Both the position numbers and the translations under genes were made by a program. From assembly GCF_900167465.1 (NCBI RefSeq), contig NZ_FUWR01000025.1, positions 1 through 37,372 on the forward strand: a stretch of 37,372 nt of DNA, given 5' to 3'. The notes below the pieces were generated by a model that did no database searches, had not been told where the DNA came from, and was given only the letters and a program-made list of their open reading frames with translations. This document shows positions 1 through 37,372 of this stretch, in pieces. Every line of letters starts with the position of its first letter. The stretch's first letter is position 1. Source of the stretch: Trichlorobacter thiogenes (lineage in GTDB: Bacteria > Desulfobacterota > Desulfuromonadia > Geobacterales > Pseudopelobacteraceae).

Positions 1-128
1 CTAACGTTTACGAGATAACCGGCTGGCGACGCCGGAGCGGTGCTGCTTGAACTGCCGACCAACTGACGTCTGAGATACTGGTGAAATTCAGCGCAGCCCA
101 AGCCAGTCCGAGTTGATTGAGCCGTTAG
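1..128 (-). repeat. attC recombination site of integron cassette 6
   Basis: An imperfect palindrome running from CTAACG to CGTTAG, which are the R-type simple sites. Inner arms CTGGC and GCCAG give the L-type pairing. It is almost identical to five other copies in the first 2.1 kb, and such uniform attC sites are typical of sedentary chromosomal integrons. The window begins at its first base, so the array probably continues to the left. Confidence 0.88.
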
Positions 129-360
129 GAGCGAGGAAGAACTTGACCAAGTTGGCGTTTACCTTGCGCTGCCGAAAACCACCCACAAAAGCCGGAAGAA
201 CCGGCCAGCTTGATCTTGCCTACCTGTCTGAAATGCCGACCAACCAACCACTGAATTTTAACTTGTTGCGAAAAGGCTGCTAGCCCAGATTTAATGCGGG
301 CTAGCGGGCCGAAGCGTTTTTGACTTTAGGTTCCACGGAGGACGCTACCACACAAAGTTT
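129..360 (-). other. ORF-less integron cassette body, type X copy 1
   Basis: A 232-bp cassette body that is a diverged copy of those at 489-720 and 1399-1629. I see no convincing gene with a start codon and Shine-Dalgarno sequence. It contains a perfect 8-bp inverted repeat, GCTAGCCC/GGGCTAGC (279-305, 11-nt loop), on either strand. On the - strand a short open frame runs out of the body into the attC, ending with residues LVKFFLAPNGSINSDWL. It may encode an RNA, supply a promoter, or be a degraded cassette. Confidence 0.7.
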
Positions 361-488
361 CTAACGTTTACGAGATAACCGGCTGGCGACGCCGGAGTGA
401 TGTTGCCTGAACTACCGACCAACTGACGACTGAGAAACTGGTGCAATTCAACATACAGTAAGCCAGTCCGAGTTGATTGAGCCGTTAG
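361..488 (-). repeat. attC recombination site of integron cassette 5
   Basis: Same 128-bp structure as the other five sites: CTAACG at one end, CGTTAG at the other, with CTGGC/GCCAG inner arms. It terminates the second copy of the ORF-less cassette. Confidence 0.9.
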
Positions 489-720
489 GAGCGAGGAAGA
501 ACTTGACCAAGCCTGCGTTTACCTTGCGCTGCCGCAAACCACCCACAAAAGCCGGAAGAACCGACTTGCCGGAACTTGCCGAACCGCTGAAACAGCTTAC
601 CAAACAACCACTGAATTTCAACCTGTTGCGAAAAGGCCGCTAGCCCAGATTTAATGCGGGCTAGCTGGCCGAAGCGTTTTTGATTTTAGGTGCCACGGAG
701 GACGCTGATACAAAAGGCTT
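489..720 (-). other. ORF-less integron cassette body, type X copy 2
   Basis: A 232-bp body homologous to 129-360 and 1399-1629, differing by scattered substitutions. The 8-bp inverted repeat (639-665) is intact. The middle (about 565-600) is the most variable part, while the ends next to attC are the most conserved. No convincing gene is seen; the same - strand frame into the attC stays open. Confidence 0.7.
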
Positions 721-848
721 CTAACGTTTACGAGATAACCGGCTGGCGACGCCGGAGCGATGCTGTCTGACTAACCGACCAACTGCCGACTGAGGCATTG
801 GTGAAATTCAGCGCACAGTAAGCCAGTCCGAGTTGATTGAGCCGTTAG
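721..848 (-). repeat. attC recombination site of integron cassette 4
   Basis: A 128-bp attC with CTAACG and CGTTAG ends. It sits immediately after the stop codon of the membrane protein gene at 854-1252, the normal compact cassette layout. Confidence 0.9.
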
Positions 849-853
849 ACCTG

Positions 854-1252
854 TTAATGTATGAATATTTTTAATATTCCTACGACAACACCAAATGTAA
901 GAGCAAGCATTGCAAGTGCTAGCCCTGATAGTTTTATGGCATTTTGCCAGCCAAGTGGAAGCATTTCGGAATTACATTTTTTGTTTCTAAAATATAAGGT
1001 TCCAAGTGTGAGGTGAACAATTAAGGTCACTGCAATTCCAAGGGCAACTGGTAGAGCTAAAGCAAGGCCTTTGAAAATTGCACGTAAAATAGCATTACCC
1101 AAAATCATGATGATTCCAAACGTGAAACCTTGTCCCCATGAAATGCCATTTATATGGAGTAGCTTTGCGGAAAGTTTTATGTATGCGGCATAGATGATTG
1201 GAATCAGGGTAAACATTAAAACAACGGAAACTATGGCCATAGCAGGATTCAT
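854..1252 (-). CDS. cassette-encoded membrane protein of unknown function (132 aa)
   Basis: I do not recognise a family. The protein is strongly hydrophobic, with about four predicted membrane segments (roughly residues 3-25, 40-62, 65-90 and 108-130) and a short basic loop around RNKK, so it is probably an inner-membrane protein. I chose the ATG at 1252 over a GTG nine bases upstream because AAGGTGG lies five bases before it. The gene fills one integron cassette: it starts about 18 bp after the preceding attC and stops 5 bp before its own. Its base composition is clearly more AT-rich than the host genes, which fits an acquired cassette. Its orientation is the standard one for cassette genes, away from attI, so expression could come from a promoter near attI. 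Confidence 0.75.
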   Translation of the reverse strand: MNPAMAIVSVVLMFTLIPIIYAAYIKLSAKLLHINGISWGQGFTFGIIMILGNAILRAIFKGLALALPVALGIAVTLIVHLTLGTLYFRNKKCNSEMLPLGWQNAIKLSGLALAMLALTFGVVVGILKIFIH

Positions 1253-1270
1253 ATTTACCACCTTTAAGGT

Positions 1271-1398
1271 CTAACGTTTACGAGATAACCGGCTGGCGAT
1301 GCCGGAGTGGTGCTGCCTGACTAACCGACCAACTGACGACTGGGACACAGGTGAAATTCAGCGCACAGTAAGCCAGTCCGAGTTGATTGAGCCGTTAG
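1271..1398 (-). repeat. attC recombination site of integron cassette 3
   Basis: A 128-bp attC with CTAACG and CGTTAG ends, nearly identical to its siblings. It closes the third copy of the ORF-less cassette. Confidence 0.9.
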
Positions 1399-1629
1399 GA
1401 GCGAGGAAGAACTTGACCAAGCTGGCGTTTACCTTGCGCTGCCAGAAACCACCCACAAAAGCCGGATGAACCGACTTGCTGGAACTTGCCTGCCAGCCAG
1501 AAAATACCTGCGAACCAACCACTGAATTTCAACTTGCCGCGATGCCTGCCAAGCCGGATTCTATGCGGCCTAGCTGGCCGAAGTGTCTTTGACTTTAGGT
1601 TCCACGGAGGACGCTGTTACACAAAGTTT
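1399..1629 (-). other. ORF-less integron cassette body, type X copy 3
   Basis: A 231-bp body homologous to the two at 129-360 and 489-720 but more diverged. The inverted repeat that is perfect in the other copies is partly degraded here. No convincing gene is seen. A - strand frame with a possible GTG start, but no Shine-Dalgarno, reads about 50 codons into the attC. Confidence 0.7.
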
Positions 1630-1757
1630 CTAACGTTTACGAGATAACCGGCTGGCGACGCCGGAGCGGTGCTGCCTGACTAACCTGCCAACTGACGACT
1701 GAGACACTGGTGAAATTCAGCGCGCAGTAAGCCAGTCCGAGTTGATTGAGCCGTTAG
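1630..1757 (-). repeat. attC recombination site of integron cassette 2
   Basis: A 128-bp attC with CTAACG and CGTTAG ends, downstream of the small CxxC protein gene at 1780-1989. Confidence 0.9.
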
Positions 1758-1779
1758 AGGTAGGGCGTATTTAAGACGT

Positions 1780-1989
1780 TCATTGACCAGTAATCCTAGA
1801 ACATTCTTCACAGAAACCATTTATATCTACTGGCATTTCTGCTGCCCAAGAACGAAACTGGTTTTGTGCATTAACATCTTTTGGGAATGCCACCTCTAGT
1901 ATTCCTGGCTTTAACCCTCGTGCATGACAGAAACTGCATTCGTTGAGAAGGCGGTCAGGAATACGGTCTAGGTTGGAGCGGTACTTCAT
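1780..1989 (-). CDS. cassette-encoded small CxxC protein, possible zinc-binding (69 aa)
   Basis: A small protein with two CxxC pairs, CSFC near residues 18-21 and CEEC near residues 60-63, the arrangement of a single zinc ribbon or treble-clef-like fold. No family is recognised. The start is ATG at 1989. An AGAGG just upstream is formed right at the cassette junction after the preceding attC, so translation signals may partly come from the recombination boundary. The gene is in the normal cassette orientation and stops 22 bp before its own attC. The function is unknown; metal binding is inferred only from the cysteine spacing. Confidence 0.68.
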   Translation of the reverse strand: MKYRSNLDRIPDRLLNECSFCHARGLKPGILEVAFPKDVNAQNQFRSWAAEMPVDINGFCEECSRITGQ

Positions 1990-2001
1990 TTTTGTAAACC
2001 T

Positions 2002-2129
2002 CTAACGTTTACGAGATAACCGGCTGGCGACGCCGGAGCGATGCTGCCTGACTAACCGACCAACTGACGACTGAGAAACTGGTGAAATTCAGCGCACAGT
2101 AAGCCAGTCCGAGTTGATTGAGCCGTTAG
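2002..2129 (-). repeat. attC recombination site of integron cassette 1 (attI-proximal)
   Basis: A 128-bp attC with CTAACG and CGTTAG ends. It belongs to the first cassette after attI, the one whose gene runs in the reverse direction. Confidence 0.9.
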
Positions 2130-2150
2130 AGGCAGCAAAGGAGCCTGATT

Positions 2151-2387
2151 ATGACTACACACCAAGCAATAAAGAAAAGTTATGGCGTATATGTTGGCCC
2201 CGATCAATCTGGAAGATCGGAGTTGTATTTGTGGTTTAACGAAGATGACCGCATACGTCTTTCCGAACATGACGTTGAATCTGCCAAAGAACTTGCTGAA
2301 GTAATTAACACTTTGAGACATGCTGTAGTTGGTTTTCAGCAGGCAATAAACTGTATAGGTCAACGTCTGTTAGACGCATCGGACTAA
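2151..2387 (+). CDS. cassette-encoded protein of unknown function, reversed orientation (78 aa)
   Basis: No family is recognised. The product is an acidic, soluble-looking protein with an N-terminal half rich in beta-type residues (YGVYVGP, ELYLWF) and a helical C-terminal half. The ATG has a good Shine-Dalgarno, AAAGGAG, about eight bases upstream. The gene runs from attC toward attI, opposite to normal cassette genes, and stops 9 bp before the attI junction. A promoter serving the array would therefore transcribe it antisense, so it probably carries its own promoter within or near the attC. A - strand frame overlaps it (start near 2363) but has no ribosome binding site and runs into the attC, so I prefer the + strand gene. 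Confidence 0.62.
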   Translation: MTTHQAIKKSYGVYVGPDQSGRSELYLWFNEDDRIRLSEHDVESAKELAEVINTLRHAVVGFQQAINCIGQRLLDASD

Positions 2388-2396
2388 CCGTAGCCT

Positions 2397-2415
2397 CTAA
2401 CGTTTATTAGACACC
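2397..2415 (-). other. probable attI insertion site of the integron
   Basis: The array ends on the integrase side with a single CTAACG (2397-2402) followed by TTTATTAGACACC, without the second half of an attC. On the - strand this reads as an insertion point AACGTTAG. It is the boundary between the first cassette and the non-cassette sequence leading to intI. The flank 2416-2532 is very AT-rich; I see no gene in it. Confidence 0.65.
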
Positions 2416-2532
2416 CTAATTTATTTGTAAAAAACGAAAATTTGTCGAAATGTGTTGGTTGAAACCTTTTATTTGTCTGTTAATATTAAACTAACAAAAA
2501 ATAAAAACGTCATAAACGGTCAGTAAAAAACG

Positions 2533-2790
2533 TCAATCTGCGGTGCTGCCGTGCACATAATTTTCCGAGGCTTTTAAGGCGCGTTCCAATGCAGCAAGTA
2601 ATCTTTCAGCGTTTTTGGGTGATCGTAGCAGATGCACTGTTTCAATCAGGCTTTTAAGTTCATCGGCGGCAATCATGGCTACATCACCGCCTTTGCGACG
2701 GCGGATAACGACGATTTCCCGGTTGTCGGCTACTTGATTACAGAGTCCGGCAAAGTTGGCTCTGGCGTTTGTATAGGTTGTTTGTAGCAT
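2533..2790 (-). CDS. Phd/YefM-family antitoxin, no adjacent toxin
   Basis: An 85-residue protein resembling YefM/Phd antitoxins. The N-terminal DNA-binding half (TTYTNARANFAGLCNQV, then EIVVIRRRKGGDVAMIAADEL) matches the family pattern, followed by the LLRSPKNAERL segment typical of YefM. Such proteins normally repress their own operon and neutralise a RelE/YoeB-type RNase encoded just downstream. Here only about 130 AT-rich bases lie between the stop codon and the attI junction, too short for a toxin, and no toxin frame is visible upstream. I chose the ATG at 2790; an earlier in-frame TTG at 2835 would add 15 residues but has no support. The gene is transcribed toward the cassette array, so its promoter may also drive cassette expression. 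It could be an orphan antitoxin, the remnant of a toxin-antitoxin pair, or a regulator of the integron. Confidence 0.82.
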   Translation of the reverse strand: MLQTTYTNARANFAGLCNQVADNREIVVIRRRKGGDVAMIAADELKSLIETVHLLRSPKNAERLLAALERALKASENYVHGSTAD

Positions 2791-2875
2791 CTGCTGCTTT
2801 CTGTCAGATTCAGCGTTGCTGTATTTGAAATTCAATTAATATCCAACAAATCTGACTTGTTACCCGGAGGGTGTT

Positions 2876-3853
2876 ATGGAATCACAACCCACAAAACCCA
2901 AGTTGCTTGACCAACTGCGTGACCGCATCCGCCTGAAGCATTACAGCCGTCGGACAGAGGATGTGTACCTTGATTGGGCAAAACGTTACATACTGTACCA
3001 CAAGAAACGGCATCCGCAAGAGATGGGCAAGAAAGAAGTTGAGGAATTTTTAACCTATCTGGCAACAGAGCGGAATGTGGCGGCATCTACCCAGAATCAG
3101 GCCAAGGCAGCGCTGCAGTTTCTGTATAAAGAGGTGCTTAATATCAGGTTGCCTTGGCTGGGTGAGGTGCAGCAGGCCAAGAAGCCGAAGCGTCTGCCGG
3201 TGGTGCTGACAGAGAAGGAGGTGCAGACGCTTCTGGCCCATGTGCCGCTGGGGTACGGGTTGCTGTCCCGTCTGATGTACGGCACCGGGATGCGGTTGCT
3301 GGAGGGGCTGCGGCTGCGGGTGCAGGATCTTGATTTTGGTCGGGCAGAGCTGCTGATTCGGGAAGGGAAGGGGGCCAAGGATCGGGTGACGATGCTGCCC
3401 AAGTCGTTGATTGAGCCGTTGCAGGAGCATCTGAAGCAGGTGAAGCAGTTGCATGAGCAGGATCTGTTAAAGGGGCTGGGAGAGGTCTGGATGTCTGAGA
3501 GTGTTGCCCGCAAGTATCCCAATGCCGGGCGTGATTGGATCTGGCAGTATGTGTTTCCTTCCGGGCGGTTGTCGGTTGATCCCCGTTCCGGCGTGACCCG
3601 GCGGCATCATCTGGATGAGAAGGCGTTGCAGCGGACGATCAAGCAGGCTGCGATTGATGCTGGCTTGACCAAGAATGTGACCCCTCACACCTTGCGCCAT
3701 TCCTTTGCCACCCATCTGCTGCAGGCTGGCTATGATATCCGCACGGTGCAGGAGCTGCTGGGACATAAGGATGTGCAGACTACGATGATCTATACCCATG
3801 TGCTGAATAAGGGCGGGTTGGGGGTGACATCGCCGCTGGATCGGCTGGTGTAG
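2876..3853 (+). CDS. intI: integron integrase (tyrosine recombinase)
   Basis: A 325-residue tyrosine recombinase that inserts and excises gene cassettes between attI and attC sites. The N-terminal SAM-like domain covers about residues 8-95 and the catalytic domain about 105-320. Expected catalytic residues are visible: Arg140 (GTGMR), Lys165 (GKGAKDR), His271 and Arg274 (HTLRH), His297 (LGHKD) and Tyr306 (TMIYTH). The extra segment around residues 236-262 ([19 protein letters not shown]) is the insertion that separates integron integrases from XerC/D. The ATG at 2876 has GGAGG about seven bases upstream. The gene diverges from the antitoxin and the array, the usual integron layout. It shows no frameshift or premature stop, so it is probably active. 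Confidence 0.95.
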
Positions 3854-3862
3854 CAGGGGGAA

Positions 3863-4423
3863 TCAGGGCTTGATTTCTATGATGGTGCCGTTGGGGACCA
3901 GCTTCCAGATTTCTTCAATTTCATCGTTGGTTACCGCAATGCAGCCCAGGGTCCAGTCTTTTGCCGTATGCAGTTTGCCAATGGCGGCAAAGCTGGTGCC
4001 GAGGCCGTGGATCATGATGTCACTGCCGGGGTTGTCTCCGACAGCAGCAGCCCGTTGTCGGTCAGCGGAAGCGGGGTAGGAGATGTGCAGGGATCGGTGA
4101 TAGGCGCTGCGGGGATTGCGGTAGTCAATCCGGTAGATCCCTTCCGGTGTCCTGCCATCGCTTTCACGCTGCTTGTGCCCCTGCGGATTAGGGCCAAGTG
4201 CAATCTGATAGCTGCGGATGATCTGTCCGCGGGATTGCAGGTGCAGTTGGTGCTTGCTTTTCTCAACAACAACCCGGTCTGCTATGGCGGTGGGCTGTTG
4301 CCGTGGTTTTTGCGGTTGCTGCGCTGTCAGCGGGGCGGGGGTGCATCCGATCAAGAGCAGCAGCAGGTAGCAGATACATCCGTACTTTAGTATGTGGGCA
4401 GGATTAACGCGCACAGATTTCAA
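3863..4423 (-). CDS. L,D-transpeptidase (YkuD-type) lipoprotein
   Basis: A YkuD/ErfK-type L,D-transpeptidase, which forms 3-3 crosslinks in peptidoglycan or attaches proteins to it in the periplasm. With the start used here (TTG at 4423, GGGAA six bases upstream) it has 186 residues. A lipoprotein signal follows, with the lipobox LLIGC (Cys about residue 27). The catalytic core shows DGRTPEG, HGLG (His139) and the nucleophile region DWTLGCIAV (Cys161). A GTG at 4414 is another possible start. The 5' end overlaps the 3' end of the preceding gene by about 20 bp, which suggests translational coupling. It converges with intI, leaving only about 9 bp between the stop codons. Confidence 0.85.
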   Translation of the reverse strand: MKSVRVNPAHILKYGCICYLLLLLIGCTPAPLTAQQPQKPRQQPTAIADRVVVEKSKHQLHLQSRGQIIRSYQIALGPNPQGHKQRESDGRTPEGIYRIDYRNPRSAYHRSLHISYPASADRQRAAAVGDNPGSDIMIHGLGTSFAAIGKLHTAKDWTLGCIAVTNDEIEEIWKLVPNGTIIEIKP

Positions 4424-4754
4424 AGTCAGTTCCCTTCCAGCAGGCCTTGTCTTTTGTAGATCGTTTTGCCTCACCCCAGCGGGAGTTGATGCCGGCACTG
4501 GTCAGCCCGCGCACCTCTGCTCTGCCTTTGGCGATGATAAAGACCGATAGTACGCCGATATCATCAAACAGCGGTCCTTGGCGATCGGTGTTGGAGAGTG
4601 AGAACGAGCCGCCTGCTTCCGGTATGAACAGGCAGGGGCCGTTGTAGGCCAGTGTCTTGCCGGTGGTTATGGTGCAGCTGACAACTTTATCTGCTGCAAC
4701 GGCTGTGTGTGAAATAAGCAGTATAATTGCTAGTATGGTCAGCAGTCTGGACAT
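4404..4754 (-). CDS. secreted protein, truncated tandem copy of the upstream gene (116 aa)
   Basis: The protein has a signal peptide (MSRLLTILAIILLISHTAVA, cleaved near AxA|AD) and a mature part nearly identical to the N-terminal third of the 346-residue product encoded just upstream. The match extends into the 5' untranslated region, where both start codons are preceded by AGGGAGA or GGGAG. After EICAR the reading frame stops, whereas the long paralogue continues. This looks like a partial tandem duplication whose 3' end is now joined to the L,D-transpeptidase gene. Because the signal peptide and N-domain are intact, a short secreted protein may still be made. Function is unknown. Confidence 0.75.
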   Translation of the reverse strand: MSRLLTILAIILLISHTAVAADKVVSCTITTGKTLAYNGPCLFIPEAGGSFSLSNTDRQGPLFDDIGVLSVFIIAKGRAEVRGLTSAGINSRWGEAKRSTKDKACWKGTDFEICAR

Positions 4755-4767
4755 TGTCTGTTTCTCC

Positions 4768-5808
4768 CTATCGCTGGTGAACTGTTTGGATGGCCTTGGC
4801 AGCTGCTTTTTTACACAGGTTCAGGTTGGTACGGGCTGCTGAGATGATCGGTACCTTGACGTCTGCATCGCTGGGGGGATACAGATCGCGCAGTTCTGCA
4901 TCAGTCTTGGCAGCCTCTTCGGCCAGTGGTTGCAGGGTCTGCAGGCAGGCAGTGGCATCGCCAGCCTTATACTGGGCCAGTGCAAGATCATTTCTAATCC
5001 AGCCTTCTTCAGACCAGTGCAGCAGATAGGAGCAGTTTTTCAATAGTGGTTCAAGTTTTGTCCTCGCCTGGGAATAGGCTTTGCGATCATACAGTTGCTT
5101 GAATTCAGTGCGGGTCTTTTTGACCGATTGATTGGTACAGCTGGCGGGGGGCAGATGATAGGTGCCGGTAAAGCCTGCCCTGGCACCGCAGTAGTAGCGG
5201 CAGGTACCGTCATTGTCTGACACGGTAATGTCGTTTCCTTTGGGGCTGAAGCTTACGATACAGGGCTGATTTTTTTCCTGTGCCTCCAGAACTGCTTTGT
5301 TGTTTTTGATGGTGCCACTCAGGTCACAGGTGTGGGCGTTGGCGCCGATGGCGGAAATTTCAAAGGTCAGTGCGCCGCTCTTATTGCGGCTGATGGTCAG
5401 GCTGCCCCAACCCTGGTCAGTGGTGTAGCTGCCCGGTTTCAGCTCTTGCTGTCCGCTCTGGCGGGCGCAGATGCTGAAGTCGCTCCCTTCCCAACAGGCT
5501 GGGTCTTTTGTTGATCGTTTTGCCTCACCCCAGCGGGAGTTGATGCCGTCGCTGGTCAGCCCCCGTACCTCTGCCCTGCCTTTGGCAATGATGGAAACCG
5601 ATAGTACGCCGATATCATCAAACAGCGGGCCTTGCCGCTTGATGTTGGATAGGGCAAACGAGCCGTCTGCGTCCGGTATGAACAGGCAGGGGCCATTGTA
5701 GGCCAGTGTCTTGCCGGTGGTTATGGTGCAGCTGACAACTCTGTCGGCTGCAACGGCTGTTTGTGAAATAAGCAGTATGATTGCCAGTGTGGTCAGCAGT
5801 TTGGTCAT
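4768..5808 (-). CDS. secreted protein of unknown function (346 aa)
   Basis: The start is ATG at 5808 with GGGAG upstream; an N-terminal signal peptide ends at TAVAAD. The mature protein appears to have three parts. Residues about 25-115 form a cysteine-containing domain shared with the truncated downstream copy. Residues about 120-230 form a beta-rich region with further cysteines (CDLSG, CIVSF, CRYYCGAR). Residues about 235-345 are an alpha-helical region (FKQLYDRKAYSQARTKLEPL, NDLALAQYKAGDATACL) that resembles TPR-like helices. I do not recognise a named family. The even number of cysteines and the signal peptide suggest a disulfide-bonded periplasmic protein. It is probably first in a three-gene - strand unit with the short copy and the L,D-transpeptidase, consistent with a cell-envelope role; this is inference from context. 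Confidence 0.78.
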   Translation of the reverse strand: MTKLLTTLAIILLISQTAVAADRVVSCTITTGKTLAYNGPCLFIPDADGSFALSNIKRQGPLFDDIGVLSVSIIAKGRAEVRGLTSDGINSRWGEAKRSTKDPACWEGSDFSICARQSGQQELKPGSYTTDQGWGSLTISRNKSGALTFEISAIGANAHTCDLSGTIKNNKAVLEAQEKNQPCIVSFSPKGNDITVSDNDGTCRYYCGARAGFTGTYHLPPASCTNQSVKKTRTEFKQLYDRKAYSQARTKLEPLLKNCSYLLHWSEEGWIRNDLALAQYKAGDATACLQTLQPLAEEAAKTDAELRDLYPPSDADVKVPIISAARTNLNLCKKAAAKAIQTVHQR

Positions 5809-5885
5809 TGGCTGTCTCCCTATCAGTGGTGCGGTGCCTGAATACTGTAGCAGATTATGGAGTGGCTGCAAGGAGCAGACAAACC

Positions 5886-5920
5886 AACGCCCCGCCTCGG
5901 ATTTCCGAAGCAGGGCGTTT
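5886..5920. terminator. intergenic hairpin terminator
   Basis: An inverted repeat, AACGCCC..GC.TCGG / CCGA.GC.GGGCGTT, around an ATTT loop. It lies between the stop codon of the pyruvate carboxylase gene and the promoter side of the secreted-protein gene. It closely resembles the hairpin at 13193-13236 and should stop transcription leaving pyc. Confidence 0.75.
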
Positions 5921-5946
5921 GGGATAAAAACAAAGTCAGGGTTGGG

Positions 5947-8900
5947 TTAACCCATCACAAAGACCAGATCTTCCTTCTCTACCGTATCGCCTTCTTTAAA
6001 CTTCACCTCAGCCACTTTACCGTCGGCCTTGGCCTTGATGTTGGTCTCCATCTTCATCGCCTCAGTCACCATCAGGACATCACCGGCCTTAACCTCGTCA
6101 CCGGCCTTGACATTAACCTTCAGTACCTTGCCCGGCATCGGTGCGCCAACATGGTTGGCATTGCCTTTGTCCGCCTTTTCACGCATGGCATCGCTGTTCT
6201 TGATGGATTGATCCCTGACCATGACTGAGCGGTTGTTGCCGTTCAGTTCAAAGTAGACCGCGCGGGTGCCGTCATCATGCAGCTTGCCGATGGCGTTCAG
6301 TTTAACAATCAGGGTTTTGCCCGGTTCGATCTCGATGGAGGTCTCCTGGCCCGGCTCCAGCCCGTAGAAGAAGATCGGGGTGGGGATGACCGAGATGTCG
6401 GAGTATTCCTGACGGAAACGGTCAAACTCGGGGTAGACGTTGGGATAGAGGATGGCTGAAATCAGGGCCTTGTCATCAATCCGGTGGCCCAGTTTCTCTT
6501 CCAGGATCAGGCGCTCTTCATCAAAATCAGCAGGTTCAAGCAGTTCGCCGGGGCGGCAGGTGATCGGCTGCTGACCTTTCAGGATGATCTTTTGCAGCTC
6601 TTCCGGCCAGCCCTGGTACGGTTGGCCCAGCATCCCTTTGAACATGCCGACGACCGATTCCGGGAAGGCCAGGTCTTCTGTGGTGGTGTAGACATCTTCC
6701 GGCTGCAGGTTGTTTTTGACCAGAAACATGGCCATGTCACCCACCACCTTGGATGAAGGGGTGACCTTGACGATGTCGCCGAACATCATGTTGACCTTGT
6801 GGTACATCTCCTTGCACTCGTCCCAACGCTCAATCAGACCCAGGCCTGCCACCTGCGGCTTGTAGTTGGAGTACTGACCACCGGGAATCTCATGGTGGTA
6901 GACCTCGGCAGTGCCGGATTTAAGGCCGGATTCAAATGGTGCATAGTAATCCCGTACTGTCTCCCAGTAGTTGGCCAGTTTCTGCAGGCCTGCGGCGTTA
7001 ACCTGCGGATCCCGCTCGCTGCCTTCCAGGGTGGAAACCAGGGCGTTCAGGTTGGGCTGTGCAGTCAGACCGGACAGGGAGGAGAGGGCGGCATCCACGA
7101 TATCCACCCCTGCCTCGGCAGCTTTCAGCAGCATGGCAGAGCCGTTGGAGGAGGTGTCGTGGGTATGCAGATGAACCGGAATGCCGATGTTTTCTTTCAG
7201 CGCCTTGACCAGTTTGTAGGCAGCCAGTGGCTTCAGCAGACCAGCCATGTCCTTGATGGCCAGGATATGGGCGCCCATTTTCTCCAGTTCTTTGGCCATG
7301 TTGACGTAGTATTCCAGGGGATACTTGTCCCGCTTGGGATCGGTGATGTCGCCGGTGTAGCAGATGGCTGCCTCGCAGATCTTGCCGGACTTGCGGACCG
7401 CTTCCATGGCCACCTGCATGCCGGTGGTCCAGTTCAGGGAGTCAAAGACCCGGAAGATATCAACGCCGGAGTTGGCAGCTTCGATAACAAACTTCTGTAC
7501 CACGTTGTCCGGGTAGTTGGTGTAACCCACGGCATTGGAACCGCGCAGCAGCATCTGGAACAGGATGTTGGGGATCGCCTCAGACAGTTTGTGCAGCCGC
7601 TGCCAGGGATCTTCGCGCAGGAAGCGCATGGAAACGTCAAAGGTTGCGCCGCCCCAGCATTCCAGCGAGAACAGGTCTGCCCCCAGGTAGGAGGTGGGCT
7701 CGGCGATCTTGAGCAGATCATGGGTCCGCACGCGGGTGGCCAGGTTGGACTGGTGGGCATCCCGCATGGTGGTGTCAGTGATCAACAGCTTCTTCTGCTC
7801 CAGAATCCACTTGGACAGGCCTTCAGCCCCCAGTTTCATGAACAGGTCACGGGAACCGGAAGGGCGGGGCTGGGTAAAGTCTACCTCAGGCACCACCGCC
7901 TCAATCAGGTCTGCTGATTTCAGTGGTTTGACAATGCCGGGTGAGCCGTTGACGATCACATCCCCTAGGAAGGAGAGTACCTTGCTGGCACGGTCTTTTT
8001 TCTCGCGGAACTGCAGCAGTTCTGGGTGTTTTTCAATGAATGAGGTGTCGCACTTGCCACCCAGGAAGACAGAGTGGGTGATCACGTTTTCCAGGAAGCC
8101 GATGTTGGTCTTGACCCCGCGAACCCGGAATTCCTGCAGGGCTCGGTTCATGATGGAGGCGGCATCCTTGAAGCTTAAGCCCCATGAACTGACCTTGACC
8201 AGCAGTGAGTCATAGTGGGGGGTGATCTGGGCGCCGGTAAAGGCGTTGCCTGCATCCAGACGGATACCGGCGCCGGCTGCAGAGCGGTAGGTGGTCAGGG
8301 TGCCAAAGTCAGGGGCAAAGTTGTTGGATGGGTCTTCGGTGGTGATCCGGCACTGGATGGCGTAGCCACGCATATCAACAGCAGATTGGGATGGGATGTT
8401 GATTTCCGGGTCAGACAGCTTGTAGCCCTGGGCAACCAGCAGCTGGTTCTGTACCAGGTTGCGGCCGGTGATCATCTCGGTGACGGTGTGCTCCACCTGA
8501 ATACGGGGGTTCATCTCAATGAAGTAGAAGCTGCCTTCCTGGTCCACCAGAAACTCCACCGTACCGGCGTTGCGGTACTTGACCTGCCCGGCGATCTTCA
8601 GTGCGGCGGTGCAGATCTCTTCACGCTGTTGCTGGGTCAGGCAGAGTGCCGGGGCAAACTCAACCACCTTCTGGTGACGACGCTGGATAGAGCAATCCCG
8701 CTCAAACAGGTGTACCAAGTTGCCGTAGTTGTCGCCCAGTACCTGTACTTCAATATGCTTGGGGTTTTCAATGTAACGCTCCAGGAAGACGGTTGCGTTG
8801 CCAAAGGCAGCCTTGGCCTCGCTGGCAGCAGCAACCAGACCTTCCAGCAGTTCTTTCTTGTTGCGGGCCACCCGCATACCGCGGCCACCACCACCGGCAG

Positions 8901-9396
8901 CAGCCTTGATGATGATCGGATAGCCGGACTCTTTGGCAAACTTCAGCGCTTCTTCTTCCTTCTCAATCGGATCTTCGGTGCCGGGAACAACCGGTACGCC
9001 GGCGGCCATGGCTGCCTTACGGCCGGCAACCTTATCACCCAGGGCGCGTTGCATCTCTGCGGTGGGTCCGATGAAGGAGATACCTGCTGCCTCACACTTC
9101 TCGGCAAACTCGGCATTTTCAGCCAGGAAGCCGTAGCCGGGGTGGATCGCATCCACATCGGCCTTCAGGGCCAGAGCGATGATTTCGTCAATTCCCAGGT
9201 AGGCATCAATCGGTGCCTTGCCTTTGCCGATCAGGTAGGCCTCGTCTGCCTTGTAGCGGTGCAGGGAGAGCTTGTCCTCTTCAGAATAGAGCGCCACCGT
9301 GCTGATCCCCAGCTCGGTGCAGGCCCGGAAGATCCTGATGGCGATCTCGCCACGGTTGGCAGCCATAACTTTGCGGAATTTGTTGATCTTCTTCAT
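5947..9396 (-). CDS. pyc: pyruvate carboxylase, single-chain
   Basis: A biotin-dependent enzyme that makes oxaloacetate from pyruvate, bicarbonate and ATP, feeding the TCA cycle and gluconeogenesis. At 1149 residues it has the usual length of single-chain Pyc. The N-terminal biotin carboxylase domain (about 5-455) starts with KVMAANRGEIAIRIFRA and has the glycine-rich ATP loop AAAGGGGRGMR. The carboxyltransferase domain (about 530-800) begins at DTTMRDAHQSN. A PYC/OADA conserved region follows, then the C-terminal biotinyl domain with EAMKMET, where Lys1115 carries biotin. The ATG at 9396 with AGGAGA upstream is preferred; an in-frame start 57 bases earlier lacks support. It is apparently a single-gene transcript with a terminator after it and an AT-rich upstream region. 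Confidence 0.97.
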   Translation of the reverse strand: MKKINKFRKVMAANRGEIAIRIFRACTELGISTVALYSEEDKLSLHRYKADEAYLIGKGKAPIDAYLGIDEIIALALKADVDAIHPGYGFLAENAEFAEKCEAAGISFIGPTAEMQRALGDKVAGRKAAMAAGVPVVPGTEDPIEKEEEALKFAKESGYPIIIKAAAGGGGRGMRVARNKKELLEGLVAAASEAKAAFGNATVFLERYIENPKHIEVQVLGDNYGNLVHLFERDCSIQRRHQKVVEFAPALCLTQQQREEICTAALKIAGQVKYRNAGTVEFLVDQEGSFYFIEMNPRIQVEHTVTEMITGRNLVQNQLLVAQGYKLSDPEINIPSQSAVDMRGYAIQCRITTEDPSNNFAPDFGTLTTYRSAAGAGIRLDAGNAFTGAQITPHYDSLLVKVSSWGLSFKDAASIMNRALQEFRVRGVKTNIGFLENVITHSVFLGGKCDTSFIEKHPELLQFREKKDRASKVLSFLGDVIVNGSPGIVKPLKSADLIEAVVPEVDFTQPRPSGSRDLFMKLGAEGLSKWILEQKKLLITDTTMRDAHQSNLATRVRTHDLLKIAEPTSYLGADLFSLECWGGATFDVSMRFLREDPWQRLHKLSEAIPNILFQMLLRGSNAVGYTNYPDNVVQKFVIEAANSGVDIFRVFDSLNWTTGMQVAMEAVRKSGKICEAAICYTGDITDPKRDKYPLEYYVNMAKELEKMGAHILAIKDMAGLLKPLAAYKLVKALKENIGIPVHLHTHDTSSNGSAMLLKAAEAGVDIVDAALSSLSGLTAQPNLNALVSTLEGSERDPQVNAAGLQKLANYWETVRDYYAPFESGLKSGTAEVYHHEIPGGQYSNYKPQVAGLGLIERWDECKEMYHKVNMMFGDIVKVTPSSKVVGDMAMFLVKNNLQPEDVYTTTEDLAFPESVVGMFKGMLGQPYQGWPEELQKIILKGQQPITCRPGELLEPADFDEERLILEEKLGHRIDDKALISAILYPNVYPEFDRFRQEYSDISVIPTPIFFYGLEPGQETSIEIEPGKTLIVKLNAIGKLHDDGTRAVYFELNGNNRSVMVRDQSIKNSDAMREKADKGNANHVGAPMPGKVLKVNVKAGDEVKAGDVLMVTEAMKMETNIKAKADGKVAEVKFKEGDTVEKEDLVFVMG

Positions 9397-9735
9397 GCCG
9401 ATTCTCCTGTTTTTGATGGTAGTAAAGGTTCGTTCAATGATTTTTAGTAACACTTAAAAAATTTAGTTATTTTGAATAGTTATGTCGTTTACGGTGGCGG
9501 CACTTAACCAGAAACAGGGGGGGATGTCAACAGGAAAAACTGATGGATGTCTGATGTTGTCGGGTGAACGATATGCTCATGGTTAGATATACAGATTTCT
9601 GTCAGAAAACCTCATTAAGGGATAGGTGATTTTTGCCGGTTGTGTTAATCTATCTAACTCAATTTTGGTGTGGTGACGGTTTGTATTCCCCAGGCGTGAG
9701 CACCAAGCAGTAACACAGATGTGAAGGGGTTTTGA
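9397..9735. other. divergent intergenic region between pyc and the GGDEF-EAL gene
   Basis: A stretch of 339 bp without a convincing gene. The pyc-proximal half is AT-rich and must hold the pyc promoter. The other half leads to the GTG start of the diguanylate cyclase/phosphodiesterase gene. I found no clear sigma54 site, riboswitch or strong hairpin. Confidence 0.5.
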
Positions 9736-12700
9736 GTGAGCCGGTTCTGGAGTCGACTGAGCCTTAAAAGACGACTTGCGCTGGTGATGGTTGTTACCGG
9801 TCTGTTGCTGGTAACCGGCATTGTTTCCGGTGTGCTGGTCGTGTTGTATCGGCAGTATACCGGCACCCTGTCACGCCAGCAGGAAACCTTGCTGGAAGGG
9901 CTTGCCCAGGGGATTGATGATCAGTTGCATGCCTCGCTTGATGCCCTGGCTGGGGTGGCTCAGGTTGCACCTCAAAATACGTTGACAGATCCTGTTGCTG
10001 CCCAACGCTTTCTGAGCAACCGCACCGGTATCCAGAGTATCTTTGATAACGGCCTGGCCTTGTTTACCCGAACAGGGCGGCTGATGGCTGAAACACCTTA
10101 TGATCCAGACCGCACTATCCGGGAGTTTGCCGAGTATCCCTTTTTTAAACAGGCGTTAAGTGCAGACACACCGATTATCAGCATCCCGTTTCGTTCCACC
10201 AAACCGCCCCATCATCCTGTTGTTCAACTTCTGGTGCCGATAAAGAATCCGTCCGGTGCCACCGTCGGGTTTCTTTCCGGTGGTGTCAGGCTTGATCAGC
10301 CCAATTTTCTTGGTTCTCTGGCCCAACGCCGGGTAGGTAGCGGCGGCTATCTGTATCTCTATAGCAACGACCGCACCATGCTGGTACATCCGGACCCGAC
10401 TAGAATTCTGGGAAAAACCGTCCAGCCAGGGGTGAACCACCTCTTTGATCGGGCAATTAAGGGGTGGAGCGGGTCAGGTACCACGCTGAACTCACGGGGG
10501 GTAAAGCAGATCGCCAGCTTCAGGCCTTTGACCCAGGCCCCCTGGATACTGGCAGCCTCGTTTCCGGAGCAGGAGGCTGCGGCGCCGTTGTATAATGCAG
10601 CTCTGCTGCTGGTGGCGTTGATTGTCGGGCTGGGGAGCATCGGAGCTGCTATCAGCTGGTGGCTGACCCAGCGTCTGACCGCCCCGCTGGCTGATTTTGC
10701 TGATCACTTGCAGCGCCTGCCGCAGCTTGTCGGAGATGCCCGCTACGTGCATCCCCAGGGAGGTCCGGGGCCGGAGCTGGAGATACTGGCCTCCAGCCTG
10801 AACCGGATGGTGGCAGAGCTTGATCAGCAGCAGGCAACCATTCAGCAGCAGATGGATGAGCTGATTACGGTCTCCACTGAGCAGCGCAGAACTGCGCAGC
10901 TGTTGCGGTTAATTACCGATAACGTGCCGGACCTGATCTGGGCCAAGGATCTGCAGGGGAACTATCTGTTTACCAACCTTGCCAATGCACAACTGTTGTT
11001 GCTGACTGATGACACGGCTGAACCGATCGGGAAAAACCATGAGGAATATTCCAATCGTATACGGGCCGAACGGCCTGATCAGAAAGATTGGTATAGTTTT
11101 GGAGAGCTTTGTGGCGATTCTGATAAGAATGTGCTGCAGGAGCTTACAGCACAACGGTTTGAAGAATATGGCAACGTACAAGGCCAGTTTTTGTATATGG
11201 ATGTGTATAAGGCGCCTTTTTTTGATCAGAATGGCGTCTTGTTGGGAACGGTTGGCTGTGGCAGGGTGATCACCCGTGAAAAGCAGCTGGAGCAGGAAAC
11301 CAGGCGTCTGGCCCGTCTGTACCGGATTCTGTCTGCCATAAACCAGAAGATTGTACACAAGCCGACGCCGGCAGAGCTGTTCCAGTTTGTCTGCGCAACC
11401 CTGGTGTCTGATGACAACTTTGTGATGGCCTGGATAGGGGTGGCTGATGGCGCAGGAGGCTATGCTCCCGTTGCATCAGCCGGTGTGCCGTTGGATATGC
11501 TGCAGGAGTTCCGCGGCAGCGAGCACCTGCAAGCGGTTGCACAGGGAGGTGATGGCAGTCTGATCATGTCAACCATTACTCCGGAAAATGCACCGCAGTT
11601 GCTTTGTTCCTGTTGTGCCAACCTGTACCAGATCAAGCCATTTGGATCACAGGCAACCTACCAGATCACGCCAGACCGGGCAGATGCGGCCCTGCTGGTG
11701 GTCTATGCGGCTGAAAACAATTTCTTTGACCATGATGAGCGGAACCTGATGGATGAGTTGGTGGGAGATCTGGCCTATGCCCTTGAAACGGACGCATCGG
11801 AACAGCAGCTTGAGTATCTCTCCTGGTATGATCCGTTGACCGATCTTCCCAACCGTCAGATGGCCTGCTCCCACCTGACCCAGGCCCTGGCGCGCGCCAA
11901 GCGTGCTAATACCTCTCTGGCCCTGCTCTGTCTTGATCTTGACCACTTCAAGGATATCAATGACAGTTTTGGCCATCTGGCAGGCGATGACCTGTTGTGT
12001 CTGGTTGCCCAGCGTCTGCAGCAGCGGATGCGGGCGACTGACACCGTTGCCCGGCTGGGTGGGGATGAGTTTATTATTCTGTTGGAAGGGGTGAAAGATC
12101 TGTCCACGGTCGTGCTGGTGGTGGAAGATCTGTTGAATCATCTGCAGGCGCCGTTTGTCCTTGAAAACGGGCTGGAACTGAGGATCGGTGTCAGTATCGG
12201 TATTGCACTTTTCCCTGACCATGCCCAGACCGCCATGGATCTATTGCAGGCGGCTGATTCAGCGTTGTTCAGGGCAAAGCAGAAAGGTCGGGCCGGTTTT
12301 GCCCTGTTCAGTGAAGATCTGACCCACCAGGCAACAGAGCGGATCCAGCTGGGCAACCGCTTGCGTCGGGCGGTTGAGCTGGATGAGCTGCGGGTTGTGT
12401 ATCAGCCCCAGGTCGATTTCGCTACAGGGAAAATTATCGGGGCAGAGGCGCTGATGCGTTGGGAAAGCCCTGATATGGGATCAATTGTGCCAACCCGTTT
12501 TATCCCTCTGGCAGAAGAGATCGGCTGCATTGTGCCGATGGGGGAATGGATTCTACGCCAGACCTGCCAACAGGGCAGGGCATGGCTTGATGCAGGCCTG
12601 CCACCGTTGTCACTGTCGGTTAACCTGTCTGCCCATCAGTTTCATCAGGCGGATATCTGTCAGGTAGTGGCTGATATACTGCATGAGACCGGATTTCCGG

Positions 12701-13098
12701 CAGAACAGCTGGAGCTTGAGGTGACAGAATCTGCCTTGATGCAGCCGGGGAACCAGACCATTGAGTTGTTGCATGGACTGCGTAAGCTTGGGGTCCGTCT
12801 GGCTCTGGATGATTTTGGCACCGGCTATTCTTCGCTGGCCTATCTGAAACACTTTCCTTTGCATATGCTGAAGATCGACAAGTCCTTTGTGGATGATATT
12901 CCCCACAGCGACAAGGATATGCGGCTGGTCAGCACGATCATCTTTATGGCCAGGAGTATGGAGTTCAAGGTGCTTGCTGAAGGGGTTGAGCGGCAGGAAC
13001 AGCTTGATGTCCTCAAAGGGCTGGGCTGTGATCTATATCAGGGCTTTTTTACCAGTATACCGGTCCCGGCTGATGAGTTTATTGCCTTGCTAAAATAG
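9736..13098 (+). CDS. membrane sensor with PAS, GAF, GGDEF and EAL domains (c-di-GMP turnover)
   Basis: A 1120-residue signalling protein predicted to make and/or degrade cyclic di-GMP. A membrane helix (about 12-37) is followed by a periplasmic Cache-like sensor region (about 40-285), a second helix (about 290-310) and a HAMP-like linker. A PAS domain follows (about 390-515, LLRLITDNVPDLIWAKD), then a GAF-like domain (about 530-680), GGDEF (about 690-855) and EAL (about 870-1120). The GGDEF motif at 775-779 is intact (RLGGDEF). The EAL motif at 904-906 is intact (AEALMRW), as is the DDFGTGYSSL loop, so both activities are possible. The start is GTG with GAAGGGG upstream. It is convergent with cheV across a strong terminator. 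Confidence 0.93.
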   Translation: MSRFWSRLSLKRRLALVMVVTGLLLVTGIVSGVLVVLYRQYTGTLSRQQETLLEGLAQGIDDQLHASLDALAGVAQVAPQNTLTDPVAAQRFLSNRTGIQSIFDNGLALFTRTGRLMAETPYDPDRTIREFAEYPFFKQALSADTPIISIPFRSTKPPHHPVVQLLVPIKNPSGATVGFLSGGVRLDQPNFLGSLAQRRVGSGGYLYLYSNDRTMLVHPDPTRILGKTVQPGVNHLFDRAIKGWSGSGTTLNSRGVKQIASFRPLTQAPWILAASFPEQEAAAPLYNAALLLVALIVGLGSIGAAISWWLTQRLTAPLADFADHLQRLPQLVGDARYVHPQGGPGPELEILASSLNRMVAELDQQQATIQQQMDELITVSTEQRRTAQLLRLITDNVPDLIWAKDLQGNYLFTNLANAQLLLLTDDTAEPIGKNHEEYSNRIRAERPDQKDWYSFGELCGDSDKNVLQELTAQRFEEYGNVQGQFLYMDVYKAPFFDQNGVLLGTVGCGRVITREKQLEQETRRLARLYRILSAINQKIVHKPTPAELFQFVCATLVSDDNFVMAWIGVADGAGGYAPVASAGVPLDMLQEFRGSEHLQAVAQGGDGSLIMSTITPENAPQLLCSCCANLYQIKPFGSQATYQITPDRADAALLVVYAAENNFFDHDERNLMDELVGDLAYALETDASEQQLEYLSWYDPLTDLPNRQMACSHLTQALARAKRANTSLALLCLDLDHFKDINDSFGHLAGDDLLCLVAQRLQQRMRATDTVARLGGDEFIILLEGVKDLSTVVLVVEDLLNHLQAPFVLENGLELRIGVSIGIALFPDHAQTAMDLLQAADSALFRAKQKGRAGFALFSEDLTHQATERIQLGNRLRRAVELDELRVVYQPQVDFATGKIIGAEALMRWESPDMGSIVPTRFIPLAEEIGCIVPMGEWILRQTCQQGRAWLDAGLPPLSLSVNLSAHQFHQADICQVVADILHETGFPAEQLELEVTESALMQPGNQTIELLHGLRKLGVRLALDDFGTGYSSLAYLKHFPLHMLKIDKSFVDDIPHSDKDMRLVSTIIFMARSMEFKVLAEGVERQEQLDVLKGLGCDLYQGFFTSIPVPADEFIALLK

Positions 13099-13192
13099 GG
13101 CCTGTAGCGGTTGTTTAGTCTGCAAGGGTGTTCTTTGTTTTCTCCGCGAACTCCGCGGCTTCGCGTGAGAAATTTAGTTTTTAGGGTTTTAT

Positions 13193-13236
13193 AAACACAA
13201 CGCCCGCTCCGGTTATCCGAAGCGGGCGTTGTGTTT
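13193..13236. terminator. bidirectional terminator between the GGDEF-EAL gene and cheV
   Basis: A long, nearly perfect inverted repeat, AAACACAACGCCCGCT.CGG / CCG.AGCGGGCGTTGTGTTT, around TTAT. It is flanked by A- and T-rich tracts, so it can work for both convergent genes. Just before it (about 13140-13172) is a CTCCGCG..CCGCGG..CGCG stretch that looks like a dispersed boilerplate repeat. Confidence 0.9.
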
Positions 13237-13251
13237 GTGGGTAGTTGTAGC

Positions 13252-14190
13252 TTACAGCGTGTATTCGTCGGCGTATTTAACCAGGTTGGGCAGGTCCGGT
13301 TTGGTCAGGATCTGCTGGGCACCCAGGTCATGCCATTTACGGATATTGTCATCGGACGCCAGTGACGAGAAGATGATGATCGGCAGCTCTTTCAGGCTGT
13401 CTTCCTTGCGTATCAGTGAGGTCAGGTGCAGGCCGTCCATCTGGGGCATCTCAACGTCAGTGATCAACAGTTGCATCTTGGAACGGAACGATACACCGTC
13501 GTTGGCGCAGATCTGCATCCTTTTCTGGATTTTTTCCCAGGCTTCGGCACCGTTAACCGCCTCTTCAACATTATAACCGGCCCCCCGCAGGGCGGCGCAC
13601 ATGGTGTGGCGAATAAAGGGGGAATCGTCTGCGACCAGAATGGTTTTACTGCTGCGGTCAACCCCGGCACTCTCAAGCAACTGCTCTGCTGATAACGGTT
13701 TTAAAGCACTGGAGGCGCAGAATTCAGCCACGATCTTCTCAAAATCCAGTACCAAAATGATCCGGTCATCCATCTTTACCAGACCGGTAACCTGATCAGA
13801 ATAAAGTGATGATGCCGGAGCTTCTACATTCTTCCAGGAGATACGGTAGATGCGGGAGACGGAATGCACCAGCACCCCCACCATGACGTTGTTAAACTCA
13901 AGCACGATGACCCGGTCTGAAAGTAGATCGCCTGTGTATTTGTTTAAAATCTTGGAAAGATTAAGAACCGGAATGACTTTTTCCCGCAGTTTAATCATCC
14001 CCTCAACTGCTTCAGAGGTGTTGAGAGCCTTGGTAAGCTGTGGCAGGCGGATGATCTCCCGCACCTTGGCCACGTTAACCCCGTAATGACAGGGAACCAA
14101 GTTGCCGTGGGAATCCAGTTCATCTACGCGGAACTCCACGATCTCCAGTTCGTTGGTATCGCTTTCAAGAAGGATGTTGGTCTGTTTCAT
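13252..14190 (-). CDS. cheV: chemotaxis coupling protein CheV (CheW-receiver fusion)
   Basis: A 312-residue protein joining a CheW-like coupling domain (about 12-165) to a CheY-like receiver (about 183-310). CheV proteins link chemoreceptors to the CheA kinase and tune adaptation through receiver phosphorylation. Receiver landmarks are present: acidic pair Asp188-Asp189 (VADDS), phosphoacceptor Asp245 (LLITDVEMPQMDG), Ser275/276 (IFSSLA) and Lys297 (LTKPDL). The ATG at 14190 has AGGAG upstream. It stands alone, with no other chemotaxis gene in the window, and diverges from trpE. Confidence 0.92.
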   Translation of the reverse strand: MKQTNILLESDTNELEIVEFRVDELDSHGNLVPCHYGVNVAKVREIIRLPQLTKALNTSEAVEGMIKLREKVIPVLNLSKILNKYTGDLLSDRVIVLEFNNVMVGVLVHSVSRIYRISWKNVEAPASSLYSDQVTGLVKMDDRIILVLDFEKIVAEFCASSALKPLSAEQLLESAGVDRSSKTILVADDSPFIRHTMCAALRGAGYNVEEAVNGAEAWEKIQKRMQICANDGVSFRSKMQLLITDVEMPQMDGLHLTSLIRKEDSLKELPIIIFSSLASDDNIRKWHDLGAQQILTKPDLPNLVKYADEYTL

Positions 14191-14264
14191 GGCGAACTCC
14201 TGCCGTGGATTTTGTCAGGGCAGTATAGCACAACTCTTTATAATGAAAAGGGGATGGTGCAACG

Positions 14265-14293
14265 TTGACACAAAATAGCCCCTATGGTAGCTT
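14265..14293 (+). promoter_or_regulatory. probable sigma70 promoter of trpE
   Basis: A perfect -35 TTGACA (14265-14270), a 17-bp spacer and a weak -10 TAGCTT (14288-14293). Transcription would begin near 14300. This supports the trpE start at 14323 over the in-frame ATG at 14284, which lies within the promoter. Confidence 0.6.
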
Positions 14294-14322
14294 CCAAAAC
14301 CATTTCAACACTTGGAGATACA

Positions 14323-15801
14323 ATGGTATTCCCTGATTTTAATGACTTTTGTCAGCTGGCTCAAAAAGGCAATCTGGTGCCGGTCTATCGCGAAATTATG
14401 GCCGATATGGACACGCCGGTCACCGCCTTCCGCAAGATTGATGATGGCTGTTATTCGTTTTTGCTGGAGAGTATTGAAGGGGGAGAAAAGTGGGCGCGCT
14501 ATTCGTTTCTGGGTGCCAATCCGTCGGTGATCCTCCGTTCAAAGGGTAACCGGGTTGAGATCGTTCGGGGTAACGATATCACTGTGCAGGAAAGCGCTGA
14601 CCCGACCCGCCTGCTGCGGGATCTACTGGCACAGTATCAGCCGGTGGAGGTGGCAGGCTTGCCCCGCTTTGTTGGTGGGGCTGTCGGTTACCTTGGCTAC
14701 GATATGGTGCGTCATTTTGAACAGCTGCCAACGGAGCGTCCTGATACTATCGGTGCGTGGGATTCATTTTTCATGATTACCGATACCCTGCTGATCTTTG
14801 ATACGGTCAAGCAGAAGATTCAGGTGGTGGCAACTGCCCACCTGGATGGAACGGTTTCCCTTGAAGATGCGTATCAGGGTGCAATCAGCCGGATCGATGC
14901 GCTGGTGACCCGTCTGCGGACACCACTGGCAGCCGGAACCACCACGGTACCGTCCCGGGGGGCGGTCGGGTTCTGTTCCAACACCACCCAGGCCGACTAT
15001 GAGGCAGCGGTGGAAAAGGCCAAGGAGTATGTCCGGTCCGGCGACATCATCCAGGTGGTGCTGTCCCAGCGGATGTCCGGTGATCTGACGGTGGATCCCT
15101 TTGATATCTACCGGGTGCTGCGTACCCTGAATCCTTCCCCTTACATGTTCTTCCTGCGCTGCGACGATACGGTGGTAACCGGTGCCTCGCCAGAGGTGAT
15201 GGTGCGTAAGGAGGGCAGCCGGGTGGAGCTGCGTCCCATTGCCGGTACCCGCCCCCGTGGCACCACGCCGGAGCAGGATGCGCTGATGGCAGAAGAGTTG
15301 ATGGCTGATCCCAAGGAGCGGGCCGAGCATGTCATGCTGGTGGATCTGGGCCGCAACGACCTGGGTCGGGTCTGCAAGACCGGCACGGTAGAGGTCAGCG
15401 AGCTGATGGTGATCGAGCGCTATTCCCATGTCATGCATATTGTTTCAAACGTGCGGGGAGAGCTGACCGAGGGGCGGGATGCCTTTGATCTGGTGCGGGC
15501 CACCTTTCCGGCCGGTACCCTGTCCGGTGCCCCCAAAATCAGGGCCATGGAGATTATTGACGAGCTTGAACCGGTGCGGCGCGGGGTCTACGGTGGGGCT
15601 GTGGGGTATGTCTCCTTTTCCGGCAATATGGATCTGGCCATTGCCATCCGTACCCTGGTGGTGAAGGACGGCAAGGTACACCTGCAGGCCGGTGCCGGAA
15701 TAGTGGCTGATTCTGATCCGGCCACTGAATGGCTGGAAACAGTTAACAAGGCGATGGCGGTGCGACGGGCGATTGAGATAGCTGAGCAGGGATTAAAGTA
15801 A
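14323..15801 (+). CDS. trpE: anthranilate synthase component I
   Basis: Converts chorismate to anthranilate, using ammonia from the TrpG subunit, in the first step of tryptophan synthesis. The 492-residue protein begins MVFPDFNDFCQLA. The LLES motif (residues about 47-50) that binds feedback-inhibiting tryptophan is present. The chorismate-binding catalytic part shows PIAGTRPRG, LVDLGRNDLGRV, FPAGTLSGAPK and GAGIVADSDP. I chose the ATG at 14323, with GGAG a few bases upstream, because a longer in-frame start at 14284 lacks a ribosome binding site and overlaps the likely promoter. A PPIase gene follows after 20 bp. The partner trpG is about 17 kb away at 32756, an unusual separation. Confidence 0.95.
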   Translation: MVFPDFNDFCQLAQKGNLVPVYREIMADMDTPVTAFRKIDDGCYSFLLESIEGGEKWARYSFLGANPSVILRSKGNRVEIVRGNDITVQESADPTRLLRDLLAQYQPVEVAGLPRFVGGAVGYLGYDMVRHFEQLPTERPDTIGAWDSFFMITDTLLIFDTVKQKIQVVATAHLDGTVSLEDAYQGAISRIDALVTRLRTPLAAGTTTVPSRGAVGFCSNTTQADYEAAVEKAKEYVRSGDIIQVVLSQRMSGDLTVDPFDIYRVLRTLNPSPYMFFLRCDDTVVTGASPEVMVRKEGSRVELRPIAGTRPRGTTPEQDALMAEELMADPKERAEHVMLVDLGRNDLGRVCKTGTVEVSELMVIERYSHVMHIVSNVRGELTEGRDAFDLVRATFPAGTLSGAPKIRAMEIIDELEPVRRGVYGGAVGYVSFSGNMDLAIAIRTLVVKDGKVHLQAGAGIVADSDPATEWLETVNKAMAVRRAIEIAEQGLK

Positions 15802-15821
15802 ACAGATAAAGGAGATAAAAC

Positions 15822-16100
15822 ATGGCAACAGCAACTGCACGACACATCCTGGTAACAACTGAAGAGGAATGCTTGAAGCTGAAGACAGAGATAGAGGCTG
15901 GCGCTGATTTTGGCGAGGTGGCCAAGCTCAACTCATCCTGCCCATCCCGGATGCGGGGTGGTGATCTGGGGGCGTTTGGTCCCGGTCAGATGGTAAAGGA
16001 ATTTGATGAAGTGGTCTTTAGCGGTGAGATCGGCAAGGTACTGGGGCCGGTCAAGACACAGTTTGGCTATCACCTGATTGAGATCACTAAACGCTGGTAA
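15822..16100 (+). CDS. parvulin-type peptidyl-prolyl cis-trans isomerase
   Basis: A 92-residue single-domain parvulin (PpiC/Rotamase family) that speeds proline isomerisation during protein folding. It shows the family pattern ARHILV at the start, DFGEVAKLNSSCPS in the middle, and GGDLGAFGPGQMV..EF and FGYHLIEIT toward the end. It has no signal peptide, so it is probably cytoplasmic. The ATG has AAAGGAG eight bases upstream and follows trpE by 20 bp, suggesting cotranscription. A GC-rich hairpin follows the stop codon. Confidence 0.93.
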   Translation: MATATARHILVTTEEECLKLKTEIEAGADFGEVAKLNSSCPSRMRGGDLGAFGPGQMVKEFDEVVFSGEIGKVLGPVKTQFGYHLIEITKRW

Positions 16101-16110
16101 AACAGAAACT

Positions 16111-16149
16111 AACCCCCCTCAGTCCCCCCTTGTCAGGGGGGAGGGGTTT
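16111..16149. terminator. GC-rich hairpin after the parvulin gene
   Basis: Nested inverted repeats: AACCCC/GGGGTT outside and CCCCCCT/AGGGGGG inside around TGTC. Sequences of this kind occur as dispersed intergenic repeats in many bacteria. It lies between convergent genes and could terminate both. Confidence 0.7.
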
Positions 16150-16176
16150 GGTGCATGGCAAACAGGCGGTTTGTGG

Positions 16177-16434
16177 CTAGGCCGCCAGCTCTTTTACCTT
16201 TTTTGTCCGCTTGGGAGTTGCACGGACCTTTTCAGTCGGGGCGCTTTCCACCAAGGCTACAAAGTCGGCCGGATCACCCGGCCGCAGGCTGGCATAATGG
16301 GAAGAGGCGATCTTCCTGATAATACCATCACTGAACTGAATGGTTGCTTTCAGGGCAGCTACTTCGGTTATTTTACCAACGCCCCATGCTGCTGCTCCAG
16401 GGTGGATGACAACGGCTCCTGTTTTGATAATCAT
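16177..16434 (-). CDS. DUF3553-like protein (85 aa)
   Basis: A small protein beginning MIIKTGAVVIHPGAAAWGVG, with the beta-strand pattern (GAVVIHP, WGVGKI, IQFSDGIIRKI) of the DUF3553 family, whose function is unknown. The C-terminus is a basic tail (ATPKRTKKVKEL) that could bind nucleic acid. The ATG at 16434 has AAGGAG six bases upstream, so a longer frame starting near 16575 is rejected. It diverges from tex across about 110 bp and converges with the parvulin gene. Confidence 0.75.
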   Translation of the reverse strand: MIIKTGAVVIHPGAAAWGVGKITEVAALKATIQFSDGIIRKIASSHYASLRPGDPADFVALVESAPTEKVRATPKRTKKVKELAA

Positions 16435-16544
16435 GGTTTCTCCTTGTCTGAAACTGTTTAACAGTACGCCGTTGTCGCACGAATAGATAGGTTTATTACC
16501 TTGCAGGTCACTCCTTACTACCCAAGATCCGGGGATTATCCAGA

Positions 16545-18842
16545 ATGGCATTGAATCAACAACAGCTTGCAGCAATAGAAAAAATTATTATTGAAGAAAC
16601 CGGTCTGAAGTCCGGCCAGGTCACCAATACCATTAACCTGTTGCAGGAAGGGGCCACCGTCCCCTTTATCGCCCGTTACCGCAAGGAACAGACCGGCGAG
16701 CTGGATGAGGTGCAGATCCGTACGGTTGAGGAGCGGCTGGCCTATTTTACGGAACTGGAGGCTCGGCGGCAGACCATTCTGGCGTCGATTGAAGAGCAGG
16801 GTAAGCTGACCCCTGAGCTGAAGGCCCGCATTGAAACTACCCGCCAGAAGACCGAGCTGGAAGACCTTTATCTGCCGTACAAACCCAAACGCCGTACCAA
16901 GGCCACCATTGCCAAGGAACGGGGGCTTGAGCCGTTGGCTGATCTGATGGCCGCCCAGGCGTTGACCAGTGGCAGTGCCCTGGAGGCTGCCGCCCTGTTT
17001 GTTGATCCTGAAAAGGAGGTGCCCACCCCTGAGGCTGCTCTGGAAGGGGCTGGTCATATCCTGGCTGAGCGGTTGGCTGATGATGCTGACTGCCGGGCCA
17101 TGGTGCGTCGCCTGACCTGGGAGCAGGGGGTGATGGCCACCAAGGTTGCGTCGGACAAGAAGGAACAGGTCACCAAGTTTGAGATGTACTATGATTATCA
17201 GGAGCCGCTGAAGGAGATCCCTTCCCACCGGATGCTGGCCATGCGGCGGGGCGAAAAGGAAGAGGTGCTGCGGCTTGGGTTGCAGGTGCCCCAGGTGGAG
17301 ATCATGGCTGGCCTCAAGCATCGATTGATCAAGGGCGAGAGTATCTTTAAGCCTTGGCTGGAGGCGGTGGCTGAAGATGCCTACAAACGTTTGATCGCCA
17401 CATCAATAGAGGTTGAGCTGCGCTTGCAGGCTAAGGATCTTGCTGATGAGGCGGCCATTGCCATCTTTGCCAAGAACCTGAAAAATCTGCTGCTGGCGCC
17501 ACCTGCCGGAGGCAGAAGGGTGCTGGGGATTGATCCTGGTCTGCGTACCGGTTCCAAGCTGGCAGCGGTGGATCAGACCGGCAGGTTTCTGGAGCATGTC
17601 ACCATCTATCCCCATACCGGCGCTGGCCGGGTGGATCAGGCCAGAGCAGACCTGCTGCGGCTGGTTGAGGCCCACGGGATTGAGATGATTGCCATTGGCA
17701 ACGGCACTGCCGGGCGGGAGATGGAGCTGTTCACCAAAGAGACCCTGTCCAAGGCAGGCAGGCATCTGCCGGTGGTGATGGTCAGTGAGGCCGGGGCCAG
17801 TATCTATTCTGCCTCGGAGATCGCCCGGGAGGAGTTCCCTGAGCTGGACCTGACCGTGCGGGGGGCGATCTCCATTGCCCGCCGTCTGCAGGACCCGCTG
17901 GCAGAGCTGGTCAAGGTTGATCCCAAGAGCATTGGCGTGGGTCAGTACCAGCATGATGTTAATCAGACCATGCTCAAGAAGAGTCTGGATGAGGTGGTTG
18001 AATCAGGGGTTAACTACGTCGGGGTGGATCTGAACACCGCTTCCTGGGCGCTGCTGTCCTATGTGGCAGGGGTTGGCCCGGCCCTGGGCAAGGCCATTGC
18101 CCGTCACCGTGATGAAAACGGTCCGTTCAGTTCCCGCAAAGGTCTGCTGAAGGTGTCCCGTTTTGGTGCCAAGGCCTTTGAACAGGCTGCCGGATTTCTG
18201 CGTATCCGTGGCGGAAAACATCCCCTGGATAACTCTGCCGTTCACCCGGAACGGTATCCACTGGTGGAACAGATGGCCAAAGATCTGGGAGTCTCCCTTG
18301 AGGAACTGACCAAAACCCCTGGGCTGGCTGAAAAGATTGACCTGAAGAAGTATGTGAGTGATCAAGTGGGGCTGCCGACCCTGCGGGATATCCTGGAAGA
18401 GCTGAAAAAGCCGGGCCGCGACCCCCGTCAGCAGTTCCAGACCGCTGACTTCCGGGGTGATATCCGTGAGATCAGCGACCTGCAGGAAGGGATGATCCTG
18501 CAGGGGGTGGTGACCAACGTGACCGCCTTTGGCGCCTTTGTGGATATCGGGGTACACCAGGATGGTTTGGTGCATGTCAGCCATCTGGCCAACCGTTTTA
18601 TCAAAGACCCCAATGATGCGGTGCAGGTGGGGCAGGTTGTCAAAGTCAAGGTGCTGTCTGCTGATCCGCAGCGCAAGCGGATCGCTCTGTCCATCAAAGA
18701 AGCTGAGCCCGGCGGGGCAGCGGTTCGTAAACCAGCACCCCCAGTTGCCCAGCCCAGGCAGGAACCAAAGCTTACCTCAGGCGGCCTTGATCTGAGCGCC
18801 CTGCAAAAAGCCGGATTTCGGGTGTCAGTGTCGTCATCCTGA
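16545..18842 (+). CDS. tex: Tex-family RNA-binding transcription accessory protein
   Basis: A 765-residue homologue of Tex/YhgF, a cytoplasmic nucleic-acid-binding protein linked to transcription. Length and domain order are as in the family: an N-terminal Tex helical region (about 1-320), a YqgF/RNase H-like domain starting at RVLGIDPGLRTG (about 325-450), helix-hairpin-helix elements (YVAGVGPALGKAIARHR, about 505-560), and a C-terminal S1 domain (about 646-715, VVTNVTAFGAFVDIGVHQDG). The ATG at 16545 is preceded by GGGGA. It is a single gene followed by a terminator at 18871. Confidence 0.95.
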   Translation: MALNQQQLAAIEKIIIEETGLKSGQVTNTINLLQEGATVPFIARYRKEQTGELDEVQIRTVEERLAYFTELEARRQTILASIEEQGKLTPELKARIETTRQKTELEDLYLPYKPKRRTKATIAKERGLEPLADLMAAQALTSGSALEAAALFVDPEKEVPTPEAALEGAGHILAERLADDADCRAMVRRLTWEQGVMATKVASDKKEQVTKFEMYYDYQEPLKEIPSHRMLAMRRGEKEEVLRLGLQVPQVEIMAGLKHRLIKGESIFKPWLEAVAEDAYKRLIATSIEVELRLQAKDLADEAAIAIFAKNLKNLLLAPPAGGRRVLGIDPGLRTGSKLAAVDQTGRFLEHVTIYPHTGAGRVDQARADLLRLVEAHGIEMIAIGNGTAGREMELFTKETLSKAGRHLPVVMVSEAGASIYSASEIAREEFPELDLTVRGAISIARRLQDPLAELVKVDPKSIGVGQYQHDVNQTMLKKSLDEVVESGVNYVGVDLNTASWALLSYVAGVGPALGKAIARHRDENGPFSSRKGLLKVSRFGAKAFEQAAGFLRIRGGKHPLDNSAVHPERYPLVEQMAKDLGVSLEELTKTPGLAEKIDLKKYVSDQVGLPTLRDILEELKKPGRDPRQQFQTADFRGDIREISDLQEGMILQGVVTNVTAFGAFVDIGVHQDGLVHVSHLANRFIKDPNDAVQVGQVVKVKVLSADPQRKRIALSIKEAEPGGAAVRKPAPPVAQPRQEPKLTSGGLDLSALQKAGFRVSVSSS

Positions 18843-18870
18843 GTGGGGCTCGCATCATCGAGAATAAAGC

Positions 18871-18919
18871 CGGTCAAGGCAGTGCAAGCAACATGCAGGT
18901 AGCCTTGGCCGTTTTTTTT
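18871..18919 (+). terminator. rho-independent terminator of tex
   Basis: Arms CGGTCAAGGC and GCCTTGGCCG, followed by a run of eight T residues. The loop is fairly long (about 20 nt). Confidence 0.8.
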
Positions 18920-19003
18920 GTAGAACAGGTCAGGGAGTGAATATTACATTATATTGCTATGTTGTATATTTTCAAAAAGCTGTTATATAAAATCTGAGAC
19001 TGA

Positions 19004-19050
19004 TGTTTGTCCTCTGTTTGTCTGTTTTTATTAATGTAGAAGGACAAACA
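19004..19050. promoter_or_regulatory. perfect 10-bp inverted repeat upstream of the first NHL gene
   Basis: TGTTTGTCCT (19004-19013) and AGGACAAACA (19041-19050) are exact reverse complements separated by 27 bases, about 100 bp before the start codon. It could be a regulator-binding site or an RNA hairpin in the leader. The surrounding 18920-19151 is AT-rich and otherwise shows no gene. Confidence 0.45.
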
Positions 19051-19151
19051 AGGCCTTTTTGCGGTTATACCTGGGCTGGTAGGCTAACTTGTTTTATCCG
19101 TCTTTTATTTTGCTTTTGTGCATATATTCTACTGTCTGGAGGAAACAGGTT

Positions 19152-21938
19152 ATGAAAAAGACTGGTCTGATGTTGTTCTGTACTCTTATGGTGGTACTGG
19201 CAATGAGCGTGACAACGGTATTTGGAGGTGGAGGTAGCCCTCCGCTCACCTCGGCTTCTCCCTGGCCGGGGAATTTTCCGGCTGTGGAACAGACCATCAG
19301 CCTGTCATGTAATAGTTGCGACTCCACTCACTACTGTCTGGGCAGCGGCTGCACCAACTTTGCCACGTACAACAGCTCTATCAATCTTAACAGCTCGACA
19401 GTTCTCCGTTTTTATTCAGTCGGCCCTGCGGGAACGGAACCGGTCCGCAGTTATGATTACACACTGGATCCCAACCTTACATACAAGTCAACAGTCTATT
19501 GGCCCAGTGACAAAACTGCTTGGAGTTTTAACAACCCCCATGATCTTGCCATGAGCAGCGATGGTTCTGTTATTTACCTCTTGGATACCAATAATCACCG
19601 TGTACAGAAGTTTGACAGCAATGGCTATCTGATCCTGTCCTTCGGCAGTTACGGCAGCGGAAACGGCCAGTTTAAGGTCCCCAAGGGGATTGCCCTTTCT
19701 CGTGATAATGCCTACCTCTACGTGGCCGACACCAATAACAACCGGATTCAGGTGTTTGACAATAATGGTAGTTATATTAGACAGTTTGGTTCCTATGGTA
19801 GCGGAGATGGTAAATTACAATATCCAGAGGGGTTGAGCGTTGACAACAGCGGAAATGTCTACGTGGCAGATACTAATAATAATCGTGTTCAAAAATTCGA
19901 TAACAGCGGTGCATTTTCCCTTAAAATAGGTTCCTACGGTTCATCAAATGGCCAATTTAATGCTCCAGGCGCTGTGGCGTTGGACAGTAGCAACACTATC
20001 TATGTGGCTGACAGCTACAACAACCGTATCCAGAAGTTTGATGTAAACGGAGCCTATGTAGGCCAGTGGAACAGCCAGGGGTCTGCAGGCGGTAAACTGA
20101 GTAGCCCCATCCGCTTAACAGTGGATGCAAGCAACAATATTTATGTGTCTGACCTCTGGAATAATCAGATTCAGAAATTCGACACTACCGGAACGTATCT
20201 TGCCAAATACGGAACTCCCGGCAGCGGTGCAGGCCAGTTTGCGGCTCCCTATGGAATAGCCGTCAGCAGCAATGGGCGTATCTATGTTGCAGACAAAGAC
20301 AACCAGCGCCTTCAGGTCTTTAATATAGCTTATCCGGCTTCATCGCAGCTGTGGGGGACAACAGGCACTGATATCGGCAGCTTTTATGCTCCTTCAGCTG
20401 TGGCAGTTGATACAAACGGTAATCTGTATGTGGCTGATACCTACAATCATCGGATCCAGAAGTTTGACAGCAGTGGTTCATATCTTAATGACTGGGGCAT
20501 GATTGGATCTGGAGAGATGCAGTTTAATCAGCCCTTTGGAATTGCCGTTGATAGTTATGGGGCCATGTATGTGGCTGACACCCAGAACCATAGAATCCAG
20601 AAAATTAACAGTGACGGCAGCTATGGCGGCACCATAGGCAGTGCATTCAGCTATCCCAAAGGGGTGGCTGTTGACAGCAGCAATAATCTGTATGTGGCTG
20701 ATACTCGGAATAATCAGGTCAAAAAATATAGCAGCGCCGGCACACTGCTTCTTACGTTCGGCTCATTCGGCTCGGAGAACGGGCAGTTTTTCAATCCGGG
20801 TGGTGTGGCTGTTGACAATAGCGGCTCTATTTATGTGGCTGACACCTGGAATAATCGGATCCAGAAATTTGATGGCGCAGGTGCCCACCTCCTTTCGTTC
20901 GGTACAGAAGGTGCTGCAGCAGGTGACCTGAGTTTACCGGATGGTGTAGCGGTTGACGCTAATGGTATAGTCTACGTTGCTGATACCTATAACAACCGTA
21001 TCCAGACGTTTACCGGTAACGGCACCTTTATCAGCCAACTGTCCGTTGCAGGTTCAGGTGCCGGGCAGACATCCTGGCCTTCCGGTGTTGCAGTGGCTGC
21101 CACTGGTATGATGTATGTGGCAGATACCTATAACAACCGTGTCCAGAAGTTTGAGCCGTTGTCTGTGCCCGGCGTTCCGACCATAGGCACTGCCGTTGCA
21201 GGTAGTGCCCAGGCAACGGTCAGCTTCATGCCGCCATCTGCCACAGGTGGTAACCAGATCCTTTCCTATACCGTAACCTCCAGCCCCGGAGCCATCACTG
21301 GCACAGGCAGTGCAAGCCCCATAACCGTTAGCGGATTGACTAACGGCACCCCGTATACTTTTACGATTACCGCAATCAATGCTGTTGGTGCCGGTTCGGC
21401 GTCATCTGCATCAAATAGTGTGACACCGACTGATGGCACTAACAAGACCCTCACTCTCACCATCGCAGGCAGCGGGACTGGCACAGTCACCAGCGACCCG
21501 GCAGGGATAAGCTGCGGCAGCAGTTGCAGCGCGCAGTTCGCCACCGGAATGACAGTAACTCTCATCCCGTCAGCTTCAGGCTCTGACTTCAGCGGCTGGT
21601 CCGGCGCCTGCACCAATGCCAGCGGCAACTGCCTTGTTACCATGGATGCAGCCAAATCAGCCACAGCAACCTTTGATGTTCTGGATAACCTGCGTATCGG
21701 CAGCATCAGCTACGGTACTCTGAACAGTGCCTATAGTGCCGCCACAGCGGGGAGTGTCATTAAGATGCGTAACATTGATTTCATAGAAAGCCTGTTGTTG
21801 GGGGGAGGGTTTAGCTTGACTCTGCAGGGGGGCTATGCCGAAGGCTTTGGCAGCCGCAGCGGCTACACCGGCATTGATGGTACGGTAACCCTGAGCGAGT
21901 CCGGCACGGTGACCGTTGACGGGATTGTGATCAAGTAA
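19152..21938 (+). CDS. secreted NHL-repeat protein 1 (two six-repeat propellers, FN3, InlB-B-like)
   Basis: A 928-residue protein with a signal peptide (MKKTGLMLFCTLMVVLAMSV). The order is: a chitobiase/beta-hexosaminidase C-terminal-like domain (about 30-120, THYCLGSGCTNF); 12 NHL repeats (about 130-670, each with GVAVD..YVADT.NNRIQKF); an FN3 domain (about 672-762); a divergent InlB B-repeat-like domain (about 763-840, GWSGACTNASGNC); and a C-terminal module (about 846-928) shared with two other proteins in this window. Twelve NHL repeats suggest two six-bladed propellers. It is probably secreted or cell-surface, with a binding role; no enzyme motif is seen. The ATG has GGAGG nine bases upstream; a longer frame from 19089 is less likely. 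Confidence 0.9.
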   Translation: MKKTGLMLFCTLMVVLAMSVTTVFGGGGSPPLTSASPWPGNFPAVEQTISLSCNSCDSTHYCLGSGCTNFATYNSSINLNSSTVLRFYSVGPAGTEPVRSYDYTLDPNLTYKSTVYWPSDKTAWSFNNPHDLAMSSDGSVIYLLDTNNHRVQKFDSNGYLILSFGSYGSGNGQFKVPKGIALSRDNAYLYVADTNNNRIQVFDNNGSYIRQFGSYGSGDGKLQYPEGLSVDNSGNVYVADTNNNRVQKFDNSGAFSLKIGSYGSSNGQFNAPGAVALDSSNTIYVADSYNNRIQKFDVNGAYVGQWNSQGSAGGKLSSPIRLTVDASNNIYVSDLWNNQIQKFDTTGTYLAKYGTPGSGAGQFAAPYGIAVSSNGRIYVADKDNQRLQVFNIAYPASSQLWGTTGTDIGSFYAPSAVAVDTNGNLYVADTYNHRIQKFDSSGSYLNDWGMIGSGEMQFNQPFGIAVDSYGAMYVADTQNHRIQKINSDGSYGGTIGSAFSYPKGVAVDSSNNLYVADTRNNQVKKYSSAGTLLLTFGSFGSENGQFFNPGGVAVDNSGSIYVADTWNNRIQKFDGAGAHLLSFGTEGAAAGDLSLPDGVAVDANGIVYVADTYNNRIQTFTGNGTFISQLSVAGSGAGQTSWPSGVAVAATGMMYVADTYNNRVQKFEPLSVPGVPTIGTAVAGSAQATVSFMPPSATGGNQILSYTVTSSPGAITGTGSASPITVSGLTNGTPYTFTITAINAVGAGSASSASNSVTPTDGTNKTLTLTIAGSGTGTVTSDPAGISCGSSCSAQFATGMTVTLIPSASGSDFSGWSGACTNASGNCLVTMDAAKSATATFDVLDNLRIGSISYGTLNSAYSAATAGSVIKMRNIDFIESLLLGGGFSLTLQGGYAEGFGSRSGYTGIDGTVTLSESGTVTVDGIVIK

Positions 21939-21974
21939 GTCAGGTGGTTTGCGTTTGCTCTCTGAATGCAGTGC

Positions 21975-22003
21975 GCAAGGGGGGCTTGATGCCCCCCACT
22001 TGC
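21975..22003 (+). terminator. hairpin after NHL protein 1
   Basis: A perfect GGGGGGC/GCCCCCC stem around TTGAT, extended by GCAAG/CTTGC. It is not followed by a strong T run. The rest of the gap to 22134 is AT-rich and shows no gene. Confidence 0.65.
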
Positions 22004-22134
22004 TATTCAATTTGCTGATATATTTTGCTTTTTGGTAAAATACTGTAAATTGTGCGGGAAACTTGCTATAGGGATTCATGTCTTGAGGTATATGTCTCAT
22101 CAATACTATGTGTTTTGATTCTGGAGGGATAGTA

Positions 22135-25100
22135 ATGCAGCGATTGTTTTTGGCAGTATGGATGGTTCTTGCTCTTACGCTATTTACCGGTTTACATTCA
22201 CTTGCATCTGCAGAAGACCTTACCATTACCATTGTCGGCACCAACAGCGGCAGCGTAACGGTTAATAACGATACCTCAAAGGTCTGCAGTAGCGGTACCT
22301 GCACCTATAGCTTTTCCTACGGAGATTTACTGACATTGAAGGCCGCACCTACCGGGGCGTTTTTTGATGGCTGGTCCGGTACCTGTGCTGGAACCAATAC
22401 AAACTGTACGATTACAATGACTACTGACATAAGCGTTACCGCCAGCTTTACCCCGGTCCCGCCGCTGACCAGTCCAACCCCCTGGATGGGCAGCTATCCT
22501 GCGGGCCAGCAGGTGAGCCTTGCTTGCAGTGATGCTGCCGTATGCACCGGTACCAGCTACTGCCTTGGTGAAGGCTGCAGCCCGGCTATTGCATACAGTA
22601 GTCCGATCGTTTTCAGCGGAACCGGCAGCCAGGTGCTGCGCTTCCGTTCCACTGACAACCAGAATGCGGTAGAGCCGATCCGTACCCATCGCTATTATAC
22701 TGACAGTACATTTACCTATCGCTTTGACCGGCTTTGGCCTCAGTCTGAGCAGCTCTGGTATTTTCAGTCGCCCCGATCCATTGCCCTTGATGGGGATGGT
22801 AACATCTATGTGGCTGACACTGACAACCACCGGATACTGAAGTTTGATTACCGTGGCAATTTCATTGATCAATGGGGGCCGGTTGGATTCAGCTATCCAT
22901 CAGGCATTGCGGTGGATGGTAGCAATACAGTCTATATTGCGGATACCAGCAACAATACCATAAAAAAATACAGCTCTGATGGCAGCTACCTTGCCTCCAT
23001 AGGGGCGTTTGGCACAGGTCAGGGGCAGCTCAAGGGCCCTCGGGCTGTTGCTGTGGACAGCAGCGGTAATGTCTATGTGGCTGATACGGGCAATAACCGT
23101 ATCCAGAAGTTTGCTGCAAACGGTACGTTTCTCTGGCAGCTGGGGGAATCGGGCAGCGGCAACGGCCAGTTTAACCAGCCCCAGGGGATCAGTGTGGACA
23201 GCAGTGGCAGTGTCTATGTCTCTGACACCGGCAACAACCGGGTGCAGAAGTTTGTTGTCAGCGGAGATATCGTTGTCTACAGCACCCAATGGGGAAGCCT
23301 GGGCAGTGCTACAAATCAGTTGAATGCACCAGGCCAGATACATGCCAACAGTGACGGTATGATTTATCTGGCAGATAAGGGGAATAACAGGATTCTGGTG
23401 TTCAGTAACACCGGCGTGTATAGCGCTACCCTGGGGGCGAATGGACAGGGGGATGGGCAGTTCAGCTGGCCAATGGGGGTTGCAAAGGACAGTAAAGGCT
23501 ATGTCTATGTTGCTGATACTTCGAACGACCGGATTCAGCAACTGACAACAGCCGGATTGTTTATTAAACAGCTGGCAGTGGCAAGCAGCGCTGATGGAGC
23601 ATTTCGTTCACCTGTTGGTATTGCCCGTGATGCTTCCGGCAATTTCTATGTTGCTGATACCGCCAACCACAGGATTCAGAAGTTCAGCAGCAGTGGTGAC
23701 TTTGTGGCCAGCTGGGGCAGTTTTGGCAGTGGAGATCTTCAGTTCAGTTTTCCCAATGCTGTTGCTATTGATGCTTCCGGCCATATCTTTGTGGCTGATA
23801 CCCTGAACCACCGGATCCAGAAGCTGAACAGCAACGGCGTGTTTGTTGCCACTTGGGGCAGCTACGGAAGCAGTGGAACAGCCAAATTTGATCGTCCTTC
23901 CGGTATTGCCGTGGATAGTCAGGGCTTTGTCTATGTGACAGACCTTAACAACAAGCGGGTGCAGAAATTTACCAATGCTGGAGGGTATGATACTGAATGG
24001 GGCGGGGCAGGCTCTGGTGACGGAAAGTTTAATGCTCCACGGGGGATTGCGATTGACAGCAGTGATGCGGTCTATGTGGCAGATTCCGGCAATAACCGGA
24101 TTCAGAAATTTACCAACACTGGAGGCTTTGTTGCTGCCTGGGCTGGCTTGGTGTACAACCCGCACAGTGTTGCGGTTGGTGCAGACGGTAGCGTCTATGC
24201 CTCTGGACCTTCCACCAACAGCATCGTGAAAATTACCAGTAGCGGTCAGTTGAGCACAAGCTGGGGCTCATTGGGTAGTGGCAACGGCCAGCTCAATAAT
24301 CCGGGCGGTGTTATGGTGGACAACAGCAACAACCTCTATGTGGTTGATACGGATAATCATCGCATCCAGCGTTTTGCCCCGGTTCTGGTGCCCGGTGCGC
24401 CGACCATCGGCACGGCAACCGCCGGTAACGGGGAGGCTATCGTCAGTTTTGAAGCACCTGCAAATAACGGTGGTAATGTCATAACCTACTACACGGTGAC
24501 CTCCAACCCCGGCAACATAACTGCTTCAGACAGCGTCAGTCCAATCACGGTTACCGGACTGACTAACGGCACCGCCTATACCTTTACCGTGACGGCAACC
24601 AATGTGGCAGGCAGTGGTCAGGCATCGGCAGCCTCAAACAGCGTAACCCCTCTGCAGCCGACAGTTACCCTGGCGGTCTCACTACCGGCTGTTGTGGGGA
24701 ATGCGGGCAGCGGCAGCGTGACCAGCAATCCGTCCGGCATTGCTTGCCAAAGTGGTTCTTCTGCCGGCTGTAGCGCTTCCTTTGCACAAGACAGCAGTGT
24801 GGAATTAACGGCCTCGCCGAATGGCATTTCTCTCTTTGGCTCCTGGACAGGTTGTGCCTCTGTTAACCAGAATATCTGTACAGTTGAGGCAGATGCAAAC
24901 AAAACGGTTTCAGCCCTGTTTTTACTTTCGCCCAAGGCAAAGATCGGCGTTAATACGTTCAGCAGTTTTGATGCCGCCTACGATGGGGCAGGAGATAATG
25001 CGGTTGTACAGTTGCTTGAAGATGCCCTGCCGTTCAATCGTACCATCAATAAGCCGCTGACGCTGCAGGGGGGGCATCTTGCCGGTTTAGATAACCGTGG

Positions 25101-25206
25101 CAACGGGTTTACCACCCTTGAAGGGACGTCGTTAATTATCGGCAGCGGTAAGCTGGTTGCTGACCGGATTGTCATTAAAGGGGCTTCAACTGTTATTTTA
25201 GAGTGA
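22135..25206 (+). CDS. secreted NHL-repeat protein 2
   Basis: A 1023-residue paralogue of the proteins at 19152 and 29835. A signal peptide ends near LASAED. It alone has an additional InlB-B-like repeat at the N-terminus (about 24-110, GWSGTCAGTNTNC), followed by the chitobiase-C-like domain (about 112-200, TSYCLGEGCSP), 12 NHL repeats (about 208-750), FN3 (about 751-845), a second InlB-B-like repeat (about 850-930) and the common C-terminal module (about 935-1023). The ATG at 22135 is preceded by GGAGGG. It is likely a surface or extracellular binding protein; function is unknown. Confidence 0.9.
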   Translation: MQRLFLAVWMVLALTLFTGLHSLASAEDLTITIVGTNSGSVTVNNDTSKVCSSGTCTYSFSYGDLLTLKAAPTGAFFDGWSGTCAGTNTNCTITMTTDISVTASFTPVPPLTSPTPWMGSYPAGQQVSLACSDAAVCTGTSYCLGEGCSPAIAYSSPIVFSGTGSQVLRFRSTDNQNAVEPIRTHRYYTDSTFTYRFDRLWPQSEQLWYFQSPRSIALDGDGNIYVADTDNHRILKFDYRGNFIDQWGPVGFSYPSGIAVDGSNTVYIADTSNNTIKKYSSDGSYLASIGAFGTGQGQLKGPRAVAVDSSGNVYVADTGNNRIQKFAANGTFLWQLGESGSGNGQFNQPQGISVDSSGSVYVSDTGNNRVQKFVVSGDIVVYSTQWGSLGSATNQLNAPGQIHANSDGMIYLADKGNNRILVFSNTGVYSATLGANGQGDGQFSWPMGVAKDSKGYVYVADTSNDRIQQLTTAGLFIKQLAVASSADGAFRSPVGIARDASGNFYVADTANHRIQKFSSSGDFVASWGSFGSGDLQFSFPNAVAIDASGHIFVADTLNHRIQKLNSNGVFVATWGSYGSSGTAKFDRPSGIAVDSQGFVYVTDLNNKRVQKFTNAGGYDTEWGGAGSGDGKFNAPRGIAIDSSDAVYVADSGNNRIQKFTNTGGFVAAWAGLVYNPHSVAVGADGSVYASGPSTNSIVKITSSGQLSTSWGSLGSGNGQLNNPGGVMVDNSNNLYVVDTDNHRIQRFAPVLVPGAPTIGTATAGNGEAIVSFEAPANNGGNVITYYTVTSNPGNITASDSVSPITVTGLTNGTAYTFTVTATNVAGSGQASAASNSVTPLQPTVTLAVSLPAVVGNAGSGSVTSNPSGIACQSGSSAGCSASFAQDSSVELTASPNGISLFGSWTGCASVNQNICTVEADANKTVSALFLLSPKAKIGVNTFSSFDAAYDGAGDNAVVQLLEDALPFNRTINKPLTLQGGHLAGLDNRGNGFTTLEGTSLIIGSGKLVADRIVIKGASTVILE

Positions 25207-25264
25207 TTTTGAGGTTCTGCTTTTCTGGAAGACTGGCAGATACGTCTGTTTTCCGGTTTGTAAG

Positions 25265-25294
25265 CGGCTGTCGGTCCTGTTGGGCTGGCAGCCG
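25265..25294 (+). terminator. possible terminator after NHL protein 2
   Basis: A CGGCTG/CAGCCG stem with an 18-nt interior and TTTT directly after it. It lies in the 190-bp gap before the regulator gene. Confidence 0.5.
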
Positions 25295-25396
25295 TTTTGT
25301 GCGTTTAAGGGGCGCTGTAACTGTCTGTTCGTGTCTGATGAGAGCAAATATCTGTTTCGTTGCTATTGAAAAAAAACTGCATTATTCTCTTTTGCC

Positions 25397-28300
25397 ATGG
25401 TATCCAGCATAGCCAAAATATCCCGGCCGCATCTTCCCAAGGTCTATCTCCGGGAACGTCTTTTTGCGCATCTGGACTCTGTTGCGGAAAAGCCGCTTGT
25501 CTGGTTGACGGCTCCTGGCGGATCGGGCAAGACCACATTGGTCACCAGTTGGCTTGACAGCCGCAAACGCCCTTCTCTGTGGTTTCAGGCTGATGAAGGG
25601 GATACGGACCTTGCAGCGTTTTTCTATTACCTTGGTGAAGCAGCTAAACCATTTGCCCCTCGCCAGAAAAAGATCCTGCCTCTTCTTACCCCGGAATATC
25701 TTCAGGGGGTCGCCGTTTTTGCCCGGCGCTACTTTGAAAAGCTGTTTAGTCTGCTTCCCCCTGCTTCTGTTGTTGTGTTTGATAATTATCAAGATGTACC
25801 TGATGGTTCCGGTTTTCATGAGATGATGGCTCATGCACTGGAGTCCATTCCCGCTGGCAGCCAGGTTATCATCATCAGCCGCTGTGAACCCCATCCCCAA
25901 CTCTCCCGCTTTGTGGCAAATAATCGTCTGCATCTGATAACTTGGGAGGACGTCCGCTTTACCCTGCCTGAATCCCGTGAATTTCTCTGTGGTCATGGTG
26001 GCGAGCCGATTTCTGACAATGCTCTGGAGCTGTTCCATACAAAAAGTGAAGGTTGGGCAGCAGGGCTGGTGTTACTGACAGCACGGTCAAGGTTTGCCAA
26101 TGATGCCGCAGCACCTGAACTCATCCTGACCCCACGGGAGGTGTTTGATTATTTTGCCCATGAGATCTTCATCAAGACTGATCAGTCGGTACAGGAAGTG
26201 CTGTTGCAGACCGCCTTCCTACGCAAGGTTGACCCTGGGCTTGCAGAGGCGTTAACCGGCATCGGTGGTGTTAATCAGATGCTTGAAACCCTGCGGCGTA
26301 ACAACTTTTTTACCCAGAAATATGATCAGGACTATCAGTATCATCCTCTGTTCCACGAGTTTTTGCAGACCCTGGCAAAGGAACGGTTTTCTCAGGCCAA
26401 GATCACTGCCATCCGTCATAAGGCAGCTTTGCTTTTGGCAGAGGCAGGCCAGGTTGAAGAGGCAGCTGAGTTGTATCTTGATGCAGGGGACTGGGAAGCG
26501 GTCAGCGCCCTGATTGTTGCCAAGGCACCGGATCTGGTGGCCCAGGGTAGAAGAAAGACCTTGGCCGGTTGGATGGAGAAGTTGCCGGAAGGTTATGCGG
26601 AGGCAACTCCGTGGCTGTTGTACTGGAAAGGGATCAGCCGGATGCACCTTGATCCCTATCATGCGCGCAACTGTCTGGTGAAAGCTTTTGAGCAGTTTAA
26701 GCAGCAGGATGATCAGGCGGGGATGTTAAACGCCTGGGCGGTTATTTCAGACTCGCTCATGTATGGCTGGGGAGAACAGCGGGAACCCTGGATCAGGGCC
26801 TTTGATGAAATCCTGGCGGCTCACCCGGTCTTTCCTTCCCGTGAACTTGAGGTGCGGTGCACGGTCAGCATGTTTAATATGCTGATGCTCTGGACCACCC
26901 TGCGGGAGGACCTGCCGGTTTGGGAGGCCAAGGCAACCGCCATCGCTGCACAGTGTCAGCATCCACTGCTGTACATGCAGGTAAATCATGCGTTGATGAT
27001 CTACCACCTCTGGCTTGGCAGCTTCAATAAGGCCGGCACGATATTGCGGGCGTTACGCAGGCCGGATAGTGCCCCGGATGATGAACCGCTGGCCCACCTG
27101 CTCTGGTATGATTGTCACGCCATGTATGCCTGGGTATTGGCTGACCATGAGGTCTGCTTTGAAGCGGTTCGTAACGGGCTTGCCCTGTCGGCGCGGACCG
27201 GTGTGCATGTTATGGATCCCTACCTCAACAAATACGGTATCAGTGCTGCGGTTTCCCTGGGGTTTCCCGGGTTTGCCCGTGAGCTGATTGACACCTATGC
27301 AACACGTCCGCGCCTGAACACCATGAGCAGATCGTTTTATTACTACCTTTCATCATTAACTGCCTGGGGTGAAGGGGATGCCCGGCGCGCCATTGAAGAT
27401 GCAAGGCAGACCCTTGACTTGCTGAAAGACCTGGATTCCAGGGTTGGCGCCTATTGTACCTGCGTACTGCTTGCGGTGGCCTGCTATGATCAGGGAGACC
27501 ATGAAGAGGCTGCGTACCATCTGAACAAGAGTCTTGAGAGGTGCATTGAGGGGAGCTATCTCCAGTTTATTACCCTCTTCTTCATGGGACGTGCCGCCCT
27601 TGATGCCGGTGATGAACAGGAGGCTGCTCGGCTGCTCAGAATCTCTCTGGCCGTTGGCGTTCGCCAGGGGTTCATGAACTTTGCCTACTGGCACAATCCC
27701 ACTATGGCTCGATTGTGCGCTTTTGCGCTAGAGCAGGGGATTGAGACCGACTATGTACGTAAGCTTATCCTGCTCCATCGTATGCAGCCATCGGGTCGTG
27801 CTCTGGATTGCCCGGACTGGCCCTGGCCGGTTAAAATTTATACCCTGGGACGCTTTGAACTGCTGGTGAACGGTGTGCTGGTCGGAAAGCCGGATTCTGC
27901 AGTGGCATCCAAACCGCTGCTACTGCTCAAAGCCGTGATTGCACAGGGGGGAGTCGATGTACCCCAGGAAATGATGGCTGATCTGCTCTGGCCTGAGGCG
28001 GATGGCGATCAGGCCCGGCGTTCTTTTGATACCACCCTGCACCGGTTGCGTAAGATGCTGGGGCATGAGCAGGCCCTGACTATCCGTAATGGCAGACTTA
28101 ATCTTGACCCAACGCTGGTCTGGCTTGATGTGCGGGCTTTTGATTCCTGTTTTAACCAACTCTCTCCGGTTGTCGAAGAATCCATCAAGCCGGAACAGGT
28201 ATCTCTGTATGAAAGGGCGCTGGCACTCTACAAAGGGAGCTTTTTGCCTGTGGACAGGACTGAAGGCTGGTCTCTTGATTGCCGTGAGCGTTTGCGTGGG

Positions 28301-28576
28301 CGTTTTGTGCGATTGGTTGTGGCTTTGGGTTGTTTCTGGGAACAGCATAAAAAGTATGAACGGGCCTTGGAATGTTATCGTCTCAGCCTTGAGGCTGATG
28401 CCTCTTCAGAAGAGTTGTGCCGCCACCTGATGTCCTGCCTTATGTTGCTTGACCGGCATGCTGAGGCATTGGTTGTTTTTGAACAGTGTCGCCGGAATCT
28501 TCTTGCCGTTCTGGGGGTTGAACCCTCACCTGCCACTCTTGCCCTGGTTACTGCCATTCGCGCTGTTTGTCGCTGA
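25397..28576 (+). CDS. STAND-type ATPase transcriptional regulator with C-terminal BTAD domain
   Basis: A 1059-residue regulator built like MalT at the front and SARP regulators at the back. The N-terminal ATPase has Walker A APGGSGKTTL (residues 39-48) and a Walker B-like VVVFDNY near 120. TPR-like helical repeats fill about 340-800. A winged-helix DNA-binding domain begins at VKIYTLGRFELLVNG (about 812-905), followed by a bacterial transcriptional activation (BTAD) domain (about 910-1055). Such proteins are large signal-responsive activators. The ATG at 25397 lacks an obvious Shine-Dalgarno, so the start is uncertain. It lies between NHL genes 2 and 3, just before the MBL-NHL3 unit, suggesting that it controls this cluster; this is inference. 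Confidence 0.88.
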   Translation: MVSSIAKISRPHLPKVYLRERLFAHLDSVAEKPLVWLTAPGGSGKTTLVTSWLDSRKRPSLWFQADEGDTDLAAFFYYLGEAAKPFAPRQKKILPLLTPEYLQGVAVFARRYFEKLFSLLPPASVVVFDNYQDVPDGSGFHEMMAHALESIPAGSQVIIISRCEPHPQLSRFVANNRLHLITWEDVRFTLPESREFLCGHGGEPISDNALELFHTKSEGWAAGLVLLTARSRFANDAAAPELILTPREVFDYFAHEIFIKTDQSVQEVLLQTAFLRKVDPGLAEALTGIGGVNQMLETLRRNNFFTQKYDQDYQYHPLFHEFLQTLAKERFSQAKITAIRHKAALLLAEAGQVEEAAELYLDAGDWEAVSALIVAKAPDLVAQGRRKTLAGWMEKLPEGYAEATPWLLYWKGISRMHLDPYHARNCLVKAFEQFKQQDDQAGMLNAWAVISDSLMYGWGEQREPWIRAFDEILAAHPVFPSRELEVRCTVSMFNMLMLWTTLREDLPVWEAKATAIAAQCQHPLLYMQVNHALMIYHLWLGSFNKAGTILRALRRPDSAPDDEPLAHLLWYDCHAMYAWVLADHEVCFEAVRNGLALSARTGVHVMDPYLNKYGISAAVSLGFPGFARELIDTYATRPRLNTMSRSFYYYLSSLTAWGEGDARRAIEDARQTLDLLKDLDSRVGAYCTCVLLAVACYDQGDHEEAAYHLNKSLERCIEGSYLQFITLFFMGRAALDAGDEQEAARLLRISLAVGVRQGFMNFAYWHNPTMARLCAFALEQGIETDYVRKLILLHRMQPSGRALDCPDWPWPVKIYTLGRFELLVNGVLVGKPDSAVASKPLLLLKAVIAQGGVDVPQEMMADLLWPEADGDQARRSFDTTLHRLRKMLGHEQALTIRNGRLNLDPTLVWLDVRAFDSCFNQLSPVVEESIKPEQVSLYERALALYKGSFLPVDRTEGWSLDCRERLRGRFVRLVVALGCFWEQHKKYERALECYRLSLEADASSEELCRHLMSCLMLLDRHAEALVVFEQCRRNLLAVLGVEPSPATLALVTAIRAVCR

Positions 28577-28636
28577 TCGGTCTTCTCTCTTCCTGCTGCA
28601 TGTCGTTTCGGTTCCCATCGGCCCTGTTTAGGGCTG

Positions 28637-28670
28637 TGTAAGAAATTTGTAAGGCCTTTACAGGTATGCT
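28637..28670 (+). promoter_or_regulatory. possible activator direct repeats and promoter of the MBL-NHL3 operon
   Basis: Two TGTAAG direct repeats (28637-28642 and 28648-28653) lie 11 bp apart, one helical turn, followed by a -10-like TATGCT (28665-28670). SARP/BTAD-type regulators are known to bind short direct repeats with 11-bp periodicity close to the -10 element. The regulator gene ends 60 bp upstream. Confidence 0.35.
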
Positions 28671-28697
28671 CGCCTCCAAATCAGGAGGTGCCAGAGA

Positions 28698-29807
28698 ATG
28701 AAATTGTCAGACGTTAATTTGGATCAGGCGGTTGAGATAGCCCCGAATACCTATTGGGTCGGTTCCGGCGTAAACTCGTTTTTAAACAGAAACAGCTATT
28801 TGCGGATTTATCAGGGAAACGGCTCTGTTGCCAATATGTTGATCGATCCCGGTCCTACCAGCGATTTTGATGATCTGGTGGCAAAAGTTACACCATTATT
28901 GGGGGATATCGCCAAGGTCAATCTGATCTACATCAATCATCAGGATCCTGATGTTGTCGGCAATGTCCCGTTTTTGACAAAGCTCAACCCCAAAACCACG
29001 CTGCTTGCCACAGAGGATACCTGGCGGTTGGTCAGTCTGGCAAACCTCCCTTCCACTACCTTTCGGGCTATTGAACGTTTCAGGGATCTGAAAACCGCCT
29101 TTAATACCGACCCTTCCCACCGGATTCAATTTATTCCCACCCCCTTCTGTCATTTTCGTGGTGCCTGCATGCTCTATGACCTGGAAACCCGCGTGCTGTT
29201 TACCGGTGACTTTCTGGGTGGCATTGCTGCAGTCGGTCTGGAAGCTACCCCGTCAAACTGGGCCGGCATTAAAGCGTTTCATCAACTGTATATGCCCAGT
29301 AACGATGCTATTCGGCTGGCGGTGCAGCGGATCAGAAAACTTGATCCACCGCCGTTGGTGCTGGCACCGCAACATGGCGGAATCATAACCGGAGATCTTA
29401 TTCCAGAGTTTCTTGACCAGATGGAAAACCTGCAGGTGGGCCTGGATATCATTGTCTCCCTTGATGAACAGCTGCCGCTGCTTATCCAATCCCTAAATGA
29501 GATCATTGCCGCCTTTAAAGAGCTTTGCGGTGAAGAACGTACGAGCCAGTCCTTACGCTATTTTCATCCTGACGGCAGCTACCCGGCCCTGTTCAGCATG
29601 ACTGCGACAGGCCTTGTGACAGATATCAAAGGAGAGCCGGTTGAGGTGGTTGAAGCGTTAATCCGGGTGTTTTTCAGGCTGATTACTGAAGAACAACAGA
29701 ACGCAATGAAGGCACGAATCGTTAGAATCCTGCTTGATCATAACCTGCCGCCATTTGATCTGCTGCTGGCTCAGGAGTCCTATGAACCAGTCCCGTTGCG
29801 TGTTTGA
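28698..29807 (+). CDS. metallo-beta-lactamase-fold di-iron protein (ODP/flavodiiron-like)
   Basis: A 369-residue protein whose first about 240 residues match the beta-lactamase-like di-iron domain of flavodiiron proteins and oxygen-binding ODP sensors. Ligand candidates are His81, Asp83 and Asp85 (NHQDPD), His152 (FCHFRG), Asp171 (TGDFLGG) and His226 (APQHGG). There is no flavodoxin domain; instead the C-terminal part (about 240-369) is a helical region of unknown type. It is therefore more likely an oxygen or redox sensor or oxygen-binding protein than a flavodiiron reductase. It has no signal peptide. The ATG has AGGAGG upstream; NHL gene 3 starts 27 bp after its stop codon, suggesting an operon. 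Confidence 0.85.
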   Translation: MKLSDVNLDQAVEIAPNTYWVGSGVNSFLNRNSYLRIYQGNGSVANMLIDPGPTSDFDDLVAKVTPLLGDIAKVNLIYINHQDPDVVGNVPFLTKLNPKTTLLATEDTWRLVSLANLPSTTFRAIERFRDLKTAFNTDPSHRIQFIPTPFCHFRGACMLYDLETRVLFTGDFLGGIAAVGLEATPSNWAGIKAFHQLYMPSNDAIRLAVQRIRKLDPPPLVLAPQHGGIITGDLIPEFLDQMENLQVGLDIIVSLDEQLPLLIQSLNEIIAAFKELCGEERTSQSLRYFHPDGSYPALFSMTATGLVTDIKGEPVEVVEALIRVFFRLITEEQQNAMKARIVRILLDHNLPPFDLLLAQESYEPVPLRV

Positions 29808-29834
29808 TGTTGGTTTTAATAAAGGAGATCAAGT

Positions 29835-32609
29835 ATGAAACGACACCTTGTAACGCTAGCCATGCTGTATCTGCTGTTTCTTACGGTTCTTACGAGCCCT
29901 CAACCGGCAGAAGCGCTGGTAACCACTGCCACCCCCTGGATGGGCACCTATCCGGTTGGCCAGCAGGTCAGTTTAAGCTGCAGTGGTGGCTGTGATGGCA
30001 CTTACTATTGCCTGGGGGAGGGCTGTACCAACTATACCGCCTATACCGGTCCGATTACCCTGACTGAATCAACGGTGCTACGGTTTTATTCCGTGAGTAT
30101 TTTTGCTCCTGAAAATGTTCACAACTATCGCTATATCCTGGATCCGACACTGGCCTACCGTTTTGAACAGCTCTGGCCCAAACCGGAGCAGCCGCAGTAT
30201 TTTAATGGATCCCGAGGCGTGGCTGCGGATAGCAGTGGTAATGTTTATGTGGCAGATACTACAAACAACAGGATTCAAAAATTTAACAGTGCCGGTGCCT
30301 TTATTACGGCGTGGGGTAGTTTAGGCTCTGGGACAGGGCAGTTTGCATCCCCGTCTGGCGTTGCTGTTGATACAAGCGGGAATGTCTATGTGGTTGATCT
30401 AGGTAATAACCGGATCCAGAAGTTCAGCAGCGAAGGTGTATTTATTACTGCCTGGGGGACGCAGGGCAGCGCTGATGGTCAGTTTAACTATCCCTATGGG
30501 GCTGCTCTGGACAGCAGCAATAATCTCTATGTGGTTGATACCAATAATCACCGTATCCAGAAATTCAGCAGTGCTGGTGTCTTTGTTGCAAAGTGGGGCA
30601 GCCAGGGTAGTGGCAATGGCCAGTTTAATGCTCCCGGTGCTGTTGCCGTTGACAGCAGCAATGCTATCTATGTGGCTGACAGCTATAATCACCGGGTCCA
30701 GAAGTTCAACAGCAGTGGTGCCTACCAGAGTCAGTGGGGAAACAACGGCAGTGGAGACGGCCAGTTCAAGTATCCCCAGGGGATTACCATAGACAATACC
30801 TATAATGTCTATGTGTCTGACCGTGGAAATAACCGAATCCAGCAATTCACCAGTAGCGGTGGCTTCATCACTCAATGGGGAAGTTATGGTATTACCGACG
30901 GAACCTTTATCCAGCCTTGGGGCGTTGCCAGTGACAAGAGCGGAAACATCTATGTGGCTGATTCTAATAACAGCCGTATTCAAAAGTTTTACAATGGGTC
31001 ATTCACGGCCAGTTGGGGCTCTTTGGGCAGTGCAGACGGGCAGCTCTATAACCCCCTTGGTGTTACCAGGGATAGTAGTAATAATCTTTATGTGGTTGAT
31101 AACGTCAATCGCCGTATCCAGAAGTTTACCAGCAGTGGCGCCTTTGTTTCCAAATGGGGGGGATCAGGCAGCGGTGATGGGCAATTCGTCAATCCAGCCG
31201 GTATTGCAACGGACAGCAGTGGCAATTTCTATGTAACGGACCAGTACCTCAATCGTATTCAGAAATTCAGCAGTGCCGGTGTCTATGCAGCCCAGTGGGG
31301 AACAAGTGGTAGCGGCAATGGGCAGTTTAATCAACCCTATGGTGTTGCTACAGACAGCAGCGGAAATGTCTATGTGACAGACACCTATAACCACCGGGTT
31401 CAGAAGTTCAGCAGTGACGGCTCATTTCCGAAGGCCTGGGGAGCCCAGGGTAGTGGCCAGGGACAGTTCAGCTACCCCAAGGGGATTGCTGTGAGCGGCA
31501 GTAATATCTATGTGGTGGATGCTGGTAATAGCCGGGTCCAGAAATTTGATCAAAACGGTGGCTATGTCGCCGCATGGGGATATCCCGTCGTACCAATTAA
31601 TGCACCTTTTGATATCGCCGTTGATGCCGCTGGCAACATCTATGTCTCTTGTTCAGGGCCTGACAGTATTGTTAAGCTTAATAGTAGTGGTGAGTTGCTG
31701 ACAAAATGGGGAAAGCAAGGCAGTGGCAATGGTGAGTTTGTTAACCCCAGCGGTATTGTGGTTGCTACCGATGGTAATGTCTTTGTTGCTGATCAATCTA
31801 ATAACCGGATTCAGAAATTCAATCCTTTGGCCCTGCCAGGTGCGCCAACAATAGGATCAGCTGTTGCCGGTGATGCCCGGGCCACGGTCAGTTTTACGCC
31901 GCCTGCCAGTACCGGCGGTAATGCTATTATTACCTATACCGTTACCTCAACCCCCGGCAACAAGACCGGCAGTGGCACTGCCAGCCCGGTTGTTGTGACC
32001 GGCCTGACCAATGGCACTGCCTACACCTTTAGCGTTACTGCCACCAACGGGGTGGGTGTTGGTCCGGCTTCTGCAGCCTCCAACAGTGTCACTCCCATGC
32101 TCACTCAATACCTTGGCGTTTGTATTCCTACTGGTAACGGCACCTCAACCGGTACGGTCACCAGTAATCCTGTTGGTCTGACCTGTAATGTCGGCTGTTG
32201 TGATGTCGGATTCAATTACGGTACCAGTGTTACCCTGACTGCTACACCCAGCGCCGGTGGTTACCTGGCCAGCTGGGGCGGCGATTGTGGCGGCACCGGC
32301 CCCTGCACGGTTGTGATGACGTCTCAGAAATACGTTGCCGCCAATTTTACGCAACTGGATTACAGCCGGATTGATGGTAATCCCTACGGTACCCTGAATA
32401 TCGCCTATGCTGCAGCAACTGACCAGAAGGTGATCCAGGTGCGGGATCTGACCTTTACGGAAGATCTGACGCTGGACAAGAATATTGCCATTACCCTGGA
32501 GGGGGGCTACGGTACCTGGTTTGACAGCCGCGGCGGCTACACCACCCTGGATGGAAAGTTGACTATTGCCCAAGGGAGTCTGGTGGTGGATATGCTGGTT
32601 ATTAAGTGA
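29835..32609 (+). CDS. secreted NHL-repeat protein 3
   Basis: A 924-residue paralogue of the proteins at 19152 and 22135. A signal peptide (ending PAEALV) is followed by a chitobiase-C-like domain (about 29-110, TYYCLGEGCTNY), 12 NHL repeats (about 121-665), FN3 (about 666-760), an InlB-B-like repeat (about 763-838) and the shared C-terminal module (about 840-924). The ATG at 29835 has AAAGGAG eight bases upstream. It is probably cotranscribed with the di-iron MBL-fold gene. It is likely exported; the ligand is unknown. Confidence 0.9.
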   Translation: MKRHLVTLAMLYLLFLTVLTSPQPAEALVTTATPWMGTYPVGQQVSLSCSGGCDGTYYCLGEGCTNYTAYTGPITLTESTVLRFYSVSIFAPENVHNYRYILDPTLAYRFEQLWPKPEQPQYFNGSRGVAADSSGNVYVADTTNNRIQKFNSAGAFITAWGSLGSGTGQFASPSGVAVDTSGNVYVVDLGNNRIQKFSSEGVFITAWGTQGSADGQFNYPYGAALDSSNNLYVVDTNNHRIQKFSSAGVFVAKWGSQGSGNGQFNAPGAVAVDSSNAIYVADSYNHRVQKFNSSGAYQSQWGNNGSGDGQFKYPQGITIDNTYNVYVSDRGNNRIQQFTSSGGFITQWGSYGITDGTFIQPWGVASDKSGNIYVADSNNSRIQKFYNGSFTASWGSLGSADGQLYNPLGVTRDSSNNLYVVDNVNRRIQKFTSSGAFVSKWGGSGSGDGQFVNPAGIATDSSGNFYVTDQYLNRIQKFSSAGVYAAQWGTSGSGNGQFNQPYGVATDSSGNVYVTDTYNHRVQKFSSDGSFPKAWGAQGSGQGQFSYPKGIAVSGSNIYVVDAGNSRVQKFDQNGGYVAAWGYPVVPINAPFDIAVDAAGNIYVSCSGPDSIVKLNSSGELLTKWGKQGSGNGEFVNPSGIVVATDGNVFVADQSNNRIQKFNPLALPGAPTIGSAVAGDARATVSFTPPASTGGNAIITYTVTSTPGNKTGSGTASPVVVTGLTNGTAYTFSVTATNGVGVGPASAASNSVTPMLTQYLGVCIPTGNGTSTGTVTSNPVGLTCNVGCCDVGFNYGTSVTLTATPSAGGYLASWGGDCGGTGPCTVVMTSQKYVAANFTQLDYSRIDGNPYGTLNIAYAAATDQKVIQVRDLTFTEDLTLDKNIAITLEGGYGTWFDSRGGYTTLDGKLTIAQGSLVVDMLVIK

Positions 32610-32637
32610 TATAAAACCAGTAATCCTGTCTCTGCTC

Positions 32638-32669
32638 AAAGCCTCTGCCTATCCGTCAGGGGCTTTTTG
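32638..32669 (+). terminator. rho-independent terminator after NHL protein 3
   Basis: Arms AAAGCC.CTG and CAG.GGCTTT with a T run directly after. It isolates the NHL block from trpG. Confidence 0.78.
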
Positions 32670-32755
32670 TTTCGTCCATGCGTTGCAGATGAAAGGCTTG
32701 ACCTGTCTGCCAATATACGGATAATGACTGCTTCATCCCAGTTGAGAGGTCTGCC

Positions 32756-33343
32756 ATGCTTTTAATGATCGATAATTATGATTCCTTTACCTTCAACATC
32801 GTCCAGTACCTGGCCCAGTTGGGTGAGGAGGTGAAGGTGGTGCGCAACGATGAAATCAGCGTTGCGGATATTGCGGCCCTGCGGCCTGACCGGATTGTGG
32901 TCTCGCCCGGCCCATGCTCGCCGGAGGAGGCGGGCATCTCAGTGGCTGCCATTAAAGAGTATGCCGGTAAGATCCCGCTCTTGGGGGTCTGTCTGGGGCA
33001 TCAATCAATTGGTGCTGCCTTTGGCGGCAAGGTGGTGCGCAGCGTCTCCCTGATGCACGGCAAGACCTCACCGATTCACCATGATGGTAAAGAACTGTTT
33101 GCCGGGCTGCCCAACCCGTTCAATGCCACCCGCTACCATTCGCTGGTGGTGGAGCGTGCCAGCCTGCCGGATTGCCTTGAGGTGACCGCCTGGGTGGATA
33201 ACGGTGAGATTATGGGGCTGCGTCACAAAGAACTGCCGGTCTGGGGGGTGCAGTTCCACCCGGAATCGATCCTGACCGAAGGCGGCATGGAGCTGCTGGA
33301 TAACTTCATTAAACTGTCCAAACAGCTTCCGGTGCAGTTATGA
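32756..33343 (+). CDS. trpG: anthranilate synthase component II (glutamine amidotransferase)
   Basis: A 195-residue class I glutamine amidotransferase that supplies ammonia to TrpE, or to PabB if it serves folate synthesis too. The catalytic triad is visible: Cys79 (GVCLGHQ), His167 and Glu169 (FHPES). The start [14 protein letters not shown] is typical of the family. A GAGAGG lies about seven bases before the ATG. The gene overlaps lhgO by four bases (ATGA), so the two are translationally coupled. No other trp gene follows in the window; trpE is about 17 kb upstream on the same strand. Confidence 0.93.
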
Positions 33344-34551
33344 GCAGCCAGCAGCGCTGCGATTTCCTGATCATCGGGGCCGGGATCATTGGTCTGGCCA
33401 TGGCCCGTGAGTTGAAGTCCCGTCTGCCTGCTGCCGATATCCTGGTGATTGAGAAGGAAGCAGATGTGGCCTACCACGGTAGTGGTCGCAACAGCGGTGT
33501 GCTGCATGCCGGGTTCTACTATTCGGCTGATTCATTGAAGGCCCGTTTTACCCGTGATGGTAACCGGATGATGACAGAGTATGTCAAGGATCGCGGTCTG
33601 GCCATCAACCCGTGCCACAAGGTGGTGGTGGCCTCGGATGAGAACGAGATTGAAGGGGTGCAGGAGCTACAGCGTCGCGGTGAGCGGAACGGCGTGGATG
33701 TGCGGATCATTGATGAGCAGGAGCTGGCAGAGATCGATCCCAATGCCAAGACCACCGGGATCGCGCTCTATTCTCCCACCACTGCCACGGTTGATCCGTC
33801 CCAGGTTTGTCATGCCCTGAAAGAGGATCTTGAAGTAGCTGGTGTCCGTTTTCTGTTTGGTCAGGGGTATTACCGTCGTGAAGGTAGAAACGCTGTGGTG
33901 ACCACCGGTGGCATGGTGTTGGAGGCTGGGCTGACCATAAACGCGGCAGGCCTGTATGCCGATACGGTTGCCCGTGATTACGGCTTTTCCAAGAACTACA
34001 CCATCATCCCGTTTAAGGGGATCTACCTGAAATACACCGGCACGGACAAGCCGATCCGCACCAATATCTATCCGGTGCCCAACCTGAAAAATCCGTTTCT
34101 GGGGGTGCATTATACGGTAACGGTGGATGGCACAATCAAGATCGGACCAACCGCCATCCCGGCCTTCTGGCGCCAGAATTATGTTGGGCTGGAGAACTTC
34201 AGTCTTGGTGAGCTGTTTGAGATCATCGGCTGGGAATCGCGCCTGTTTCTGGGGGATAACTTTGGTTTCCGCTCTCTGGCGCTGTCTGAGCTAAAGAAGT
34301 ATGACCGCAGCTACTTTACCGGTCTGGCGGTCAAGATGGTCAAGCAGATTGATACCCGTGGTTTCAACCAATGGAGCAAGCCGGGCATCCGGGCCCAGTT
34401 GCTGAACACCACCACCAAAGAGCTGGTGCAGGACTTTGTGGTGGAGGGTGACAGCCGCAGCGTGCATCTGCTGAATGCGGTTTCACCGGCCTTTACCTGC
34501 AGTTTTCCCTTTGCCGCCTGGGTGGTGGATCACTATATCCTGAAGCAGTAG
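33340..34551 (+). CDS. lhgO: L-2-hydroxyglutarate oxidase/dehydrogenase
   Basis: A 403-residue FAD-dependent oxidoreductase of the DAO family that converts L-2-hydroxyglutarate to 2-oxoglutarate, usually passing electrons to the membrane quinone pool. The FAD-binding dinucleotide fold is at the N-terminus ([11 protein letters not shown], Gly13-x-Gly15-xx-Gly18). The family signature [13 protein letters not shown] follows near residues 50-62. It overlaps trpG by four bases and its 3' end overlaps the convergent sbtM gene by 19 bp. The pairing with trpG is positional; I see no pathway link. Confidence 0.92.
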
Positions 34552-36089
34552 GGGTCTTTGCTGGTTAGCGGATCATGGCCAAAGCTGGCGGTTACGGCCA
34601 GGCAGCCTCCGCAGACCGGTTTCAGTTTACAACCGCTGCAGGCGGTTGAACCTTCCCGGTAGCGCTCTGCGGTTGCTGAACTATAGACCTCTTCAAGGCT
34701 TTGGCTGAGGATGTTACCGATGGGAGAAGGAAATTTGCGGCATGCATGCACCTCGCCATCGGAGAGGATGGCCACGAAGTTGAAGGCGGCACCACACCCG
34801 AATCCGGCACAGCCGCCGAACAATGGTTCGTCCCGGTCATCATAGATTGCGTTAAGCAGACTGTCTTTCAGTGCCAGTACCGGATGGGTCGGCATGGCTG
34901 CCACATACTGCTCAAGAAATGCCTTGTATTCCTCACGGGTGGGCAGGGCCAGCTGTGCTCCTTCGCCAAACAGGGCCAGGCGGTTGAAGGTTAGTCCGCC
35001 GGTAATTCCTTCCAGGACTTCAGCCAACGGGATGACCTGATCAAGATTGTTTCTGGTCAGGGTCAGCATCACCATGTTGGGCACCCCCAGCTCAGTCAAC
35101 ATTTCAAGAAATGCAATCGTCCGTTTGAAGTTACCTTCCCCCCGGATGCTGTCGTTATGCTCTTCAAGCCCTTCAAGACTGACCTGATAGTAGACCGGAC
35201 GCTGGATCGCCATAAGCTGCTCAATGTTGCTGCGTTCGGTGGCGTTCCCGAGGATGGCGATCATCAGGCCATGGTCAGCTGCCGCCTGATAGATCCGGAA
35301 AAAATCCGGATGCAGGAGTGGGTTGCCGCCGCTGAACGAAACCTGGGGCCGTACAAAGCGGCTCCAGCAGAAATCACGCAGTTCCTGCATCAGGGTGACG
35401 GCGCGGTCAAACGGGAAGGCTGCCCGCTGGCTGCGGTCATAACAATGCTTGCAGGATAGGTCGCAACTCTGGGTCAGATGCCACTGCAGGGTGAAGACCT
35501 CAGCCGCAACGAAACGTTTGTCAACCGCCTGTGATGCAATCGCCAGAGTACGGCGCAGACGTGACACCGGTGCCAGCAAGACCCCTTTGCGCACCGCATC
35601 CCACAGCACGGCATCGAACAGTGCAATTGGCTGATCTGCCTGCCGCGCCGCCTCCTCCGGGGTGATCCCTTCGGTCACCATCTTCAATGCCAGCAGGTGG
35701 TCCGGCAGGGCTGTTTCAAATCGCAGATTCCTGTTTGTTGGATCAGACCAGATCAGCACCAGCTCTTCACCCGGCTCAACCCGTTCCATATCCTGCTTTT
35801 TGGCAAAGGTCAGCAGGGTCAGCAGGTGTGTCCAGGGAACCGGCAGCAGTTGTAGTGAAGGGTTGATGGTCAGGGTCTGCAGCTCTTCAGGCTGGGATAG
35901 CGGAATATTCATGGCCCGGTGACAGCCCAGCTCCAGTCGGGCCAGGTCCGGCAGCCATTCCGGGTGGGTCAGGCCGGCCACCTTTTCCAGTTGGGCAGGT
36001 ACGGTCTCAGGATCAAGCTCCTGCAAGGATTTGCCGATCAGACGATTCCAGGCATCCTGTCCCAGCAGTTTTCGAGTCGTAGGGAAAAT
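34533..36089 (-). CDS. sbtM: radical SAM/SPASM peptide maturase, SbtM type
   Basis: A radical SAM enzyme that would modify the two precursor peptides encoded just upstream. The 4Fe-4S/SAM motif is CDLSCKHC (Cys209, 213, 216 in a 518-residue numbering), followed by SFSGGNPLLHP and QVSLEGLEEHNDSIRG. The C-terminal SPASM region is cysteine-rich (CAGFGCG, CRKFPS, CSGCKLKPVCGGC) and should hold auxiliary clusters. The N-terminal about 190 residues may bind the leader peptide. I match it to the SbtM group proposed for Geobacter selenocysteine/cysteine RiPPs. No ATG, GTG or TTG exists at the natural 5' end. GGAGG (36096-36100) sits six bases before an ATT at 36089, giving FPTTRKLLGQDAWNRLIG, clearly coding. 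A TTG at 36026 would lose 21 residues. Confidence 0.85.
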   Translation of the reverse strand: MFPTTRKLLGQDAWNRLIGKSLQELDPETVPAQLEKVAGLTHPEWLPDLARLELGCHRAMNIPLSQPEELQTLTINPSLQLLPVPWTHLLTLLTFAKKQDMERVEPGEELVLIWSDPTNRNLRFETALPDHLLALKMVTEGITPEEAARQADQPIALFDAVLWDAVRKGVLLAPVSRLRRTLAIASQAVDKRFVAAEVFTLQWHLTQSCDLSCKHCYDRSQRAAFPFDRAVTLMQELRDFCWSRFVRPQVSFSGGNPLLHPDFFRIYQAAADHGLMIAILGNATERSNIEQLMAIQRPVYYQVSLEGLEEHNDSIRGEGNFKRTIAFLEMLTELGVPNMVMLTLTRNNLDQVIPLAEVLEGITGGLTFNRLALFGEGAQLALPTREEYKAFLEQYVAAMPTHPVLALKDSLLNAIYDDRDEPLFGGCAGFGCGAAFNFVAILSDGEVHACRKFPSPIGNILSQSLEEVYSSATAERYREGSTACSGCKLKPVCGGCLAVTASFGHDPLTSKDPYCFRI

Positions 36090-36180
36090 GGCGGGCCTCC
36101 AGAAAACAGGTGATTGCTCTAAACAACGGGCGACAGAGATGAGTATACCCTGCCGCCCGGTCTGCTACTACAGTGATTTT

Positions 36181-36522
36181 TTACTTGGCGCTCCCGGCGC
36201 CGGTTGAGCCACCTCAACCACTTGAACCTCAACCACTGCCGCCCGGCTTTGGTGCCGGTTTTTCTGCAGGCTTGTTCTTTGCAGGCTTTTTGTCATCCGG
36301 GGTCTGCTTGCCATCTTTGTCTTTGGGGGTCTCGGCGCTCCCGGCACCGCTTTTACCGCCTCAGCCACTTGTGCCGGCTTCCTTCTTCGGGGTGCTCCCG
36401 GCACCCTCCTTACCGCCTCAACCACTCGCGCCCTGGGCGTTGAACGGAACTACCGCCATGCCTGCAACGAGGCTGGCGATGCCCATTCCTGCCAGGATGG
36501 ACTTCAACCGGTCCTTCTCCAT
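36181..36522 (-). CDS. sbtA: selenocysteine-containing RiPP precursor with four in-frame TGA codons
   Basis: A 113-residue frame from ATG at 36522 (AGGAGG six bases upstream) to TAA at 36181, interrupted by TGA at residues 35, 54, 98 and 103. Every TGA falls where the sister precursor has Cys: SGUGG, SGUGG, SGUGS, SGUGG. The leader (about 1-31) reads RLKSILAGMGIASLVAGMA, like the sister's leader. The core alternates SGUGG blocks with linkers rich in Lys, Pro and Gly. Each TGA is followed by a hairpin suited to a SECIS. The maturase gene starts about 90 bp downstream. A normal gene call would stop at the first TGA (34 residues). It is a known in-silico family (SbtA); the mature product, thought to bear thio/selenoxazole-type changes, is not something I can read from DNA. 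Confidence 0.88.
36186..36202 (-). promoter_or_regulatory. SECIS-like hairpin for TGA codon 103
   Basis: GGCGC/GCGCC around the same CGGGA loop (core 36187-36201). The 17-nt window begins 11 nt after TGA (36214-36216) and ends just before the TAA stop codon. Confidence 0.75.
36202..36219 (-). promoter_or_regulatory. possible SECIS-like hairpin for TGA codon 98
   Basis: GGTTGAG/CTCAACC is a perfect 7-bp stem around GTGG, starting 9 nt after TGA (36229-36231). Its loop differs from the other three and it contains TGA codon 103. Codon 98 may instead share the downstream hairpin. Confidence 0.5.
36333..36349 (-). promoter_or_regulatory. SECIS-like hairpin for TGA codon 54
   Basis: CGGTGC/GCGCCG, with one G-U pair, around the same CGGGA loop; 17 nt long and again exactly 11 nt after its TGA (36361-36363). 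Confidence 0.78.
36390..36406 (-). promoter_or_regulatory. SECIS-like hairpin for TGA codon 35
   Basis: In the mRNA sense, GGGTGC/GCACCC pair perfectly around the loop CGGGA. The 17-nt element begins exactly 11 nt after TGA (36418-36420), the spacing of bacterial SECIS elements bound by SelB. Confidence 0.78.
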
Positions 36523-36573
36523 AGCAAACCTCCTGCGTGGATTTTCTGACGGTATGTAGACCGCCTGAAAATG

Positions 36574-36601
36574 ATTTTAGCAATAGTATCCCGCTTGTCA
36601 A
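36574..36601 (-). promoter_or_regulatory. strong sigma70-like promoter of the selenocysteine precursor
   Basis: On the - strand, TTGACA (36596-36601), a 16-bp spacer and TAAAAT (36574-36579). The predicted transcript starts about 45 bases before the ATG. The Sec precursor and sbtM can thus be transcribed separately from the Cys precursor. Confidence 0.6.
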
Positions 36602-36616
36602 ATCGTCTTGACCAAT

Positions 36617-36946
36617 TTACTGCTTGGGAGGTGTAGCAGGCTTTGCTGCGCCGCCGCATCCGGATGCTCCACCGCAGCCGCTGGCCCCTTTGGGCGGGGT
36701 TGGTTGCTCAGATTGTGGCTTCTTCATGGCTCCGCCGCAGCCACTTGCACCATTGTTTTCATGTTTTGCGCATTTGGGGCATTTTTTCATGCCGCCGCAG
36801 CCGCTGGGGCCCGACTCTGTAGTCGGCTTTCCGTTTTCTTTAGGAGTTGCCGGTGCTGTTTCGGCAGCTGAAACTGATGCCATACCGGCAATGAGCGTGG
36901 TGATACTGAGACCGGCCAACAGGTTGCGCATGGAGTGATGCTGCAT
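36617..36946 (-). CDS. sbtA: cysteine-type RiPP precursor with four SGCGG motifs
   Basis: A 109-residue peptide whose leader (NLLAGLSITTLIAGMASVSAAE) matches the Sec precursor's. The core carries four SGCGG motifs with Cys50, 70, 91 and 97, and one CPKC pair (Cys56, Cys59), separated by Lys/Pro/Gly-rich linkers. The repeated Cys-Gly-Gly sites are likely targets of the radical SAM maturase. The ATG at 36946 has AAGGA eight bases upstream; an earlier in-frame start at 36988 is unsupported. The leader is hydrophobic and ends in an AxA-like site, so export by a signal-peptide route is a second possibility. It is first in the - strand cluster, with the Sec precursor about 95 bp downstream. Confidence 0.86.
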   Translation of the reverse strand: MQHHSMRNLLAGLSITTLIAGMASVSAAETAPATPKENGKPTTESGPSGCGGMKKCPKCAKHENNGASGCGGAMKKPQSEQPTPPKGASGCGGASGCGGAAKPATPPKQ

Positions 36947-37009
36947 GGTAAAATCCTTTCTTTGTTGTTCTGACAGATGCCGTGACATGTAATTACTAGC
37001 TTAATGGTC

Positions 37010-37039
37010 AAGATAGCAATTTGCAGATTGATTGGTCAA
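37010..37039 (-). promoter_or_regulatory. possible promoter of the Cys precursor
   Basis: On the - strand, TTGACC (37034-37039), an 18-bp spacer and TATCTT (37010-37015), about 60 bp before the start codon. The match is moderate. Confidence 0.3.
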
Positions 37040-37064
37040 TGGTAATTGAAGGTTTTCAGTAAAC

Positions 37065-37081
37065 CACCGGCTCTGCCGGTG
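37065..37081. repeat. IS200/IS605-type left-end hairpin
   Basis: CACCGGC/GCCGGTG form a perfect 7-bp stem with a TCT loop about 80 bp before tnpA. Subterminal hairpins of this type are the TnpA recognition sites of single-strand transposing IS elements. Confidence 0.68.
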
Positions 37082-37112
37082 AGACTTGAAAAGGCTCTGC
37101 CGTTCCAGCGAT

Positions 37113-37158
37113 AGTTCCTCCTGAGGAAAGCCCCTAAAGGCAATCAACAGGAGGAACT
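37113..37158 (+). promoter_or_regulatory. inverted repeat hiding the tnpA ribosome binding site
   Basis: AGTTCCTCCTG (37113-37123) pairs perfectly with CAGGAGGAACT (37148-37158), which contains the Shine-Dalgarno sequence of tnpA. In the mRNA this would block translation, a known way IS200-type elements keep transposase low. Confidence 0.7.
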
Positions 37159-37161
37159 GCC

Positions 37162-37372
37162 ATGCGAGAGTGGCAAAGTTTAGCCCATGTAAAATGGGAG
37201 TGCAAATATCATGTTGTGATCGTGCCGAAATACCGTAAGAAGGTTCTTTACGGCAGGCTTCGAGGAGAAGTTGGCAAAATCATCCGTCAGTTATGTCGGC
37301 AGAAGGAAGTTGAACTTATCGAGGGTCATGCCATGCCTGACCACATCCATCTGGTGTTGAGTATTCCACCGA
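37162..37372 (+). CDS. tnpA: IS200/IS605 Y1 transposase TnpA, partial
   Basis: The first 70 codons of a HUH/Y1 transposase, which cuts and joins single-stranded DNA at the element ends. It begins MREWQSLAHVKWECKYHVV, with the family pattern KYHVVIVPKYRKKVLYG. The HUH metal-binding motif is seen as His61-Ile-His63 (MPDHIHLV). The catalytic tyrosine lies beyond the window edge. The frame is open to the end, so I cannot say whether the gene is intact. Confidence 0.9.
   Translation, partial: MREWQSLAHVKWECKYHVVIVPKYRKKVLYGRLRGEVGKIIRQLCRQKEVELIEGHAMPDHIHLVLSIPP

Follow-up and report, generated by a model that had tools for sequence, protein, structure and literature searches.

The SbtA/SbtM system, in which the maturase SbtM acts on the precursor peptide SbtA, is known from Lewis et al. 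2021, as cited in PMC13188914 and PMC12668002 and described in PMC11002830 (papers are cited here from their accessible parts). According to the review PMC11002830, SbtM was assayed on both Cys and SeCys substrates, and a thiooxazole was seen by NMR for the Cys product. A 2026 review (PMC13188914) gives the precursor family, TIGR04081, as 'Selenobacteriocin' with the motif SGUG and the figure 2, taken here as the number of selenocysteine (Sec) residues per protein. 5-Thiooxazoles are also made by MNIO-PME1 clusters, whose products generally bind Cu, and modified SbtMa has the same absorbance at ~305 nm (PMC12668002). Signal-peptide precursors go with PME-type 1 partner proteins and some bufferins are predicted lipoproteins (PMC12452194), and Sec-type signal peptides replace the recognition motif for DUF2063-associated RREs (PMC12710340).

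We analysed a 37,372-nucleotide stretch of Trichlorobacter thiogenes DNA (contig NZ_FUWR01000025.1; hereafter, the window), in which an earlier note had pointed to a precursor gene read through four TGA codons. The locus holds a real selenopeptide precursor of a known, partly characterised kind (SbtA/SbtM) and is less new than first thought; an NCBI model for the SbtA family already exists. The new content of the analysis lies in the maturase, read from profile and fold comparisons as a radical SAM enzyme that carries an MNIO-partner-like module by fusion, and in the testable role that this implies. The precursor gene has the following features:

36181..36522, minus strand: sbtA precursor gene, 113 codons with four in-frame TGA codons (predicted Sec), with orthologues
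36574..36601, minus strand: promoter-like site between the all-Cys sibling gene and sbtA, TTGACA-16-TAAAAT
36427..36522, minus strand: N-terminal leader of SbtA, export-signal-like by family statistics (K/R, a hydrophobic stretch, then NAQGAS)
36418..36420, minus strand: predicted Sec codon 35, TGA in 8/8 aligned Trichlorobacter-group genes (window included, here and below)
36361..36363, minus strand: predicted Sec codon 54, TGA in 8/8 of these genes
36229..36231, minus strand: predicted Sec codon 98, TGA in 6/8, the codon being absent in 2
36214..36216, minus strand: predicted Sec codon 103, TGA in 7/8, the codon being absent in 1

As the earlier note had it, the frame runs from ATG at 36522 to TAA at 36181 on the minus strand, giving 113 residues with TGA at codons 35, 54, 98 and 103, and a strong Shine-Dalgarno sequence, AGGAGG, lies 6 nt 5' of the ATG. 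The TGA contexts are SGUGG, SGUGG, SGUGS and SGUGG in codon order, in line with the SG-U-G(G/S) that it described, and the neighbouring precursor has SGCGG sites. The promoter that it assigned to the gene is there as a sequence at 36601-36574, with 11 of 12 consensus positions and a TG before the second hexamer, and its standing is that of a consensus match only. A search with the SbtA model TIGR04081, which had also been proposed, gave 39.3 bits for the 113-aa peptide (cut-off, 30.5), and, as in an SbtA, SG-(U/C)-G core sites are present and an sbtM gene lies next to the precursor. The number of TGAs was dropped as evidence because four or more occur in 15 of the 74 window frames of 80–200 aa that are open under TGA = U; among those 15, at least two G-U-G contexts are found in sbtA alone.

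The reading frame stays conserved beyond the TGAs, a point on which the earlier note had made its reading depend. The DNA of a same-genus genome, G262, is ~89–90% identical to the window in the aligned pieces, and its four-Sec SbtA peptide differs from that of the window at two residues. Third-position changes dominate 3' of the first TGA (9 of 11 against G262 and 17 of 25 against L031), and TGA is retained among the 8 aligned genes wherever the codon exists. Just upstream of the sbt locus, an IS200-type transposase gene (PF01797; 37162-37371, plus strand) is cut by the contig end. Elsewhere in the window, three large proteins (19089-21938, 22108-25206 and 29835-32609, plus strand) carry VAVDSSGNVYVADTNNNRIQKF-type repeats, which are NHL-like by eye.

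The genes selA, selB, selC and selD, which the earlier note had named for checking, are all in the genome: selA was found with 609.5 bits, selB with 331.5 bits (361.9 with its neighbours), tRNA-Sec (selC) with 76.2 bits, and selD as two matches, each with an in-frame TGA. One selD match lies on contig C20 (one TGA); the second is in two pieces (G000:C37:64619-65453), with the TGA in the first. Family-wide, Cys takes the place of Sec where selA is missing. SbtA is all-Cys throughout in L074, L075, L078, L098, L121 and L125, and selA was present in 0 of these 6 genomes versus 37 of 39 genomes with Sec-containing SbtA (p = 3e-6), three of the 39 being doubtful Sec cases (L101, L122 and L124), all with selA. 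This comparison covers 46 of the 80 named loci, with Sec loci such as L102, L104, L105, L114, L128 and L132 as well as L060 left out, and uses the corrected assignment for L101 and L075. A tRNA-Sec over the cut-off was found in 0 of the 6 all-Cys genomes, in 4 of the 6 Sec genomes tried (L093, L096, L109 and L115; not L106 or L118) and in L060; as genomes may be incomplete, single absences of selA or tRNA-Sec are to be read with caution. SbtM and selA gave no co-occurrence signal across the class (p = 0.32), because most class genomes have selA. The TGA/Cys exchange that the earlier note had looked for in orthologues is thus seen at the family level, in selA-less genomes, whereas the closest orthologues keep TGA.

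Each sbtA UGA is followed by a hairpin:

36390..36406, minus strand: bSECIS-type hairpin of UGA 35, GGGUGC CGGGA GCACCC, of a type that covaries in the family
36333..36349, minus strand: bSECIS-type hairpin of UGA 54, CGGUGC CGGGA GCGCCG, likewise of covarying type
36201..36220, minus strand: bSECIS-type hairpin of UGA 98, with UGA 103 inside its stem
36187..36201, minus strand: bSECIS-type hairpin of UGA 103, GGCGC CGGGA GCGCC, likewise of covarying type

The pattern of a bacterial selenoprotein, an in-frame UGA with a 3' SECIS-type hairpin, is present. The hairpins start 8–12 nt 3' of the UGA, and three share the loop CGGGA; the search required a G within the first two loop positions. Because the stem of the UGA 98 hairpin contains UGA 103, the signals for these two Sec codons, five apart, overlap. 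Random synonymous recoding matched the sbtA hairpins in 21, 82, 25 and 38 of 1000 trials (UGA 35, 54, 98 and 103, respectively), versus 72, 1000, 398, 1000, 871 and 1000 of 1000 for the six Cys codons of the sibling gene. Dinucleotide shuffles count against the hairpins, as they left the individual ones in the window unremarkable. Across the family, a hairpin at -5 kcal/mol or better follows 176 of 196 U sites, some of which are a final U and possibly stops, versus 9 of 79 core Cys sites. Over 35 sites that have equal spacing, stem pair 4 is C-G in 19, U-A in 14 and U-G in 2; cells with two-sided changes number 24, versus 9.1 in shuffles, the covariation score is 0.317 versus 0.144, and moving the partner 1 to 3 columns out of register cuts pairing from 97% to at most 55%. 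By two coarser measures, covariation was not above shuffles, 377 and 108 of 500 of which reached them. GA(G/V)-type words, likely the amino-acid trace of the RNA hairpin, come after 100 of the 196 U versus 0 of the 79 core Cys; because relatives are not independent, the hairpin, covariation and word counts alike overstate the number of events. An Rfam search of the locus gave no credible selenocysteine-insertion or other family and three chance-level matches. With covarying hairpins and a Sec/Cys exchange behind it, the reading of the UGAs as Sec is about as secure as sequence data can make it, and the four sbtA UGAs are almost surely Sec codons.

A leader profile found SbtA precursors in 69 of the 80 named loci, and the MAG titles in the survey include Geobacteraceae, Desulfobacterales, Nitrospirae, Acidobacteria and others. 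The profile found none in the other 11 (L057, L058, L071, L080, L087, L091, L100, L107, L111, L127 and L133); L107 has a precursor that is cut by a contig end. L057 and L058 (G271 and G264) carry SbtM genes of ~545 bits, and an SbtA precursor was not found in the stretches read. The 109 matches in named and unnamed loci gave 85 non-redundant precursors, of which 12, 2, 31, 29, 10 and 1 were counted with 0 to 5 U, respectively, two being mis-binned: L101, counted with 0 U, has a TGA in ATPUGG, and the single U counted for L075 is a likely stop. Four Sec residues, which the earlier note called exceptional, are within this range, 4 or 5 U being counted in 11 of the 85 precursors, in three of which (L095, L109 and L116) the last U is possibly a stop.

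The SbtA leader looks like an export signal, and the peptide is likely exported, judging by the composition of the family's leaders. K/R followed by a hydrophobic stretch occurs in 85/85 precursors versus 170/871 other ORFs, partly by construction; a lipobox, sought by an equal rule in both sets, occurs in 30/85 versus 18/871; and a loose rule finds AxA-like sites in the 49 precursors that lack a lipobox-type Cys, all of these calls being rule-based. General secretion would be the simplest export route, because, SbtM aside, every ORF cluster (70 aa or more; clusters unannotated, many loci short) is limited to 12 or fewer of the 80 named loci.

The radical SAM maturase that the earlier note had placed beside the precursor is SbtM:

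34533..36089, minus strand: sbtM, radical SAM/SPASM maturase gene, probable ATT start at 36089
35568..36089, minus strand: DUF2063-RRE-like N-terminal module (MNIO-partner fold), from hhalign with controls, Foldseek and VIA
35028..35477, minus strand: radical SAM domain (CxxxCxxC; PF04055)
34626..34796, minus strand: SPASM domain (PF13186)

The protein matched the SbtM model TIGR04082 over its full length with 700.9 bits (cut-off, 350), in addition to PF04055 and PF13186. It shares 92% identity with a protein of T. lovleyi that bears the name SbtM, and T. lovleyi is presumably the source of the assayed enzyme; SbtM of G262 is 93.7% identical to that of T. lovleyi. The probable ATT start codon is preceded at 6 nt by GGAGG and is likewise ATT in L031, L032 and L060, and the sister loci L033 and L034 have ATG at this position. 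The database T. lovleyi SbtM begins later, at MGQDAW.

Profile comparison and predicted fold show the first ~176 residues of SbtM, its front third, to be homologous to the DUF2063-RRE partner that works with MNIOs, iron enzymes unrelated to the radical SAM catalyst. Since radical SAM chains took up the VIA alignment of the full-length protein, the module was folded by itself, and the only PDB structures matching its predicted fold at E ≤ 0.001 were MNIO-partner structures. The match spans the helical part too (161 residues to 3dee; 169 profile columns), and the words DLARLE.A are common to the consensus sequences of the SbtM module and the MNIO partner. Its placement as an MNIO-partner-like module refers to this whole-module fold and profile homology; against the DUF2063 Pfam signature, SbtM residues 1-199 scored 12.4 bits, below 27.2. 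Searching solved structures by sequence gave only SkfB at E ≤ 0.001 with query A1 and nothing credible with query A3. The 146 genomes searched out of 277 in the class, the window's own genome among them, gave neither an MNIO gene (PF05114) nor a DUF2063 gene, and DUF2063 occurs in 11 of 395 phylum genomes.

A second precursor gene lies just upstream of sbtA:

36617..36946, minus strand: all-Cys sibling precursor, 109 aa, four SGCGG sites and CPKC

With 22 bits against TIGR04081, the sibling is below the cut-off and was filed as a sibling precursor rather than a model member; its G266 orthologue passes with 31.0 bits. It is present in 6 Trichlorobacter-group loci (L027, L031, L032, L046, L049 and L052). 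Because a sibling-type precursor, directly before SbtM, is the only one found in L060/G273, the arrangement suggests that SbtM also modifies the all-Cys sibling; a Cys substrate works with SbtM in vitro (PMC11002830).

We put at roughly 0.7 the probability that the sbtA UGAs are read as Sec by means of their own hairpins, that SbtM oxidises these residues to selenooxazoles, and that the product is exported, as is likely, and binds metal. The observed basis is the sequence, the hairpins and their covariation, the Sec machinery, the exchange of Sec for Cys and the homology found for the module of SbtM, from which we infer the course of events in vivo. SelB with Sec-tRNA would likely decode the four UGAs with the help of the hairpins. 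Within SbtM, the SbtA leader would be bound by the DUF2063-RRE-like front third, and each SG-(U/C)-G site would be cyclised to a 5-thio(seleno)oxazole by the radical SAM/SPASM part, at a cost of four hydrogens per residue. The leader would double as a signal peptide or, in many relatives, as a lipobox, taking the peptide to the periplasm or membrane, where its row of thiol/selenol heterocycles would capture soft metal ions in the manner of the 5-thiooxazoles of bufferins/captophorins. The all-Cys sibling next to it would give this SbtM a sulfur-based substrate. MNIOs need oxygen, and the radical SAM enzyme may do under anoxia what an MNIO does elsewhere. The earlier note had regarded the chemistry as inference only; a heterocycle-forming reaction has since come to light as published for an SbtM (PMC11002830), from which the window SbtA would be modified in the same way.

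That the sbtA TGAs are real stops, leaving a short leader peptide or a decayed gene, is hardly conceivable. TGA is a stop in table 11 and a 34-residue peptide would result, but the frame is conserved 3' of the TGAs in a genome with the Sec machinery, the hairpins stand at U and rarely at Cys sites and covary, and Cys takes over in selA-less genomes. It is also improbable, though less extremely so, that the N-terminus of SbtM is a generic RRE of independent origin, with an MNIO-partner likeness of no functional bearing, as the match covers the whole module, helical part included, and the DLARLE.A words recur in both consensus sequences.

With respect to function, the name 'Selenobacteriocin' in the 2026 review (PMC13188914) implies a matured peptide that is released and acts against competing bacteria. 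We consider this unlikely, since no export, protease or immunity gene stands out in the named loci and the lipobox found in 30 of 85 leaders is unsuited to a diffusible toxin. A somewhat better, still minor, chance goes to redox or selenium handling, in which Sec would scavenge peroxide or electrons with a reactivity tuned by the heterocycle, or the peptide would be an exported selenium store or sink. Several Sec residues in one small, likely exported peptide would fit such a role. However, a selenium store would not persist as all-Cys in 6 selA-less genomes, oxazole formation would presumably consume the free selenol redox couple, and the DUF2063-RRE-like module points to metal-binding thiooxazole peptides. 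The metal-binding selenooxazole peptide remains our preferred reading. We see about even odds for its wider form, in which the DUF2063-RRE module is shared by MNIOs and the fused radical SAM SbtM, both making 5-thiooxazole on exported peptides, and Sbt would be an anaerobic captophorin branch in which selenium takes the place of sulfur as an upgrade; its product would be a selenooxazole metallophore, periplasmic or anchored to lipid, that is paired with an all-Cys version in Trichlorobacter. If this is true, one recognition module serves two unrelated catalysts making one product. The accessible parts of the cited papers gave no tested function for Sbt peptides, and a testable one can be proposed because the front third of SbtM is homologous to MNIO partner proteins; the module would also be a domain for testing what retains signal-peptide precursors until their modification.

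The window locus belongs to the same precursor and maturase families (TIGR04081/TIGR04082) as the published SbtA/SbtM thio(seleno)oxazole system. Relative to the accessible parts of its descriptions, what is added here is the all-Cys sibling, the covariation of the hairpins, export signals across the family and the MNIO-partner-like module of SbtM, in a sequence that is new to the genus. Among the open-access literature matches listed, none linked SbtM to DUF2063/MNIO partners or described the sibling precursor, and PMC12668002, PMC13097082 and PMC12538549 named SbtM only for the spectra of its product in their accessible parts; earlier remarks on these points may stand in the original SbtM publication or in the in silico study of 2011. 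The ACGX radical SAM system, TIGR04340, is the next-best NCBIfam model for SbtM (156.4 bits; cut-off, 400), and this 341-position model matches from SbtM residue 200, that is, without the N-terminal module. In TglHI of the 3-thiaglutamate pathway, TglI is a separate MNIO subunit, and the chemistry is other than that of Sbt. The bufferins/captophorins (oxazolin, fontiphorin, gonophorin and bulbicupramide), MNIO-made 5-thiooxazole peptides that generally bind copper, share with Sbt the 5-thiooxazole from Cys and the DUF2063-RRE partner module, and their signal-peptide precursors in several families, with ~16% of Buf2 predicted to be lipoproteins, resemble the export-signal-like and lipobox leaders of Sbt, as far as the accessible sources go. 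Unlike bufferins, Sbt uses a radical SAM/SPASM catalyst instead of an MNIO, has the module fused to it and takes Sec for Cys. The best reading of Sbt is that of an anaerobic counterpart of the bufferins that can also use selenium; by analogy with their copper binding, the Sbt peptide may likewise bind metal.
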